Assembly (NCBI GenBank): GCA_005223185.1
Contig: NJBN01000004.1
Span: 248,001 to 312,000 of the forward strand
DNA from: a candidate division LCP-89 bacterium B3_LCP
GTDB lineage: Bacteria; Electryoneota; B3-LCP
Length of the DNA: 64,000 bases
Direction: 5' to 3'
A program made the position numbers and the translations under genes. Numbering within the stretch: the stretch's first letter is position 1; each line of letters opens with the position of its first letter. Shown here piece after piece: positions 1 to 64,000 of this stretch. Under the pieces are notes generated by a model. That model ran no database searches, was not told the DNA's origin, and saw only the letters and a list, made by a program, of their open reading frames with translations.

Positions 1-523
1 CACCAATTGTCAGAGTAGATGCTGTATAGCTCTCACCATTGAATACGTAGCCCAACTTTTTTAGATTAATATAAGGATCCGTGATTTCAAAATCCCCTTT
101 TTTGAGTGATGGATTTTTGCTCTCTTTGCGAAATATGTCCTTCCCCAATCTCACTCCAATATAGAGAAGCACCAGACCGGCGAACAACTTGAATGTGCCA
201 GGATCAGGAAGGTATTTAATCCGTATAATAGCGCCAATAAATATTCCGGGCAAATACGCTATTGCCATGGTGATAACCAACGGCCAGACTATGCGCTTTT
301 CGCGATAATAGCGGAGCACTCCGCTGGGGATGGCTACAATGTTATAAATCATATTGGTGGGACTCACTGCCGGGCTGGTGAATCCTAAGACGCTTATCTG
401 GAAGGGCAATAGCAGAAAAGCGCCGGACACGCCGCCCATTGAGGTGAGCGTTGAAATAACGAACATCACGGCTATAGGCAGCCACCAGTAGGTCTCAACG
501 CCGCTTATGGGGAAGTGAATCAT
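1..523 (-). CDS. TauE/SafE-family sulfite/anion exporter, partial (C-terminus beyond window)
   Basis: The reading frame is open from an ATG at 521-523 to the left edge, giving 174 residues. It starts MIHFPISGVETYWWLPIAV and then runs through hydrophobic helices with the glycine-rich STLTSMGGVSGAF segment and the SPTNMIYNIVAIPSG segment, which are typical of the first half of TauE/SafE (DUF81) permeases. A third helix pair (PLVITMAIAYLPGIFIGAII and the LFAGLVLLYIGVRLG stretch) fits the repeated fold. The family exports sulfite, sulfoacetate and related anions across the inner membrane. Lying about 3.4 kb beyond aprA and on the same strand, it could move sulfur oxyanions for the sulfate-reduction island, but substrate specificity cannot be read from the sequence. 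Confidence 0.75.
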   Translation of the reverse strand, partial: MIHFPISGVETYWWLPIAVMFVISTLTSMGGVSGAFLLLPFQISVLGFTSPAVSPTNMIYNIVAIPSGVLRYYREKRIVWPLVITMAIAYLPGIFIGAIIRIKYLPDPGTFKLFAGLVLLYIGVRLGKDIFRKESKNPSLKKGDFEITDPYINLKKLGYVFNGESYTASTLTIG

Positions 524-567
524 ATACGGTTTGATTATCTGAGAGTGTTGAAGAGATATGTTTTTCC

Positions 568-692
568 GTCATTGCGAGGAATCCGTCAGCCGACGGATGA
601 CGAAGCAATCTCTTTATATTCAACGGGTTATGAGATTGCTTTGCCCCAATAAATTGGGGCTCGTCCCGTAGGGACTCCAATGGAGCAATGAC
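568..692. repeat. Composite palindromic dispersed repeat with nested micro-hairpins
   Basis: The arms GTCATTGC..GAAGCAATCTC (568-612) and GAGATTGCTT..GCAATGAC (632-692) are inverted copies of one repeat. Each arm holds inserted small palindromes: TCCGTC-AGCC-GACGGA near 580-595, GCCCCAAT-AA-ATTGGGGC at 643-660, and TCCC-GTA-GGGA followed by TCC-AAT-GGA at 664-684. A related arm occurs at about 49606-49644. No gene is seen between 524 and 727. Confidence 0.7.
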
Positions 693-727
693 TTTCGGGG
701 ATTATTACAGTAGTATCAATTATATTA

Positions 728-1522
728 TTATCCGCTCAGGGCGGAGGGTTTGATGTCAATGGTCTTTTCAGCGAACAGGGCAAACTTCAGCCAGCGGAAA
801 CCGAAGCGCAGGAGTTCTTCATCGTCAACCATTATTTTGTCGATCAATCCCTCTTCAAGGTCGAAACGCTGCAGAAATGTACTCTCTTTGATGAAATACC
901 TGAACTTGTCCAGATTGTAACAAGCCATGTGGAAGAGTTCCATGCGGGGTACGTCCAACTGTTTGCCTTGCGTAAAATAGTCGTGCAGGGTGATCTCTTT
1001 ATATAGTTTACCGAATTCATCGAAGGCTTCCAGACCTTGATCGGTGCGCCACTGCCCGATAGTCCATTCGGTGTCCCCCTCAGCGAATCCTTTACAGACG
1101 TCCTCCTTCAGGATGAAGTAGAAATCTTCATCAGAATCGTTCTCACCTTCCTTGGGAGAAGCGAGACCTACGGGATAATAGCGGCAAGCCCAGGGGCGGT
1201 CTTCGTAAATGGTGCACCCCTCCGAACCGACGAAATGGCACGTTTTTCCCTCGTTATCCTGCATTTTCAGCAGGATAACCGGATAGTTCTGGTTTTTGTC
1301 TATCGGAGTTATGGTATAATTATCCAGAAATTCTTCCGAAGATATTCCCAGCCGGTTCTTCATGCGAAGTATATCGTAGGGCGTCAGGAATATGTTGACG
1401 TCGCCGCAGCATTCGTTGAAGCAGGACACGCCCGGTCGGCAGTTGAACTTGAAGGTATCATCGGCTGTCAACCGAGGATATTCTTCCAGGATAGCTCTCT
1501 TAAGGTTTTCTATCTCTCGCAT
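728..1522 (-). CDS. YkgJ-family cysteine-cluster protein
   Basis: This 264-residue protein has the YkgJ/UPF0153 (PF03692) cysteine cluster near the N-terminus: CRPGVSCFNECCGDVNIFLT at about residues 28-47, then C(H)FVGSEGC and RPWACRYYP at about 95-118. The family is thought to bind zinc or iron and its function is unknown. The C-terminal half, with few cysteines, is an extension not assigned here. It starts immediately after the stop of the zinc-ribbon gene upstream (1523-1813), so the two are almost certainly co-translated. Similar pairs occur in sulfate-reducing Desulfobacterota, which fits the neighbourhood, but no role in sulfate respiration is shown. Confidence 0.75.
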   Translation of the reverse strand: MREIENLKRAILEEYPRLTADDTFKFNCRPGVSCFNECCGDVNIFLTPYDILRMKNRLGISSEEFLDNYTITPIDKNQNYPVILLKMQDNEGKTCHFVGSEGCTIYEDRPWACRYYPVGLASPKEGENDSDEDFYFILKEDVCKGFAEGDTEWTIGQWRTDQGLEAFDEFGKLYKEITLHDYFTQGKQLDVPRMELFHMACYNLDKFRYFIKESTFLQRFDLEEGLIDKIMVDDEELLRFGFRWLKFALFAEKTIDIKPSALSG

Positions 1523-1813
1523 CTATTCTTCCTCATCATTTGAAGTTACAATACGGCTACGAATGGCGGTGTCAGACCAGACCGGCAGAGGGCCTGATTG
1601 TCCCGTTGCGGGATCCAGGCGATAGCGGTAGGATGCCTTAACTTCGTATTTCTCCATCATGTGATCCCAGCCTTTTATAAAGTAGGGACAATCGTCACTG
1701 AAGCAGGCGTACTGTATGTTAGCACCCCACGATGATTCTGCTGGTGGCAGCCATTTTAACAGCCTCGCTCCACAGTGTGGGCAGGTTGGTTTTTCGTTGT
1801 TTTGCATGATCAT
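1523..1813 (-). CDS. Ogr/Delta-like zinc-ribbon protein
   Basis: This 96-residue protein has one zinc ribbon formed by CPHCGARL at residues 11-18 and CFSDDCPYF at about 37-45, resembling the Ogr/Delta-like zinc fingers found in phage activators and in many anaerobes. The C-terminal half (GWDHMMEKYEVKASYRYRLD) is conserved-looking but has no known function. The first Met has a second Met two codons later (MIMQNNE), so the exact start is uncertain by two residues. The stop abuts the start of the YkgJ-like gene. It could be a small regulator or adaptor; no target is evident. Confidence 0.65.
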   Translation of the reverse strand: MIMQNNEKPTCPHCGARLLKWLPPAESSWGANIQYACFSDDCPYFIKGWDHMMEKYEVKASYRYRLDPATGQSGPLPVWSDTAIRSRIVTSNDEEE

Positions 1814-1920
1814 GTAATTTACTACTAATCTTTAGATTTTTCAAGGGGATTGTGGGATTTAAGCTTTACACTTGGTTGTATGGAACATTCCATGCTGCTA
1901 GTTAAAAACAGCCATTCTAT

Positions 1921-2048
1921 GCACCGGACTGAAGTTCCGGTGCTCACTCTTTAGATCTAATTGACTAAAGTCAATAAGCAATATTTCTCTTAGTCACTTT
2001 AGTGACTTGGATTTAAAACCTGAGCACCCGAAATTCATTCGGGTGTGA
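1921..2048. repeat. MITE-like cluster of four hairpins
   Basis: Four palindromes lie in order: GCACCGGA/TTCCGGTGC (1921-1944), TTGAC-TAAA-GTCAA (1961-1974), AGTCAC-TTTA-GTGACT (about 2000-2015) and CACCCGAA-ATTCA-TTCGGGTG (about 2026-2046). The outer two are mutually inverted (GGTGCTCA against TGAGCACC), so the block is itself an inverted repeat. It fills the 262-bp gap between the zinc-ribbon gene and the TolB-like gene; no gene is visible. Confidence 0.6.
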
Positions 2049-2075
2049 TACCTGGATGTTTATTTGTGCATTCCC

Positions 2076-3062
2076 CTACTCCCACCACTCCCCAATAAAA
2101 TAAATCGAACTGTCATCGGATGAAAAAACCGCTTTATGACACAAAAATTCCGGGGGGAAATATGTTGGTGTTACATTCCGGTAGTCAGAACCATCAGCAT
2201 TCATCATGTATATATCATACTGCCCGGTTGTGCCAATGGCAGCAACGATAAACACGAGTTCAGAACCATCATGCGACCAGCTCTGCAAGCCCTGTGAATA
2301 TCCCGTATTGGTGAGTTGAATTTCATTTGAACCGTCTGTGTCGATGGTGAAAATTTCGTAATTTCCGTGTACGCTGCTGTCATCCACCAGCCGTTCGAAG
2401 ACGATTTTGGTCCCATCCGGGTGGAAGCGGGGGTCGTAATCGCCGAAGGGCAAGTTGGCGTTACCCCACTGTCCCGCGTTGGGCGGATCGGTGATCTGGG
2501 TAGGATTCGATCCATCGTCATCCATCATCCAGATCTGGCTGTCCTGCGTGTAGGTGATTTTATCATTCAACCAGTCTATATCTGCATCGTGAGAACCGGA
2601 ATCGTATAGCAGTGATACTCCGGTTCCGTCTGAGTTCATCAGGTAAATATCCAGAGTAGCACCGGGCCAGGATAGATAGGCTATCTGTGAATCATCAGGT
2701 GACCAACTGGGGTAGGTATCCATGTGATTATTTTGGTTTAGTCTTTCGAAGTTACTTCCATCGATGTCAACTGTGCAAATCTCCTCATAATGCATGCTAT
2801 CCCCGTCAATTCTATGCGCAAAGGCGAATCTTGTCCCGTCGTTACTGAGCCGTAAACCGACCATCTGTTGGGTGGAGCTGTATAAGAGCTGTACCTCTTC
2901 AGAGGCGCGGTTTAGCGAATAGATACCCCAGCGCTCTTCATGCGGCACAATCAGATTCGAGGATTCTGTGGCGCTCTCCTTCGTACATCCGGATATAAAA
3001 ATCAGGCAGATGAACAGACCTGAGATCAGAATTGCACGGTTGTCTCTATTCATCAGGGTCAT
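2076..3062 (-). CDS. TolB/PD40-like beta-propeller lipoprotein
   Basis: This 328-residue protein begins with a lipoprotein signal peptide (about residues 9-26, lipobox ISGC, lipidated Cys about 26) and continues as repeated PD40/WD40-like blades. Diagnostic pieces are PSWSPDDSQIAYLS, IYLMNSDGTG, IWMMDDDGSNPTQIT, DPRFHPDGTKIVFE and IYMMNADGSDYRNVT, the pattern of TolB and dipeptidyl-peptidase-like propellers. It should be anchored on the periplasmic side of a membrane and probably binds protein or peptide ligands. The annotated ATG overlaps the nitrilase gene by 17 bases; an in-frame ATG three codons later (MNRDNR) is an alternative start. It is not TolB itself: there is no TolB N-terminal domain and no Tol operon nearby. 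Confidence 0.7.
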   Translation of the reverse strand: MTLMNRDNRAILISGLFICLIFISGCTKESATESSNLIVPHEERWGIYSLNRASEEVQLLYSSTQQMVGLRLSNDGTRFAFAHRIDGDSMHYEEICTVDIDGSNFERLNQNNHMDTYPSWSPDDSQIAYLSWPGATLDIYLMNSDGTGVSLLYDSGSHDADIDWLNDKITYTQDSQIWMMDDDGSNPTQITDPPNAGQWGNANLPFGDYDPRFHPDGTKIVFERLVDDSSVHGNYEIFTIDTDGSNEIQLTNTGYSQGLQSWSHDGSELVFIVAAIGTTGQYDIYMMNADGSDYRNVTPTYFPPEFLCHKAVFSSDDSSIYFIGEWWE

Positions 3063-3852
3063 TCTCCGTTAACAGCGAATAAAGTTCCGGTCTTCTGTCG
3101 TTGAAGGCATGATTTCTGGGTGTGATCATCTTATCTCTGGCAAGGCTTATATTCATATCAACCACACCGACTTCCTCTTCTGACGATGAAGCCTGAATCA
3201 AAACTTTGCCTTTCGGATCAGCTATGGTAGAGAGACCGGTAAAGGTCAGATTTCCTTCAGTGCCGATCCTGTTGGCAGTAATGATATAAATCCGATTGGT
3301 GAGTGCATGAACTGGTATCGCTTTCTGGCACAATCCTGGTATCACTAAGTTGGATGGGTGGCAGACCAGATCAGCGCCCTTGAGAGCCAGTACACGCCAG
3401 ACCTCCGGGAATATCCAGTCGAAACAGATCAGTATGCCCAAACGGCATTCGCCGATATCGAAAACTGGGAGTCCCAAATCTCCGGGCAGGAAAATATCCG
3501 GTTCGTCCCAGAAGAGATGCGTTTTGCGGTACTTGCCAATAATCCCTTCCGGTCCGGTCAGGATGGCAGTATTGTAGAGTCGTTCACCATCCCGTTCGTT
3601 CACGCCTGCTACAATGTGGATCCCTCGCTCTCGCGCCTCAGTCTGTATGAAATCGCAGAATTTTCCCTTAGGGATTTCTTCTGATAATTCCCAGGCCTGT
3701 TCTTTCGATTCGAAATTGTAACCGGAATTCGATAGCTCCGGAAGGACTACGAGATCAGCGCCTTCGCATTGGTTGATAAGACGTTTGATTTTCTCTATCG
3801 ATGCGTCGGGATCGCCGAGGACGGGGGAGAATTGAATGAAACCTATATTCAT
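3046..3852 (-). CDS. Carbon-nitrogen hydrolase (nitrilase superfamily)
   Basis: This 268-residue protein is the normal length for a single-domain nitrilase-superfamily amidase. The Glu-Lys-Cys triad is visible: Glu39 in VVLPELSNSGY, Lys110 in GKYRKTHLF and Cys143 in ILICFDWIFPE. It should hydrolyse a C-N amide or carbamoyl bond in the cytoplasm. The subfamily (omega-amidase, N-carbamoylputrescine or beta-ureidopropionase type) cannot be settled by eye. The lipoprotein gene overlaps its end by 17 bases, so the two are probably co-transcribed. It lies just downstream of the apr terminator region, so it may belong to a separate unit. Confidence 0.85.
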   Translation of the reverse strand: MNIGFIQFSPVLGDPDASIEKIKRLINQCEGADLVVLPELSNSGYNFESKEQAWELSEEIPKGKFCDFIQTEARERGIHIVAGVNERDGERLYNTAILTGPEGIIGKYRKTHLFWDEPDIFLPGDLGLPVFDIGECRLGILICFDWIFPEVWRVLALKGADLVCHPSNLVIPGLCQKAIPVHALTNRIYIITANRIGTEGNLTFTGLSTIADPKGKVLIQASSSEEEVGVVDMNISLARDKMITPRNHAFNDRRPELYSLLTENDPDE

Positions 3853-3867
3853 AACATGATCCTAAAG

Positions 3868-3912
3868 AAAACAAACCCCCGAACGGCTTACCGCCGTCCG
3901 GAGGTGTTTTTT
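3868..3912 (-). terminator. Rho-independent terminator after aprA
   Basis: A 12-bp GC-rich stem (CCTCCGGACGGC against GCCGTTCGGGGG on the minus strand, with two G-U pairs) and a GGTAA loop at 3876-3904 is followed on the minus strand by a T-rich run. The plus-strand side also has seven Ts. It lies 25 bp past the aprA stop and closes the sat-aprBA unit. Confidence 0.8.
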
Positions 3913-3936
3913 TCTCACTTTCGTGAAAGGGAAATG

Positions 3937-5823
3937 TTACATGGATTCGTGAATATATTTCACGGGACGCTTGGTCATTACCCATTCACCATTCTTCCAG
4001 GTGCAGTTGGCGAAAGCCAGCCAATCATCCTTCATACCCGGGGTATCGGAACGGAAGTAGTATCCGGGCCAGCGGGTTTCCTGACGGAAGAGGATGGTGC
4101 GTATGTGGGCTTCAGCCTGCCACATTCTGTGAACGTTTTCCCAGCAGCGCATCAGTTCATGAAGATCTGGAGCAGCTAATTTCTCTGCGTCTTCACGCAG
4201 GAAGTCCAGGAGATACAGCCCTCTTTCTAACAGAGCTTTTGAAGTTTTGAACTGACTCGATACACCACCTGCGTATTCATCCATGATCTTCTGCAGACGG
4301 AACATAAACATCTTGGGCAGAATGTATTCCGGATGAATTGTGTCATCGGAACTGTAGCCCTTATGCTTAGCAAAGGTATCCAGCGGAGCTAAAATCTTCG
4401 CCTTCAGATCATCGACTACGGATTGATCGACAGTCGGTTCTGCAGGATTATCGACGCAGTAGGCAATAGCCGCTTTGGCAGCGATACGACCTTCTGCGTG
4501 CGAACCTGACGAGAATTTGTGTGAAGATGCGCCAGAAGCATCACCAGCACAGAAGATACCGGGGACGGTAGCCATGTGAGCATAACCCCAGAAATATTCG
4601 TCCTTGGTTTCGGGAGTCTGCAGATCTTCGGGACCACTGACCCAGGCGCCGGAAGCGCCGGAGTGCGAACCGATGAAGTACGGTTCAGCAGCCGCGATTT
4701 CCGATTTTGCTTCTTCCGGAGCGACATTCATGCCTGCCCACAGGATAGCCTGGGAAATGGTCATGTCTAAGAAATCTTCCCATGCTTCCGATTCCAATTC
4801 CTTCATCTTCTTTTTGTAGCCCTTGGGATCTTCTTTATATTTGTCTGCGATGTTGGCGATAGCTTCTTCAGTTCTCATGAAGATAGGTCCTTTGCCTTCC
4901 ATGACGTCCAGCAACATCAGCCAGTTACGCAGGTTGGCAGGAACCGGTTTTACCTTGCCGTACGGCTGCCAGTTTTGCAGTTCATCAGCGCGGGTCTGCA
5001 TGTAGTTCTCATCGAGACCGTTGGTGGCGCGTGATTTAAACAACAGGAACCAGGCGCCGACGGGACCGTAGGCATCCTTGAAGCGTACCGGGATGAAGCG
5101 TACTTCCTGGCAGGTCATTTCGCAACCAGCCTTGAGAGTGAAGTATGCGCTTGAGCCGGAGTTCCAGGGTGGATACCACGCACGACCCAGACCTTCGCCG
5201 GATGAACGAGGCTTGAAGACGTGAACAGCGCCGCCCAATGCCACTAAGACTGACTTGGCTTTGAACACGTAGAAAACGTTCTCACGCACTGAGAAACCGA
5301 CAGCGCCGACACACTTGTCACCGTTCATCAGTGGTTCGGTGATGAATATACGCTCATAGATGTTGTCCATGCCCAGAGCGTTCTTGGCTGCTTCAGCAAC
5401 GACGACCTTGTAGGATTCGCCGTTGATCATGAGCTGCCAACGACCTTCATGGACGTATTTACCTTCTTCGTCTGTCCAGATGGGGAGACCCCATTTTTCG
5501 AACAGGTGAACTGAGGAATCAACGTGACGGGCAATGCTGGCAACCAGGTCTTCACGGGTGATTCCCATCAGGTCGTTACGGACGTAATCGAGGTAGTCCC
5601 TCATTGTATTTTCGCCGTCTTTCAACCCGACGTACTGATTGATAGCGGAAAGACCCATGGCAACTGCGCCGGAACGGTCAACCGCTGCTTTATCGACTAA
5701 AGTGACTTTCAGGCCGTTTTTCTTAGCCCAGTAAGCCGCCTCAACTGCCGCACCACAAGCCGCCATTCCGCCGCCGATGATCAGAAGGTCAGTTGAGACT
5801 TCTTTTGTCTGGAAATCTGCCAC
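3937..5823 (-). CDS. aprA: Adenylylsulfate (APS) reductase, alpha subunit
   Basis: AprA is the FAD subunit of cytoplasmic APS reductase, which reduces adenosine-5'-phosphosulfate to sulfite and AMP. The 628 residues match the family length. The FAD-binding Rossmann motif is LLIIGGGMAACGAAVEAAYW near residue 13, followed by the conserved DRSGAVAMGLSAINQYVG segment, the WGLPIW substrate-region segment, and GIFCAGDASGASSHKFSSGSHAEGR near the middle-end. It lies 29 bp downstream of aprB. The gene appears intact and complete, with a terminator immediately after it. Whether it works reductively depends on the context (DsrD, Qmo), which here favours sulfate reduction. Confidence 0.97.
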   Translation of the reverse strand: MADFQTKEVSTDLLIIGGGMAACGAAVEAAYWAKKNGLKVTLVDKAAVDRSGAVAMGLSAINQYVGLKDGENTMRDYLDYVRNDLMGITREDLVASIARHVDSSVHLFEKWGLPIWTDEEGKYVHEGRWQLMINGESYKVVVAEAAKNALGMDNIYERIFITEPLMNGDKCVGAVGFSVRENVFYVFKAKSVLVALGGAVHVFKPRSSGEGLGRAWYPPWNSGSSAYFTLKAGCEMTCQEVRFIPVRFKDAYGPVGAWFLLFKSRATNGLDENYMQTRADELQNWQPYGKVKPVPANLRNWLMLLDVMEGKGPIFMRTEEAIANIADKYKEDPKGYKKKMKELESEAWEDFLDMTISQAILWAGMNVAPEEAKSEIAAAEPYFIGSHSGASGAWVSGPEDLQTPETKDEYFWGYAHMATVPGIFCAGDASGASSHKFSSGSHAEGRIAAKAAIAYCVDNPAEPTVDQSVVDDLKAKILAPLDTFAKHKGYSSDDTIHPEYILPKMFMFRLQKIMDEYAGGVSSQFKTSKALLERGLYLLDFLREDAEKLAAPDLHELMRCWENVHRMWQAEAHIRTILFRQETRWPGYYFRSDTPGMKDDWLAFANCTWKNGEWVMTKRPVKYIHESM

Positions 5824-5852
5824 TGTAATTCTCCTTTTTGGTTAATGACTGT

Positions 5853-6293
5853 TTACTTCAACGACGGAATTGAATCCATTCCTGAGGAACCTGGTTCGGT
5901 GAATAAAACCGGTGACTTGAGGTCTTCTGTGCCGGTGTCGAACCCACCATCCGGAACCGCTTTGCCCTCTTCAGTAGTGCGGATCGGGAATTTGAAACGT
6001 TTTAACGTGCCATTGCGGAATTTAACCGTCCACATGATGGAATCTGTTCCGCGCAAAGGGGTCACCGCTGCACCCAGTGGCACAAAGTCGGCATAACCGC
6101 GCACCTCAACAGCTTGAGTCGGGCAAATTTTAACGCAATTGTAGCATTCCCAACACATCTCTGGTTCGCAGTTGTATGCCTTCATGAGGTCTTTATCTAA
6201 GACCATCAGATCGTTGGGACAAATATGCTGGCATGCCGTTTTGTCCAGCGCCTTGCACCCATCGCATTTTTCGTTGATGACGAAACTAGGCAT
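5853..6293 (-). CDS. aprB: APS reductase, beta subunit (two [4Fe-4S] clusters)
   Basis: AprB passes electrons to the FAD of AprA through two [4Fe-4S] clusters. The 146 residues contain one cluster motif at about residues 10-25 (CDGCKALDKTACQHIC) and a second at about 47-57 (CWECYNCVKIC), plus Cys42. The C-terminal tail (RYGADF-like PLGAAVTPLRGTDSIMWTVK and onward) is the AprA-wrapping extension of the family. It lies between sat (73 bp upstream) and aprA (29 bp downstream), the usual aprBA order. Electrons are expected from the QmoABC complex encoded just upstream in the island. Confidence 0.97.
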   Translation of the reverse strand: MPSFVINEKCDGCKALDKTACQHICPNDLMVLDKDLMKAYNCEPEMCWECYNCVKICPTQAVEVRGYADFVPLGAAVTPLRGTDSIMWTVKFRNGTLKRFKFPIRTTEEGKAVPDGGFDTGTEDLKSPVLFTEPGSSGMDSIPSLK

Positions 6294-6366
6294 TCTAATC
6301 CTCCTGTAAAGGTAAGATCTGGGTCGCTTAAGTTCTTAGCGACTGCTTTTTATATTGTATTGTTTT

Positions 6367-7608
6367 CTATTTCTTCTTGGTTTCGCCGGTGGCGTAACCG
6401 TGGACTTTAACTTCCACTTTCTCTTCCAGGCTGGCGTAGTACTCTACCAGATGCTTCAGAACTTCCGGACGACTGAATTCCGCAGGAATCTCATCGATCT
6501 TGTTCTCTGAAAGCAGACTGCGCAGCATGGTTCCGGACAGGAACAGCCTGTCGCCCTTTTCGGTATGAGGACAGGTCTTCATGGAAGCCATGCCATTGCA
6601 CTTGTAGCACCAGAAAGTCCAATCGATGGGCAGGGGCTTCAATTCCAAGGCGCCATCCCACAACTTATAGAAGATTTCCTGTGCATCGAAGGGACCATAA
6701 TATTCACCGACACCCGCGTGATCACGACCAACGATGAGGTGTGTACAACCGAAGTTCTGGCGGAAGACTGCGTGCAGCAGAGCTTCACGCGGCCCAGCAT
6801 AGCGCATATCCAAGGGATAACCACCCTGAATGACGCGATCTGAGATGAAGTAGTTGTCAACTAAGGTCTGGATGCACTTTACGCGGACGTCTGCAGGGAT
6901 GTCACCCGGCTTCAACCCACCGATTAATTGGTGGATATACAGACCATCGCCAACTTCCAGGGCGATTTTTGCCAGGTATTCATGGCTGCGGTGCATGGGG
7001 TTACGAAGCTGCAGCGCGGCGATGTTCTTCCAGCCCTTTTCGGCAAACATCTTGCGGCTCTCGGCAGGACGCTGATAGAGGCCTTTGAATTCGGTCGGGA
7101 AGATGCCTTCGGAAAGAACCTTGACTGGTCCACCCAAATTGACGTCTTTCTGGTTCATTACCATCTTCACACCCGGATGCTCAGTATCCGTAGTGGTGAA
7201 AACGTTTCTGCATTCAAATTCCTTGTCAATGGAATATTTCTCATTAACGGTCATGGTGCCCATGATCTCGTTGTCTTCAGAATTCACCAGGGCAACGTCC
7301 GAACCGATTGATATGCCATCGGCTACGTCCTTGTCGGTGGACAAGGTGATAGGAATAGGCCAGAAAATGCCGTTCGACATCTTCATGTCAGCACAGACAC
7401 TTTTCCAATCGGCTTCACCCATAAATCCACTTAAGGGAGTAAATCCGCCAATTCCCAACATGATCAAATCGCCGACTTCCCGGGAAGAGATCATCACTTT
7501 CGGTAAAGTCTCGGCACGTTTAAGTTCTTCAGCCCGCTGGGCGCCTTCCAGAAGCAGAATCTTCAGTTCATCTGCGCCATGTGGCGGGATAAGTTTATTG
7601 GTCGCCAT
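6367..7608 (-). CDS. sat: Sulfate adenylyltransferase (ATP sulfurylase)
   Basis: Sat makes APS and pyrophosphate from sulfate and ATP, the entry step of dissimilatory sulfate reduction. The 413-residue protein has the active-site motifs [13 protein letters not shown] at about residue 200 and [14 protein letters not shown] at about 295. A zinc-binding-type set ([15 protein letters not shown]) follows near 340, as in bacterial and archaeal dissimilatory Sat. It is the first gene after a strong promoter (7734-7762) with a leader of roughly 118 nt, and leads the sat-aprB-aprA unit. The extra C-terminal lysines are unremarkable. Confidence 0.97.
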
Positions 7609-7733
7609 TACTTGATCCTTCTATTAGTTAAATTGCTTTTATTGTAGATTCAGAGGTAAAAAGATATTATTCACAAACTCTTTATAAACAGCAGTTAAAA
7701 GCAAATTTTTCAATATATTACAAAGGGTCTGTG

Positions 7734-7762
7734 AATATAATAACAATATTACTAAATGTCAA
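7734..7762 (-). promoter_or_regulatory. Sigma-70-type promoter of sat-aprBA
   Basis: On the minus strand, TTGACA (7757-7762) is followed by a 17-nt spacer and TATATT (7734-7739). Transcription should begin near 7727. A partial palindrome at 7729-7746 (CTGTGAA-TATA-ATAACAA) covers the -10 box and matches 15 of 18 positions of the Rex operator consensus TTGTGAA-N4-TTCACAA. Rex control of this promoter is an inference. Confidence 0.75.
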
Positions 7763-7821
7763 GCCTTACTTGTATATTTTTTTAAAATATTTTTGTATTT
7801 TAAGTAGAGGCAGAACCATGA

Positions 7822-7857
7822 CTTGCAGCCCGAAAAAGGGATAACCCGGACTGCAAG
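7822..7857 (-). terminator. Hairpin downstream of qmoB
   Basis: An 11-bp stem (CTTGCAGTCCG against CGGGCTGCAAG, one G-U pair) has a 14-nt loop. No clear T run follows it on the minus strand, so it may be a weak terminator or an mRNA-stabilising stem rather than a strong stop. Confidence 0.45.
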
Positions 7858-7943
7858 AGTCATTATTTTAAAGATCGAGAGAAATGATGGATACCACGCA
7901 CTTAGGCTTTAGGGTTGTTACTTGATCAACAACCGACTTTTTT

Positions 7944-10199
7944 CTAAAAGCCCTTATAGGGGTTAGGTCCGGCGGCATCGACATCGTCCATGAAATTATT
8001 CAACACTTCAGGGACTTTCTTCCATTCACTCAAGGCAAGTTCAGTGATCTGGACTCTCTCTTCTTCTAAGACAAGCTGCTTCAGTTTCTCCCGGACATTC
8101 TCCATTCTGGTATTGGCCAGTTCGCTGCCCTTGACAAAGTGGCACTGATAATCATCACCATGTTTACACCCGATAAGGATGGCACCATCGATGCCCACCG
8201 ACAGAGCGTCGGCAATCCAGACGATGTTCATGGAACCCAGACAGCGCAGTGGAATTATGCGCACAAACGGGCTGATTTTCAACCGATGTGCAGCAGCGAT
8301 ATCCAGTGATGGAATCGCATCATTTTCGCACATGAATGCCAGAGCACGCGGTTTTTCGTCCTCTTCATCGGGAACTTCTAGTGACTTGATCATCTCGCCT
8401 ATAATATGCACTGAATAATCTTTGAAGCTGACGATGCGTTCCGGACAAGCGCCCATGCAGATACCACAGCGGCGGCAACGGTTGGGATGGGGCTCCGGTG
8501 TGCCTTTTTCATCCTCATCCAGAGTGCCAAAGGGACATTCTTCGGTGCATCGCTTACACTGGGTACAGCGCTGCAGGAAGAAATCAGGAAAGGTTTCATC
8601 TCCAGCGCGGGGATGAACGGCTTGACCTTTGGCGGTCAGTTCCAGAGCCTGGATCGCTTTCAAACCAGCGCCATACGCGTCATTGTCAGCAGAAGCTAAA
8701 TCCATGGGAGCGCGCACCGCTCCGGCAGCATAGATACCGGTTCTCAGAGTTTCATACGGAAAACAGATGTAATGCGAGTCTGGAAAACCGTACTTGAGCG
8801 TGGGCAAATCCGTCCCTTTACGATAGGTAAGATTCAGAATTCTGGCTCCGGCCTCGGCAGAAGCGCCCGTATTTGCATCTTCTTTATCCTCACTATCAGC
8901 AGGATTATCATCAGATAGTGCTTCAGCAGTTTCAGTTTCTCCCTCAGTCAAGTCTTCCACCTTGGTCGTGGGAACCATGCCGGAAGCGAGCACCAGCATA
9001 TCCGCCTGAACGATCACGTTTTCACCGAAGAGAGTGTCTTCCAATTCTATTTCAACGCCATCACCGGCGGTACTGTCCACACGTACCACTTCGCCTTTGG
9101 TCAGACAGACGCCTTCGTTTTCCTGAACGTTTTTGTAGAATTCCTCGTATTGACCCGGTGAACGGATGTCCTTATAGAGAATATAAACAAGAGTATCAGG
9201 ATAAGCTTCCTTGATGTAAGTAGCTTGTTTCAGAGATACCCGGCAACATACAGCGCTGCAGTATGGAAGATGATCCTGGTCGCGTGAACCAGCACACTGG
9301 ATGAACGCCACGCTTTTAGGAACCTGCCCGTCAGATGGTCTCTTGATGCCACCATTAGACGTCATCTCTTCGACCTGAACGTTGGTAACAACGTTGGATT
9401 TACCGTAACCCAGATGGCCCAACTTTTCAGGATCGTAAGGTTTCCATCCACTGGCTAAAACGATGGAGCCGATTTTAAACTTAACTCCATCCGAAGCGCC
9501 TTCAAGTTCAACCTCAAATTTGCCCGGTTCACCCTCTATCTTCTTTATAGTACTGGACTTGTATATCGTAATCTTATCGTGAGCTTCAACCTGCGAGATG
9601 AGTTCATCGACGCCTGAATCAGCAAGGTCTTTATAGGGTGCTTGCTTGGGGAAGACCTTGGTGAATTTCCTGGCCCAGCCACCCAGATTATCTTCCTTTT
9701 CCACGATGACGACGTCGTAGCTCAGATTCGCTGTTGATAGTGCTGTGCGCATACCACTCATGCCGCCACCAACAACTAAGACGGTTTTATCAATTTCTTC
9801 GATGTTGGCTTCCGGTAGTTCAGTCGCGCGCATTCTGGCAGCACTCATGCGCAGGTAATCTTCCGCAGCCATCTGTGTATCTTCGTCGTTCGGTTCTAAT
9901 ATCCAGGCGACATGTTCACGCAGGACGCAGCGGTCTGCCATAGCGCCATTATCAAAGGTGAATTCCTTGGTCTTTACCCGCGGGGAGCAACCAGCAATAA
10001 TCACGCGATTCAGCTCTTCAGATTTAATATCGTCCTGGATCATCTTGAGAGCGTCGGTCGCGCAGAGCTTTTCGTGAGTTTTACAAACCGGAATTTTCAG
10101 CTCGTCGGTGCAGAGTTTCTCTAATGCTTCTATGTCAACGGATTTCCCGATATCGCATCCGGTGCAGATATAAGCGCCTAATTTAGTCTCTACTGCCAT
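7944..10199 (-). CDS. qmoB: Quinone-interacting membrane-bound oxidoreductase, subunit B
   Basis: QmoB is a soluble HdrA-like flavoprotein of the QmoABC complex, which carries electrons from menaquinol to APS reductase. The 751-residue protein has an N-terminal domain with CSPRVK-type Hdr signatures, an FAD motif (VLVVGGGMSGMRTALSTANL, about residue 140), and QCAGSRDQDHLPYCSAVCC near 300. Two [4Fe-4S] motifs (CTQCKRCTEECP and CRRCGICMGACP) are near 550-590. The C-terminal MvhD-like domain (CLGSMNIVWIADALSVGIDG) follows. An acidic, low-complexity insert (TEGETETAEALSDDNPADSE and onward, about residues 420-460) interrupts the FAD region. It starts 3 bp after qmoA and is the last gene of the qmoC-A-B run. 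Confidence 0.95.
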   Translation of the reverse strand: MAVETKLGAYICTGCDIGKSVDIEALEKLCTDELKIPVCKTHEKLCATDALKMIQDDIKSEELNRVIIAGCSPRVKTKEFTFDNGAMADRCVLREHVAWILEPNDEDTQMAAEDYLRMSAARMRATELPEANIEEIDKTVLVVGGGMSGMRTALSTANLSYDVVIVEKEDNLGGWARKFTKVFPKQAPYKDLADSGVDELISQVEAHDKITIYKSSTIKKIEGEPGKFEVELEGASDGVKFKIGSIVLASGWKPYDPEKLGHLGYGKSNVVTNVQVEEMTSNGGIKRPSDGQVPKSVAFIQCAGSRDQDHLPYCSAVCCRVSLKQATYIKEAYPDTLVYILYKDIRSPGQYEEFYKNVQENEGVCLTKGEVVRVDSTAGDGVEIELEDTLFGENVIVQADMLVLASGMVPTTKVEDLTEGETETAEALSDDNPADSEDKEDANTGASAEAGARILNLTYRKGTDLPTLKYGFPDSHYICFPYETLRTGIYAAGAVRAPMDLASADNDAYGAGLKAIQALELTAKGQAVHPRAGDETFPDFFLQRCTQCKRCTEECPFGTLDEDEKGTPEPHPNRCRRCGICMGACPERIVSFKDYSVHIIGEMIKSLEVPDEEDEKPRALAFMCENDAIPSLDIAAAHRLKISPFVRIIPLRCLGSMNIVWIADALSVGIDGAILIGCKHGDDYQCHFVKGSELANTRMENVREKLKQLVLEEERVQITELALSEWKKVPEVLNNFMDDVDAAGPNPYKGF

Positions 10200-10202
10200 C
10201 GA

Positions 10203-11474
10203 TTAACTCCTATTCATCATTTGTAAGGCTTTCAGCACCGAACCAGTTGCATCCTGCACACTGGCAGCTACGTCAAAAGGTCGGCTTGCTACGCCAGCTC
10301 CAACAACACCGGATGAAGTATCAGAGCTCAAGAAACCCCAGTCATCCATTATAGCATCTACCGGTGGTTTGCATTCAACCGAATTGGGAACCATTCCTGT
10401 CGCCAGCACTACCATGTCCATTTCCATTTCGGTGATTTTGCCGGTTAGAGTGTTTTCAGCGGCAACGATTAAGTTCTTACTGCCAGATACTTCCCGGACT
10501 TCAGCAACTTTGCCCCGATGGAAGAAGATTTTCTCATCCTCATCAGTACTGGCGTAGAAATCCTCTAAGCGTCCCGGTGTGCGCACGTCAATATAGAAGA
10601 TGTGGATTTCAGCCTCCGGATGCTGTTCACGAACGTAGTTCGCCTGCTTGATGGAAGCAGCACAGCAGACCGCAGAACAGTACGGTAGATGATTTTCATC
10701 ACGGGATCCGGCACACTGAACGAAACCGATTTTCTTGATCTCTGCATTGTCAGAAGGCCGTTGAATTTTGCCTTGTGTTGGACCATCAGCAGAAGCCAGA
10801 CGTTCGAAGATGACATTGGTGACGACGTTATCGTGCTTACCGAAGCCTAAGTTGTCTATCTTAGCGGCATCGTATGGCTGCCAGCCGGTAGCCCAGATGA
10901 TGGCAGCAGCTTTGACCTTTACAGTCTCCGGCTTCATATCTAAGTCGAAAATATCAGTCTTACAGCCTTTTGCCCAGGATTTGAACTTATCGTCATTAAC
11001 CACGCTGGGATCAACTGCATATATTGATGGATAAGCCATCTGGGGCAAATAGACTGCCTTGTGCATGTCTATTCCGAAGTTATCCTGATTAGGAACTTCT
11101 ATCGGACACGCTTCAACGTATTCGTCAAAGTCCGGGCTGTCATCCTTAACATAACGCGGTTCGACTTTCAGGGTGATTTCAAAATCACCGGGCTTGCCCG
11201 TAACCTCTTCCACGGTCGTCAAGGTCATTATCTTGACTTGGTCATTAAAGCGGAGTCGCTTGAAGTTAATTTCCAGTCCACAAAGGGGCGGGCAGAGTTT
11301 GGGGAAGTATTGGTTCATCTTCGCCACGCGCCCGCCAAGGAAGGGTTCTTTTTCCACTAAGACGGCGGATTTACCTATTTCCGAGGCTTCAATTGCGGCT
11401 GTTATTCCGGCTATCCCGCCACCAACCACCAGGATATCGGCGGTGATCTGGTCGCCGTTGCCTGATATCTCCAT
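10203..11474 (-). CDS. qmoA: Quinone-interacting membrane-bound oxidoreductase, subunit A
   Basis: QmoA is the shorter HdrA-like FAD subunit of the Qmo complex. The 423 residues start with a Rossmann motif (ILVVGGGIAGITAAIEASEIG, about residue 14), followed by FLGGRVAKMNQYFPKLCPPLCG, the HdrA cysteine signature. CAGSRDENHLPYCSAVCCAA near 255 is also typical. It lacks the ferredoxin-like and MvhD parts seen in QmoB, as expected. It sits between qmoC (46 bp upstream) and qmoB (3 bp downstream). The usual published order is qmoA-B-C, so C-A-B here is a rearrangement. Confidence 0.95.
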   Translation of the reverse strand: MEISGNGDQITADILVVGGGIAGITAAIEASEIGKSAVLVEKEPFLGGRVAKMNQYFPKLCPPLCGLEINFKRLRFNDQVKIMTLTTVEEVTGKPGDFEITLKVEPRYVKDDSPDFDEYVEACPIEVPNQDNFGIDMHKAVYLPQMAYPSIYAVDPSVVNDDKFKSWAKGCKTDIFDLDMKPETVKVKAAAIIWATGWQPYDAAKIDNLGFGKHDNVVTNVIFERLASADGPTQGKIQRPSDNAEIKKIGFVQCAGSRDENHLPYCSAVCCAASIKQANYVREQHPEAEIHIFYIDVRTPGRLEDFYASTDEDEKIFFHRGKVAEVREVSGSKNLIVAAENTLTGKITEMEMDMVVLATGMVPNSVECKPPVDAIMDDWGFLSSDTSSGVVGAGVASRPFDVAASVQDATGSVLKALQMMNRS

Positions 11475-11520
11475 TATTGCATCACTCCATCTATATCAGA
11501 TGTTTTAGTAAACTTTAAAT

Positions 11521-12681
11521 TCATAATTTGCGAGGCTTGTCTATGCCATTGCTCTTAGCATATATCAAAGCCAGAGTTCTATAGAACATGTGCCCGAATT
11601 TCGAGTACGGTGCGTACCACAACAGGAAGAACACCAGGACTAAGTGAGCGTAGTAGTCGAAGTAGGCTAAGATAGGAATTTCTATAATTCTCAATATCCA
11701 CGCAAGCATTCCCGTGAGCGCCACTGATGTAATTACTATTAAGAAAAGCCAGTCGTGGTAATCGCTCTTGCCCGCGTCATCATCACCGGACATACGGAGC
11801 CTGATGAGTAACCATCCGCCGATCAGCATAGCCACTCCACCAGCTATCCCGAAGAGTTTTATCGGGTTGGGGAATTCAACCGGGCTGGGGATATACCAGG
11901 GGCTGCCCATCCATTTTATGATGGTCGTGAACAAGAAGTTAAGAGCTGTAGCTGTCAGAGCGCCTATGAAACCATAGAACATCAACATGTGCCCCAGATA
12001 TCGCGATTTTTCAGATTCACATTGGTTAAACTTTTTATGCGTTCCCAGTTCAGTAAAGGTGGCAATCACGGCAGGAATAAAGCCGGGACCTTTCGCGTCG
12101 GGGTCATTACTTTTCAAACCCTTCCAGAAGCGCAATAAACTAAAGGCTATAAAAAAGAAAACCAGGATATTACCGGTAACGAAGATGGCATCCAGCATAC
12201 CGTGCGGAAATGGTATCGCGTAATCAACCTCTCCTGTGAAATGGAAAAGGTAACCAAAATTCCCACTGGAGCTGCTTAATAGCACAGCGAAAATTATTAA
12301 CATAGGCACGAGAAAGAGCGCAGGCAAGGCAGCTTTGTTCGCCAGGGCTTTTCCCATAAAAGACGGGAAGGAGAAATGTTTAAACGAGAATGATCGCAGG
12401 GCAGCGAAAACGTCACCGGGCTTCGCTTCCCGGGGACAGTAGGTTGAACAATCGTTGCATTGATGGCACATCCACAGACTGGGATCAGCCAACAGTTGAT
12501 CTTTCAATCCCCATTGCGTCAATACCATCTGCTTGCGTGGAAAGGCGTGGTTCTCCGAGGCTAAGTTACATACAACCGAACAGGTAGCACACTGGTAGCA
12601 CTTCTTCAGCGAATCCCCACCGGCTGCCTTTATCTGCCGGATGAATTCGATGTCGGGTTGAAGGATGGTTGCGTTTGCCAT
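11521..12681 (-). CDS. qmoC: Quinone-interacting membrane-bound oxidoreductase, subunit C
   Basis: QmoC is the membrane subunit that oxidises menaquinol. It fuses an HdrC-like N-terminus carrying two [4Fe-4S] motifs (CYQCATCSVVC at about residues 24-34 and CHQCNDCSTYC at about 72-82) to an HdrE/NarI-like membrane domain with about six hydrophobic helices from residue 115 on, including the paired histidine-bearing helices expected to hold b hemes. The 386-residue length is normal. It is transcribed first of the three qmo genes, 63 bp after the CoA-disulfide-reductase/rhodanese gene, and has its own good-looking purine-rich start region. Confidence 0.95.
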   Translation of the reverse strand: MANATILQPDIEFIRQIKAAGGDSLKKCYQCATCSVVCNLASENHAFPRKQMVLTQWGLKDQLLADPSLWMCHQCNDCSTYCPREAKPGDVFAALRSFSFKHFSFPSFMGKALANKAALPALFLVPMLIIFAVLLSSSSGNFGYLFHFTGEVDYAIPFPHGMLDAIFVTGNILVFFFIAFSLLRFWKGLKSNDPDAKGPGFIPAVIATFTELGTHKKFNQCESEKSRYLGHMLMFYGFIGALTATALNFLFTTIIKWMGSPWYIPSPVEFPNPIKLFGIAGGVAMLIGGWLLIRLRMSGDDDAGKSDYHDWLFLIVITSVALTGMLAWILRIIEIPILAYFDYYAHLVLVFFLLWYAPYSKFGHMFYRTLALIYAKSNGIDKPRKL

Positions 12682-12744
12682 AGTTGTGATCTCCCCAAAG
12701 TGGTAAAGGTGATCACCCTTTATGTTATTGGTATCGTTGAGTAC

Positions 12745-14418
12745 TTAAGATTGTAGAAATCCGACTCCACCGCCCATGTAACGAACGTCATCGAAGCCAT
12801 TCTCGTGGAGTATGCGCACTGCCTCAGACGAACGAGTTCCCCGCTGGCATATAATCGCTAAAGGCTCTCCCCTGGGGACCTCTTCAATGCGCTTGCGAAG
12901 ACTCGTCAAAGGGATGCTTAACAAAGACGTATAGGGAAATTGCAGGGGACTTTCCTTAATTTCGTATTCTTCACGGACGTCAATCAGCGTGAAATCACCG
13001 GCGGAATCTTCAATCGTCCGTGGTGAAACGGCTGTGATGCCTTCTTCAACTGAGGCTATCCCCGCGTAACTTAAGAAATGAAGCGGGTTAAGAGCGTTAT
13101 CATAAGGTGGCGCATAAGCATGTTCAAACTCCCTTATCTCTTTCAGCGTCATCGCCGATTTGATCATTTGTGAGGCTGAGTTCACGAGTTTAACGGTTTC
13201 CCCTTTTCCGGCAGCTTGAACGCCCAAAAGTTGAAGTGACTTCAGGTCAAATACCATTTTCGCGCTTACCAAATCATGTTCAGGGTAATAATGCGATCTA
13301 TCGGTGAACACACCCCAGGATTCACCAACCTTTAAACCAGCTTCTGATGCTGTTTCTGCAGTAATTCCTGTCGCGGCAACGTTAATATCGAATACCTTGA
13401 GACAGAGCGTTCCGCATACCGGTCCGAATCTGTCTTCCCTCTCAGCGATAGTGTTGGCAGCGACTCGTCCCATACGATTAGCCAGAGACCCCAAAGGCAG
13501 ATGGCGTTGTTGTTTCGTTACGGCATCGACAACTTCAACGCAGTCCCCGACGGCGAAAACGTCAGGAGCGCCGGTGCGCATCATTAAATCGACTACGATA
13601 CCTCCTGCCGTACCTATCTCGATGCCTGCATTCTTCGCCAATTCAACGCGAGGGGTAACACCGGCTGCAATTATAACTCTATCGAACCCTTCGATGGACA
13701 GCCCTGAATCGGTATCGATTCGCAGTTTATCAACGGAACTTTCAATTCCCGTAACATCTGTATTTAAGAACAGTTCCACATCCTGGCGTTTCAGTTCAGT
13801 CTCGATAATAGCTGAAATTTCAGGATCCAGCATCCCCGGAAGAACGCTCGGTTCAATCTCGAATAGAACCGTTTCCAACCCCCAGAGTGCTCGAAAAGAT
13901 TCACATAATTCACAGCCAACGAACCCGGCGCCTATAATGGCTACCTTTTCCAGCTCTCCCCGGTTGGCTGCCTGGCGGAGTTCAATAACATCCTCAGGAC
14001 GCGTGAAAGTGAAGACTCCCGGCAGATCAATCCCTGAGATAACCGGTTTCACCGGATGAGCGCCCGTAGCCAGTACCAATATATCGTAGGAATAATCAGC
14101 TTTCTTATCGTTTCTAAGTTCAGTCGCCTTGACAGTTTTTCTTTCCGGATTTATCACATCCACCCGAATACCGGTAAGAACTGTTACATCCTTGACGCTC
14201 TTGAAGTATTCCGGAGTTTTCTCTACGTCATAAGCGGTTGTCAGCAACTGTCTGAAATCATCGATATCAGCGGACAGGAAATAGGGAAACCCGCAGGCAG
14301 CGTAGGATATATATTGCCCCTCTTCCAGAACCGTAACTTCGGCTTTAGGAAGAAGCCTTCTGACGCGGCAGGCGGCTTTTAGTCCGGCAGCAGAAGCGCC
14401 GATAACGAGGATTTTCAT
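12745..14418 (-). CDS. CoA-disulfide reductase/NAD(P)H-polysulfide reductase with C-terminal rhodanese domain
   Basis: This 557-residue fusion has an N-terminal FAD/NAD(P) disulfide-reductase domain: GASAAGLKAACRVRR near residue 7, the redox Cys in YAACGFPYFLS at about 43, the second nucleotide motif AIIGAGFVGCELCESF near 170, and VFAVGDCVEV near 310. The C-terminal rhodanese domain (about residues 455-557) has an intact active loop CQRGTRS at about 525. Such CoADR-Rhd (Npsr) enzymes reduce CoA disulfide, CoA-persulfide or polysulfide. It lies between dsrP and qmoC with 63-bp gaps either side, inside the respiratory island. A role in sulfane-sulfur handling next to DsrC and Qmo is likely but inferred; DsrE/TusA-type carriers are absent from the window. 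Confidence 0.88.
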   Translation of the reverse strand: MKILVIGASAAGLKAACRVRRLLPKAEVTVLEEGQYISYAACGFPYFLSADIDDFRQLLTTAYDVEKTPEYFKSVKDVTVLTGIRVDVINPERKTVKATELRNDKKADYSYDILVLATGAHPVKPVISGIDLPGVFTFTRPEDVIELRQAANRGELEKVAIIGAGFVGCELCESFRALWGLETVLFEIEPSVLPGMLDPEISAIIETELKRQDVELFLNTDVTGIESSVDKLRIDTDSGLSIEGFDRVIIAAGVTPRVELAKNAGIEIGTAGGIVVDLMMRTGAPDVFAVGDCVEVVDAVTKQQRHLPLGSLANRMGRVAANTIAEREDRFGPVCGTLCLKVFDINVAATGITAETASEAGLKVGESWGVFTDRSHYYPEHDLVSAKMVFDLKSLQLLGVQAAGKGETVKLVNSASQMIKSAMTLKEIREFEHAYAPPYDNALNPLHFLSYAGIASVEEGITAVSPRTIEDSAGDFTLIDVREEYEIKESPLQFPYTSLLSIPLTSLRKRIEEVPRGEPLAIICQRGTRSSEAVRILHENGFDDVRYMGGGVGFLQS

Positions 14419-14481
14419 TAAATAGTTTACTCTAAAATTGTAAGAATTTCAGTGCTGAAAAGGTTGTATGGCTTTGGATTT

Positions 14482-15669
14482 TCAAGCACGGTAGCGATTC
14501 GTGTCCACCTGCTTTCGCAATGTCAATGCAACTTTGTACAGAACCGTAACGATTAGAGCGCCCAGGCCCCAGACGCCCAATGTTATCATGCTTTCGATGA
14601 AGGTGGGAGTGTAGGGAAACACTCCATGTGAGGGATTAGGGGTAAACCCAGCCACAATCATACCCATCCCCTTGTCGATCCAGAGGGAGAAGAACACGAA
14701 TATACATGCCAGAGCTAATAACCCTTCCTTCATGCGGAATTTAGGGACTACCAGTAGTATTACAGATAGCACGCCCAGGCATGCTGACAACCACATCCAG
14801 GGGACTAAATTGGTGTGCAGGATACCTTCTGCATCAACCATTCCGAAGAACATATATTTAAAGTGATCTAAGTGCTCCGGAATCCCGCTGTACATGGCGG
14901 TAAAGACTTCCATCAAGATCAGAAATACATTTATGAGCATGGCATAGGTCACGATAACCGCCAGCTTCTGTATCGGCTCACGCCCCACGTCGAATTTGGT
15001 GTACTTGCGCAGGATGAGGCAGAAGATTATCAGCAGTGCCGGACCAGCGGAAAAAGCGGACGCTAAGAATCGCGGCGCCAAAACTGCCGTCATCCAGAAT
15101 GGTCTTGCTGCTAAACCAGAATACAGAAAAGCGGTTACGGTATGGATACTCACAGCCCAGGGTATGGAAATAATTATAATTGGTTTGATCCATTTCGGCG
15201 GCGCTATTCCTTTCTTTTCTGCGCCTAAAACGGTCCAACTGATGAGCAGGTTAAGTACCAAATATCCGAAGAGTACTACGGTGTCCCAGAACATCAATGA
15301 GTTCGGGCTGGGATGGAGGAACACATTGAGTATGCGGAATGGCTGACCCATATCCACGAAGATGAAAGTCATGCACATGACGCATGAAGCTATCGCTAAG
15401 AATTCACCCAGTATGGTAATTTTGCCGAATTTCTTGTAATTATGGATGTAGTAAGGCAGAACTACCATCACTGCAGATGCGGCTACACCCACCATAAAAG
15501 TGAACTGCGCGATGTAGAGTCCCCAGGATACGTCGCGGCTAAGTCCGGTGACGGTTAATCCTTCAGTGAACTGTTTCAGATATGCCAGAGTGCCCACGCC
15601 GACAATGGCTAACAGTATAATGACTAAAGTCCAGTAAGCTTTTCCGCCTTGAAGCGCTTTTTCGATCAT
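14482..15669 (-). CDS. dsrP: Sulfite reduction-associated membrane protein DsrP (NrfD family)
   Basis: DsrP is the NrfD/PsrC-type integral subunit of DsrMKJOP and interacts with menaquinone on the periplasmic side. The 395 residues form about ten transmembrane helices with almost no soluble domain; typical segments are LVIILLAIVGVGTLAYL and WGLYIAQFTFMVGVAASAVM near the start. The gene begins 8 bp after dsrO. The length agrees with DsrP of sulfate reducers. It is the last gene of the classical M-K-J-O-P series before the CoADR-rhodanese gene. Confidence 0.93.
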   Translation of the reverse strand: MIEKALQGGKAYWTLVIILLAIVGVGTLAYLKQFTEGLTVTGLSRDVSWGLYIAQFTFMVGVAASAVMVVLPYYIHNYKKFGKITILGEFLAIASCVMCMTFIFVDMGQPFRILNVFLHPSPNSLMFWDTVVLFGYLVLNLLISWTVLGAEKKGIAPPKWIKPIIIISIPWAVSIHTVTAFLYSGLAARPFWMTAVLAPRFLASAFSAGPALLIIFCLILRKYTKFDVGREPIQKLAVIVTYAMLINVFLILMEVFTAMYSGIPEHLDHFKYMFFGMVDAEGILHTNLVPWMWLSACLGVLSVILLVVPKFRMKEGLLALACIFVFFSLWIDKGMGMIVAGFTPNPSHGVFPYTPTFIESMITLGVWGLGALIVTVLYKVALTLRKQVDTNRYRA

Positions 15670-15677
15670 CCGAACCT

Positions 15678-16508
15678 CTATATGATATAATATACTTGGG
15701 GTTGAGTCCCGAGTCCGGGTTTCCGGCGAATGGTGAATTTGTCATGCATTATCTGCCTGATGGGGTCATCAGGATTGTCCAAATCACCTAAAGTCATGCA
15801 ATTATAAGGGCAAGCTTCCACGCAGGAGGGCCAGAGACCGCGCGCCAGCCTCTCTTCACACAGGGTGCATTTCTCGACAACACCTTTAGTGCGTGTCGGA
15901 AAATCCGCTTGTAGTTTCCTTCCATTCTCAGCGAAAAACTCCTTTGGTTCTCTGTAGTTAAAGCTGCGGGAACCATAGGGGCAGGCGGCGATGCAATAGC
16001 GGCAGCCGATGCATCTATGCCAGTCCATCATGACAATACCGTCCTCTTTCCGTTTCCAGGTAGCATTTGTCGGGCATACTTTAACGCAGGCGGGATTATC
16101 ACAATGATTGCACAGAAGCAGCGCATTGCTATGCTTGAGGTGTTCGGATAAGTAATTATGATCTGTTTCGTGGAAAGCATGACCGAAATGTTCCTTCCAT
16201 ATCCACTTGATCTCATCCTTGGGATTGGGAAAATCAGGAACGTTGTGACTTACATGGCAGGCTTCTATGCAGGCGTTGCATTCGGGATGTTCCCTGCAGG
16301 TTTTCAGGTCAACAACCATCGCCCAACGAGTGGCATTTTCCGGTGGGTGAGCAGGCCTGCACGTGAGGCAGGATCCTGAGCATGCAGACGTTCCTGCAGC
16401 AGATTCATATGTTTCCTCTGATGCGAGCACCTTAATGGGCGGGTTTACTGCCAATCCCAGTGCAGAAAGACCAGCGAACTTGACGAATTTTCTCCTATCT
16501 ACGCCCAT
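15678..16508 (-). CDS. dsrO: Periplasmic Fe-S protein DsrO (Tat-exported)
   Basis: DsrO is the periplasmic ferredoxin-like subunit of DsrMKJOP. A Tat signal peptide is visible at the N-terminus (DRRKFVKFAG, then a hydrophobic stretch ending near ALGLAVNPPIKVLA). The mature part carries several [4Fe-4S] motifs: CREHPECNACIEAC, CNHCDNPACVKVCP, CIGCRYCIAACP and CTLCEERL...CVEACP. The 276 residues fit the family. The start codon overlaps the dsrJ stop (TGATG at 16506-16510), so translation is probably coupled. Confidence 0.94.
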   Translation of the reverse strand: MGVDRRKFVKFAGLSALGLAVNPPIKVLASEETYESAAGTSACSGSCLTCRPAHPPENATRWAMVVDLKTCREHPECNACIEACHVSHNVPDFPNPKDEIKWIWKEHFGHAFHETDHNYLSEHLKHSNALLLCNHCDNPACVKVCPTNATWKRKEDGIVMMDWHRCIGCRYCIAACPYGSRSFNYREPKEFFAENGRKLQADFPTRTKGVVEKCTLCEERLARGLWPSCVEACPYNCMTLGDLDNPDDPIRQIMHDKFTIRRKPGLGTQPQVYYII

Positions 16509-16942
16509 CAGTTATCCTCCTCGCGTTCGACATGTATAGCCAAATCCGTATCTCTGATTTCCGTGGGTGCTATATGACAATCCCAGCAATATGGTGAAAC
16601 CGAGGCGTAATTATGGCACCTGTCGCAGAAGTTCTCCTTGTTGGAATGGCAATCCATGCAGGTATTGGAAAGGCTCTTCTCGATTAGCTTTCCATCAGGT
16701 CCTGTGGTGAAACGATCTCCACGCCGCACGACGTCGTCACGCCACTGATTAAGAAGATCCATGTGGAAAGGTCTCATGTACTCCCTGGACTTAACGCATT
16801 TATCACCTGCTTTGGGAAGGATCTCCAATTCAGGAACGCCCACTTCGCATTTATTCAACGCGAACAGGTTGTAGCTTATGGGGATTGTGACGATCAGTAC
16901 GAAGATGATCAAACCGATTATTATATATTTGCTGTCAAACAT
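16508..16942 (-). CDS. dsrJ: Triheme cytochrome c DsrJ
   Basis: DsrJ is the membrane-anchored periplasmic triheme cytochrome of DsrMKJOP. Three CxxCH motifs are present (CMDCH, CDRCH and CWDCH) after an N-terminal helix (YIIIGLIIFVLIVTIPISYN). Cys48 in AGDKCVKSREY is placed to serve as the unusual heme ligand known for this family. A longer frame begins at 16975, but the start at 16942 is preferred: its ATG overlaps the dsrK stop (ATGTTTGA) and a strong AGGAGGAG ribosome site lies just upstream. The protein is then 144 residues, the usual size. Confidence 0.92.
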   Translation of the reverse strand: MFDSKYIIIGLIIFVLIVTIPISYNLFALNKCEVGVPELEILPKAGDKCVKSREYMRPFHMDLLNQWRDDVVRRGDRFTTGPDGKLIEKSLSNTCMDCHSNKENFCDRCHNYASVSPYCWDCHIAPTEIRDTDLAIHVEREEDN

Positions 16943-18566
16943 CTTCGCTCTCCTCCTTTGCAGCGTACGGTTCACCTCGCAAATCGGTCTTGCGCTCCTC
17001 TTCGCCGGTCATTATCAGAGCATTCCCGACCATTTCATGGACGCCTCCCACCTGCACGGGTGGCGCCCAAAAATCGCATAAGGCTGGTAGAGTAGCCTTA
17101 TCGATGGCGCACATGCACAGGAGAATATTAACGTTGTTCTCATCACGAACGTATCTAACCGCGCTTCCTCGTGGCAGACCGCCTCGCAGGCGCATCTCCA
17201 GATTTTCATCTGTGCCCAGTCCCGCGCCGCTGCCGCAGCAGAAGGTGTGCTCCCTGATAGTATTCTCCGGCATTTCCGCGAAATTATTGCAGCAATTTTC
17301 CAAAATATAGCGTGGTTCATCCAACAGCCCCATAGCTCGCGAAGGATTGCATGAATCATGATATGTGGGCGTCCAGTGATCGTTACGGCTGGGATCTAAT
17401 TTGATCTTCCCATTTTTTATCAGATCCGCAGTGAATTCCGCTATGTGAACCATCTTTGTCGAAGCTGCGTTCTCGAATACCGTGCCGGTGATGGGCGACT
17501 TGGGCATTTCCAGATTACCCTGTTCACCCTGCATAGTGCACATATATTGATGATAAACCCGCCACATGTGACCGCATTCGCCACCCAATATCCACTTTAC
17601 CCCCAGTCTCTTGGCTTCAGCGTAGGTCTTTGCGTTTAGACGCTTTATCATGTCGTGGGAATGGAATAGCCCAAAGTTTCCACCCTCAGATGCATATGTA
17701 CTGAAGGTGTAATCAAGCCCAATCTCCTTGAAAAGCATCATGTAACCGAGCAGCGTGAAGTAGTGTGGTTCTCCGAAATAGTCCGCAGAGGGAGTAATAA
17801 ACAGGATTTCAGCACCTTTTTTATTAATAGGCACTTCCACATCCATATTTATAATCTCTTTAAGATCATCAGCAGCGAACTCGATACTATCTACAAAACC
17901 GTGTGGCTGTATTCCCAAATGGTTGCCAGTCCTGAAACAATTGGATATCGGCGTAGCTATCCAATCAATCGAAATCCCAACCTCAGCCATCAATTCGCGA
18001 ACGATCATGGTGATTTCAGCGGTGTCTATGCCGTAAGGGCAGTAAACGGAACAGCGGCGGCATTCGGTGCATTGATAAAAGTAGTAGAACCACTCTTTCA
18101 AGACCGGAAGTGTCAACTCGCGGGCGCCGACCATTTTTCCCATTAGTTTACCGGCTAAGGTGTATTCCTTGCGGTAAATGGAACGTAATAGTTCAGCACG
18201 TAAAACCGGCATGTTTTTAGGATCACCCGAACCGATGAAAAAATGGCATTTATCAGCGCATGCGCCACAGCGCACGCAGATATCCATAAATACCCGCAGT
18301 GTGCGGAAGCGTTCTAGTCGTTGGCGCAGACCATCTAAGATTATCTCCTGCCAGTTTTCCGGTAACTGCCAGTCCTCATCGGTGGGCGCCCACTTGGTTT
18401 CGGGGCGAGGCAGATCCAGATATTTCAGGGACTTCACCACGCCGGAATAACACCAGTTTCCCCTCTTCGCCTCGAAGTCAATGGAAGGGTCTTTCCAATC
18501 CCGGTGTGTCGGTGTGTGTTTTATTTTCAGCAGGTTTTCTGCTTTTAGTTCTTTTTCCGAAGACAT
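16935..18566 (-). CDS. dsrK: Heterodisulfide-reductase-like subunit DsrK
   Basis: DsrK is the cytoplasmic HdrD-like catalytic subunit of DsrMKJOP; it is thought to reduce the DsrC trisulfide. The 543-residue protein has two ferredoxin motifs (CVRCGACADKCH near 97 and CTECRRCSVYCP near 166). The C-terminal CCG-type cysteines for the special [4Fe-4S] cluster are in HDSCNPSRAMG, FCCGSGAGLG and LLCMCAIDKA. Length and spacing match DsrK. It starts 2 bp after dsrM and overlaps dsrJ. Together with DsrC upstream it forms the electron sink connecting menaquinol to sulfite reduction. Confidence 0.95.
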   Translation of the reverse strand: MSSEKELKAENLLKIKHTPTHRDWKDPSIDFEAKRGNWCYSGVVKSLKYLDLPRPETKWAPTDEDWQLPENWQEIILDGLRQRLERFRTLRVFMDICVRCGACADKCHFFIGSGDPKNMPVLRAELLRSIYRKEYTLAGKLMGKMVGARELTLPVLKEWFYYFYQCTECRRCSVYCPYGIDTAEITMIVRELMAEVGISIDWIATPISNCFRTGNHLGIQPHGFVDSIEFAADDLKEIINMDVEVPINKKGAEILFITPSADYFGEPHYFTLLGYMMLFKEIGLDYTFSTYASEGGNFGLFHSHDMIKRLNAKTYAEAKRLGVKWILGGECGHMWRVYHQYMCTMQGEQGNLEMPKSPITGTVFENAASTKMVHIAEFTADLIKNGKIKLDPSRNDHWTPTYHDSCNPSRAMGLLDEPRYILENCCNNFAEMPENTIREHTFCCGSGAGLGTDENLEMRLRGGLPRGSAVRYVRDENNVNILLCMCAIDKATLPALCDFWAPPVQVGGVHEMVGNALIMTGEEERKTDLRGEPYAAKEESEDV

Positions 18567-18568
18567 AG

Positions 18569-19579
18569 TTACTTTTTCTCCTCCTCCGGATCTCTATCCA
18601 GCGGTAGTCCAGCGCCTCTCATCACTTCCCGGAACTCGTCCTCGTATTCTTCGTATGGGTGCAACTTAACGTCATAGTTCCAGGGATTAACGTGTTGTTT
18701 CATGCGATTGTTGTTCGCCAGATTTCGGGTCGGACTCAAGAAAACACCCGCCATGTGCATCAGCTTGCTGAAGGGGAAGTAAGCCAAAAGGCAACTCACC
18801 AGGAACAGGTGCAGGAAGAACAATGACCCGATGCCATCCGGTATTACTGGCTGCAGCGATAGGAGCCCTACAGTTAATTCCTTTACTCCGATCAAGTCCA
18901 CTTTGGTGAAATGGCGCATTAGGAAGCCGGTGGTGCCGATGGCTAACAACAGCAGCAGTGGGAAATAATCTCCGGCAAGTGAGATGTACCTTATTTTGGA
19001 ATCCGCCAGTCGTCGCAGCAAAAGGTAACTTACCGCCGCCAGAAAGACCATGTCAGTGAGATAGAATATGGGCAAGCCTACCTGGAAGAAACCATCCAGA
19101 TTCTGTATCCAGATTACGAATTGTGGCGTAGGATCTACGAAGAAACGAAAGTGGCGCAGAAGAATGACTAAGAAAGTATAATGAAACGCCATCCCCGCCA
19201 TCCACAGAAACTTCGTTGAGGCATATACTACCTTTGAACCTTCTTTGATCTCCATGCGTGTATTGCGGAAGAGCGACCGGAAAAACAGTATTTCCAGTAT
19301 CATGCGTCCAATGACGCTGATCGTATTAGAAGGACTTTCTAAGTTGTCATTCTTTATCCAGGGCAGTGATTTTGCCTGACCGCAGGTGGTGGGAATGCGA
19401 AAAGGGACCGGAGATTTCGCCCACTTCAGTACCTTCATGATTATTCCAATTATAAAGGTAACTAACGCGATATAGGGCAGCACAATTCCGAAGAGGGGCT
19501 GTAAGCCGTTTACCTGACTCCCGAAAAGTCCCACCAAAGTTAGAATGACAACCAAAATGAGGGAATACCATAACGTCAT
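18569..19579 (-). CDS. dsrM: Menaquinol-oxidising cytochrome b subunit DsrM
   Basis: DsrM is the NarI-like diheme b subunit of DsrMKJOP that oxidises menaquinol for DsrK. The 336 residues contain about six transmembrane helices. Histidine-bearing helices include GMAFHYTFLVILLRHFRFF and the FFLHLFLVSCLLAYFPFSKL region, giving likely b-heme ligands. The soluble C-terminal tail (NVNPWNYDVKLHPYEEYEDE-like) is typical. It lies 54 bp downstream of the RsbRD-N gene and 2 bp upstream of dsrK. Confidence 0.94.
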   Translation of the reverse strand: MTLWYSLILVVILTLVGLFGSQVNGLQPLFGIVLPYIALVTFIIGIIMKVLKWAKSPVPFRIPTTCGQAKSLPWIKNDNLESPSNTISVIGRMILEILFFRSLFRNTRMEIKEGSKVVYASTKFLWMAGMAFHYTFLVILLRHFRFFVDPTPQFVIWIQNLDGFFQVGLPIFYLTDMVFLAAVSYLLLRRLADSKIRYISLAGDYFPLLLLLAIGTTGFLMRHFTKVDLIGVKELTVGLLSLQPVIPDGIGSLFFLHLFLVSCLLAYFPFSKLMHMAGVFLSPTRNLANNNRMKQHVNPWNYDVKLHPYEEYEDEFREVMRGAGLPLDRDPEEEKK

Positions 19580-19633
19580 CAGGCATTTCCTCCTTTTCTG
19601 TTAAATCTGTATGAGATCGCAGCTAGCAGTTTC

Positions 19634-20149
19634 CTACCCTCCTCCTGAGTCTGATGGTTCCAGGGGTTTTGCGTTCATTATGGTATAGGTCTGCGATTTA
19701 ATCTCACGAATTTTTATCTGGAAGAGCGTCTCACGTGCATTACAGTAACTATCGAATACAATAAGCGTCATCTTATCAATTCTGGTTTCGATATTATGCA
19801 GCTCATGATGAAGCTCTTTAGCCTCAATATCTTCCTTTAACTCTGCTCTGACTGCATCTTTAAACTTCAGAACAAATCCGATTGCCTGAGCCGGTGAAAG
19901 CTCTTGAACGGAACGAACCTTGATGAATTCTTCTAAAGAAGTAGTGAGAACCGGCATATCATCCGCTACGACAGTTTGAAAAACTTCTTCCGTTGTCCTT
20001 TCGATCAAGTGCCCGACTGGATTGGCAAAACGGTCTTTTTGATTTTTAAAAAAAGCCCTGGAATCTTTAGGGTAAGTATCAACAATCTGGTCACGCCACC
20101 GTCGCAAAATGGACGTTTTCTTCTCTTTAAGGATTTCGATAATTTGCAT
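19634..20149 (-). CDS. RsbRD N-terminal-domain protein preceding dsrM
   Basis: This 171-residue, mostly helical soluble protein (ILKEKKTSILRRWRDQIVDT near the start, LSPAQAIGFVLKFKDAVRAE in the middle) looks like the RsbRD_N globin-like sensor fold (PF14361). It has no heme-binding motif that can be confirmed by eye and no C-terminal STAS domain. Genes of this type precede dsrMKJOP in many sulfate reducers, so a role in sensing or assembly of the complex is plausible but unproven. It lies between a hairpin past dsrC and dsrM. Confidence 0.7.
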   Translation of the reverse strand: MQIIEILKEKKTSILRRWRDQIVDTYPKDSRAFFKNQKDRFANPVGHLIERTTEEVFQTVVADDMPVLTTSLEEFIKVRSVQELSPAQAIGFVLKFKDAVRAELKEDIEAKELHHELHNIETRIDKMTLIVFDSYCNARETLFQIKIREIKSQTYTIMNAKPLEPSDSGGG

Positions 20150-20192
20150 GGCGGCTGTATGAATCTACAATTGAATTTGAATTGATGTAATA

Positions 20193-20229
20193 CCCGCCTC
20201 CTCCAGACTATTTCTCTGGTGGAGGCGGG
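20193..20229 (-). terminator. Hairpin between dsrC and the RsbRD-N gene
   Basis: A 9-bp stem (CCCGCCTCC/GGAGGCGGG) is extended by five pairs after one mismatch, with a short loop. There is no long T run after it on the minus strand. It may partly terminate transcription or protect the 3' end of dsrC mRNA, which is generally more abundant than the membrane-complex message in sulfate reducers. Confidence 0.5.
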
Positions 20230-20238
20230 ATAATAACA

Positions 20239-20556
20239 TTACACACAGCCGGTAGGCTTGGGAAGCCCGGCTACTTTACATGCACCTTTAGCCGGTCCGG
20301 AGGGGAACATATCATAGATTTCTTTCAGTGTGAAACCAGACTGTTTGCAAAGCTTGCGGATCATGGGGGCAATACCAAACTGCTGGTAGTAATCACGCAG
20401 GTAGTTAACGACTTTCCAGTGATCATCAGTTAAATCGTCAACCGCTTCTGTACTAGCAAGTGCGAGAGCTACACTCTCATTCCATGCTTCCGGTTCTTCC
20501 ATGAAGCCATCTTCATCGACTTCGATTTTTACCTCTTTCCATTCGAATGTTGCCAC
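20239..20556 (-). CDS. dsrC: Sulfur-carrier protein DsrC
   Basis: DsrC carries the sulfur of sulfite as a trisulfide between DsrAB and the DsrMKJOP membrane complex. The 105-residue protein ends in the flexible arm GPAKGACKVAGLPKPTGCV with both required cysteines: the penultimate Cys104 and Cys93 eleven residues before it. This marks it as true DsrC rather than TusE or a regulatory paralogue. The start (MATFEWKEVKIEVDEDG) is preceded by an AGGAGGAATT ribosome site. It lies 45 bp after dsrL and 89 bp before the next gene. Confidence 0.96.
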   Translation of the reverse strand: MATFEWKEVKIEVDEDGFMEEPEAWNESVALALASTEAVDDLTDDHWKVVNYLRDYYQQFGIAPMIRKLCKQSGFTLKEIYDMFPSGPAKGACKVAGLPKPTGCV

Positions 20557-20601
20557 GGTAAATTCCTCCTAAGGTGTTTATTACCGTAATCTATTTGTTT
20601 G

Positions 20602-22278
20602 TTAGTGCATTTCTATAAAACCAGATGGACACTGCTCTTCACATTTTTTACAACCGTTGCAGAAGTCCATTTTAAACGTGTAGATTTCACCCTTTATAAA
20701 AGGTTTTTTAATGGCGCCGTCCTGACAGAAGGACCAGCATTGACCACAGTCGAAGCAATAACCGCAGGACATACAACGGGCAGCTTCTTCTGCAGCCTGT
20801 TCATCAGTAAATGTACTGGCTATTTCAGCGTCTCCATCTTTCAGGCGGGTTTCTGGATCTAAGTGCAGCGCCTCATTGCGAGCCTTCTCTTCATAGTATG
20901 ACAGAAGCATTTTCTCATGCTTGATGATCTTCTTTTCATTTTCCTCTTCGAAAGGAAGTCCGCGCAGTTCGCGATGGATGGTTTCAGCGGCTCTGCGTCC
21001 CTGGTAAATGGCGATGGTAACCAATCCTAAGTCTAATGCATCACCTCCGGCATAAATGTTGTCAATCATACTATGACCGAATTCATCCGCTTTGATCCAA
21101 TCCCGCCCTTCGCGTAGATTTTCAAATCCGGTGAAATCCGGTTCCTGGCTGATGGCAGCTACGACTGTCGAGCATTCCATTTCGTATGTATCACCTTCTA
21201 TGGGAACGGGACGGCGGCGACCTGAATCGTCAGGTTCACCTAATTCCATCCGCTGACAGACCATGCCGGTAACCTTACCGTTGCTGCGAATAAGTTCAGC
21301 CGGAGCAGCTAACAATACCAGATCGACGCCTTCTTCTTCAGCGCCCGTTATCTCCTCTTCGATAGCCGGCATTTCAACGCGGGTACGGCGGTATAGGATA
21401 GTAACTTTAGCGCCGATTCTGCGGGAGACGCGAGCGGCGTCAACGGCAGTATCACCGCCACCGATAACCACCACATGATCACCAACCTCAATTGACTCAC
21501 CGCGATTGGCTTTGTTCAAGAATTCAGTTCCCGTCCAGAGGTTGGATGCATCTTCACCTTCAAGTCCCAACTTCTTGCCCTGGTGAGCGCCGATCCCTAC
21601 AAAAATAGCCTTATACTCTTTTTGCAGATCTTCATAAGGGATATCCTTGCCGACAGCAGTGTCGGTTTTCAGTTCGACACCCAGATCTAAAATGCGCTGA
21701 TTTTCAGCGTCAAGAACTTCGCGCGGTAAACGATAGGCGGGAATTCCATAACGCAGCATACCCCCAGCTTTGGGAAAGGCTTCGAATACAGTTACCGGAT
21801 ACCCTCGTTTCGCTAGTTGATAGGCGCAGGACATGCCGGCGGGACCAGAACCGATGACGGCGATCTTTTCAGAGTATGACTCCTCTGACTTTTTATATTG
21901 AAGTTTGTTCTTCAGAGCGAAGTCACCGACATATCTTTCCATACTGTTGATGGCAACGGGACCTTCTTTCTCGCCTCGATTACAGCCGGTTTCACAAGGG
22001 TGCGGGCAAACACGACCGCATATAGACGGATAAGGTGTGGTTTCGGAGAATATTTCAAACGCCTTGGTCAGTGATTCATCTATGGTGCGATTATGTTTTT
22101 CCGATAGGAGAATAGTCGTTAAAACACTGCGTATATCGTTCTGACTGGGACATGTATCTAAGCAGGGCGGCCGTTTTTCCACGTGAACTGGCCGTAGCGA
22201 CGAAGTCTCAACCGCTGAACCGCCGCCTGCGAAACTTCTAATTTTCTTCTTTTTCTTCTTTACGACTTTCGGTGACAT
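20602..22278 (-). CDS. dsrL: DsrL-type NAD(P)H oxidoreductase (GltD-like iron-sulfur flavoprotein)
   Basis: This 558-residue protein has the GltD/NfnB layout. There is an N-terminal Fe-S domain (CGRVCPHPCETGCNRGEKEG near 85), an FAD motif (AVIGSGPAGMSCAYQLAKRG near 140), an NAD(P) motif (VVVIGGGDTAVDAARVSRRIG near 270), and a C-terminal ferredoxin-like end (CMSCGYCFDCGQCWSFC and CNGCKKCEEQCP). DsrL links NAD(P)H to DsrAB in sulfur oxidisers and in some reducers (DsrL-2). The position between dsrN and dsrC in the dsr cluster is the main reason for the DsrL call over a generic glutamate-synthase-like subunit; no gltB is near. The lysine-rich N-terminus (KVVKKKKKKIRSF) is unusual. The DsrL subtype needs phylogeny. 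Confidence 0.8.
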   Translation of the reverse strand: MSPKVVKKKKKKIRSFAGGGSAVETSSLRPVHVEKRPPCLDTCPSQNDIRSVLTTILLSEKHNRTIDESLTKAFEIFSETTPYPSICGRVCPHPCETGCNRGEKEGPVAINSMERYVGDFALKNKLQYKKSEESYSEKIAVIGSGPAGMSCAYQLAKRGYPVTVFEAFPKAGGMLRYGIPAYRLPREVLDAENQRILDLGVELKTDTAVGKDIPYEDLQKEYKAIFVGIGAHQGKKLGLEGEDASNLWTGTEFLNKANRGESIEVGDHVVVIGGGDTAVDAARVSRRIGAKVTILYRRTRVEMPAIEEEITGAEEEGVDLVLLAAPAELIRSNGKVTGMVCQRMELGEPDDSGRRRPVPIEGDTYEMECSTVVAAISQEPDFTGFENLREGRDWIKADEFGHSMIDNIYAGGDALDLGLVTIAIYQGRRAAETIHRELRGLPFEEENEKKIIKHEKMLLSYYEEKARNEALHLDPETRLKDGDAEIASTFTDEQAAEEAARCMSCGYCFDCGQCWSFCQDGAIKKPFIKGEIYTFKMDFCNGCKKCEEQCPSGFIEMH

Positions 22279-22280
22279 AT

Positions 22281-23675
22281 CTATTTCCTGTTTTTATTTC
22301 TTGAAGCTAAATCAACCAAGTTGCCTGCCCATTGCGGAACACCCGCCGCGTGAATGTGCAGGTAACTCGCCAGCACATTTTTATAGATTAAACCATCCCG
22401 CTGGCTGAAGCAGCCCTGGCCACGTTTGACCGAAAATATACTCCCAACCGGATCCTGTCCGGATTTTACCCGGCTGTAGTGAAACTCGTGCCCGCATATT
22501 TTCGTCCGCAAAGGAAAATACGGATTATCAGAATCAACTTCAACTTCCATGTAACCATGCCCCTGCGGACGTGGTGTAATCTCTAAATCTACCGGGAAAA
22601 TATTAGCGAATGAATAAGTCTTCTTTTCATACTCAATAGATCTACAGAGGAAAATCAATCCTCCGCATTCAGCATATATAGGAAGCCCTGCAGATGCATG
22701 CTTCCGGACCGATTCCAGCAATGATCGATTTTGGGAAAGCTGTACGGCATGCGTTTCCGGGAACCCGCCACCAATGTACAATCCATCACAGTCAGGTAAG
22801 GATTGACTTTCCAAAGAAGAAATCGGGATTAATTCCGCACCAGCACCCTGCAATGCTTCTAAGTTATCCTGGTAATAAAATGTAAAAGAAGAATCGTAAA
22901 AATAAGCGATGCGGGCTTTCCCTGAAGGAATTACTGCGGGTGTTTCCGGGGAATATCTATTATCAAGAGCGGGGATTTCCTCTGCAAACTTTCCAATACG
23001 ATCAATATCGACATTATCTTCGATAATACGCCTGATTTCGTCATTTAATCCCGAAATCTGAGCATGTTCCTCAGGGGTAACCAGCCCTAAATGTCTCCCG
23101 GGCAAAAGGTGGTCACTTTTGATACGAGGAATAGCGCCTACTACGGGAATACCACAGATTTCCTCGATAGATCTTCTGACGATATCTTCATGCCTGGAAC
23201 CACCAATGCGATTTATTATCACACCGGCAATCTTCACATCGGGGTCTAATTTAAGAAAGCCTAAAACGACAGCCGCTGCTGAACGCGTAACCTTGGTAAC
23301 ATTCAGAACCAGTACAACCGGCGTTTTCAATAATTTAGCCAATTCTGCAGTGCTGTGTGTTCCTCTGCTGTCAAAACCGTCAAAGAGCCCTCGATTGCCT
23401 TCAATCAAGTTTATTCCATCATGAAGGCAGTTTCGGTGGAAAGAGTGCAAAACTCCTTCCGCCCCCATCATATAGGTATCAAGGTTTCGTGTCTTAAATC
23501 CTGAAACGTAACTCAGCCAGGCGGCATCTATGTAATCCGGTCCTTTTTTAAAAGTGGCGACTTTATATCCACGATGTCTCCATGAAGCGCACAGCCCCAT
23601 GGAGACAAAGGTTTTACCGGAATCACCACCTGTACCGGCTATGATGATACGCGCAGCGTTAGGTGTTGTAACCAT
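22281..23675 (-). CDS. dsrN: Siroheme amidase / cobyrinate a,c-diamide synthase-like DsrN
   Basis: DsrN is a CbiA-family glutamine-dependent amidotransferase, thought to amidate siroheme for DsrAB. The 464-residue protein has an N-terminal P-loop-type dethiobiotin-synthetase-like domain (GTGGDSGKTFVSMGLCAS at about residues 14-31). The C-terminal class-I glutaminase domain has its nucleophile in AECGGLIFL near 328 and a histidine near HEFHYS. It starts 32 bp after dsrD and ends 2 bp before dsrL. A role in cobalamin synthesis is formally possible, but no cobalamin genes are nearby. Confidence 0.9.
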   Translation of the reverse strand: MVTTPNAARIIIAGTGGDSGKTFVSMGLCASWRHRGYKVATFKKGPDYIDAAWLSYVSGFKTRNLDTYMMGAEGVLHSFHRNCLHDGINLIEGNRGLFDGFDSRGTHSTAELAKLLKTPVVLVLNVTKVTRSAAAVVLGFLKLDPDVKIAGVIINRIGGSRHEDIVRRSIEEICGIPVVGAIPRIKSDHLLPGRHLGLVTPEEHAQISGLNDEIRRIIEDNVDIDRIGKFAEEIPALDNRYSPETPAVIPSGKARIAYFYDSSFTFYYQDNLEALQGAGAELIPISSLESQSLPDCDGLYIGGGFPETHAVQLSQNRSLLESVRKHASAGLPIYAECGGLIFLCRSIEYEKKTYSFANIFPVDLEITPRPQGHGYMEVEVDSDNPYFPLRTKICGHEFHYSRVKSGQDPVGSIFSVKRGQGCFSQRDGLIYKNVLASYLHIHAAGVPQWAGNLVDLASRNKNRK

Positions 23676-23707
23676 TCAGGATAAGGCAGGCACATCTACG
23701 ACTCTAA

Positions 23708-23959
23708 TTAGTCGTTTGCTGCACCCTCTCTATGTGGAAGTTCAATATAACTTCCACCGAAATAGGTGTAAACACACCTTTCTGATTCGATAAGTTGCCT
23801 GATCGCTGTTTTGCACATTTTCTTGTCAGCGCCTCTGTCAGCGAAGGCTTCGACTATCGTTTTGGTCAAATCTATCGGCTTCAACTTGCGCATGCCGGTG
23901 GCTTCCTTGACCAAATCAAACATGGCGTCAGCGATTTCTTCTACAGTTATGTCGGCCAT
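23708..23959 (-). CDS. dsrD: DsrD, allosteric activator of sulfite reductase
   Basis: DsrD is a small winged-helix-like protein that binds and activates DsrAB in sulfate and sulfite reducers. The 83 residues (MADITVEEIADAMFDLV at the start, CVYTYFGGSYIELPHREG at the end) match the family in size and layout. It lies 11 bp after dsrB. DsrD is generally absent from sulfur oxidisers, so it supports the reductive direction for this pathway. Confidence 0.92.
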   Translation of the reverse strand: MADITVEEIADAMFDLVKEATGMRKLKPIDLTKTIVEAFADRGADKKMCKTAIRQLIESERCVYTYFGGSYIELPHREGAAND

Positions 23960-23970
23960 CTATAGCCTCT

Positions 23971-25047
23971 TTAGTAGGTTAAATGAGTAGAACGTTTGTA
24001 CGTCAGACCAGCGTGCTTGAAGTCGTCGATGTGGACTTTTTCAAATTCGATGCCGGTCATCTGGAAGAACTTGGGCCAACCGATACGCTCGATCCATTCG
24101 CCGATGCGTTCATATTTGCGGGCGTTATCTTTCCAGACGTCCACTATGTTTATAATTGCTTCCACGACCTCTGGCCAACGAGGTGGATTGTTCTCAATGT
24201 ACGGTACGGCCAACTTGGAGAACATCGGTTCATGGCGTGCATTGGAAACTTTACCGCCCACCCATAGTGATACGCCGTCATTCAGTGCGTTATTAAGTGG
24301 TAAAGCAGGACAGACGGTGTAACAGTTAGCGCAGAACATGCAGCGGTCTTCGTCAATCTCAACAGATTTCTTGCCATTCACTTCGGCAGGTTTGATCGCT
24401 GCTGTGGGGCACGAAGCCACCACGTTGGGAATTTCACACTGCTTAGGCAGAATTTCATGGTTGGTAGCCGGCGGACGACGGTGAATACCCAGGATGGCTA
24501 TATCTGAGCAGTGCACTGCGCCGCACATATTCAGGCAGCATGCCAGAGCAATCCTGCATTTGGCTGGCAGGTCTGAGTTTTCAAAATGCTGAATGACGCC
24601 ATCCATGACCGCCTTGACGATGCCGGATGCGTCGGTCGCTGCAGAGTGGCAGTGAATCCACCCCTGGGTATGCACGATACTGGTGATACCAGGACCGGTT
24701 CCACCGACAGGATGCCCGATGCTTTTTAGATCAGCGATCAAAGCGTCAACTTTGCTTTCATCTGTGAACATGAATTCGATATTGTGACGGCTGGTGAAGC
24801 GGAGGTGACCGTCGCAGTATTTGTCAGCCAGATCGCAGATCATGCGTATTTTCTGGATGCTCATCAAACGAGAACCGCCAGCACGAACGGTGATAACAGA
24901 ATCACCTGTTTCAGAGACGTGCTTCAGTACACCTGTGCGCAGTTGCTCGTGATACTTCCATTTACCGTAGTTGGCCTTAATCACCGGAGGTAGAAATTGC
25001 TCATAGTGTGGTGGGCCTATATCAGTGATTCTTTCTGTGTCAGCCAT
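23971..25047 (-). CDS. dsrB: Dissimilatory sulfite reductase, beta subunit
   Basis: DsrB is the catalytically important subunit of the alpha2beta2 sulfite reductase; it reduces sulfite with six electrons using siroheme and [4Fe-4S] clusters. The 358 residues contain the siroheme/Fe-S cysteines in [20 protein letters not shown] at about 185-205 and the ferredoxin insertion [17 protein letters not shown] near 240. Length and motif order are normal. It lies 70 bp after dsrA and 11 bp before dsrD. The reductive-type assignment rests on context. Confidence 0.96.
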
Positions 25048-25117
25048 TATTTATACTCCTTAATGGGTAATTCTTAATTTAGTTAGTGGGTTAATAACCT
25101 AAACTGCTAAGATGCAG

Positions 25118-26341
25118 CTATTCAGCATCGGCTTCCTCTTCCTCATCGTCTTCATCACCCTCTTCGAAGTATTCTTCGTAGAAGACGTAGGGATTCTCAC
25201 GAGGAAATGCCACCATCTCCGCAGTAGGCTCAACTCCGATCTCTTCTAAGAAGTTTCCCATACCCATACGTTGGATGAATTCGCCTATTCTCTCACGGTT
25301 CTTGCCTTCTTCGCACCACAGGTCCCAGATCTCTTCAACGAGATCTTTGATTTCCTGGTAGGGAGGCTCCATTTTGATAAAGGGGATCAGAACTGATGAA
25401 AGCAGGGCGCCTTCGATGATCGGTGCTTTAGAACCGATCAGAATGCAAGCACCGGTATCAGTCCCCGGGCGTAGCGCCTTGGGCATCACGTTGATGCAGT
25501 GCATACAGTGACGGCAGTAGCTATTGTCGATGGATAGCTCTTTACCATCCCAGGCCATACATTTCGCTGGACAGAGTTCAACGATCTCTTTCTGGACGTC
25601 AACACCGTTGGAAGCATATTCGGTGACAGCTGCCTTGTCCATGCGGATGTCATCACGCCAGGTACCGATGAAGGAAAGGTCAGCGCGTGCTACAGCGGCT
25701 ACACAATCATTCGGGCATCCGGAAAACTTGAACTTGAACTTATAAGGGAACGCCGGACGGTGCAGTTCGTCCTGAAATGCCATGGTGAAATCATAGCAGG
25801 CTCCCATGGTATCGTAGCAAGCCCATTCGCAGCGGCTCTGTCCTAAACAGCAGGATGGCGTACGAACGTCGGAACCCGATCCACCAATGTCGAAACCCTC
25901 TTTGGCCAATTCCTGGAAGGTCGGTTCCAGTTCATCTGTAGTTGTTCCCAACAGAATGATATCGCCTGTGGAACCGTGCATGTTGGTCAAGCCGGAACCA
26001 TGTTCATCCCAGATGTCGCAGATTTTGCGCAGAGCCTCGGTGGTGTAATACCAACCGGAAGGCTGGTTGATGCGCATAGTATGGAAGTGAGAAATGTTGG
26101 GGTATTTCTCCGGTAAGTCATTGTACCGACCGATAACACCGCCACCGTAACCTAGAACGCCCACGATTCCGCCGTGCTTCCAGTGACAGATCTTCTCTAC
26201 ATACGATTGTTCTAACAATCCTAAGAGATCTTTAGAAGCAGCATTCTCCTTTGCAGCCATTTTTATTTCGGTCACAAAGCTGGGCCAGGGTCCTGATTCC
26301 AGCTCGTCCAATAGTGGCGTTTTTGGAAAATCGTCCGCCAT
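25118..26341 (-). CDS. dsrA: Dissimilatory sulfite reductase, alpha subunit
   Basis: DsrA is the structural/catalytic partner of DsrB. The 407-residue protein carries the siroheme-cluster cysteines in [19 protein letters not shown] at about residues 163-181 and [17 protein letters not shown] at about 207-223, then a ferredoxin domain ([10 protein letters not shown]...CRHCMHC) near 255-285. The C-terminus is strongly acidic ([15 protein letters not shown]), which is not common and may be lineage-specific. It is the first gene of the dsr unit, behind a strong promoter with a leader of about 157 nt. Confidence 0.96.
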
Positions 26342-26650
26342 ATTCTCTCCTTAAAGCTAAAGGTATTGTGATTTATGTTGTTTTTTTATTATCAACCGTA
26401 AGTGTTACATTAACAACCTTATAGTGGTGTTAATCGGGGAAATAAAGTGAAAATAGCCCGTAATTAAGTGTGATTAAGTCTTTTCTTCACAATTTAGTTG
26501 TTATAAATATAGCAAACTGGAGAATCTATGTCAAGCAAATAAGTGAAAAAATTCTCTTCGCAATTTTGGAGATGCAGGTAACTAATTGCGACACCGTATC
26601 AAGTAGCTGAAAAAACAGGTTTTCGCTCGTGATAATCTTGTTAATAAGAG
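26342..26650. other. 309-bp dsrA-hemL intergenic region
   Basis: No gene is visible. It contains the dsrA promoter and a leader of about 157 nt. A dyad TTAACA-N12-TGTTAA (26410-26433) falls at about +66 to +89 of the leader and could be a protein-binding site. A TTCACAA half-site lies at 26486-26492. Confidence 0.6.
26506..26534 (-). promoter_or_regulatory. Sigma-70-type promoter of the dsr operon
   Basis: On the minus strand, TTGACA (26529-26534), a 17-nt spacer and TATATT (26506-26511) predict a start near 26499. The architecture is identical to the sat promoter. The purine-rich AAGGAGAG before the dsrA ATG provides the ribosome site. Confidence 0.75.
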
Positions 26651-27943
26651 CTATAATTTTAGCTCATCTATTGCCTCCGTTACCGCTTCCATTGTACGCT
26701 TTATCATCGTATCATTGTGCTGGATAGAGAAGAACCAGGCTTCGTAGGGAGAAGGCGGGAGGTAGATGCCTCGGGTGAGCATTCCCTGAAAGAATTTCCT
26801 GAATGCAGAGTCATTGCAATCTTTAGCGGATAAAAAATCGGTAACAACGGTCTGTGAAAAGAAGACGGTCAATAATCCCGGTGCGGTGTTGATCTGCACT
26901 TCCATATCTGCACTGGTGAATACTTCCAAAAGGGATTCTGCCAACCGTTCGGTATTTCTCCTGATTGTATCGTAAAACCCCTCTTCTTCCAGCTCCCGCA
27001 GTGTAGCGATACCTGCCGCTACCGATATCGGGTTTCCGGATAATGTGCCCGCCTGATAAACCTCACCCAACGGAGCTAACTTTTCCATGACGTCCTTTCT
27101 ACCGCCCACCGCGCCGATGGGCAGACCGCCTCCGATGATTTTGCCTAAACAGACAAGATCAGGGATGACGTCCAGATATTGTGAAGCTCCACCCCTGGCG
27201 ACGCGAAATCCAGTAATCACCTCATCGAAGACCAACAGCGCACTGTGTTTTCGGGTAATCTCTCGCAAACCTTCCAGAAAACCATCATGGGGCAGAACCA
27301 CGCCCATATTCGCCGCAATAGGTTCGACTATTACGCCCGCAATTTGGTCACCTTTCCGGCGAAAAAAGTCTTCCACCATGTCTATATTATTATACGGAAG
27401 TGAGAGGGTATTCTCGGTAATGCTTCCCGGAACTCCCGCTGATGCCGGTAAACCCCCGGTCGCCAAGCCCGATCCAGCTGCGACCAGGAAGCCGTCACTG
27501 TGCCCGTGATAGCAGCCGTCGAATTTGACGATGATCTCCCGTCCGGTGTACCCGCGAACAATCCTCGCTGCCGTCATGACCGCTTCCGTACCTGAATTTA
27601 CCAGCCGCAGTTTTTCGATATGAGGCATCTTAAGCTTGACCAACTGGGCTAGTTCCGTCTCCGCTTCGGTGGGAGCGCCAAAGGAAGTTCCTTTATCCGC
27701 CGCAACTTTAACCGCCTCGACTACCGCCGGGTGAGCGTGCCCTAATATCATCGGTCCCCAGGATAACACGTAATCAATGTATTCGTTACCATCAATGTCA
27801 TAGATGTAGGCACCTTCGCCTCGTTCGATAAAGGGCGGATCACCGTCAACTGAACCGTATGCCCGCACGGGAGAATTAACTCCGCCCGGTATGGCTCTTT
27901 TCGCCTGCACAAAGGCAGCTTGGGATTTTGTTTGGGTTTTCAT
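26651..27943 (-). CDS. hemL: Glutamate-1-semialdehyde 2,1-aminomutase
   Basis: HemL makes 5-aminolevulinate from glutamate-1-semialdehyde, the first committed tetrapyrrole precursor. The 430-residue protein is a class-III aminotransferase with PGGVNSPVRAYGSV near the start, GCYHGHSDGF, VIVEPIAANMG, and the pyridoxal lysine in CLGKIIGGGLPIGAVGG near 267. Length is normal. It lies upstream of dsrA on the same strand but is separated by the dsr promoter. Placement beside dsr suits supply of siroheme and heme, although this pairing is inference. Confidence 0.95.
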   Translation of the reverse strand: MKTQTKSQAAFVQAKRAIPGGVNSPVRAYGSVDGDPPFIERGEGAYIYDIDGNEYIDYVLSWGPMILGHAHPAVVEAVKVAADKGTSFGAPTEAETELAQLVKLKMPHIEKLRLVNSGTEAVMTAARIVRGYTGREIIVKFDGCYHGHSDGFLVAAGSGLATGGLPASAGVPGSITENTLSLPYNNIDMVEDFFRRKGDQIAGVIVEPIAANMGVVLPHDGFLEGLREITRKHSALLVFDEVITGFRVARGGASQYLDVIPDLVCLGKIIGGGLPIGAVGGRKDVMEKLAPLGEVYQAGTLSGNPISVAAGIATLRELEEEGFYDTIRRNTERLAESLLEVFTSADMEVQINTAPGLLTVFFSQTVVTDFLSAKDCNDSAFRKFFQGMLTRGIYLPPSPYEAWFFSIQHNDTMIKRTMEAVTEAIDELKL

Positions 27944-27956
27944 GGATAATCAATTG

Positions 27957-28320
27957 TAGGTTGGGTTAAGCGTAGCGAACCCAACAATTCATTTAAAGCT
28001 AGCCCGCTTTAGCAGGGTTTTATTTATCCGTAGCCCAGTGCTTCAGCGCTGGGTGTAATTACTGGATTCCGCATCAAGTACGGAATGACATTATTGAGAC
28101 ACGTTGCGACGGGTGGCATGCTTCTGGCTCGAAGAGACGAAGCATGTTCCCCCATTTCCTTTGCCGCCGAATCCCCGTACTCTGCTGGGATGCCCCACAG
28201 CCCCGCTGTGGGAAAGCGGGGAGGTCGGACATTCTTGTCTGACCATGCTGATAATAATTTCATAATCGGGATCACCTGCGCCTGTGGTTTCCCTGATCCT
28301 CGTGGCATAACCAGTTGTAC
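27957..28320. repeat. Block of dispersed palindromic repeats
   Basis: No gene is seen in the 416-bp gap. It holds a GTAGGTTGGGTT...AACCCAACA repeat (about 27957-27987), a GGTGGCATGCTTC...GAAGCATGTTC repeat with a CTC-GAA-GAG micro-hairpin (28112-28149), CCCACAG-CCCCG-CTGTGGG (about 28194-28212), and a GGTCGGACA/TGTCTGACC hairpin near 28224-28247. A 25-bp stretch near 28258-28282 is partly repeated at about 55218-55242. Confidence 0.65.
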
Positions 28321-28359
28321 CAGGCTCTGCCTTCTTGAGAGATTCGCCCTGCTAAAAGC

Positions 28360-28917
28360 TTAATCCGGCATTCTGGCAAAATAGGTGCTGAACATATCCT
28401 CACCGTCAGATTCTGTCCAGATGTAATAGCCGCGGCTCTTGGCAACATCCAGCAGAGGCGCGGGTAAAAACGGTGTAATCAGGCGGTATGATTCATCATC
28501 CGACAGTTTGTCCAGGTCTTCCATGACCTTAGTTAGGGGGTGCCCACCCGATTCAATCAGGGAACGGGCATCGAAGGTTTCTTTCAGTTTGGTTTTATCC
28601 ACCCAGGCGGGTTTATCATTCATTTTAACTGCCTCATCTATTTCAGTTTCAGATATTTCACCCACTCCGGCAGTGGTGCGCAGAGTGTTTATCAACTTTG
28701 CCAGCGGAACGTCACCGATTTGCGCTGCCTGACGGAGATTGGCAACCTTGGCAATGGTCTTGCGCAGTATAGGGTTGCGCAATTTCCCGAAAGCGGGCGC
28801 CATCTCGATCAAGGTCTCTTCCAGTTCAGGATAATTCTTCAACAGATCGCTGATGCGGGTTTCCGGCGTTATGTCTTTGGATCTGGAAGTGCTCATATCA
28901 ATCACCCTCCCTGTCAT
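28360..28917 (-). CDS. DUF1858 / DUF2249-type protein
   Basis: The N-terminal part (ISDLLKNYPELEETLIEMAP, then RQAAQIGDVPLAKLINTLR) is a DUF1858-like helical domain. The C-terminal part (about residues 110-185: DLDKLSDDESYRLITPFLPA, then YIWTESDGEDMFSTYF) resembles a TusA/DUF2249 fold without the catalytic cysteine. The family often occurs next to DUF438/hemerythrin genes in anaerobes. The frame overlaps the DUF438 gene by 20 bases; an internal ATG eight codons in (MSTSRSKDI) is an alternative start that removes most of the overlap. Function unknown. Confidence 0.7.
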   Translation of the reverse strand: MTGRVIDMSTSRSKDITPETRISDLLKNYPELEETLIEMAPAFGKLRNPILRKTIAKVANLRQAAQIGDVPLAKLINTLRTTAGVGEISETEIDEAVKMNDKPAWVDKTKLKETFDARSLIESGGHPLTKVMEDLDKLSDDESYRLITPFLPAPLLDVAKSRGYYIWTESDGEDMFSTYFARMPD

Positions 28918-30139
28918 ATTTCAGCAGTCGGCGTTCGCCCTGAAGTGCACGTTTCTCAGTCAGATCCTGGGATACTTCCAGAGTGCCCAGATATTCTCCT
29001 TGAGGGCTGCGCAGCGCGTAATATTCAATTAGGATAAACTTACCTCCCATTTCGATCCAGAATGATGCTTTGTCCTGCCGTCCGTTTTTGAAATCATCCA
29101 GAATCTGCTGAACTATATTGACAGAAGAGGGCGGATGACATAACTGTACCTTTCTGCCCAGGATCGCTCGGTTGCGGGCGAATATCCGTTCCTGCCCTTG
29201 CGAAAAGTATCTGACGGTATCGTCTTTGTCCACGAAGGTAACATCAAAAGGGATGGTATTTAAGATAGCCAAAAGCTCCTTGGTTGAGAACCCACCGCTG
29301 GGAAAGGTTATTCTGTCGTCAGGTTGAGTTGTCTCCGTTTCGACGCTTATGCCTTCAGGACTCCAGACGTCCTCAGGATCGAACAGGCAGTAGCCGATCT
29401 CATCGCTCTGACGGTATATATCGTACCATTCCCTATCGTCTAATTCGTCCATACACATGGGCAGCAGGATCTCTTCTTCCTTGGAGATCATCTCTTCGAC
29501 TGCCTTCGATGCTGGTTTCAAGAGTAATTCCACTACGGATTTAGCTTCATCCGCTTTGATCTCGGTTACGCTGGAAAAAGCCTCCTGAGCGGTTTTCAAC
29601 AGTCCGCGAGTCTCATCATGTTTACCCCACATCACGGTAGGGGGACCGGTGATATCCTTCTTTTCCAGAAAGGGGAAAAGCAGGTTCTCTTTCTTGACAT
29701 AGTGCTTTTCCACATCCATCAAGCTGTTGAAATGCGCATGAATTTTAAGGAAAATATCTGCGGCATCGTCATCATCCTTCTTATCTCCAAGTTCGCTATA
29801 GAGACCATCAAGAGATGCATTCACACTTGCTAATGCTTTATTTTCCTGCTTGAAGGTGTGAACCGGATGCCCGGGAGGCGGGGTTTTCGCTCCTGCCTGG
29901 CTGATGGCGCCTTTAAGGGCTTCGGTGTGTATATCACAGAGTTTAAGCACTTCAGTTTCCGGCAGTCCTTCGGAAATCAGTTCCTGCTCAACTTCGACTA
30001 CGGTGTTGTAGGGTATTTCCCCCAACAAACGCACTAACTGCGTCCGCACCGCATCCGGAGCAACTCCTTCGTGAAGCTGCAGGATCATATGTTTTAACAA
30101 TTCCTTGCGTTTCTGTTCGTTATTGATAAGTTCGCTCAT
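28898..30139 (-). CDS. DUF438-hemerythrin-PAS protein
   Basis: Three domains are visible in 413 residues. First is DUF438 (about residues 1-80: LHEGVAPDAVRTQLVRLLGE). Second is an HHE hemerythrin cation-binding domain (about 110-240: HAHFNSLMDVEKHYVKKENL, WGKHDETRG and KEEEILLPM supply the His/Glu ligands). Third is a C-terminal PAS domain (about 300-405: PFDVTFVDKDDTVRYFSQG, and GQERIFARNRAILGRKVQLC). The family is common in strict anaerobes and is thought to sense oxygen, iron or redox state. The adjoining DUF1858 gene overlaps it. Targets cannot be inferred. Confidence 0.82.
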   Translation of the reverse strand: MSELINNEQKRKELLKHMILQLHEGVAPDAVRTQLVRLLGEIPYNTVVEVEQELISEGLPETEVLKLCDIHTEALKGAISQAGAKTPPPGHPVHTFKQENKALASVNASLDGLYSELGDKKDDDDAADIFLKIHAHFNSLMDVEKHYVKKENLLFPFLEKKDITGPPTVMWGKHDETRGLLKTAQEAFSSVTEIKADEAKSVVELLLKPASKAVEEMISKEEEILLPMCMDELDDREWYDIYRQSDEIGYCLFDPEDVWSPEGISVETETTQPDDRITFPSGGFSTKELLAILNTIPFDVTFVDKDDTVRYFSQGQERIFARNRAILGRKVQLCHPPSSVNIVQQILDDFKNGRQDKASFWIEMGGKFILIEYYALRSPQGEYLGTLEVSQDLTEKRALQGERRLLKYDREGD

Positions 30140-30310
30140 TGTATATCTCCGATTGTATTTTTAAGTCTATATATATACGGAAATGTGTTGGTACTTTTTG
30201 ACTGAATAGCCTTATATCGCCAGGAAATGTCTAAAGAACTCCGGTGGAGAATTCCCAGGCTAATTTTATGCTAATCCGCTCAAGCGGGATAACATTGGTT
30301 CTGTGTTCTG

Positions 30311-31957
30311 TTACTTAAGTAAAACAACCTTCTTTGTGGTTTTTTCTTTACTGTCAGATACTCTAACTATGTAGATACCGGAACTATAACTGATCCCCGT
30401 ATCTGCCTTTCCATCCCAAGTGACTTTGCTTACCCCGTTCGCCAATTTAAACTCACGAACAATTTCACCTCTTAAATTGTAGATTTTCAGTGTTTTATAC
30501 CCTGATCTTAGAGATTCGATCTCGAATGTCACTTCTGCGTTAAATGGATTGGGATAAGCTCTCAAAAAAAGCAGTGAACTCGGAACAGAGGGATATTGCT
30601 GCGGGAAAATTCCCACAGACTGATGATATGATGTATCACCAAGTATCACGTGGATCCTCCCCCAGAGGTTTCCTGTATAGAACTGATTATAACCCTGCTC
30701 GCCAACAATTAAATCATCAATTGAGTCATTATTTATATCACCTGCATTGCAGGCACCTGATCCCAATCCTGCATCTATATTACTCTGATAATACTCAGCA
30801 TCCAAGAGTGTATCTGGATCAGCACCACCAAGATAAACATATATTTGACCCGCCATAAAAATATTCCAGCTATTCGCTGACACAATATCCTGCCATCCGT
30901 CACCGTTTATGTCCATACCAAAAATACCATTTCCAGTACCTAAGCCTGGGTTCCCTGAGTCGGGGAAAATAAAATCAGGTTGGTCATCCATATTTTCTGA
31001 AACTAGATACACATATACAGCTGACAAGTATTCAGATGATAAATTATTTGAACCCCCCACCACAATGTCCTTTTGGCCGTTACTGTCGAAATCTATCGCA
31101 TCAACTGACTTACCTAACCAGGCATATTCATGGTCACCATAAACGATTAAGTTTGCTAATGTATCCGGTTGAACCCCTCCATAGTAAATAGCCATAATAC
31201 CAGCTTTTTCTTGTGCCTGGGGACCTTGGCAATACGAATCCACCATCACAAAATCGTCATAACCATCTTCGTTAATGTCACCTAACAATGCAGCATCTCC
31301 TCCTATCCTCGTGAAATATTCACTTGCACTAATCTCCCAATCTGGAATAGAATCTAGTATGTCACCACCATAAAAGACACTTAATCTACCTTTTATCAGT
31401 TCAGGACTCTGATTAATCAAGTATTCGCTATCTAGAATCAGAAAGTCATTTCCTCCATCACCATTGAAATCGCCAACACTTATTCCGGAACTACCAAAGT
31501 ATGAATAGTCGTTCTCTCCTCCATCAAGAACTAAATCAGGAATACTATCCAATACTCCGCCACCAAAATATACATAGACAATTTGGTGATCAATCGGCAC
31601 ATCAGATATCCATGCTCCAACAGCAAAATCTTCACCTTCATCTGCATTAATATCACCTATATTAAATAGGTTCATTCCAAACCAAAAAACGCTATCACTC
31701 GGACTGGGAATGCGTAATCTGGGGATTGTATCAGGTTCTTCACTTCCAAAATAAACAAAAGCCTCTTCGTTCCAGGTGCCAACCAGGAAATCATTTAGAC
31801 CATCGCCATTGATGTCGCCTAATGGTGCGCATGCCGTTCCTAATCCTGTAGAGTCCGTTTCACCGGTGTCTATCCACCAGGCTTCAAGTTGTTGTACTTG
31901 CGCAAGAGCTGGCAGCGATGCTATGAGAAGGAATATGGTCAGAATTATCTGTTTCAT
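30311..31957 (-). CDS. Secreted FG-GAP (integrin-alpha-like) protein with T9SS sorting domain
   Basis: A longer frame reaches 31993, but the start at 31957 is preferred because it gives a clean signal peptide (MKQIILTIFLLIASLPALAQ). The body consists of repeated FG-GAP blades with calcium-binding loops such as LGDINGDGLNDFLVG, SVGDFNGDGGNDFLI and DINGDGWQDIV. The last 80 residues are a type A T9SS sorting domain (RAYPNPFNAEVTFEIESL... ending KKVVLLK). It should be exported by the T9SS and displayed or released. Ligand or substrate unknown. The intergenic 30140-30310 holds only a small CCGCTCAAGCGG hairpin. Confidence 0.85.
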   Translation of the reverse strand: MKQIILTIFLLIASLPALAQVQQLEAWWIDTGETDSTGLGTACAPLGDINGDGLNDFLVGTWNEEAFVYFGSEEPDTIPRLRIPSPSDSVFWFGMNLFNIGDINADEGEDFAVGAWISDVPIDHQIVYVYFGGGVLDSIPDLVLDGGENDYSYFGSSGISVGDFNGDGGNDFLILDSEYLINQSPELIKGRLSVFYGGDILDSIPDWEISASEYFTRIGGDAALLGDINEDGYDDFVMVDSYCQGPQAQEKAGIMAIYYGGVQPDTLANLIVYGDHEYAWLGKSVDAIDFDSNGQKDIVVGGSNNLSSEYLSAVYVYLVSENMDDQPDFIFPDSGNPGLGTGNGIFGMDINGDGWQDIVSANSWNIFMAGQIYVYLGGADPDTLLDAEYYQSNIDAGLGSGACNAGDINNDSIDDLIVGEQGYNQFYTGNLWGRIHVILGDTSYHQSVGIFPQQYPSVPSSLLFLRAYPNPFNAEVTFEIESLRSGYKTLKIYNLRGEIVREFKLANGVSKVTWDGKADTGISYSSGIYIVRVSDSKEKTTKKVVLLK

Positions 31958-32040
31958 TGTGTTCTCTGGTTCCTGAGATATTCTATCAGTCAAGGTTTAT
32001 CACGTAATTCAAAAAAATCCCAGAGAGGACAATACATATT

Positions 32041-32530
32041 CTCTGCTGTCGGGTCTCCGCACCCGACAGTCGTGTAGGTTGGCATGCTTCTGGATCGCCA
32101 CAGGCGAGATGAAGCATGTTCTAGATTGTAATCTCGTTGCAGGGGTGGCCGGGACAGCTTCCCCAAAGGGGCTGACGAAGTCAGGATGTCCCGGTTACAA
32201 CCTAATATTCCTCATATTCCCCTTGCTTTTCCCTGCTATTTGTTGTATATTATATACAAGGGTACTTACTTGTTGCATAACCTGTGTCGCAGAGTCCCCG
32301 CACTCTGCGGTTATTCTGAGTGGCATCAGACACCCCTGTCTGACGCATTACAACCATCCCCCACCCCGTCAATAATGTCGCCACCTAAAAATCACCCACG
32401 CAATTCATGCAGGAATCACTGCACAAAGATGTCGGACAAAACTGACCGCCACCATTTGTCCGCCAGTTATGTCGTTTTTTTAATGGGTGGCATGCTTCCG
32501 GCTCGCCATAGGCGAGACGAAGCATGTTCA
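32041..32530. repeat. Dense array of palindromic repeats in a 546-bp gene-free gap
   Basis: No gene is seen from 31994 to 32539. Recognisable elements are CTGTCGGGT/ACCCGACAG (about 32046-32069) and two GGTGGCATGCTTC...GAAGCATGTTC repeats (32077-32121, 32485-32529) with different triloop micro-hairpins in the same place. There is also GGTGGCCGGGACAGCTT...GATGTCCCGGTT (32144-32195) holding two micro-hairpins, and TCAGACA-CCCC-TGTCTGA (about 32326-32343). The second copy of the GGTGGCCGGG repeat is at 62357-62407. Confidence 0.7.
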
Positions 32531-32539
32531 CTCCAGAAT

Positions 32540-34204
32540 TTATTCCATTCCATAATCTTTCCTGGCACTCTCCTGGGATACCTTGCCGTCACGGAGGTCA
32601 TCTTTTAGAAGCTCTGGATCGCGTTCCTGAGGATCACCGTAACCACCAGCGCCGGGACAGCGCAGAGAGATGACGTCACCCTTCTTTAGTTTCATGAGAC
32701 CCTTGGAAGGAATCTGCTCTTCTTCAGGTGTATCGGGATTGATAATCAGCTTGCCGGGTAAACCATCCTTACCGCCGAACACGCCCCAGGGCGGGAATTT
32801 CTGACGATCAGCATAGCGGCTGAAGGTGATATCATTGGCAAGCATACGGATATCGCGGCGGGGGGATAGGGCTCCGCGATATTTTCCAGCACCGCCGGAA
32901 TCGGGGATCAGTTCATACCGTTCGATACGGACGGGGTGTTCCAGTTCGGCAGCTTCGATGGGAGTGTTCATGAAGCGCGCTAAATGGGAATCCTGACCAT
33001 CTCGGCCGTCCTTCATGGCGCGAGCGCCGGCTCCGCCACCCTGAATGTCGATATAGACGAAGCGCTTGTTGTTCTTAGGATTAACACCGGAAAAACCACA
33101 GGTGGTGATCTGCCCGTGCGACCCAGCAGTCACCTGCTGAGGAAGAGCCTGGGACAATGCTTTCAGCATGGCTTCGGCGATCTTCTGGGAAGTGTTGGTA
33201 CGAGCGGCGACTGCTCCGGGCATGCGGGGGTTAACGACCAGACCCTCTTCAACCTCAATTTCAAAAGGACGATAACAGCCGGAATTGGGCGGCACGTGAG
33301 GATCGATGACACAAATCAGGGCGTAATAAACCGCTGCATGTGTAGTAGCTATAGGGCAGTTGGTGTTGCCTCGCACCTGCAGGTCAGTGCCCTTAAAATC
33401 AACGATAGCGGAATCGCCCTTTTTGTGCACGTTCACCTGGATTTTGATAGGATCATCAGAAACACCATCATCATCCACGTAGTCAATTCCGGTGTAAGTG
33501 CCATCGGGTATCTTCTTCAAACCGTCACGGATGCGGGATTCGCTGTAATTCTGCAGCATTTGGGAACATTCCCGTACAGTATCGACGCCGTACTTATCAA
33601 ATATCTCCTTCATGCGGCGCACACCCACGAAACCGGATGCCGCCTGAGCTTTTATATCACCGATGGTTTTATCGGGCACGCGGATGTTATTGGCGATGAT
33701 GCCGAAGATCTCCTTATCTGGCTCGCCTTTTTTATAGAGCTTGACCATAGGCAGACGTAGACCTTCCATGAAGATTTCGGTCAGTCCACCAGCGACGCCC
33801 CCGGCAGCAGCGCCTCCCATGTCGGTATGGTGAGCGATGGAACCGACGAACCCGACCACGCGATCTCCGTAACGCACCGGCGCGAAGGTCTGAATGTCCA
33901 TTATATGTTGTCCACCCTGGTAGGGATCGTTAGCGATGATGATGTCTCCGTCGTGGAGATCGTCTTCGGGGAATTCCTGCAGGAGGCGTTCCATGGTGAT
34001 TTCGAAGCCGGTCAGAAGCATGGGAGCGTGGTGAGCCTGCGCCAGGGTCTTGCCGTTACCATCGAAGACAGCGCAGGTGATGTCCATGATCTCCTTGATG
34101 ATGGTAGAGCGCGAAGTACGCACCATAGTGTAGCCCATTTCGTCGGCGATCTGTTCTAAGGCATAACGGATCACCTGCATGGTGATGGGATCGGAGGTTG
34201 GCAT
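32540..34204 (-). CDS. Hydantoinase B / acetone-carboxylase alpha-like protein (HyuB)
   Basis: This 554-residue protein is a full HyuB-family subunit (N-methylhydantoinase B / oxoprolinase / acetone carboxylase). Motifs include MVRTSRSTIIKEIMDITCAV, DIIIANDPYQGGQHIMDIQ, GSIAHHTDMGGAAAGG, YALICVIDPHVPPNSGC and DSGGAGKYRGAL. These enzymes are normally two-subunit, with the ATP-binding HyuA partner encoded alongside. No hyuA is in this window, so the partner is elsewhere or the protein acts differently. The substrate cannot be predicted. It is bordered by dense repeats at its 3' end. Confidence 0.85.
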   Translation of the reverse strand: MPTSDPITMQVIRYALEQIADEMGYTMVRTSRSTIIKEIMDITCAVFDGNGKTLAQAHHAPMLLTGFEITMERLLQEFPEDDLHDGDIIIANDPYQGGQHIMDIQTFAPVRYGDRVVGFVGSIAHHTDMGGAAAGGVAGGLTEIFMEGLRLPMVKLYKKGEPDKEIFGIIANNIRVPDKTIGDIKAQAASGFVGVRRMKEIFDKYGVDTVRECSQMLQNYSESRIRDGLKKIPDGTYTGIDYVDDDGVSDDPIKIQVNVHKKGDSAIVDFKGTDLQVRGNTNCPIATTHAAVYYALICVIDPHVPPNSGCYRPFEIEVEEGLVVNPRMPGAVAARTNTSQKIAEAMLKALSQALPQQVTAGSHGQITTCGFSGVNPKNNKRFVYIDIQGGGAGARAMKDGRDGQDSHLARFMNTPIEAAELEHPVRIERYELIPDSGGAGKYRGALSPRRDIRMLANDITFSRYADRQKFPPWGVFGGKDGLPGKLIINPDTPEEEQIPSKGLMKLKKGDVISLRCPGAGGYGDPQERDPELLKDDLRDGKVSQESARKDYGME

Positions 34205-34242
34205 GGTTTCCTCTGGATTCGGTTTTATAGCGGGTCGATCCG

Positions 34243-34902
34243 CTATGTCTTTGTTTTAAGGATAGAGATAAATAAAAATGCTAGGTAAAAAAGAGCAATT
34301 ACCATGAAAATTAGTACACCTATGATAAAATAAAGACAATAACACTTTATCCACAGTGCGATTAAGGAAAATGAGATTATTAATGCTGAAATGAGAATAC
34401 TAAGTCGCACCTTTTTTATAAGAGCCAATGAATCTATTGGATTAGACCGCAGAATAGATAGCGCAGATTCTGTATGATACTTTACCTTTGAATATTCTTC
34501 CTCCTCCAGTCTTCCTATTTCTCTTAGTTTTTCGGCACTGAGATTGATATCAGATACAATTAAAAATAACATTACATTAGTAAGATTCTCAAACTTGAGA
34601 TCGGTAGTATCACTGACTAAATCTTGCCCAATTCTACTTATGAGGTTAGATTTCGAATTGGTAATTTCTAGATATTCATAAATCAGATACCCCCACTCTC
34701 TTAGATAACCTATGGCAGCACTTCTACTAATGTCCTCTATTCTCCGGATGTCACCTATTCTGAGACTAGCCGCAACACCAATTATGGCAAATATCGCAGC
34801 AAACACCTGTGCGCTGGCGGAGAAGAAATAACGGTAGGTATCTGCATCAATAGCGAAACAGGAAACTGTATCAGTTACTGTGGTTAATGTGTCTGGTGTC
34901 AT
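34243..34902 (-). CDS. Hypothetical protein with three membrane segments
   Basis: Not recognised. The 219 residues show one hydrophobic segment near the N-terminus (FFSASAQVFAAIFAIIGVAA), then a soluble alpha-helical region (about residues 60-165), and two C-terminal helices (ISALIISFSLIALWIK and CLYFIIGVLIFMVIALFYLA). The base composition is clearly AT-richer than its neighbours, which suggests horizontal acquisition. It lies between hyuB and the RAYT/REP region, itself a typical insertion-prone site. Confidence 0.5.
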   Translation of the reverse strand: MTPDTLTTVTDTVSCFAIDADTYRYFFSASAQVFAAIFAIIGVAASLRIGDIRRIEDISRSAAIGYLREWGYLIYEYLEITNSKSNLISRIGQDLVSDTTDLKFENLTNVMLFLIVSDINLSAEKLREIGRLEEEEYSKVKYHTESALSILRSNPIDSLALIKKVRLSILISALIISFSLIALWIKCYCLYFIIGVLIFMVIALFYLAFLFISILKTKT

Positions 34903-34920
34903 AATATCTCAATCCCCCAC

Positions 34921-34948
34921 CGCGTAGGGGTCGGTCTTGCGCCGACCC
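34921..34948. repeat. REP-type palindrome, left flank of RAYT
   Basis: A 28-bp unit whose exact reverse complement is at 35448-35475. It carries a GGTCGG...CCGACC stem with a short loop next to a GTAGGG foot. The two copies bracket the RAYT gene in inverted orientation. Confidence 0.88.
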
Positions 34949-34953
34949 TTTTT

Positions 34954-35436
34954 TTATATCATGAAATTCTGATTTACATAAACATAATCAGGATCGCATT
35001 CCTGAGATGTTAATCCCTCTTTCACTGGATTCTCTAAAACATACTGAAATTTCTCTTTAAAATCCCGATCATCGCGAATGATATGGTCGTAATAATATCG
35101 CTGCCAGAATGATTTCTCAACGTTGTGTTCTTTGCGGAAATAATGGTAAACATTGGACTTATAATTTCTGACAAAATCTCCGATTGGGCGTTCGCCTGGG
35201 TTATGTATAATAATATGGATATGATCCGGCATGACACAGATAGCGATAAGATCCAGACCAATTAAATCTGAATTGTCAATGGCTGTTTTATTGATAATAG
35301 ACCGTTTTAGAGAATTATCAAAAACCTGTTGTTTACCTTTTGTAGAAATCGTCAAAAAATAGGTGGCATTGCATGAATAATCAAAGCCGGGCAGACGAAG
35401 GCTATTGGGTCTGCGTGGTGAAATATTGTTTTTCAT
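34954..35436 (-). CDS. REP-associated tyrosine transposase (RAYT, Y1_Tnp)
   Basis: This 160-residue single-domain HUH nuclease belongs to the IS200/IS605-related RAYT group. The metal-binding HxH is in CVMPDHIHIIIHNPG (about residues 66-80), and the catalytic tyrosine is likely in the YYYDHIIRDDRDF helix (about 116-128). Y1 nucleases of this class bind and cut hairpin REP sequences as single strands. Perfect 28-bp inverted REP copies flank the gene at 34921-34948 and 35448-35475, and a third, disrupted copy follows at 35530-35580. Length is normal and the frame intact, so it may be active. Confidence 0.9.
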   Translation of the reverse strand: MKNNISPRRPNSLRLPGFDYSCNATYFLTISTKGKQQVFDNSLKRSIINKTAIDNSDLIGLDLIAICVMPDHIHIIIHNPGERPIGDFVRNYKSNVYHYFRKEHNVEKSFWQRYYYDHIIRDDRDFKEKFQYVLENPVKEGLTSQECDPDYVYVNQNFMI

Positions 35437-35447
35437 CTTTCTATAGC

Positions 35448-35475
35448 GGGTCGGCGCAAGACCGACCCCTACGCG
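35448..35475. repeat. REP-type palindrome, right flank of RAYT
   Basis: Exact reverse complement of 34921-34948 over all 28 bases. It starts GGGTCGGCG and ends CCCTACGCG. Confidence 0.88.
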
Positions 35476-35529
35476 GTTAACGTTCCTTTTTTGTCGGGGT
35501 CAGACGACCCCGATTACCGATTTGAATTC

Positions 35530-35580
35530 GGGTCGGCGTCCCGAAGGGATCCCTATGGGACAAGACCAACCGCTACGCGG
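35530..35580. repeat. REP copy carrying a 22-bp double micro-hairpin insertion
   Basis: The unit begins GGGTCGGCG (35530-35538) and resumes CAAGACC (35561 on), as in the intact copies. Between them are 22 extra bases, 35539-35560, made of TCCC-GAA-GGGA and TCCC-TAT-GGGA. The intact copies at 34921-34948 and 35448-35475 act as empty-site references. Confidence 0.85.
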
Positions 35581-35584
35581 CTGA

Positions 35585-36829
35585 TTATTTCTGATATGTG
35601 ATTTCCCCCCCCACCGCACTCAACGCCGCCGTGACCGGTGAACAGAGGTACGTCTCCCCCGCTCCCTGTTTGCCGCGGAAGTTGCGGTTAGAGGTGGACA
35701 ATTGCACTTCGCCTTTGCCGGTCATGCCCACCTGACCGGAAGCGCAGCCTCCACAACCGGCGGCAGTAACGATAGCTCCGGCTGCAAAAAGAATGTTCAA
35801 CAAACCCTCATCCAACATCTGCTGGTAAACCTGACGAGTGGCGGGAACCACTTTCATCATCACACCCGGGGCGATCTTTTTATCTTTCAGGATATCTGCT
35901 GCGGCGCGGATATCTTCAATACGCCCATTGGTACAGGAACCCAAGAAAACAGAATGGATTTTCTTTCCTGCAACTTCCCTGACTGGTACCACGTTATCAG
36001 GGCTGGGGGGACAGGCGATCTGAGGTTCAAGGTTGGAGACATCGATCTCTATGGTATCTTCGTAGTTGGCGTCGGCATCAGGGATAACCGGTTCGATATT
36101 ATCTCTGCCGCTGTGTTTCTGACAATAATCTATGATTTCTTGAGATGGTTTGATGAAATAGCTGATAGCTCCGGTCTCAGTAGCCATGGATGCCAGGGTA
36201 ATTCGTCCTGACAGATCCAAAGCATCGACAGCTTCGCCTTCGATTTCGACAGCTTTGCCAAGTGCGCCAGATGAACCCAAAGTACCCACTAACTTGAGGG
36301 TCAGATCGCGGGGGGTGCAGTTCGATGGCAATTTACCCTGAAATACGACTTTCATGGAAGGAGGCACTTCGAACCAGGTTTTGCCCGCCTTGAATATAAA
36401 AGCCACATCCTGATCTCCCATACCCTGTCCAAAAGCGCCGATTGCTCCCATAATATTGAAATGACTGTCGGTGCCGACACCGGTAGCACCGGGCCAGACC
36501 AGCCCCTCTTCGATAGCAGTGTGAGTGCCGATACCGCGATCGACGTCGAACACCTTGATGCACTGTTCCTGCGCAAAGGTGCGGCAAATATGCTGGTTTT
36601 CAGCGTAGCCGATGGTGTTGGCGGGTGCGTTGGTATCGAAGGTGAAGAAGGTGCGGTCCAGATCGCCGATGGGATCATCGGGATAGTTATCCTGCAGGTT
36701 GCCGACTACGTTAGCGCCACCGAAATCGCGGGCTGACCTGTAGTCTATATCCATCCAGACGATGTCGCCGGGACGTCCGTTTCCACCGCCGTGTGCGGCG
36801 ATTATTTTTTCGATTACTGTTTGGGGCAT
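35585..36829 (-). CDS. Aconitase / 3-isopropylmalate dehydratase large-subunit family protein
   Basis: This 414-residue protein is a homoaconitase/LeuC-type large subunit. The [4Fe-4S] cysteines are in LGSCTNGRIEDIR (near 295) and TAAGCGGCASGQVG (near 355), with the substrate-binding VGTDSHFNIMGAIG motif near 115. It is shorter than full aconitase because the swivel (small-subunit) domain is separate in this family. No LeuD-like small subunit is next to it. It may act in leucine, lysine or citrate/isocitrate chemistry; the citryl-CoA-lyase-like gene 2 kb away makes a TCA-type role conceivable. Confidence 0.82.
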   Translation of the reverse strand: MPQTVIEKIIAAHGGGNGRPGDIVWMDIDYRSARDFGGANVVGNLQDNYPDDPIGDLDRTFFTFDTNAPANTIGYAENQHICRTFAQEQCIKVFDVDRGIGTHTAIEEGLVWPGATGVGTDSHFNIMGAIGAFGQGMGDQDVAFIFKAGKTWFEVPPSMKVVFQGKLPSNCTPRDLTLKLVGTLGSSGALGKAVEIEGEAVDALDLSGRITLASMATETGAISYFIKPSQEIIDYCQKHSGRDNIEPVIPDADANYEDTIEIDVSNLEPQIACPPSPDNVVPVREVAGKKIHSVFLGSCTNGRIEDIRAAADILKDKKIAPGVMMKVVPATRQVYQQMLDEGLLNILFAAGAIVTAAGCGGCASGQVGMTGKGEVQLSTSNRNFRGKQGAGETYLCSPVTAALSAVGGEITYQK

Positions 36830-36867
36830 GGTGTGTATGATCTGTTTGGTTTTGTGTTTATAGATTT

Positions 36868-37050
36868 ATTGTCGGGCTGAGGGGCCAGCCCGACTACGGG
36901 GTTCGTACTGTTCGTGCGTAGCCCGCAGTCGGGGTTGTTACACATATCCACATCCGCAGTCGGGGACGCTACGCATGTTCACATCCGTAGTCGGGGTCGC
37001 CCCACGTTTTTACCACCGTAGTCGGGGTCGCCCCTGACCCCGACTCCTAT
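36868..37050. repeat. Tandem ~31-bp REP-like units beside RAYT remnant
   Basis: After a GGGCTGAGGGGCCAGCCC palindrome, four imperfect tandem units with the core GTAGTCGGGGTCGC (or GCAGTCGGGG) repeat about every 31-38 bp from 36918 to 37050. The last unit contains a 22-bp stretch (37016-37037) whose exact reverse complement is at 37417-37438. No gene is seen from 36830 to 37046. Confidence 0.75.
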
Positions 37051-37490
37051 GAAAATTTATCTCGATCTGTCATTCTCTGAGGATTAGCCGATGAATAAGC
37101 GAACAATTCTGGTGTTTCAGTTAATCCTTCTTTTACTGGGTTATTCCAAATATAATCACATTTCGAGCAATATTCGCTCTCATCTCGTATCGCTCTTTCG
37201 TGGTATTCGTCCAGCCAGATCTTACGACCTGAAATACCCTGAGATCTGTTTATCAAGCGTGCAACAGATTTCTTAAATTCCTGCATGCAATATCCCAGAG
37301 ATTTTAAGGGTAAAACAATCAGATGGACATGATCTGGCATAACCACATATTCGGGCACGAACCAGATTCCTCTTTTGGGTGAATAAGCTTTGGCATTTGT
37401 TTCTCCACTGTCGGGATCAGGGGCGACCCCGACTACGGAATATGGATCGACGCAAGGGCGACTCCGACTACGGGATACGGGTCGACACAA
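37047..37490 (-). pseudogene. 5'-truncated RAYT transposase remnant
   Basis: The last ~100 residues are a clear RAYT catalytic core: the HUH motif in EYVVMPDHVHLIVLPL, and the tyrosine in LDEYHERAIRDE near 105-116. The first ~30 residues are translated from REP-like repeat DNA (37417-37530), and the usual N-terminal strand and helix are missing, so the 147-residue frame is a truncated copy. It is flanked by exact 22-bp inverted repeats (37016-37037 and 37417-37438). It is therefore a decayed REP/RAYT unit of a second repeat family. Confidence 0.75.
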
Positions 37491-37535
37491 GGTCCCCGAA
37501 AGGGCAGGCGACCCCTACGCGTTTAGAGTCGGTAT
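37417..37535. repeat. Inverted REP-like units at the 5' side of RAYT remnant
   Basis: The first unit, 37417-37438, is the exact reverse complement of 37016-37037. Two diverged copies (CGACTCCGACTACGGG near 37453, CGACCCCTACGCG near 37507) follow with intervening GTCGAC-type pieces. The orientation is opposite to the units on the other side of the gene. Confidence 0.75.
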
Positions 37536-37575
37536 TCCCAAAGGAACAGATGACCCCACCTATGGAATCTCAGAA

Positions 37576-38676
37576 TCAATACTTCGAGAACCAACCGCGG
37601 ATTCTCTCGTAGTTTATATTTACGGTCAGATCATAGCGGGTTTCGTATTTCATCTGGAGATCGGTGCCGGGCTGGTGTTGGCGAGCGGCGCCCAATCGCA
37701 GCCATTCAGGACCTATCCCAACACCATGATACACATAATCTGAGCGTTCCTTATGATCTCGCGACCAACCGATGCGACCACTGATCAAACCGAAAACCGA
37801 GAGCTCAATTCCCGCTCGAGAAACCCAGGCGCCTTCATTGCTTTTACCACTCCACGCTTGAAAGAACGCCTCCGTAGCCGTTTTATAACCACCCAATTCG
37901 TTGCGTTCGACCAGGAGTTTCTGTGCCTGTGCAACGGCGCGCAAGTCCAACCAGCGGCTTTCGAAAGCGCCCCACATGAAGTCAGCTCGGAAAGCTTGAG
38001 GTAACATCTCGATATCGATAGATTGTTCGAATTCTACTTTTCCGCCCATATTCTGAAAAGCCACAGCTACTGTAAACCCACGGGGGAAAGGATTACCAAA
38101 TTTCGTTTTGAGATCAGAATCTTTATAGCGCGGATTCCCGATAGTTGATCCGGGCAGAATGCGATAATAGACCAATCCCAGATCAAATGCCATTTTGTAG
38201 GTGCGGGTAAACGCCTGGTTAACGGGGATGAAGTTGGCTTTGTGGGTAGCTAAGATTTTTATACCAAATCCGTAGGTCAGATTCAGCTTTTTGTGCACTC
38301 TGCCGGAGAGAACTAAAGATGATATCTCTTCGGGAGGCAGATCAGAGCCGTCAATTCCTTTGCGAGACAGATAGCTGAAACCGATGTGACCGAATTCCGT
38401 CTTGCCTGCTGCCGTTATAGCAAGGTAATCGTACCCGGGGGCGAAATAAGGGTAAGAATTGATGAATACGGATCCGGATATGTTGGAAGATAACATCTGG
38501 GCGGCAGGATTATACAATCCACTGTAGGATTCACCGACTAAAGTTCCGCATCCTCCCATTCCGATGGCGCGTGCGCCGGTATTCAGCAGCAGCAGTCTTC
38601 CAGCTGGATTTATCTCCATCGCGTGCAGATTAAACGGCAGTAAACACAGGATGATATATAACAGACGACGTATCAC
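37576..38676 (-). CDS. PorV/UPF0164-like outer-membrane protein (T9SS-associated type)
   Basis: This 366-residue protein has a signal peptide (MIRRLLYIILCLLPFNLHA) and the family-typical N-terminal region GARAIGMGGCGTLVGESYSG followed by LYNPAAQ. Alternating hydrophobic beta-strands of a FadL/PorV-type beta-barrel run to the end. PorV shuttles T9SS cargo to the attachment machinery in Bacteroidetes. Several T9SS-sorted proteins are encoded nearby, so the assignment is plausible, but many paralogues in FCB genomes have unrelated roles. It overlaps the start of the upstream citryl-CoA-lyase-like gene by 4 bases. Confidence 0.68.
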   Translation of the reverse strand: MIRRLLYIILCLLPFNLHAMEINPAGRLLLLNTGARAIGMGGCGTLVGESYSGLYNPAAQMLSSNISGSVFINSYPYFAPGYDYLAITAAGKTEFGHIGFSYLSRKGIDGSDLPPEEISSLVLSGRVHKKLNLTYGFGIKILATHKANFIPVNQAFTRTYKMAFDLGLVYYRILPGSTIGNPRYKDSDLKTKFGNPFPRGFTVAVAFQNMGGKVEFEQSIDIEMLPQAFRADFMWGAFESRWLDLRAVAQAQKLLVERNELGGYKTATEAFFQAWSGKSNEGAWVSRAGIELSVFGLISGRIGWSRDHKERSDYVYHGVGIGPEWLRLGAARQHQPGTDLQMKYETRYDLTVNINYERIRGWFSKY

Positions 38677-39440
38677 GAAATCTCCCTTGGGGCAGGACCG
38701 TCATATTCGAACGGTAACGGTCCCATTTTGCGCATGGGTTTTTCCCGTGTCCATTCTTCGAACACGTGAGCGACCAAACCGGGCACCCGGCTGATAATGA
38801 AGAACCCCTTACCCAACCGCCAATCGAATCCCATTTCACTGATAACAGCGGCAATAGCGCCGTCAACGTTCAGGGGAAGGTTTCTTCCTGAGGTCTTTTC
38901 CAGTTCATCCTGAATAGCGACTGCGAGTTCGATGATTCTACCTTTATAGCCGATGCGTTCAGCTATTTCCAGCAGTTTAATAGTGCGGGGATCACGTTTG
39001 TGAATGCGGTGTCCGTATCCGGGCATGCGCTTTTTCTTCTCTTTATATTCAACCACAAGCTCCTTAGCCAGTTCCTCTGGTGTCCCATCTTTAGCAGTCC
39101 ATTCCTGCAGGATGAAGGCGCATTTCTCTATGGCTCCACCGTGAGAATCGCCGATAGTCATCACTCCTGCTGCTACCGCAGCGTTCAAGGAATTACCACC
39201 GGAAAAGATAGTGCGCGCAGCCAGATTTGAAGGCGGCGTAGGGCCATGATCGATAGATGAAACCAGCATGGCCTCCATCATGCGGCGCTGTTGATTGTCC
39301 GGCAGTTCGCCGCGAAGTATCAGGTAAACAACGTCAGCGAAGGACAGATGTTCCATTAAATCGGCTATGTCGTACCCGCGAACGCGTATCTGTCCGCCGG
39401 CAATATCGGTAATTGCCGTTTTCCAGGTCTGTTCTGACAT
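38673..39440 (-). CDS. Citryl-CoA lyase / citrate-synthase-like protein (short type)
   Basis: This 255-residue protein belongs to the citrate synthase superfamily. Catalytic signatures are SHGGAIEKC (near 97), PGYGHRIHKRDPRT (about 140-153, second His) and NVDGAIAAVISEMGF (about 205, Asp). It is far shorter than citrate synthase (about 430) and matches citryl-CoA-lyase (CcL)-like or related short proteins. CcL splits citryl-CoA in the reductive TCA cycle of Hydrogenobacter. The partner citryl-CoA synthetase is not in the window, so function is uncertain. It overlaps the PorV-like gene by 4 bases. Confidence 0.72.
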   Translation of the reverse strand: MSEQTWKTAITDIAGGQIRVRGYDIADLMEHLSFADVVYLILRGELPDNQQRRMMEAMLVSSIDHGPTPPSNLAARTIFSGGNSLNAAVAAGVMTIGDSHGGAIEKCAFILQEWTAKDGTPEELAKELVVEYKEKKKRMPGYGHRIHKRDPRTIKLLEIAERIGYKGRIIELAVAIQDELEKTSGRNLPLNVDGAIAAVISEMGFDWRLGKGFFIISRVPGLVAHVFEEWTREKPMRKMGPLPFEYDGPAPREIS

Positions 39441-39589
39441 GATTATCTCGCTATATAGATATATTTTTATATTTACTGCTCAAAATAAGAAAAAAGAGAT
39501 CGAATTGCAAGTAGATTTCGAGGGTTCATCCGGCACGGGATTCAGGATTCGGGATTCAAGGGTCAGAAGTCAGGAGTCAGCAGGGTGCC

Positions 39590-39795
39590 AGGAGGTGGCC
39601 AGACCCTTTCCCGAAGGGACCCTTAGTGGCAGGGTCGGGTTTCATTTAAAAAGATAAACCTGACTTTGAAGAGCCAGGTCATCCGTCCGTGGCAAAAGTA
39701 TTGTAGGTTGGGTTAAGACGCCAAAGGCGGATGTAACCCAACAATTCGTGACGTTCGTGGTGTTGGGTTATGCTTCGCTAACCCAACCTACTTAG
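39590..39795. repeat. Dispersed repeats in a 406-bp gene-free gap
   Basis: No gene is seen from 39441 to 39846. Present are a GACCCT/AGGGTC palindrome whose loop has a TCCC-GAA-GGGA micro-hairpin (39609-39619), and two GGTTGGGTT...AACCCAAC repeats (39702-39745 with a CGCC-AAA-GGCG insert, and 39758-39792). The latter two lie in opposite orientation. Confidence 0.65.
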
Positions 39796-39801
39796 CTAAT
39801 A

Positions 39802-39830
39802 GAAAAGCCCCGACTAAGGGGTTTTTCTTT
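39802..39830. terminator. Bidirectional-type terminator at 3' end of the beta-helix gene
   Basis: AAAAGCCCC-GACTAA-GGGGTTTTT has the T run on the plus strand and AAAA on the other side, so it can work for both strands. It ends the minus-strand beta-helix transcript. Confidence 0.75.
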
Positions 39831-39846
39831 GTTACTGCTTGCCGCA

Positions 39847-41433
39847 TTATTTAAGCAAAATCATCTTTCGTGTAACTGTGAAATCGTCACTTTCCAGGCG
39901 GCAGAAGTAAATACCTGAGGGCAGTCCGGTTGCTTCAAAGATTATTTCATGATATCCTGATTTCTTGAAACCATCTATCAGTTCATACACCTGACATCCT
40001 TTGATATCAAAGATTCCCAGATTGACATGACCAGCGATCTGCAGTTCGAAAGAAATCGTCGTATTAGGATTGAAAGGATTAGGATAGTTCTGCAATAATG
40101 CCGTAGATGTTGGATAACCAGTATCATTCTTTTCGGGCTTAATCCCCAAAGCACCAGCAGCACCATTTCCTCCATAAATCCCCATATCATTTGTAATCGT
40201 ACCCAAGGATGGGAACAATGCCATACCGAGATTCCAGGGATCTTCCGGATCATAGTAATCTGCTGCTGGATTTCCAGCATCGATGCATGGTGAACTTACC
40301 TGCAGATTTAGGTCGAGGTTTAGTAAGTCGGTGAACTGAGGATCAAGGTAAATATTGGAAAGATCATCGCAGGGATCCCCATTTGCGTTGATGCCTGTTA
40401 TCGTCCCTAAAGATGCAGGCACTGAACCATGGAAATCGCCTCCGGAATTATCATAGAAGTTACAGAATTGCACTTCTGCTGATGACCCGTCGAAATATAT
40501 AGCACCAGCGGACTCAGAGGCTGAATTACTGCAGAAGACGCAGTTCATAAAAATAGAATTCTGTGAGGAAGCGAGATAGCAGCCTCCGCCCTTGAGGGTT
40601 CCGTTATTATTAACGACAGCGCAGTTCTCCAGAACTGGTTCTGAATAGTCACTATAGATTCCACCGCCGAAGTAGTAGCATATGTTATCCGAAATAGTGC
40701 AATTTTTGAAGATGGGACTTGAGTCCCAGCGCACCATTATTCCACCACCGTAATCCCCAGCGCTGTTATTGCTGATAATTGTATTAAGTATTAGTGGATT
40801 GGCACCATGTTCGACTGTGATGCCACCACCGTCATAGGTAGCACTATTGTTGGTAATGATGGAATTTATGATAGTGGGACTGCCACCGTAATTAATACTG
40901 ATACCTCCAGCGTAGTCGTTGGAAGTATTTCCGGCAATCACACAGTTGCTTATAGTAGGACTGCAGGCACGACAGCGGATCCCGCCGCCATTAGGTCCTC
41001 AACCAACGCAGGTAGAATAATTTTCAACGATGTAACAATGAGTAATAGTGGGATCGGATACCTGACACCATATACCGGCACCGCTGCTGCTATATCCATT
41101 GCGGATCACGAAACCGGCTAACACAGCCGCCGATGTTTCCTCGTTATTAAACGTAACCACACTTCCGCTGGAATCGCCATCGATGATAGTTTGGCTAATA
41201 TAAGAGGTATCGCCGCTGACCAAGAAGAGGCTTCCTATGACCAGGTCTTTCCCATCGTAATCGATGTTTTCAGTGTAGGTCCCCGGCTGGACCAATATGG
41301 TATCGCCAACGATAGCGTTATCAATCGCAACCTGTATAGTGTCATAATCTACAGGTACGTTTATGATTGTAGCAGAAGCAAAACCTGCGTATGCGAGTAT
41401 TCCTATAATCAGATGTGATAGTTTTTTCATCAT
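39847..41433 (-). CDS. Secreted beta-helix/T9SS protein with in-frame UGA (CxxU), candidate selenoprotein
   Basis: One continuous frame runs 528 codons, broken only by TGA at codon 145 (40999-41001). It starts with a signal peptide (MMKKLSHLIIGILAYAGFAS). A right-handed beta-helix body follows (repeated GGGI, SPTI and N-x-x-x motifs such as NSATYDGGGITV and NSAGDYGGGIMV), then a T9SS type A sorting domain (NYPNPFNPNTTISFEL... ending RKMILLK). Reading continuity across TGA is clear: YSTCVG, UGA, GPNGGGIRCRACSPTISNC. The UGA lies in a CxxU setting. A GC-rich hairpin (40971-40989) follows at the bacterial-SECIS distance. It lies 48 bp after the ggt gene on the same strand. Selenocysteine is inferred; a nonsense mutation is the alternative. 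Confidence 0.7.
40971..40989 (-). promoter_or_regulatory. SECIS-like hairpin after the UGA codon (gene 1)
   Basis: Starting 10 nt after the UGA on the minus strand, an 8-bp stem (GGCGGCGG with CCGCUGUC, two G-U pairs) closes a GAU loop that begins 18 nt after UGA. A G-first loop 16-37 nt after UGA is the known bacterial SECIS pattern. Part of the stem is forced by the Gly-Gly-Gly-Ile-Arg-Cys codons, so the evidence is moderate. Confidence 0.45.
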
Positions 41434-41481
41434 TGTTTCTCTTTCGATTTATTTCTTAATGCGGTTATAATCGGAACTCAA

Positions 41482-43218
41482 TCAGTACCCCTTCGCTCCC
41501 CCCTCAACTCTCGAATCGGTACCGCCATAGATCAATCCAGTTTCCAGATCGATTAAGATCGCCTGCGCTGCTGACCAACTACCTCCAAAACGAACCTTAT
41601 GACCGCGCAATATCAGGTTCTGGATGACGTCGTAGGGAATGCCGCTTTCTAAGTAGATGCGATCAGGCAGCCACTGATGGTGTATGCGGGGTGCATCGAC
41701 CGCCGCCTGAATGGTCATTTCATGATCGATGACGTTTAAGATCACCTGCAGGACGGTGGTGATTATGCGCGGTCCTCCCGGAGAACCGAGGATCATAAAC
41801 GGCGCGCCGTCATAAAAGACGAAGGTGGGCGTCATGGACGACAAGGGGCGTTTGCTCGGAGTAATTGCGTTTGCTTCAGCGCCTAACAGACCGAAATAAT
41901 TCGGCACACCCGGCTGGGAGGAAAAATCATCCATTTCATTGTTGAGAAAAATTCCCGTACCCGGTATCACATAACCGGATCCAAACCCCATGTTTATGGT
42001 GGCGGTCATCGCCACCATGTTACCCCACTGATCCAGCACGGAAAAATGAGTGGTCTGCTTGCCGCCGGGAAAAGTCTCCTCATCCTGGCTGTACGGCAAC
42101 GGATCGCCCTCACTCAAGACCTTCGCAGCCTGAAATCTGAAGATCGTATTGCTCAGGCTGTCGGCATAAGCTTTTGAAAGAAGTCCCGCCAGAGGAATAT
42201 CCGCAAAATCGGGATCACCCATGAACACTGAACGGTCAGCAAAAGCGAATTTCATCGCTTCAGCCATGAGGTGAATGGTTTCGGAGGAATTGTGTCCTAA
42301 GTAACCCAAATCGTAACGTTCCAGTATGTTGAGCATCTGTATCAGATGTGCTCCTCCAGAGCTGGGCGGAGGCATGGAATAAATCGAAAACCCATGGTAA
42401 GTGCCCATTACCGGTTCGCGAATAGCCGTAGAATATTCTTTCAGATCCTTTAGCGTGATCAACCCCTTTTCCTTCTTCATAGCGTGTACAATCTTGCTGG
42501 CAATTTCGTCATGGTAAAAAGCCTCTTTGCCTTCGTCTGCTATTATGCGGTAGGTATTGGCTAAGTCATACTGAATCAACCGTTCGCCCAGTCCTAAAAG
42601 CGTGCTGTCAGCGTGGAAGAGAATGTCAAAGGTGGAAGGGAAACGAATAAGCTTGTTACGATGGTGTTCCAGAACCCGGATGTAGGTCTGAGATAGTTCA
42701 AATCCGGTATCAGCTAGAGCGATAGCTGGTTCCATTACCTGTCCTAAGCTCATGGTGCCGTATTCATCCAGCAATTGCGAAAGACCTTTCAGGTGCCCCG
42801 GCACTGCACCCGCCAGAACGCCAATTACGGAAAGTTCAGGTATAATCTGGTCTGTCTGCTTATCCACATACATGTCTTCCCTGGCGGCAAGAGGCGCTTT
42901 CTCTCTGGCGTCCATGACGATCGTTTCCCAGCTATCAACCAGGTGCAACAACGTAAAACTGCCGCCGCCAATTCCCGATGAATAACCTTCCACTACGCCC
43001 AATGCAAAGGCGGTAGCTACCGCCGCATCCACCGCGTTACCGCCGCTTTTTAGAATGTCCAGTCCTATCTGGGATGCCAGCGGGTGAGCGGATACCACCA
43101 TGCCGCTATCCGCCCATACCGGTCGGGGCGCGGCAGCTTGAAGGGGTGATGTGTGAATAACGGTAAGTACGGCTGCAACAGCCAGTATTATAACGTTTCT
43201 GGTAAAGTTCATATTCAA
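41482..43218 (-). CDS. ggt: Gamma-glutamyltransferase (periplasmic, Ntn-hydrolase)
   Basis: Ggt hydrolyses or transfers the gamma-glutamyl bond of glutathione-like thiols outside the cytoplasm. The 578-residue precursor has a signal peptide (ILAVAAVLTVIHTSPLQAAA). The autoprocessing site is in KQTTHFSVLDQWGNMVAMTA (second Thr as the expected N-terminal nucleophile of the small subunit), and the large subunit contains AREKAPLAAR. Length is normal. It is divergent from the UGA-containing beta-helix gene at 43500, which shares its 281-bp upstream region, and is followed after 48 bp by the other UGA-containing gene, suggesting functional grouping. Confidence 0.94.
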   Translation of the reverse strand: MNMNFTRNVIILAVAAVLTVIHTSPLQAAAPRPVWADSGMVVSAHPLASQIGLDILKSGGNAVDAAVATAFALGVVEGYSSGIGGGSFTLLHLVDSWETIVMDAREKAPLAAREDMYVDKQTDQIIPELSVIGVLAGAVPGHLKGLSQLLDEYGTMSLGQVMEPAIALADTGFELSQTYIRVLEHHRNKLIRFPSTFDILFHADSTLLGLGERLIQYDLANTYRIIADEGKEAFYHDEIASKIVHAMKKEKGLITLKDLKEYSTAIREPVMGTYHGFSIYSMPPPSSGGAHLIQMLNILERYDLGYLGHNSSETIHLMAEAMKFAFADRSVFMGDPDFADIPLAGLLSKAYADSLSNTIFRFQAAKVLSEGDPLPYSQDEETFPGGKQTTHFSVLDQWGNMVAMTATINMGFGSGYVIPGTGIFLNNEMDDFSSQPGVPNYFGLLGAEANAITPSKRPLSSMTPTFVFYDGAPFMILGSPGGPRIITTVLQVILNVIDHEMTIQAAVDAPRIHHQWLPDRIYLESGIPYDVIQNLILRGHKVRFGGSWSAAQAILIDLETGLIYGGTDSRVEGGAKGY

Positions 43219-43247
43219 GTCCAGTATTTAGGGATGATTTTCTAATA

Positions 43248-43276
43248 AATATAGCAAATATGGTTGACAAAGGCAA
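43248..43276 (-). promoter_or_regulatory. Promoter of ggt
   Basis: On the minus strand, TTGCCT (43271-43276), 17 nt, TATATT (43248-43253), followed by a short leader to the start at 43218. Confidence 0.6.
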
Positions 43277-43357
43277 GCGATTAGTTAGGGGAGTGGAAAA
43301 GGCAATCTCGCCTCCTGCCCAATTTTCTCCAGGCTCAGGCAGAAAAAAAAATGGTTC

Positions 43358-43386
43358 TTGACTTTGCACTTATAATTTGTTATATT
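43358..43386 (+). promoter_or_regulatory. Promoter of the second UGA-containing beta-helix gene
   Basis: TTGACT (43358-43363), 17 nt, TATATT (43381-43386). A leader of about 107 nt leads to the ATG at 43500, and AAAGGAGCC provides the ribosome site. Confidence 0.7.
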
Positions 43387-43499
43387 GTAGCTGCAAACAA
43401 TTAGGATATGACCAGTTATGAGAAAATGATAGAGACAGGGCTTAACCTCGCTGTTCTCAACTGTTACAATCCAGCTATAAAGCTAAAAGGAGCCTCCGC

Positions 43500-45335
43500 A
43501 TGAGAAGACTAAAGTTTCTTATGATGTTATCAACTGTCATAGTGTTTATTTCAAGCACGGTAACGTATGCGCAAACGCAGATCAGCGGTCCACAATCTGG
43601 AACGTTAGGACCTGGCACCTACGAGGTAATTGGGGATATTCAGGTTCTCAACGGCACCACCCTGAATATCATCCCGAGAACTACCTTTGAACATTCCGGG
43701 AATTACACCTGGGAAATAACAGGTCAGTTAAACGCTGAAGGTGCTGAAGGCGACAGCATTTACTTCATACGCCAAAATCCCATCGAAGATCATCGCTGGG
43801 GAGGTATAAGGTTTTTCTATGGAGCGACTAATTTCAGCACGATTGACTACTGCGTTATCGATCACTGCTATCATGACTGGACGGTGTTTCTGAATGTCGG
43901 CGCTGGCCTTTACGTTGAAGCGGTTGATCTAACAGTCAGCAATAGCAGAATCTCGAACTGTCTGAACGTCTGGGACGGTGGTGGGATTTACGCTTTCGCT
44001 GCCAATATAGTGATTGAAAACTGCCTCATAACAGGAAACAGCACAGAGGGTGAAGTCAATGCCGGTGGTATATTTCTGATGAATAGTGACGGCGCTATCG
44101 TGCGTAACTGCGTCATAGCTGACAACACCTCTGCAAGCACGTGAGATACTTGTGGTGGCGGAGGGATCCGCTGTGAGAATTCCGACGCAGAAATCTCACA
44201 CAATCAGATATACGACAATGTTTCAGCCATGCACGGTGGAGGTGTGTTAGCAGAGAGTTGTGCACCCGACCTGATCAACAATACTATAACTCAGAACCAA
44301 GCCGATCCGTTTTTCCCCGATGCGAGAGGCGGCGGGATTCGCGCTAATCCTGGTGCAATGTTCGTCGGCGCTAACAACATAATATATAATAACACCGGTT
44401 TCGGGGACCCTGAATATTCCGGTAATGTGAATCTGAATTACAGTTGCTGTTCGGTTGTCCTCAGCGGGACTGGCAATATCACAAATAATCCCAGGTTTGT
44501 GGATCCCGCAACTGATGATTTCAACCTGCAGTCAAGTTCACCTTGCATCGATACCGGTGATCCTTTGAGTCCCAACGATCCCGATGGAACCAGAGCGGAT
44601 ATGGGCGCGCTTTACTTCGATCAAACTGCCTATCCCAGCTGGACCATAAACGCCTGGTTAAACGGTGGTTCCCCGGTTCCTCCCGGTGGCGGTAACCTCC
44701 TCTGGGGTGTTTACGCAGAGAATACCAGCGGCCAGGTGCTAAACGGTGATATCTGGGTGGCTTTCGAATATGAAGGTGGTCTTCCGACTATACTGCTAAG
44801 TAGAGCGCTGGTCAACTACCAGCCGGGCTGGGCGGTAAATCGTCCTGACAATTGGTACCCGGTTCCCCCCGACTGGCCGGGTGGTAACTACATGTGGTAT
44901 GTGCGCACCGGTGATCTGGATCCGTACGTGGTCTGGGAAGAAGGCGGTTTTGCCTGGTTCAAAGACGGTGTAGCTGATGGCGGTTATGATTTCACCAATA
45001 ACTTGCCCACTTCCGGATACTCAGATCCGTTCGATGAGATCATCAGCGGTACTGCTGAGCTGTTTGTGCCGGAATCCTTCGAAGTCATCGGCGCTTACCC
45101 TAATCCCTTCAACCCTTCGACAGTTATCAGCTATCACTTGCCAGATGCAAGTCTGGTTCATATGATGGTGTATGACTTATCAGGTCGCAAGGTCGCAGAT
45201 CTGGTCAACGGCTGGCGGGATGCGGGTGTGCATGAAGTTACGTTTGATGGTTCTGGTCTGGCTTCCGGTTTATACATTTACCGCCTAACGACCGGAGACC
45301 ACACGGCTTCCGGTAAAATGATACTGGTGAAATAA
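43500..45335 (+). CDS. Secreted beta-helix/T9SS protein with in-frame UGA (UxxC), candidate selenoprotein
   Basis: One frame of 611 codons is broken only by TGA at codon 215 (44142-44144). A signal peptide (LMMLSTVIVFISSTVTYAQ) precedes a parallel beta-helix body (DGGGIYAF, NAGGIFLMNSDGAIVRNC, GGGIRCENSDAEISHN, HGGGVLAESCAPDLINN). A second sandwich-like region and a T9SS type A sorting domain follow (GAYPNPFNPSTVISYH... ending GKMILVK). The protein sequence flows across TGA: NTSAST, UGA, DTCGGGGIRC. This is a UxxC setting, mirror-image to the CxxU of the paralogue at 39847-41433. The SECIS-like hairpin at 44158-44171 follows. The alternative is a nonsense mutation at nearly the same repeat position in both genes. 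Confidence 0.7.
44158..44171 (+). promoter_or_regulatory. SECIS-like hairpin after the UGA codon (gene 2)
   Basis: GCGGA-GGGA-UCCGC forms a perfect 5-bp stem with a G-rich tetraloop. The loop begins 19 nt after the UGA, within the 16-37 nt bacterial SECIS window. The local coding motif (Gly-Gly-Ile-Arg) shapes part of it. Confidence 0.45.
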
Positions 45336-45362
45336 CGCCATAAAACGATCAACGGTTGTAGG

Positions 45363-45384
45363 GGCGGACCTCTGTGTCCGCCCT
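45363..45384 (+). terminator. Hairpin 3' of the beta-helix gene
   Basis: GGGCGGAC-CTCTGT-GTCCGCCC is a perfect 8-bp stem followed by TTT. The GTAGGGGCGGAC foot is also a dispersed-repeat type, so it may be both. The 326-bp gap 45336-45661 otherwise holds diverged repeats and the next promoter. Confidence 0.6.
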
Positions 45385-45583
45385 TTCACAGTTGTGTCAG
45401 GTCCTGTCAGTCAGCCGACTGATGTGACTTGACATCTTTTTTTTCTGAGTATAGCGTCAGGCCTCCGCTTCGCTAAGGACCCCGAAGGCAAACCTGACCC
45501 AACAGGTAATAAGCGGGTTGACACAAGGTTCCCGACGGATGTGATCTGACGCTTTAAAAATCTCACTTTTTTTCCTCACCCCC

Positions 45584-45612
45584 TTGACATTGGCTGAATA
45601 ATTCACTATATT
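45584..45612 (+). promoter_or_regulatory. Promoter of the 1113-residue T9SS protein
   Basis: TTGACA (45584-45589), 17 nt, TATATT (45607-45612). The start codon at 45662 is preceded by a GAGGAGGC ribosome site. Confidence 0.72.
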
Positions 45613-45661
45613 ACAAAAAGCAGTTTCCAATTATCTATAATTATCGACGAGGAGGCTTATC

Positions 45662-48600
45662 ATGAGTAAGTTGAATATTCATACAGTGGTTGCCATTCTC
45701 CTGTTAATGTTCACCGTTGGCTTATGTAATGCTCAGTATGTAGTCACCATCCAGTATGATGATGGCAATTCGGCTTACTATTCTGGCCGTCCCCAGCCCG
45801 GAGATACCTGCGGAGTATGGTTCGAACCGCCTTCCGATTGTCAGATTCTCTCGGGTTTATTTCAGTTCAATGATGGAATGGGTGGAGATGCACTTGTGTA
45901 TATCTGGGAAATGGCGGACGATTTCGACCCGGAAAACTACTACGACAACGACGAGGTAGGTTGGCCCTGGGGTCCCCAAGGGTCTGCCCCCTCACCTCTG
46001 GGGAATATTCTGGCAGGTCCTATTCCCTATACTTTCGATGATGGGGGTGATTGGCAGGAGATCACTCTTGCCGATTACGGCTACCCACCGGAAACGCTGG
46101 ACGTTGGTATGGATCCCTTCTTTATAGGGTATGTGTTGATGGGCACCGGCGCTCAAGCCTATTATCCTTCCATATTAGGCGATGCTGGAGATGATAGACC
46201 CTACCACAGCCTGTGCTGGCTGACAGAACCCTCGGGAATGTACGCGGGTGAATCCGGCTGGTGGGCTTACGGGATAGACTGGATGCTCCGCGCAACTGTG
46301 GATGTCTATGGCGATCCTCCGCCTATTATAGAAGGTTTAGAAGATCCTCCAGATACCTATATTGCCGGACCATATACCACTACAGCAACTATCACTGATA
46401 TGGATAGCACGGGGATACCCGGATCAGGGCAAATTGTCGAAGCGCGTCTCATATATTCTGTGGATGGAGGTTCAGAACAGACGGTAATAATGGTCAACAC
46501 CATCGGAGATACCTATGTAGGAGATATTCCCTCAGTCTCTGTTGGTTCTCTGATCAACTTCCGGGTTGAAGCTGAAGACAATGGAGGGCGTTTAGCTATT
46601 GCTCCTGGTCCCGGAGGTTACAACTTCACCTATCTCCAACCCAGCGGAGCTACGATTTTACTGGTCAACGACTCGGGAAATACAGACGGGGAGTCGTTCT
46701 ACATGAACGCCCTTGAGGGCGCAGGCTACGCATACGATTACTGGTACATTGATCCCGATGACCTGTACGATATGGGCTACCCCGGAGATGATGTAATAAA
46801 TACCAGTATTTACAGTACGGTTATCTGGTTTAACGGGCCAGCTTGGATAGGTTCCCTGCCGGATAACGACGCTGACCTGTCCCATGATCCTGTTGCCAAC
46901 TTCATGGATGACGGCGGCAGTTTCTTCCTGTCCAGTTCAGATTATTTAGGCGGCGCCTTCAATCCCGACGTCTGGAGCGAATTCGATGCCATTCCCGGAA
47001 CCTTCATGTACGAATACCTGAAGGTGGCTGATGGTTGGTCAGATTCACACATAAACTCGGGAACGGGCCAATCCCAGGACACGCTCTACTTCGGCATTGC
47101 AGGGGATCCGATCTCTGGCGACCTTACCGCTGGTCTTTACAACCATCCCGATCCCAACTACAACGACTACTGCAATCCCGTAACCGGCGCAGAAACCTGC
47201 TTCCTGACTGAAATTAACAGCGAATCGGCGGGTATCCGCTACAGTGGAGACTACTTAATGGTCTTCCTCCCCTGGGTGCTGGAAGCTTGTGATGATCTCA
47301 ACTTGGCTCAGACCGTATTGCAAAATTTCATGAATCTGGTCGCAACTTCTATAGATATTCAGGAAGGATCCCGTTACGGTATTTTTGGAGAAACTCCTCA
47401 TCCCGTCCTGGCAGAAATAACCGATCCGGTCGGCATTGCCAGCGCTTCAATCTATCTGAGCTGGGACGGTGGCGCCTACTACTCCCGTCTCATGACCTAT
47501 GTTGGGAATGATCAGTACAGTTTCACCTTCAATCCGCCACCTGGTTGGTCAACCCTCGAATATTACATCGAAGCGATTAACAACCAAGCTCAGATAGCCG
47601 AATCCTCCGTTTATGAGTGCTGGACTACTGGCTTGGAATATCTTCAGGACGCGAACTTGCTCTATTGCTCTGACCAGTTGTACGCATCCGGTAACTATGA
47701 CACCACTATTACAAACGTGTTAGATGCTATGACCTATGTGATCTACCAGATCTGGGATGTGGATGAATATGGCACCCCTGACTACTGGACGGTTTTAAGT
47801 AATTATCCTCACTGTATATGGGTTGGTTTCGGGGATTGGGATGAAGCAGTTTTTCCCATGAACAGTATTGACAATCCCTTTAGCCACTATCTGGAGAATG
47901 GCGGCGATTTTCTCTTCTCTTCTGAAGAGATGATGGGAAGCTGGACTTTGTGGACAGATTACACCTTCACAGCGGGTGAGATTGCCTATGACTGGCTGGG
48001 AGTAGAACATGTCCAACATGACCTCTGCTATGATATGATCTATCTGACAGATCCGGTCGATCCGGTCTGTCAGGGTATGACAAGTCCTATCAATCTGGAA
48101 GACCTTGATCCGGGGATCCCACATTATGAAGATATCATAACGCCGCGATATCAGAATGCACCGACAATGTTCATCTACGATAATGAGACAGCCGGCCTTC
48201 GGGATGATGATGAATCCCATAACATGATACACCTGTGCTTCTGCCTTTTTAGACTACCTCCGGATCAAATGAACATCTTCATCCCCAACGTGTTCGAATA
48301 CTTTGTGGGCAACATAAGTCCGCTTACCGTTACACTCACTCCCTATAATCCTCCTATACAAATTCCCGCTACTGGTGGCAGATTCGATTTCAACATTGCT
48401 ATCACCAACAATTCACCTTCCGCCCTGACTTTCGATGCCTGGACTATGGTGACCCTGCCTAACGGCATGCCATACGGTCCTCTCCTGGGTCCCATAAATC
48501 TGACTCTTCCCGCCGGGATTACCATTGAACGGGATAGATCGCAGATTGTGCCTGCAACCGCACCTGCGGGCGTATACAGTTACTTCGCCTATGTTGGTGA

Positions 48601-49003
48601 TTACCCCTCGGTAATTGATTATCAGGATGAATTCGACTTCGAAAAGCTAACCACAGGAGATGGTACACCGTATAGTGAATGGGAGAACAGTGGTGAGAGC
48701 TTCGATCCCTGGCTGGCAACTTCGGAAGTTGAGATCCCTGATAGCTACGCTTTGCTTCCTGCTTACCCCAACCCCTTCAACCCGGTAGCCAACTTGACTT
48801 TCGCTCTGCCGGAAGCCGCCAAAGTGAACCTGAATGTCTATGACATCTCAGGTCGCCTGGTTGCAGAACTGGTCAACGGCTGGCGGGATGCGGGTATCCA
48901 TCATGTAAACTTCAATGCAGAAAATATGGCTTCAGGAATCTACATCACCAGAATAGAGGCGGGCGGTTTCGCCGCATCACAGAAGATGGTGCTGGTGAAG
49001 TAG
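45662..49003 (+). CDS. Large secreted T9SS-sorted protein, function unknown
   Basis: This 1113-residue protein begins with a signal peptide (VVAILLLMFTVGLCNAQ) and ends in a T9SS type A sorting domain (PAYPNPFNPVANLTFALP... ending SQKMVLVK). The body contains many aromatic and acidic stretches rich in Y, D, G and W. Two similar internal regions (about 335-500 and 640-880) both start near ILLVNDSGN / LLYCSDQLY and contain GGSFFLSSSDYLGG / GGDFLFSSEEMMGS, so an internal duplication is likely. No catalytic domain was recognised. Sorting-domain wording NGWRDAG is shared with the UGA gene at 43500. Confidence 0.75.
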   Translation: MSKLNIHTVVAILLLMFTVGLCNAQYVVTIQYDDGNSAYYSGRPQPGDTCGVWFEPPSDCQILSGLFQFNDGMGGDALVYIWEMADDFDPENYYDNDEVGWPWGPQGSAPSPLGNILAGPIPYTFDDGGDWQEITLADYGYPPETLDVGMDPFFIGYVLMGTGAQAYYPSILGDAGDDRPYHSLCWLTEPSGMYAGESGWWAYGIDWMLRATVDVYGDPPPIIEGLEDPPDTYIAGPYTTTATITDMDSTGIPGSGQIVEARLIYSVDGGSEQTVIMVNTIGDTYVGDIPSVSVGSLINFRVEAEDNGGRLAIAPGPGGYNFTYLQPSGATILLVNDSGNTDGESFYMNALEGAGYAYDYWYIDPDDLYDMGYPGDDVINTSIYSTVIWFNGPAWIGSLPDNDADLSHDPVANFMDDGGSFFLSSSDYLGGAFNPDVWSEFDAIPGTFMYEYLKVADGWSDSHINSGTGQSQDTLYFGIAGDPISGDLTAGLYNHPDPNYNDYCNPVTGAETCFLTEINSESAGIRYSGDYLMVFLPWVLEACDDLNLAQTVLQNFMNLVATSIDIQEGSRYGIFGETPHPVLAEITDPVGIASASIYLSWDGGAYYSRLMTYVGNDQYSFTFNPPPGWSTLEYYIEAINNQAQIAESSVYECWTTGLEYLQDANLLYCSDQLYASGNYDTTITNVLDAMTYVIYQIWDVDEYGTPDYWTVLSNYPHCIWVGFGDWDEAVFPMNSIDNPFSHYLENGGDFLFSSEEMMGSWTLWTDYTFTAGEIAYDWLGVEHVQHDLCYDMIYLTDPVDPVCQGMTSPINLEDLDPGIPHYEDIITPRYQNAPTMFIYDNETAGLRDDDESHNMIHLCFCLFRLPPDQMNIFIPNVFEYFVGNISPLTVTLTPYNPPIQIPATGGRFDFNIAITNNSPSALTFDAWTMVTLPNGMPYGPLLGPINLTLPAGITIERDRSQIVPATAPAGVYSYFAYVGDYPSVIDYQDEFDFEKLTTGDGTPYSEWENSGESFDPWLATSEVEIPDSYALLPAYPNPFNPVANLTFALPEAAKVNLNVYDISGRLVAELVNGWRDAGIHHVNFNAENMASGIYITRIEAGGFAASQKMVLVK

Positions 49004-49033
49004 TTTCGAGTTGCGAGTTTCGTGTTTCGAGTT

Positions 49034-49060
49034 AAGCGCTTCCGTAAGGGGGCGCTTTTT
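49034..49060 (+). terminator. Terminator of the 1113-residue protein gene
   Basis: AAGCGC, an 11- to 12-nt loop, GCGCTTTTT. A classic stem plus T run about 30 bp past the stop. Confidence 0.75.
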
Positions 49061-49118
49061 ATATGCCTACCACAACTGTCATTCCGGGCTGGCGGAACAG
49101 TGCCTTACGCAGCATTCA

Positions 49119-49990
49119 ATCCCTCCAGAAATGGGGGGATTTTTTATGTGTAAAAAACGATTTTTTTACATTTCCGGTTGGCGACAGATTTGACGCAGGC
49201 GATTTGATTCTTCAGCACAAAAACGACAGAAATTTTGACTCCCCCGCACGAAATTTAAAATTACGACATATTTGTCGTTTTCAGGGGTTATGTGATTGGT
49301 TTTCAGTTGGTTTAGGTTGTCAGTCATATTTGTCGCCAATGACAGATGTGTCGTTGTCAAGAAGATGAGAATGGGAGTGAGAAAGGGGAGGATAGATGGA
49401 GTGAAAGTTGTAGATATTCGTAGTATTTGGGAGTTGTTTGTGGTTATATATATAATATACAACAATATTGGGCGGAATGCAAGGGGGAAGTGGGATTTAT
49501 GGGGTTCAGGGTTCGGGATTCAGGGATCTGTGAATGGATGGGAAGATTTGTATAACACTTTGAACACCTCTGGATTCCCGCGTGCGCGGGAATGACAGTC
49601 TTGGAAGCGTGAGATTGCTTCGTCCCTTCGGTCCTCGCAATGACGGTTCGTGGGCGCATGGGTTTGATTTTCAATCCTGAATGGGTGGATTTGTCTACAC
49701 TTTGGACTTCTCTGGATTCCCGCATACGCAGGAATCCAGAGAACAAACAAAAAGCACCAACCTACCTGGACATCGAACGATATTCCCACAGCAGAGCTGT
49801 GGGGCACCAAAATGTTGGGTTGTCCCGTAGGGATGGCTACGCCGCGCTGTGCTTAACCCAACCTACTGAATACTAACTTTAGAATGAGGGCAATGTCATT
49901 CTGGCTTGTCCAGAATCTGACATTGCCCTGCTGTCAGATTCCCGAGGCGCTTCGCTTCCGGGAATGACAGCTTCAGGTTTTTCCACAAAA
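49119..49990. repeat. Gene-free stretch with dispersed repeats and an inverted CGACA element
   Basis: No convincing gene from 49061 to 50093. A second hairpin with T run (ATCCCTCC/GGGGGGAT, 49119-49145) is followed by an AT-rich segment with near-inverted ends GGCGACAG (about 49180) and TGTCGCC (about 49330) and a central ACGACATATTTGTCGT. Dispersed repeats then follow: CTGGATTCCCGC...GCGGGAATGACA (about 49567-49593), GAGATTGCTTCG...GCAATGAC (49611-49644), CCCACAG-CAGAG-CTGTGGG (49786-49804) and GTTGGGTT...AACCCAAC with TCCC-GTA-GGGA (49812-49865). Confidence 0.6.
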
Positions 49991-50001
49991 TATCTCCCCT
50001 C

Positions 50002-50030
50002 TTGACTTTTGCATATTTATTTAGTATATT
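50002..50030 (+). promoter_or_regulatory. Promoter of the 543-residue T9SS protein
   Basis: TTGACT (50002-50007), 17 nt, TATATT (50025-50030). Confidence 0.72.
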
Positions 50031-50093
50031 GATTATTATCACTCTTTTCCAGTCTGAAAATTTGCAATTTGCATTTTGCAATTGGAGGTTACC

Positions 50094-51725
50094 ATGCGAT
50101 ACGGAATATTATTACTCTTATTACCTGCCCTGCTCATCTTCTTACCCACTGGGGCAGATGCCACCTGGCCTACTACACTGGAAGAAAACCTACCGATAGC
50201 GGCTGGACCAACTGTCGCAGCCATGTACCCAACCGCTTTGCCCTATACCAATGGAAGCACTTTAGTCATATCATATCAGGCAGATGTTTACAATTCTTAC
50301 CAGATTGTTGATAAATATGGTGTTGTTAGCGACCCACAGCCCTTAGTTGATTTTTATCACCTGGTAACTCCAGATAATCCCAAAGCGATAGTAGACGGCT
50401 TCGGAGGTGCGATCGCGACCTGGAGAATTGAGTACTTCGCGGATTCTGCTGGCATATGGGCACAGCGGATAGATGCCTATGGTAATCGCTTGTGGGGAAA
50501 TAATGGGCTGAGAATATTCGATGAGGATCAAACGGATTATAGTATAAGTTCGGACAATGCGGGCGGATTGCTGGTTAGCTATGAGAGGGACGGTAACATT
50601 TGGGCTCAACACGTTGACTCTACAGGTCAGATTCTATGGGATCAACCCTACGGGATTCCAGTGAGCAACTCCCACTATCAACAGGATAAACCTGAGATTA
50701 CGCATGATGGCAATGGCGGCGCCTACATAACCTGGGTAGATTGCAGACCTCCTTTCGGTTATGATGGGGCTACCTTCATACAGAAATTGGATGCTGCGGG
50801 GAACATTGTTTGGACTCCCAACGGTATATATGTGGATAATTACAATTGGTTACATAAAGTGATTCCTGATGGCCAGGGTGGCGTCATCGTGAACGTTGGA
50901 GGCGGGTATGCCGGTCATGTCATACGCATAGATCCCGATGGTGATTTTCTCTGGAGGCGTCAAGAGGTTACCAATGACATGCTAGCTCAGATAGTCGAAG
51001 GAGATTCTATCTATTTTTATATAGGATTCGAGGATTATCATGATAATGTTGTCGCCCAAAAGATGGATATACAATATGGGAATACCTACTGGCCTGTCTT
51101 TGGTAGTAATGCAGGTGCGCAAATGGAGTTGGTTGATCTTTCATCCAAGTGTATATGGGATTTCCGTTATGAATATCCTTATTTTTATGGAGTATTCAAA
51201 ATGGGTGATGGCCCGCCAGATAGCGATCATTGGCTTTATGCTCAGAAACTGGACTCATCGGGCAACTGCTGTTGGGATAGTAATGGTGTGGCTTTAAGCC
51301 ATTTCTACGGGGGAGATTTTTACGCCCTGGAAGTCGCAAGTTGCGCACCTGATCCCTATGGGGGAGTTGTAGGTGTTTGCCAAATTCAAAGCGTAACTTA
51401 CGACCATGACACCTATGCCAAACGATGTTCAAACGATGGAACTTTAGGCGGACCATTCCAAAGTAAGGAATTGCCTACCATGAAAGTGCAACTCACAGGT
51501 CTTTCTGAAAGCAGATTACAGTTTAACATACTGGAAGCAGGTATTGTTCATATAGATCTTTATAACCTCTTAGGACAACACGTAAAAACCATCCAGAACA
51601 GTTACCTCCAATCAGGCACGCACACCGCTCACATAGACCAGTCTTCACTCTCCTCCGGTATCTACTTCCTGAGACTACACACCCCCACCGGCAGCCAAGT
51701 GGCTAAGATGGTGGTGGTGAAGTAG
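50094..51725 (+). CDS. Secreted T9SS-sorted repeat protein, function unknown
   Basis: The frame extends to 50076, but the ATG at 50094 is preferred because GGAGG lies about 9 nt before it and it gives a clean signal peptide (LLLLLPALLIFLPTGADA). The 543-residue protein consists of repeated strands of the type GNRLWGNNGLRI, GNIVWTPNGIYV and GNCCWDSNGVAL with YAQKLDSSG-like spacers, as in beta-propeller-like secreted FCB proteins. The last 85 residues are a T9SS-like sorting domain without a classic YPNPFN (VQLTGLSESRLQFNILEAGI... ending AKMVVVK). Ligand unknown. Confidence 0.7.
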   Translation: MRYGILLLLLPALLIFLPTGADATWPTTLEENLPIAAGPTVAAMYPTALPYTNGSTLVISYQADVYNSYQIVDKYGVVSDPQPLVDFYHLVTPDNPKAIVDGFGGAIATWRIEYFADSAGIWAQRIDAYGNRLWGNNGLRIFDEDQTDYSISSDNAGGLLVSYERDGNIWAQHVDSTGQILWDQPYGIPVSNSHYQQDKPEITHDGNGGAYITWVDCRPPFGYDGATFIQKLDAAGNIVWTPNGIYVDNYNWLHKVIPDGQGGVIVNVGGGYAGHVIRIDPDGDFLWRRQEVTNDMLAQIVEGDSIYFYIGFEDYHDNVVAQKMDIQYGNTYWPVFGSNAGAQMELVDLSSKCIWDFRYEYPYFYGVFKMGDGPPDSDHWLYAQKLDSSGNCCWDSNGVALSHFYGGDFYALEVASCAPDPYGGVVGVCQIQSVTYDHDTYAKRCSNDGTLGGPFQSKELPTMKVQLTGLSESRLQFNILEAGIVHIDLYNLLGQHVKTIQNSYLQSGTHTAHIDQSSLSSGIYFLRLHTPTGSQVAKMVVVK

Positions 51726-51739
51726 AATTATGAATAATG

Positions 51740-51770
51740 GGCGTTCTCGCTTGGAGGGAACGCTCTTTTA
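51740..51770 (+). terminator. Terminator between convergent genes
   Basis: GCGTTC...GAACGC stem with a purine-rich loop and CTTTTA tail, overlapping the last bases of the ddl gene. Confidence 0.65.
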
Positions 51771-52778
51771 TCTCATCCCCGCTAACCTATCCACCAGCTC
51801 CTCAAAATTAATCCCCGCTTCTGCGGCAGCTTTGGGAACCAGACTGGTAGCAGTCATCCCCGGGATGGTGTTCACCTCCAGGCAGAACAGATCGCCATCA
51901 TCGGTCATGCGGAAATCCACCCGGCTGTAATGCCGGCATCCCAGCGCCTGATGTGCTTTCAACCCATACTCCTGCAAGCGTTCTATTTCCTCTTCAGAGA
52001 CCGGCGCCGGGCACAGATAATCGGTTTGCCCCTTGGTGTATTTGGATAGGTAATCGTACACTCCCCCGTGCGGGCGAATTTCTATAGGCGACAGCGCTTC
52101 ATCCCCCAAAACGGTGACCGTCAATTCCTTTCCAGCTATGAACGGTTCGATCATAATATCGTAATTGAGTTCTTTAATCCCCTTAAGCGCTTCTTCAATG
52201 CCTGACGCATCCTTCAGTATGAATAATCCCACTGCAGATCCCAAAGCATCCGGCTTGATCACAGCAGGGAAACCGAAGGTTTCCTCGATCTTATCCTCTA
52301 CCAAAGCGGGGTTTGCCTCATCTGAGGTGATGAGAATTTCATCCGGAGTTGGCACTCCGACCGCTCTGAACAGAGTTTTCGCCTTGGGTTTATTCATTGC
52401 CAGCGCCGATGCTAAGGAACCGCTGCCTACAAACGGGATCCCCACCATTTCCAAGCAAGCTTGCAGCCGCCCATCTTCACCCATGCCTCCGTGCAGCATG
52501 GGGAATACTATGTCAGGTTTCTGGCGATCCAGCGTTTCCATCAGAGCACCCAAACGCCTCGGCATAAACCGGGGGAGATCGGATAGTCCAGGAGGTTCCT
52601 CGCCGACGGTTTCATCAAATAGCGAAACTCGCGTTGGAACTATACGCACCGGATCGATCAGATCAACTTTATAAACTTCATGACCCTGGTTAGCCAGAGC
52701 ACCGGCAACAGCTTCGCCCGACGTTAAGGAAACCCGTCTCTCTGCCGATTCGCCGCCCATTAGTACGATTATTTTCAT
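51768..52778 (-). CDS. ddl: D-alanine--D-alanine ligase
   Basis: Ddl makes the D-Ala-D-Ala dipeptide of peptidoglycan. The 336-residue ATP-grasp protein has VLMGGESAERRVSLTSG at the N-terminus, PMLHGGMGEDGRLQACLE near 98, KPDALGSAVGLF in the ATP-grasp region, and CLEVNTIPGMTATSLVPKAA near the C-terminus. Length is normal. Its own promoter lies at 52807-52835. It is not adjacent to other cell-wall genes. Confidence 0.93.
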   Translation of the reverse strand: MKIIVLMGGESAERRVSLTSGEAVAGALANQGHEVYKVDLIDPVRIVPTRVSLFDETVGEEPPGLSDLPRFMPRRLGALMETLDRQKPDIVFPMLHGGMGEDGRLQACLEMVGIPFVGSGSLASALAMNKPKAKTLFRAVGVPTPDEILITSDEANPALVEDKIEETFGFPAVIKPDALGSAVGLFILKDASGIEEALKGIKELNYDIMIEPFIAGKELTVTVLGDEALSPIEIRPHGGVYDYLSKYTKGQTDYLCPAPVSEEEIERLQEYGLKAHQALGCRHYSRVDFRMTDDGDLFCLEVNTIPGMTATSLVPKAAAEAGINFEELVDRLAGMR

Positions 52779-52806
52779 TTTATTTATCTCGTTATATTCG
52801 TTTCAG

Positions 52807-52835
52807 AATATACTATTTATCTGACAGATATTCAA
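52807..52835 (-). promoter_or_regulatory. Promoter of ddl
   Basis: On the minus strand, TTGAAT (52830-52835), 17 nt, TATATT (52807-52812). Confidence 0.68.
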
Positions 52836-52949
52836 CCTTTTTCGAGGGAAATGGTTTCTGTACATGAAATCTCCTTTAGCTTGCCTTATCCAAACATTGA
52901 CCGCCAATATTTCACTTGCGAATTTCTGCGGGAATTGCTATCTTTGCGC

Positions 52950-55118
52950 ATGATGGCTGACCAATCAAAAAAAATTACAACGATCCCTCTTCTCCTGGCA
53001 GGTTGTTTCTGTCTTCTCTGTGCTGTCTTGCTGTGGAAGAACATCGCCCTGCACTTCGCCCAAATCGAAGAGATCCTGCCATCGTTGCACATATCGAATC
53101 TCATTGCTGGGAAAACCATATTTTTCATATTCATAGTTTTTTGCTTGGGCTTAGCTATCTTTATTCTGACTAAAATCCCCTGGCGTCAGCTTTTACCGGA
53201 TACTGGTAATAAAGTTCGTCTGGTTCTTTCCTTGGCTGCTTTTGGGATTACCTTCATGCCTCTGTTCTGGTTGAGATTTGGCGCTGCTGCCTGGTTGTTG
53301 ACTGTCCTTCACGCCATTTCGCTGTTATTAGGTCTGGTTGGAATTATAGCACTCTCATCCTGGTTAGCACAGCGATTTCAGTTCTCTACCCATACTTTAA
53401 AAGGAAGCTGGTTGTATTCAAATCCCTGGTTTCCGGCAGCTTTTCTGCTGGGGTTGTCGCTCTATTTTTCCCATCACTGTTTCGCCAACATCCCTCACAT
53501 TGAAGATTCCATAGCGCAGCTCTTGCAAGCGCGCATATTCGCCACAGGACAGATTACCTCAGAACCGTTTCTGCCTAAGGAATTCTTCTTCTTCGGTTTC
53601 ATGTTGGATTTCGACCGGTGGTTTTCACAATATCCACCCGGACATCCTTTAATCCTGACGCTGGGCGTTCTGATTAAGATGCCCTACCTGATCAATCCTC
53701 TTTTAGGAGTTTTGAGCGTCATCCTGTGCTATTTCCTGCTGAAGTGGTCGATCGGGCAGAAGGAAGCTTCGTGGGGCGCCTGGGCGATGTGTCTGTCTCC
53801 CTTTGTAATCTTCATGAGTTCCGAATTCATGAACCACTCCACTACTTTAGTAACCTCCCTATTGGGATGGGTTGCCCTGTACAAGATTACAGACCGGAGA
53901 AAGATATGGTCAATTATCGCCGGACTGGCATTCGGTTACTGCGCTGCCACCAGACCTCTGGAAGGGGTTATTTTAGCTCTTATAGGTGGTTGCTACGTTC
54001 TCTCGACCGATGGTAAATTGCAGTTTAAATCCATCCTAAATGCTGTTCCTTATACGCTGGGTTTCTTGGCTGCAGTTTCCCTCTATTTCATCCATAATTC
54101 CTTAACCACAGGTCATCCTTTGACCACCGGTTATCAGTTGAGTTGGGGCGGAACAGGGGTTGGATTGGGAGAGGTCAATTGGGGACCTCCACATACACTT
54201 AGTTACGGAATAATAAATACTTTCATGTCCATCGCTGGCTTCAATGTTTACCTGTTTGAAATACCCCTACCGGCGCTGCTGGGAATCTTCATCTGGGCTG
54301 CATGGGGGAAGAGGTTGACCAACTGGGATAAGGTGATGTTAGCTGTGTTGATTTTAATACCTATAGGTTATCTATTCTACTACTTTCACGATTTCTGTTT
54401 CGGACCCCGCTACTACTATGTGTTAGTTCCCCAGGTATTGTATTTCACCATAAAAGGAATATGCATTATATATAATAGGATGGTTCAAGGACTGGCGATA
54501 CCGCACCAAAAGGTTCGTTCAGGACTGATCTGGGCGGGGATAATTCTTCTGGTTTTACAGTTTTCGATAGCCATACCGTATCGTTCTTCTGTATATGCGG
54601 ATAACTACTGGGGCACCGATGATGGACCCATGCGGGAAGCTCGCCGCCTGGATCTGAAAAACGCGGTAGTCTTCATCGAAAATCAGCCCTGGGAAGTTCT
54701 CCAGACCAAACTGCACCATCTTGGCTATAATATGGGTGACGCTCACAAGTTAATGTTTTTAGTTACTCTGGAAGGGTTAAATAAAGTACTGACGGAAATG
54801 GGATACCGAGGCGAAGATAGCTGGGAAGCAGAAGTGAACCTGATAGAATTAAATAAGCGAATCTATATCTGGAATGATAGACACATAGATGCAGGCAATC
54901 CCCCCATCGATCCCTGGGCAGTGGAAGGCAACTATACCTATTTTTCCAACGGCGTCCTGCATCAGGATCCCACAGACCGAAACCCGGAAGTGATTCTTGT
55001 CAGAGACTTAGGTGATCACAATAATAAATTGCTGGAACAGTTCCCTGGCAGGAAAACATATCGCTATGCTTACGATCCCGAAGTCGGGCGGTTTCGCATA
55101 TTGCCTTTAAGATTGTGA
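52950..55118 (+). CDS. GT39/ArnT-like membrane glycosyltransferase
   Basis: The protein has about twelve hydrophobic segments and the PMT/ArnT-type first loop with acidic pair (NIPHIEDSIAQLLQARIF), then SQYPPGHPLILTLGVLI and TRPLEGVILALIGG. The C-terminal ~200 residues (from the YADNYWGTDDGP segment on) form a soluble domain. The family uses a polyprenyl-phosphate sugar donor on the outer side of the membrane. A frame extends 33 codons further to 52851, but the early part is poorly hydrophobic and lacks a good ribosome site; the ATG pair at 52950/52953 is preferred. Acceptor substrate unknown. Confidence 0.72.
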   Translation: MMADQSKKITTIPLLLAGCFCLLCAVLLWKNIALHFAQIEEILPSLHISNLIAGKTIFFIFIVFCLGLAIFILTKIPWRQLLPDTGNKVRLVLSLAAFGITFMPLFWLRFGAAAWLLTVLHAISLLLGLVGIIALSSWLAQRFQFSTHTLKGSWLYSNPWFPAAFLLGLSLYFSHHCFANIPHIEDSIAQLLQARIFATGQITSEPFLPKEFFFFGFMLDFDRWFSQYPPGHPLILTLGVLIKMPYLINPLLGVLSVILCYFLLKWSIGQKEASWGAWAMCLSPFVIFMSSEFMNHSTTLVTSLLGWVALYKITDRRKIWSIIAGLAFGYCAATRPLEGVILALIGGCYVLSTDGKLQFKSILNAVPYTLGFLAAVSLYFIHNSLTTGHPLTTGYQLSWGGTGVGLGEVNWGPPHTLSYGIINTFMSIAGFNVYLFEIPLPALLGIFIWAAWGKRLTNWDKVMLAVLILIPIGYLFYYFHDFCFGPRYYYVLVPQVLYFTIKGICIIYNRMVQGLAIPHQKVRSGLIWAGIILLVLQFSIAIPYRSSVYADNYWGTDDGPMREARRLDLKNAVVFIENQPWEVLQTKLHHLGYNMGDAHKLMFLVTLEGLNKVLTEMGYRGEDSWEAEVNLIELNKRIYIWNDRHIDAGNPPIDPWAVEGNYTYFSNGVLHQDPTDRNPEVILVRDLGDHNNKLLEQFPGRKTYRYAYDPEVGRFRILPLRL

Positions 55119-55257
55119 TGATTGGTGTTGGTGGCTTCCAGGAGCTATGAATTGTTGGGTTATTGATCCCCCCTTGCTCCCCCCTTGAAAAAAGGGTGGC
55201 ATGTGTAAGCCCGCTTGTTACCTTTCATAGTCGGGATTACCTGTGCTGCTGACTCTC

Positions 55258-55340
55258 AGCAGTAAACAGTCACTCCTCAGAATAAATTCTGAGGCTGAAA
55301 CTAATCAAGATCACTGAAGTGATCGTTATCCGTTGCGGTA
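55258..55340. repeat. Hairpin cluster in a 332-bp gap
   Basis: CCTCAGAA-TAAA-TTCTGAGG (about 55274-55293) and GATCACTGAAGTGATC (about 55309-55324) recall the hairpin cluster at 1921-2048. No gene is seen between 55119 and 55450. Confidence 0.55.
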
Positions 55341-55393
55341 AGCTTTTCCCTCTTAGTCTTGTTCCTTAAAGGCTGCGTCCTGACGGTTTTATT

Positions 55394-55423
55394 AAAAAGG
55401 CTAACCTCACGGTCAGCCTTTTT
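55394..55423. terminator. Bidirectional terminator
   Basis: A 13-bp stem with one mismatch (AAAAAGGCTAACC against GGTCAGCCTTTTT), loop TCAC. It serves the converging glycosyltransferase and HdrD-like genes. Confidence 0.8.
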
Positions 55424-55450
55424 GTCTTCCATCATCTAGAATTGCCTCAC

Positions 55451-57052
55451 CTATAACAGTTCCCAATCAATGAAGCCGGGCTTTACATTGGTCATGGCAT
55501 TTACTATCAGTTCCACCAGACCGGCATAGTACAGACCCGATTTTTCTTTGGCGCCGTAATAATCGAACAGGTCGCGAATCTGTCCCTTGCAGTTGGAACA
55601 GGGCGCACATACGTATTTGGGCTGTTCTGGTCCGGGTTCTTCATCCGCGAAAGCATTGAGAATCTGCTCTAACTTCTTTCTACCGCTGACTTGCAGCCGC
55701 CAGTCCATGAAATTGTTCTGTGACATGATAGCCCAGCCACTGCCGCCGCCGCAGCAGTAATTACGCACTCCATGCGGGTGCATTTCCCGAAAGCGGGGAG
55801 CAATATAGCGCAGCACTTTCCTTTGAGGCTCCACCACACCCATAGAACGCACCAAGTTGCAGGGATCGTGCAGAGTCACAGGGAAATCATTTCTGGAAGG
55901 ATCCAGATCCAACTTGCCGCTGAAAACGATGTGTTCCATCAGCGTCATAGCTGATTCCCGGGGTATCGCCTGCGTAATGCGGTCTCCTATAACGCCCATA
56001 GCCTTGCTTTCGTGACCGCATTCACCCATTACAATCTTTTTCACCTTAAGTTTCTTAGCGATTTCGTAGTGTTTCATGGCAATACGGGCTAACTGCACGT
56101 CTTCGTAAAACAACCCGTAATTTACCCCGTCATAACCGACCAGGTCGCTCGATAGCGTCCACGATATCCCCGCCTCTTGTAGGATCAGAGCAAAAGCGCC
56201 AGGATTATCGGGCCATGCTAAGAACTCACCAGCATTATGGATCAAGAGGACGTCAGCTCCTTCCTTGTCCCAAACGGTTTCTACCTTAAGACCGGTGCGG
56301 TCTTCCATATCCTCGTCAATGAATTCGCAGTTATCCTTTACCACGATGGGGTTCATACCGGTGCTCGATCCCACTTCTAACTGCTGTACAGTCCCCTTTT
56401 CATGAAGATCTTTGGCAGCCAATCCCAATTCGGAACTTGCTAATTTGCGAATTTCCCGTGATAACATCCCGTTATCGACCCCGATGGGACAGCTTTGAGC
56501 GCAACGCCGGCATAGCGTACAACGATAGGAAAGCTCAATCAGCCTTGAAATCAGCGTCCAGTTGAGCTCTATATCGCCATTGTTGAACTTCTCCCACCAG
56601 CTACCACCCTTGACGTACTTAAAATACAGACGGCGCAGGATTTCCGATCTATAGGTAGGTCGATAGATTTCATTATATCCACTGGCTTCGTATATGGGGC
56701 AATCATCGATACAAGTCTGGCAGCGGGCACAGTGTTCCATGGATAGTATCAGCGGCTGCAGGAATGTCCAGTTGTTTTCTGGGGTAAATAGTTTTTCCAA
56801 ACCGGAAATAAACTGTTTCACCAGCCGGTCTTCTTCTTCCTTCGACTTGGGCTTAGGAATGTTGACAACCATAGTGTCATCTAAGGTCGCCTCAAATTTC
56901 TGCCGGGCGTCTTCACTTAATTGTTTAAAGCCGGGTTGGTCTTCCAATTTATCATAAGGAGGCGGCAGAGGGTACAAATCTTCCGGTGCAACGTGAGCTA
57001 ACTGTTCAGAAGGCGTGCTGAAGTCCTTGAAGCTTAAACTTTTACCTGCCAT
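55451..57052 (-). CDS. HdrD/DsrK/TmcB-family iron-sulfur protein
   Basis: This 533-residue paralogue of DsrK has two ferredoxin motifs (CARCQTCIDDCP near 110 and CTLCRRCAQSCP near 180) and CCG-type cysteines (HDPCNLVRSMG, YCCGGGSGWA and CAPCSNCKGQ). TmcB, HmeD and DsrK share this layout and transfer electrons between quinol and a disulfide-type acceptor such as DsrC trisulfide. It starts one base inside the stop of the NarI-like gene upstream (TAATG). No J, O, P or cytochrome subunits are next to it, so this is a minimal two-subunit module. Confidence 0.85.
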   Translation of the reverse strand: MAGKSLSFKDFSTPSEQLAHVAPEDLYPLPPPYDKLEDQPGFKQLSEDARQKFEATLDDTMVVNIPKPKSKEEEDRLVKQFISGLEKLFTPENNWTFLQPLILSMEHCARCQTCIDDCPIYEASGYNEIYRPTYRSEILRRLYFKYVKGGSWWEKFNNGDIELNWTLISRLIELSYRCTLCRRCAQSCPIGVDNGMLSREIRKLASSELGLAAKDLHEKGTVQQLEVGSSTGMNPIVVKDNCEFIDEDMEDRTGLKVETVWDKEGADVLLIHNAGEFLAWPDNPGAFALILQEAGISWTLSSDLVGYDGVNYGLFYEDVQLARIAMKHYEIAKKLKVKKIVMGECGHESKAMGVIGDRITQAIPRESAMTLMEHIVFSGKLDLDPSRNDFPVTLHDPCNLVRSMGVVEPQRKVLRYIAPRFREMHPHGVRNYCCGGGSGWAIMSQNNFMDWRLQVSGRKKLEQILNAFADEEPGPEQPKYVCAPCSNCKGQIRDLFDYYGAKEKSGLYYAGLVELIVNAMTNVKPGFIDWELL

Positions 57053-57969
57053 TATTTCTCCTCCTTCTCTTTTTTGGGTACTGGACTGGTGGCAATGTCC
57101 ACCCAGTTCTTCTTGCCGTCAGCGCCGACGTGAGGCGCACTCCAGGTTACTACCTGTTCGAGTTGCGGATTAATTTTATCTTGCAATGGATCACCCGGAA
57201 GGTTTGTCTCATCCTCCCAGCGCACACTGTGATAAGTGAAGTACTTCGTGAAGAAGTGGGTCATGTGTGTGAAGGGGAGATAAAACATGAAGACCAGACT
57301 GAAACCGATGAACAAGTATGCTGTCACAGGAAGTGAAGGCATCACCGATGGCGCTACCAACCCGCGGAAAAATCCGGAACTGTTGGCAATGACATTCGGA
57401 TCGCTTGACAACCACAGAATACCGGTAACGTATATGGCTCCCAGCATGAACAGGTTGAGGAAATGACTCGGTGTGCTGAATTTTGCCAGACCTGAGTCCG
57501 CGATCCTGAGTATGATCATATACACCGCTCCAATCACTCCTAACACGCATCCTATCCAGCCTATGACATAGGTAACTGGGACCAGGAAAGCTAACTCTAC
57601 ATTTGCCATACTTAGTAGGCCCATTGCCGCTAACAGCACGGTATTACCGATCAGAAGATACAGCCCGAAATGTAACGGGAACGTTCCGAACCACATCTTC
57701 CTGTTATATTCCCAGATTGCCTTTAAGAACAAAATCTCAGGTATCATTACCTTCAATTCACCCAAGTAATCCTTGTGGCGTTCCTTCGTCCACCAGTCTA
57801 ACTCCTCAAGGATGGATCCGCCATACTTAGCCTTACCTTTTTCATGAGGAACTGGATATAATTCCCAGCGTAAATGCACCGGCATCTTAGCGATGCGTAT
57901 GGCTCTGGCTGCTATAGCCACCACAAACACCGCAAAAGTCAAGTATGCCAATAGATGCAGAATTCCCAT
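57052..57969 (-). CDS. NarI/DsrM/TmcC-like cytochrome b membrane subunit
   Basis: This 305-residue protein has about five to six transmembrane helices (LLAYLTFAVFVVAIAARAI, FGLYLLIGNTVLLAAMGLLS, LVPVTYVIGWIGCVLGVIGA, LFMLGAIYVTGILWL and AYLFIGFSLVFMFYLPFTH). Histidines such as FPLHFGLYL and FTHMTHFF suit b-heme binding. The C-terminal cytoplasmic tail ends in a lysine/glutamate-rich stretch. It pairs with the HdrD-like gene downstream to form a menaquinol-linked module like DsrMK or TmcCB. Coupled translation through TAATG supports complex formation. Confidence 0.82.
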   Translation of the reverse strand: MGILHLLAYLTFAVFVVAIAARAIRIAKMPVHLRWELYPVPHEKGKAKYGGSILEELDWWTKERHKDYLGELKVMIPEILFLKAIWEYNRKMWFGTFPLHFGLYLLIGNTVLLAAMGLLSMANVELAFLVPVTYVIGWIGCVLGVIGAVYMIILRIADSGLAKFSTPSHFLNLFMLGAIYVTGILWLSSDPNVIANSSGFFRGLVAPSVMPSLPVTAYLFIGFSLVFMFYLPFTHMTHFFTKYFTYHSVRWEDETNLPGDPLQDKINPQLEQVVTWSAPHVGADGKKNWVDIATSPVPKKEKEEK

Positions 57970-58048
57970 TGTTATTTTCCTTCTATTTGATATTGTTTCT
58001 GATTATTTCGTGTCAGGTTTTTCTAAAGCTTAGTGAATTCGTTAATTT

Positions 58049-58160
58049 GTCATTCTGTCTGAAGGACTCCCAAGGAGAGCCCCAATTTATTGGAGTGAAG
58101 AATCTCTTATGCATATTTGCGTGAGTTCCTTCGCTACGCTCAGGATGACAGAATGGTTAG
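58049..58160. repeat. Dispersed GTCATTCTG...GAAGAATCTC repeat
   Basis: GTCATTCTG (58049) to GAAGAATCTC (about 58097-58106), then the arm TTCGCTACGCTCAGGATGAC. A CTCC-CAA-GGAG micro-hairpin (58067-58077) and a CCAAT/ATTGG palindrome (58082-58093) sit inside. A related copy is at about 62240-62340. Confidence 0.65.
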
Positions 58161-58166
58161 TTCGTT

Positions 58167-58685
58167 CTACTTGCCAGCTTCCGGATTCTGAATGTTTCTC
58201 AATACCTCTTTCATGTCTTCCGTACAGTAAGCGCCGAAGCGGTAAACTTCACACTTTCTGCAGGACCAGTCTTCACAACCATTCTGTTCATTGTGAAGTA
58301 CCCAGCAGGGTCGTTCAGAATCCCGCAAAGCGGGACAGTCCTTATTTTTTTCCCTGTCGCAATCTTTGAATTCCCAGCAGGGCAGAAGCGCCCATAATCT
58401 TAAGAGACCTTCTAAGTTCAAGCCCCGCTTCTTTATCAAATGCTGGATCATCTGTATTCGCCCTAAGTCTTCAATGCAGAGCATGCGCACATTTCCAGCC
58501 GTGCGGTGATATATGATCAATCCCGCAGATTCGTACTTGCGCAAAGCAGAATCGGACAAACCTGTAATCCTGGCTGCGGCACTAATCGTTATAGCTGGAT
58601 CCAGCGTGTCAATTCCTCCGCTAGGAGCGTGATCTTTTAACCAGCGCTGGAGATTGGTATCAACTGTATCACCCGGTAGTTCCAC
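58167..58685 (-). CDS. MerR-family regulator with Cys-rich C-terminus
   Basis: The 172-residue protein has an N-terminal extension (residues 1-30), a MerR-type winged HTH (about 32-100: ISAAARITGLSDSALRKYES with the wing AGNVRMLCIEDLGRIQ), and a short dimerisation helix. The C-terminal domain (about 103-160) has about eight cysteines: CWEFKDC, CPALRDSERPCW, CEDWSCRKC and YCTED. The Cys-rich tail suggests a metal or Fe-S redox sensor. It lies upstream of the DsrMK/TmcBC-like pair on the same strand, so it may regulate that pair. Target and signal are inferred. Confidence 0.78.
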   Translation of the reverse strand: MELPGDTVDTNLQRWLKDHAPSGGIDTLDPAITISAAARITGLSDSALRKYESAGLIIYHRTAGNVRMLCIEDLGRIQMIQHLIKKRGLNLEGLLRLWALLPCWEFKDCDREKNKDCPALRDSERPCWVLHNEQNGCEDWSCRKCEVYRFGAYCTEDMKEVLRNIQNPEAGK

Positions 58686-58806
58686 AACTCTTCTCTTGTT
58701 TTTGCCTGGATTTAATAAGATAATAAAGTTGCACTTTTAAATCAAGGTATTTGTGAAAAAAATATCCAGCAACGCTGGATTACAGGAAGGTATAAGTTGT
58801 AAACGG

Positions 58807-59481
58807 CTAATTACTCCCATCAATAGTGTAAGTTCCCTCAACCAGTTGCCAGTTGTTGCCTGCAGCCAGAGGAAACACGCCTTCACCTTCGTATATTGTG
58901 AATGCTTCCAGAACCATACTCAGGGAACCTGAAGAACTGAGTATCTGGGTCATCGCCACTAATCCGATATTTTCTGCCAGGATCATACTTCCTATCAGTT
59001 CACCGGTTATAGAATCAGATATGCTATATATAAATGAATTAAATATACCGGCAGGAACAGACACATTAGACAAATCTTCCACTATAAACTTCGCAGGATA
59101 CCCGTACAACCCGTACCATTCTGTTCCAACTTGAGGATTAGCAGGACTGAAAATTGCGTTGATCTCCACGGGATCACCACCGATTTCCTCGTAGCCTTTC
59201 AAGTAAACGGTATCATCTTCGAATAGAAAATACTGAATCTCAGCGAGTACTCCATTTTCGTAGTAATTACTCTGGAAGCATATCTGGTTAAAGATGGTAG
59301 TATGACCTACTATGCTGAAGGTTCTCTGGAGAGGAGGAGCGTCCAGAGGTTGCGATAAATCATCGCCGGTATCACAACCTATCAGCAGTAGAAAGATTGT
59401 AGCGAATATAATTATAGGCAACCCGTGTGTATGACAACAGAATTTTGTCTTACAACTTGTATATCTAAAGCCATTCCACAT
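58807..59481 (-). CDS. Putative lipoprotein, function unknown
   Basis: This 224-residue protein has a late signal peptide (LPIIIFATIFLLLIGC, lipobox LIGC at about residue 36) and a beta-rich, mostly polar body. The first 20 residues are Cys-rich and unlike a normal signal N-region, and the frame overlaps moeA by 17 bases. The true start may therefore lie further in, at a non-ATG codon. No family was recognised. Position at the end of the molybdenum-cofactor operon is probably incidental. Confidence 0.5.
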   Translation of the reverse strand: MWNGFRYTSCKTKFCCHTHGLPIIIFATIFLLLIGCDTGDDLSQPLDAPPLQRTFSIVGHTTIFNQICFQSNYYENGVLAEIQYFLFEDDTVYLKGYEEIGGDPVEINAIFSPANPQVGTEWYGLYGYPAKFIVEDLSNVSVPAGIFNSFIYSISDSITGELIGSMILAENIGLVAMTQILSSSGSLSMVLEAFTIYEGEGVFPLAAGNNWQLVEGTYTIDGSN

Positions 59482-60664
59482 CTACCGAAATTCCTTCCTG
59501 CACTTGCCGGCTGCCGCCCGGGACGAATATGAATCCGTTTGTGCCTTTGATCGATGATAATCTGCCTGAACTGTAATTCTGCACCGCTTGGGCTAATAGT
59601 TGTCCATCCTTGCGTTTCAAGTGTGCTCCAATCACCTGAAACCTGTCTCCTTTAACGGAAAATGATTCGGTTAAAATGGCTCGTTCCCGCGTGCTTGATG
59701 TATCCTTCGCCATCAGCTTATCGATGAGGCGTTTGCCGTACAATTGAAAGGTAACTGCCACCGAAACTGGATTGCCAGGTAAAGCTAACAACCACGATCT
59801 TCCGATCCTGGCAACAAGTGCGGGTTTTCCCGGTTTCACGAAGACCTTATGGAAGAGCAGATCACCACCCAACCTCTTAACGACGTCGGGGATGTAATCG
59901 AAATTGCCCATCGAAACAGCGCCGGAAGTTATCACTACATCGTATTCACTGCAGAGCCTGGTTATAATCGGAATAAGTTTGTCTATGTCATCCGGTGAAG
60001 GTGAGTGAAGGTATATGTCTCTGAATCCCTGCGCTTCCAATAGCGCCTTTAACGTGACGTCATTGGAATTATAAATCTGTCCGTCCCCCAAAGATTCACC
60101 CGGTGAAATGATCTCAGAACCGGTAGCCATGACAGCTACTTTCGGATGAGGATATACGCTTATCTCTCGCAGTCCCAAACTCGCGCATATTCCTGCATCC
60201 AATGTGGTTAATTCATATCTCTCCGAAAAGATAACCGTACCTGCTTTTATATCATTACCGGCCGGGCGTACGTGATCGCCTTCACCAGGCATCTGCATGA
60301 GACGAACGAAATCACCGGTAAACTCCAATTCTTCGACTTTGATAACCGTATCGGCACCGGCAGGCAGCGCTGCTCCGGTCATTATGCGAAAAGCGTGACC
60401 AGCTTGCAGCGGTTCTTGAACTGGTTTTCCCGCAGGAATCGTTCCCTGTATAGTGAGTTCTATGGGAAATGATTTACCCTGTAGATGCTCATGCGCAACC
60501 GCAATTCCATCCATCGCCGAAGAGGCGAAATCAGGCACGTCAAACTTAGCGGTTATCTCTTCGGCAAGAGCACAGCCTATCGCCTGAGTTAAAGCTACTT
60601 CCCTCGCCTCAAGCGGTTCGACAGCCCGGTCTATTTTCGTTAGTGCTTCTTCTAAACTGATCAT
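59465..60664 (-). CDS. moeA: Molybdopterin molybdenumtransferase MoeA
   Basis: MoeA inserts molybdate into adenylylated molybdopterin. The 399 residues contain FDVPDFASSAMDGIAV near the N-terminus, GAALPAGADTVIKVEE near 95, VVITSGAVSMGNFDYIPDV near 245 and LLALPGNPVSVAVTFQLYG near 297. Length is typical. It follows the MOSC gene by 3 bp in the mogA-moaC-MOSC-moeA operon. Confidence 0.94.
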   Translation of the reverse strand: MISLEEALTKIDRAVEPLEAREVALTQAIGCALAEEITAKFDVPDFASSAMDGIAVAHEHLQGKSFPIELTIQGTIPAGKPVQEPLQAGHAFRIMTGAALPAGADTVIKVEELEFTGDFVRLMQMPGEGDHVRPAGNDIKAGTVIFSERYELTTLDAGICASLGLREISVYPHPKVAVMATGSEIISPGESLGDGQIYNSNDVTLKALLEAQGFRDIYLHSPSPDDIDKLIPIITRLCSEYDVVITSGAVSMGNFDYIPDVVKRLGGDLLFHKVFVKPGKPALVARIGRSWLLALPGNPVSVAVTFQLYGKRLIDKLMAKDTSSTRERAILTESFSVKGDRFQVIGAHLKRKDGQLLAQAVQNYSSGRLSSIKGTNGFIFVPGGSRQVQEGISVDVEWL

Positions 60665-60667
60665 TTT

Positions 60668-61108
60668 CTACCGTTCAACCCTAATCGGATCACCCACCTG
60701 TACTTTGCCCCCTTCTATTACTTTTGCAAATATCCCTTCCCGCGGCATGATACAATCTCCCACCACCTCAAAAATCTCACATCCGTGATGACATTCCTTA
60801 CCGATTTGGATTATCTCAAGTTTGACTAATTTCCCTAAAGACAGTATCGTTCCCACGTCAATATTTAAGAAATCCAATCCCCTTGTAGTAATATTCTCAG
60901 CAAAATCACCGGGTTTTATGATGAGATCAGTCTGGTCTAACTTATCGAAACTCTCATATGGTAACAGGCTCACCTGCCGCTCTGTCTTCCCGTGTGCATC
61001 ACCGATGATACCCTTACTGAGGCTCAATTCGATCTCAGGTACGTTCTCCTTCTTCGTGCCTTTCTGAGACGAAATGGAAAGACGATAGACTACGGGCGTA
61101 TCATTCAT
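60668..61108 (-). CDS. MOSC domain protein
   Basis: The 146-residue single-domain MOSC protein starts VYRLSISSQKGTKKENVPE, with GDAHGKTERQVSLLPYES near 33-50. The conserved cysteine is in GKECHHGCEIFEVVGDCIMP near 103-122. Free-standing MOSC proteins are linked to sulfur or molybdenum-cofactor handling. It overlaps moaC by 8 bp and lies 3 bp before moeA, so it belongs to the cofactor operon. Confidence 0.85.
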   Translation of the reverse strand: MNDTPVVYRLSISSQKGTKKENVPEIELSLSKGIIGDAHGKTERQVSLLPYESFDKLDQTDLIIKPGDFAENITTRGLDFLNIDVGTILSLGKLVKLEIIQIGKECHHGCEIFEVVGDCIMPREGIFAKVIEGGKVQVGDPIRVER

Positions 61109-61583
61109 CTGGATTCCTCTGCCAGTGTCCGCTGCGTCCGCCTTCTTTTCTCAGCAATTTTATCTCTTCGATCACCATGCCTTTATCGACTGCCTTGCCC
61201 ATATCGTAAAGTGTCAACGCCGCTACGGAAACTGCTGTAAGCGCTTCCATCTCCACGCCTGTACGAGAATAAGTACGGACTTCGGCTTCTACCAAAATCA
61301 GGTCAGGAGTTTCCAGTTGTATTTCCACGTTAACATGTGTGATGGGGAGAGGGTGACAGAGGGGAATCAAATCTGATGTGCGCTTAGCCGCCTGAATTCC
61401 CGCAATTTTCGCTGTTGTTAAAGCATCGCCTTTGCCCAAATCATTATTGGCTAACTTCTGCCATAGTTCCGAATTGACTCGCAAACGAGCGCAAGCCCTG
61501 GCTCGCCGGTCGGTTTGGTCTTTTTCCCCCACGTCAACCATCCTGATCTTGCCCTTCTTATCTAAATGTGTAAAATCTGGCAT
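61101..61583 (-). CDS. moaC: Cyclic pyranopterin monophosphate synthase MoaC
   Basis: MoaC catalyses the second step of molybdopterin synthesis with MoaA. The 160 residues contain FTHLDKKGKIRMVDVGEKDQ at the start, LIPLCHPLPITHVNVEIQLE near 75-94, and GVEMEALTAVSVAALTLYDM with the conserved lysine-bearing GKAVDKGM following. No moaA is in this window. It overlaps the MOSC gene by 8 bp. Confidence 0.95.
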   Translation of the reverse strand: MPDFTHLDKKGKIRMVDVGEKDQTDRRARACARLRVNSELWQKLANNDLGKGDALTTAKIAGIQAAKRTSDLIPLCHPLPITHVNVEIQLETPDLILVEAEVRTYSRTGVEMEALTAVSVAALTLYDMGKAVDKGMVIEEIKLLRKEGGRSGHWQRNPDE

Positions 61584-61603
61584 AACTTGCTTTGAATTTA
61601 TCT

Positions 61604-62110
61604 CTATGGATCAGGTTTTTCATCACGTAACAATTGGATTGCATGCGGCAAAGCTGGCAGGATAGTCTCTAAATTCTCCAGGCTCCCTTTGGGACTGCCC
61701 GGGAGATTGACAATCAGTGTAGTCTGATTAAATCCCGCAACTGCCCGCGAAAGCATCGCATGGGGCGTTATCCGGGATGATTCCCTGCGCATCGCCTCTT
61801 CCAGGCCGGGAACGCGTTTTTCGATAACCTGCAGCGTAGCTTCCGGCGTTACGTCTCTGGGAGAAAGACCGGTTCCACCCGACGTCAGAATCAGATCGAA
61901 CTGATTGGATTCGACTTTCTCTTTAAGCCAGCTTGCTATCACCTCAAGATCGTCCGGAACGATTTCAGGATCTACTACTTCCCAATCCAACCCTCGCAAT
62001 TTGTCAACAATTAACGACCCGCTCTTATCCAGCCTCTCACCGGAAAAAGCCCGATCACTGCAGATTAGAATCGCTGCCCGATACACTGAATCTGTCTTGT
62101 CTGGAAACAT
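61604..62110 (-). CDS. mogA: Molybdopterin adenylyltransferase (MogA/MoaB family)
   Basis: It adenylylates molybdopterin before molybdate insertion. The 168 residues have AILICSDRAFSGERLDKSG near the start, DLILTSGGTGLSPRDVTPEA near 72-91 (the AMP/Mo-binding motif) and LVNLPGSPKGSLENLETILP near 135-154. It is first in the operon, behind the promoter 62144-62172, and followed by moaC after 20 bp. Confidence 0.92.
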   Translation of the reverse strand: MFPDKTDSVYRAAILICSDRAFSGERLDKSGSLIVDKLRGLDWEVVDPEIVPDDLEVIASWLKEKVESNQFDLILTSGGTGLSPRDVTPEATLQVIEKRVPGLEEAMRRESSRITPHAMLSRAVAGFNQTTLIVNLPGSPKGSLENLETILPALPHAIQLLRDEKPDP

Positions 62111-62143
62111 ATTTAGTAACCACCGCTACCTCAGCACAAACCC

Positions 62144-62172
62144 AATATAAACAAAAATAGCACCTATTTCAA
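62144..62172 (-). promoter_or_regulatory. Promoter of the molybdenum-cofactor operon
   Basis: On the minus strand, TTGAAA (62167-62172), 17 nt, TATATT (62144-62149), about 34 nt before the mogA start. Confidence 0.7.
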
Positions 62173-62239
62173 CAGATAAGTGCTGCATAATACTTGCGAT
62201 AAATTACTCTGCGCTTTGTCCAACCTGCGGACTTTGAGA

Positions 62240-62410
62240 TCTTTTCCCGTAGGGACTCCTATGGAGCGCTACGCTCAGGATGACGGAATGGACTGATAGT
62301 GTCATTCTGAGCAAGCTGAAGGCGCAGTGAAGAATCTCATCAAACAGTAAACGGCGGGTGGCCGGGACAGCTTGTGGCGAAGCCACCCCTTTGGGGATGT
62401 CCCGGTTCGT
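62240..62410. repeat. Dispersed repeats in a 315-bp gene-free gap
   Basis: No gene is seen from 62173 to 62425. Present are a GTCATTCTGAG...GAAGAATCTC-type repeat with TCCC-GTA-GGGA and TCC-TAT-GGA (62245-62265), and GGTGGCCGGGACAGCTT...GATGTCCCGGTT (62357-62407) holding GTGGC-GAA-GCCAC and CCC-TTT-GGG. Confidence 0.65.
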
Positions 62411-62425
62411 CACGGTCAACGTACC

Positions 62426-62581
62426 CTACTTCATCTTCGACAACCGCTTCAGCATTCTGGAGCTTCGCGACGTCGCACAGGCGCTGCACCCCCTTGATTT
62501 GAACGCTTTCACAATCCTGCGTCCTATATAAATCCCCGCAATAAGCACCGCCACCCCCACTACTGTCCATTGTAATGTCAT
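62426..62581 (-). CDS. FeoB-associated Cys-rich membrane protein
   Basis: This short 51-residue protein starts MTLQWTVVGVAVLIAGIYIG (one transmembrane helix) and ends in a basic, cysteine-bearing tail (SRGCSACATSRSSR). The size, helix and Cys pair match the FeoB-associated Cys-rich membrane protein family (PF12669). It starts 10 bp after feoB on the same strand. Its function in ferrous-iron uptake is unknown. It has no overlap with other genes. Confidence 0.82.
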   Translation of the reverse strand: MTLQWTVVGVAVLIAGIYIGRRIVKAFKSRGCSACATSRSSRMLKRLSKMK

Positions 62582-62591
62582 ATACGCCTCA

Positions 62592-64000
62592 CTAACCCAA
62601 TCCTAAGAACGAACCGATCTGAACGGTTGCAAAAGCTATCAGCCAGGCCAGAGTAGTCTGGTATCCAACCGAGAAGGCCGTCCACCCTAAACTCCCGGAT
62701 TCCCGCCATATCGCCACGATTACCGCCATGCAGGGGCTGTATATCAGTACGAACAGCATGAAAGCTAATGCAGCTAATGGCGTTATGCCTGTATTTCGCA
62801 GCGCATTGGAAAGCACGCTCCCCTCTCCAATGTCCTCTTCATCACCAACTTCGAAGAGGATGCCCATTGTGGATACAACGACTTCCTTTGCTACCAGCCC
62901 GGTAACCAGAGCTACACCCATCTGCCAGTTGAATCCCAGCGGATCCAAAACAGGTGCTAAGGACTTCCCGATCTCTCCGATGTACGATTCTGCTGCTGGC
63001 GGTGTCTCGCCGCCAGTACGGGGGAAAGCTCCCAAGAACCATACGATAACCGAAGCAGCTAATATCACCGTTCCCATCTTCTTCAAGTACTGCGATGACC
63101 TGTCCCACATATGGCGCAAGCTGGTCCAGGCTGTGGGCATGCGGTAGGGCGGGAGTTCCATGACAAACGGAGCTCCTTTTGCCCGAAATAGAGTCATGGA
63201 GAATATTTTCCCCGCTAAAATTGCCATCAGAACTCCGAAAATGTACAGCCCGAAAATCACATTACCCGCGTGAGCAGCAAAGAAAGTCCCTGCAAAGAGT
63301 AGATACACGGGAAGCCGCGCTGAGCAACTCATCAAGGGTGCTATTAATATGGTAAGCAGCCGGTCTCGCCTGCTTTCCAGAGTCCGCGTTGCCATTATCG
63401 CAGGAACTGTACAACCGAAGCCCATGATCAGGGGAATAAATGATTTGCCGTGCAACCCCAGTGAATGCATCAGCTTGTCCATAAGGAATGCAGCCCTTGC
63501 CATATATCCGCTGTCTTCCAATATTGATATACCTAAAAACAAGATCATTATATTGGGCAGGAAAACCAGCACACCGCCCACACCACCGATTATCCCGTCG
63601 ACAACCAGTTCACTAAGCGGTCCTTGAGGCAGCGAGGAAGACAGAGATGTGGACAACCATCCGACGCCGATCTCGATCCATTCCATCGGATAAGCCCCAA
63701 AAGTAAACGTTCCCTGAAATAACAGCCAGAGAAAGAGGAGGAAGAGGGGCATCCCCCAGAAACGGTGCGTTAAAACGCTATCGATCTTTTCGGAAAGTTC
63801 CTGCTTACCGATACCGGTACGCTTTACCGTTTCCTGCAAAGCACCTGCAATGAACCCGTAGCGCCGGTCGGTTATCACCTCTTCGACGCCTTCCGGGTAG
63901 AGTTTTTCCAGCCGTAGGGTAGCTCCTAAATATTGCTCGTGAAATCCCTGATCGGATAGAAGCTTCGGCGTCAACCTGGTCATGGCGTCATTATCGCCCT
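62592..64000 (-). CDS. feoB: Ferrous iron transporter FeoB, partial (N-terminus beyond window)
   Basis: The frame is open to the right edge. The visible ~469 residues cover the end of the helical linker and the membrane domain with about nine to ten helices. Family signatures are GGVGGVLVFLPNIMILFLGI, LMGFGCTVPAIMATRTLESR-like (FGCTVPAIMATRTLE), LIAPLMSCSARLPVYLLFAG and LVAKEVVVSTMGILFEVGDE. The N-terminal G-protein domain lies beyond the window. FeoB moves Fe2+ into the cytoplasm, which fits the heavy demand for Fe-S clusters and hemes in this sulfate reducer. Confidence 0.93.
   Translation of the reverse strand, partial: GDNDAMTRLTPKLLSDQGFHEQYLGATLRLEKLYPEGVEEVITDRRYGFIAGALQETVKRTGIGKQELSEKIDSVLTHRFWGMPLFLLFLWLLFQGTFTFGAYPMEWIEIGVGWLSTSLSSSLPQGPLSELVVDGIIGGVGGVLVFLPNIMILFLGISILEDSGYMARAAFLMDKLMHSLGLHGKSFIPLIMGFGCTVPAIMATRTLESRRDRLLTILIAPLMSCSARLPVYLLFAGTFFAAHAGNVIFGLYIFGVLMAILAGKIFSMTLFRAKGAPFVMELPPYRMPTAWTSLRHMWDRSSQYLKKMGTVILAASVIVWFLGAFPRTGGETPPAAESYIGEIGKSLAPVLDPLGFNWQMGVALVTGLVAKEVVVSTMGILFEVGDEEDIGEGSVLSNALRNTGITPLAALAFMLFVLIYSPCMAVIVAIWRESGSLGWTAFSVGYQTTLAWLIAFATVQIGSFLGLG

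Follow-up and report, generated by a model that had tools for sequence, protein, structure and literature searches.

In-frame UGA codons in two beta-helix genes

Two genes in the DNA analysed here, a 64,000-nucleotide stretch from the genome of a poorly known LCP-89 sediment bacterium (the window), each contain a lone in-frame TGA, which raises the question of whether this codon acts as a stop, is a mutation, or is read as selenocysteine (Sec; U). An earlier note on this DNA had proposed that both genes encode extracellular selenoproteins. The features concerned are:

39847..41433, minus strand: UGA beta-helix gene, 528 aa, with N-terminal leader, PF13229 and C-terminal T9SS sorting domain
40999..41001, minus strand: in-frame UGA (U145) in a CxxU context (TCVG-U)
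43500..45335, plus strand: UGA beta-helix gene, 611 aa, with N-terminal leader, PF13229 and C-terminal T9SS sorting domain
44142..44144, plus strand: in-frame UGA (U215) in a UxxC context (U-DT-C), invariant together with C218 in alignment A3

Translation with TGA as U gave complete proteins of 528 aa (U145) and 611 aa (U215), in agreement with the claim that each gene keeps one frame across its TGA. The surrounding residues are STCVG-U-GPNGGGIRC and SAST-U-DTCGGGGIRC, and the CxxU and UxxC contexts were thus as described. Both proteins matched PF13229 (Beta_helix) at 75.6 and 64.6 bits against a curated Pfam cut-off of 25.9, consistent with the claimed beta-helix on either side of the TGA, and both exceeded the cut-offs for PF18962 (Por_Secre_tail) and TIGR04183. 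A hydrophobic N-terminal leader is apparent in both translations, while the sorting domain of both genes lies only 3' of the TGA. Since they combine a putative N-terminal export leader with a C-terminal T9SS sorting domain, the full-length products would be expected to cross the outer membrane, and secretion of both proteins is predicted; a product terminated at the UGA would be without the sorting domain. The many sorting domains encoded in this genome suggest that the T9SS secretion machinery is present. Between the two UGA genes lies a gamma-glutamyltranspeptidase gene (41482-43218, minus strand).

In the whole window, the only TGAs with at least 100 open codons on either side were those of the two genes and one at 49520 (minus strand), which appears to be non-coding. 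TGA terminates 9 of the 37 long ORFs in the window, which rules out genome-wide reassignment of UGA, and one of the UGA genes has TGA as its own terminator.

Conservation of the UGA within the genome and across the phylum

The motif N-x-S-x-x-U-G-[ST]-C-G-G-G-G-I-R-C or U-G-S-x-C-S-G-I-Y-C was found in many beta-helix genes. Based on hairpin-model and profile searches, this genome (G000) carries 13 intact UGA beta-helix genes, namely the two in the window and eleven more, together with a 5'-truncated UGA beta-helix copy, a UGA FG-GAP gene and a gene for a small T9SS protein:

C16:55055, minus strand: 5'-truncated UGA beta-helix copy (L348), with the UGA and hairpin kept and the upstream half absent
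C16:312992, minus strand: small secreted T9SS protein (L347), KYA-U-DC, with a GAU hairpin and no helix, a single case

A covariance model of the hairpin described below produced 15 matches in the genome at E<0.01 (12 training sites and three new ones), every one with an in-frame TGA at its 5' end; they fell in the 13 intact beta-helix genes, the FG-GAP gene and the truncated copy. The beta-helix protein itself has about 200 matches in the genome, many of them via the sorting domain alone and most without an in-frame UGA.

Of the 39 phylum genomes compared, those with true hits were the six that make up the window's family, each representing its own genus, and, outside this family, G037 and G038. 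R1 hits in G002, G032 and G034 were rejected because they had no matching in-frame TGA. The UGA is conserved in G010-G014, G037 and G038, and also in TA06 bacterium SM23_40, a genome that, judged by its label, is apparently from outside the phylum, where two beta-helix genes (L316, L322) carry the same UGA motif, possibly through either transfer or deeper ancestry. Records with a UGA homologue include Meg19_1012_Bin_459, SURF_9, DeMMO3_2 and Candidatus Tariuqbacter arcticus. When the profile of the region's protein was compared with the 39 genomes, the top 33 matches each had exactly one TGA; the best TGA-less match reached an E-value of 4.5e-16, while the weakest of the group's full-length UGA matches had 1.3e-26. 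The type I proteins have a Cys at +3 in 31 of 32 cases. UxxC is nevertheless not universal, since L054 has no partner Cys at +3 or +4.

TGA occupies the same position in ~43 beta-helix genes from eight related genomes, which is more than chance would give and speaks against the two nonsense mutations that the earlier note had listed as an alternative. An assembly error is ruled out by the homologues with TGA in other MAGs. Although the copy at C16:55055 is truly 5'-truncated, the position, the stop codon and the hairpin are all the same in the eight related genomes and the TA06 MAG, and a scan of the window plus ~230 kb of further genome stretches revealed no version of the motif with TAA or TAG. 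We therefore consider it extremely improbable that these genes are split pseudogenes or the result of nonsense mutation or assembly error.

A selenoprotein is usually supported by homologues that have Cys where it has Sec, although this is not a requirement. The profile detected no Cys-for-U orthologue of the beta-helix families in the 39 phylum genomes. A search of genome contigs, by pattern rather than by full homology, gave 50 matches and no relatives, and viral contigs gave 0 matches; pattern matches in Akkermansiaceae, Verrucomicrobiales, Acidobacteria and Leifsonia were discarded as chance, lying outside long open frames. In these searches, the beta-helix families thus lacked the Sec/Cys pairs by which selenoproteins are usually recognised. 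The comparison with homologues suggested earlier thus had a mixed outcome, with UGA at the site in seven related MAGs and the TA06 MAG and Cys at the site in none.

A hairpin with a GAU loop follows the UGA

The SECIS-like hairpins of the window are:

40969..40991, minus strand: SECIS-like hairpin with GAU loop starting 17 nt after the UGA, -13.5 kcal/mol
44157..44172, plus strand: SECIS-like hairpin with GGATC at 44164-44168

While a hairpin is indeed present after each UGA, the loop start of 18-19 nt given in the earlier note had to be revised: folding of the hairpin region placed the loop start 17 nt 3' of the TGA at 40999 and 18 nt 3' of that at 44142, where the hairpin pairs in a shifted register; in the register that its relatives use, the distance is 20 nt. 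At all sites GGATC is located 15-19 nt 3' of the TGA. Published limits for bacterial SECIS (bSECIS) elements are a loop of 3-9 nt, a stem of 4-16 bp, a distance of 16-37 nt from the UGA, a G within the first two loop positions and an MFE of at most -7.5 (PMC13188914). The proposed bSECIS check showed 45 of 46 sites to lie within these limits, both window sites among them; the one exception, L106, is beyond the energy limit.

The earlier note had also cautioned that shared Gly-Gly-Ile-Arg codons might force part of the hairpin. This was ruled out, as the Gly-Ile codons are GGG-ATC in 43 of 43 cases in the U coil compared to 10 of 218 in the other coils of the same proteins (Fisher p=5.6e-40), which indicates that the RNA is constrained. 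The residue after Ile-Arg, at +10, tracks the hairpin stem, being Cys with GCGG..TGC, Leu with GAGG..CTC and His with GTGG..CAC. Alignment A1 contains both-sided changes in 5 of 7 pairs, with 96% of cells paired. A GAU loop was present at 74 of 75 sites in seven protein contexts, where stem pairing at positions 1-6 was.88-1.0, and in within-family arm shuffles 0 of 2000 paired as well as the actual stems. The selD hairpins have loops other than GAU.

Other UGA-containing genes

Comparison of sel-gene neighbourhoods revealed a conserved UGA in selD, in FG-GAP/T9SS proteins, in two thioredoxin/TlpA-like proteins and in YCPG-U T9SS proteins. Several further conserved-TGA candidates from this comparison were dropped because they were in antisense or low-information frames. 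The genes retained besides selD are:

L057:7500-9119, minus strand; L288, L290, L291, L292; L271:1039, L275:341: FG-GAP/VCBS T9SS genes, YG-U-C
L272:8151-10466, plus strand; L270:13129-15000, plus strand; L274:2569: T9SS proteins of f2 genomes, YCPG-U-GGG[TD]PAS, GAU hairpin
L305:1124-1639 and L305:1647-2501, both minus strand; also L304, L271, L272, L273, L275, L277: adjacent thioredoxin/TlpA-like UxxC pair

The FG-GAP/VCBS proteins, whose genes are often in tandem and beside selD and tRNA-Sec (tRNA-A), are candidates for a second new family of secreted selenoproteins, and the YCPG-U-GGG proteins for a third. The thioredoxin-like (ResA/TlpA-like) UxxC proteins have Cys homologues, including a Cys form in this genome, and the same type of GAU hairpin lies 3' of their UGA. 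Being of a known type with Cys homologues, they serve as an internal positive control for the GAU SECIS.

Two further TGAs were observed. At L062:4614 (minus strand), a long, apparently amidohydrolase-like protein has an in-frame TGA (GEPSG-U-LLEMPA) flanked by 219 and 462 open codons, which may be either a nonsense mutation or recoding. At L053:13236 (plus strand), a protein that by eye is DsrC/TusE-like ends in AGLPFFG-TGA, with the C-terminal Cys expected at the TGA; the window protein compared with it (20239-20556, minus strand) ends in PKPTGCV.

Sec machinery and probable decoding of the UGA

The search for Sec machinery called for in the earlier note showed that it is present and partly duplicated: the genome encodes selB twice, selA twice, selD, and tRNA-Sec twice. 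SelA and selB exceed curated cut-offs, selD has its own in-frame TGA, and both tRNA-Sec genes have the anticodon tca. The machinery, the conserved UGA, the fit to bSECIS limits and the covariation of the hairpin together support the proposal of extracellular selenoproteins, and both genes very probably encode selenoproteins in which UGA is decoded as Sec. The lone UGA would be read by the cell's SelA, SelB, tRNA-Sec and SelD, guided by a hairpin that has the apical motif R-GAU-N and a loop start 17-20 nt 3' of the UGA, and the full-length product, with its leader and sorting domain, would be exported across the outer membrane. Insertion of Sec in vivo is what the genomic evidence leads us to expect.

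Hairpins 3' of stop codons can stimulate readthrough. The UGA might accordingly be a leaky stop at which the hairpin promotes near-cognate readthrough (Trp or similar), yielding a minor, T9SS-sorted and selenium-free form. The missing Cys orthologue, both in the 39 phylum genomes and in the contig pattern search, would suit such a stop, whereas a complete Sec machinery is encoded, the loop motif and spacing are those of thioredoxin-like UxxC selenoproteins that do have Cys homologues, the top matches of the profile always have UGA, and the partner Cys is kept in nearly all type I proteins. Readthrough is therefore very improbable, and decoding as Sec is the preferred explanation.

Two sets of Sec genes

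Trees separated a set A (SelA L009-type, SelB L002-type) from a set B (SelA L010-type, SelB L001-type). The tRNA-Sec of set A is L014-type, and two divergent tRNA types are present in the genome. The duplicates are:

L056-L061, L014, L015 (G000): duplicate divergent selA, selB and tRNA-Sec sets

UGA beta-helix genes occur in exactly 8 of the 39 phylum genomes, and these are the genomes with two selA genes (8/8 versus 0/31; 1.6e-8 on the assumption, which fails, that the genomes are independent). Each of the eight has both SelA types; G011 showed only one SelB, and G037 and G038 only one tRNA-Sec each, all three being incomplete MAGs. The f2 genomes contain set A only, while f3-f6 contain only other, B-like lineages. 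In f2 genomes GAU hairpins are found in genes for FG-GAP, TlpA-like and CPG-U proteins, and G004 has a cluster in which selB-A, selD-U, CPG-U, Trx-U, TlpA-U and selA-A lie together. Since the f2 genomes use GAU hairpins and have set A only, set A should read the GAU SECIS there, and we infer that it also reads the beta-helix UGAs of the window. In TA06 SM23_40, the tRNA-Sec gene adjoins an apparent selD start with UGA.

A tentative reading, to which we give somewhat less than an even chance, is that LCP-89 and its sister families possess two parallel Sec systems, of which set A, with its R-GAU-N SECIS, would be specialised for an extracytoplasmic selenoproteome. Under that reading, and just as tentatively, this selenoproteome might comprise the T9SS-sorted beta-helix, FG-GAP and CPG-U proteins and the periplasmic thioredoxin-like proteins. 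If true, nature would here provide an example of Sec decoding that is divided and possibly orthogonal. The joint occurrence of new families and two SelA/SelB/tRNA-Sec lineages offers a natural candidate for it that can be tested. The finding as a whole is wider than the earlier note, encompassing several secreted families, a GAU-loop variant of the SECIS and two Sec machineries.

Possible role of the Sec site

In an AF2 model (mean pLDDT 82.8), U215 and C218 are located in an inter-coil loop (~208-222) with block-mean pLDDT values of 86-97, and alignment A3 shows no variation at the U position, at C218 or in GG-GIR. Sequence and fold searches of the PDB returned no relative of the helix and no enzyme relative, the fold hits having a TM below 0.2 to the query. 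The most likely role, with roughly even prospects of being correct, is that of a surface-displayed selenenylsulfide redox site, as suggested by the UxxC/CxxU motif alone. Sec and a partner Cys (UxxC, UxxxC or CxxU) would lie in the loop between two beta-helix coils, and the redox site might be served by those thioredoxin-like UxxC selenoproteins of the set that are periplasmic or lipoproteins.

The same motifs in a loop could instead serve to hold a soft metal (e.g. Hg, Cu, Zn) through Sec and Cys at the cell surface, without redox cycling, and metal-binding selenoproteins are already known (PMC13188914, table). Against this, no metal-binding family matched except for a sub-threshold NosD hit, and the sibling proteins of the set are thioredoxin-like; metal binding is thus unlikely. 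We consider it equally doubtful that Sec is inserted mainly as a selenium-dependent display switch, such that cells without selenium would make a soluble half-helix lacking the sorting domain. The sorting domain is 3' of the UGA in every case, but sorting domains are C-terminal anyway, so that their order is not informative by itself, and the conserved +3/+4 Cys partner favours Sec chemistry.

Comparison with known systems

The deep-Sep study reported four selenoprotein genes in GCA_005223185.1, all of them known and none new, and its authors noted that selenoproteins lacking Cys homologues may escape the method (PMC12013277). None of the 119 prokaryotic selenoprotein families in a May 2026 inventory is a beta-helix, FG-GAP or T9SS-sorted entry (PMC13188914), nor was such a selenoprotein found in the open-access literature. 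The UGSC-containing protein NF041046 in the table of that inventory shares the letters U-G-S-C, but neither of the two window proteins matched it in NCBIfam at E<=0.001. In domain make-up they resemble T9SS-sorted right-handed beta-helix proteins (PF13229 plus PF18962), whereas most of the matches to the beta-helix protein in this genome are without an in-frame UGA. The range of selenoproteins would thereby come to include repeat scaffolds that are secreted and sorted by T9SS, a class missing from the inventory, and tools that need Cys homologues miss Sec-only families even in a genome that was already examined.

The candidate families have in common with bacterial bSECIS selenoproteins the in-frame UGA, a genome with SelB and tRNA-Sec, a hairpin within the limits and UxxC/CxxU motifs. 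They differ in their GAU loop, as the majority of bSECIS loops start with G[G|U], and in that no Cys homologue was found for the beta-helix families. With the UxxC thioredoxin/TlpA/ResA-like selenoproteins they share the GAU SECIS, the clade and UxxC, although those proteins have a thioredoxin fold and Cys homologues. The R-GAU-N hairpin provides a short signature that can be used to find more. Genomes with more than one tRNA-Sec gene are known; here, two divergent tRNA types are accompanied by two divergent SelA and SelB lineages.
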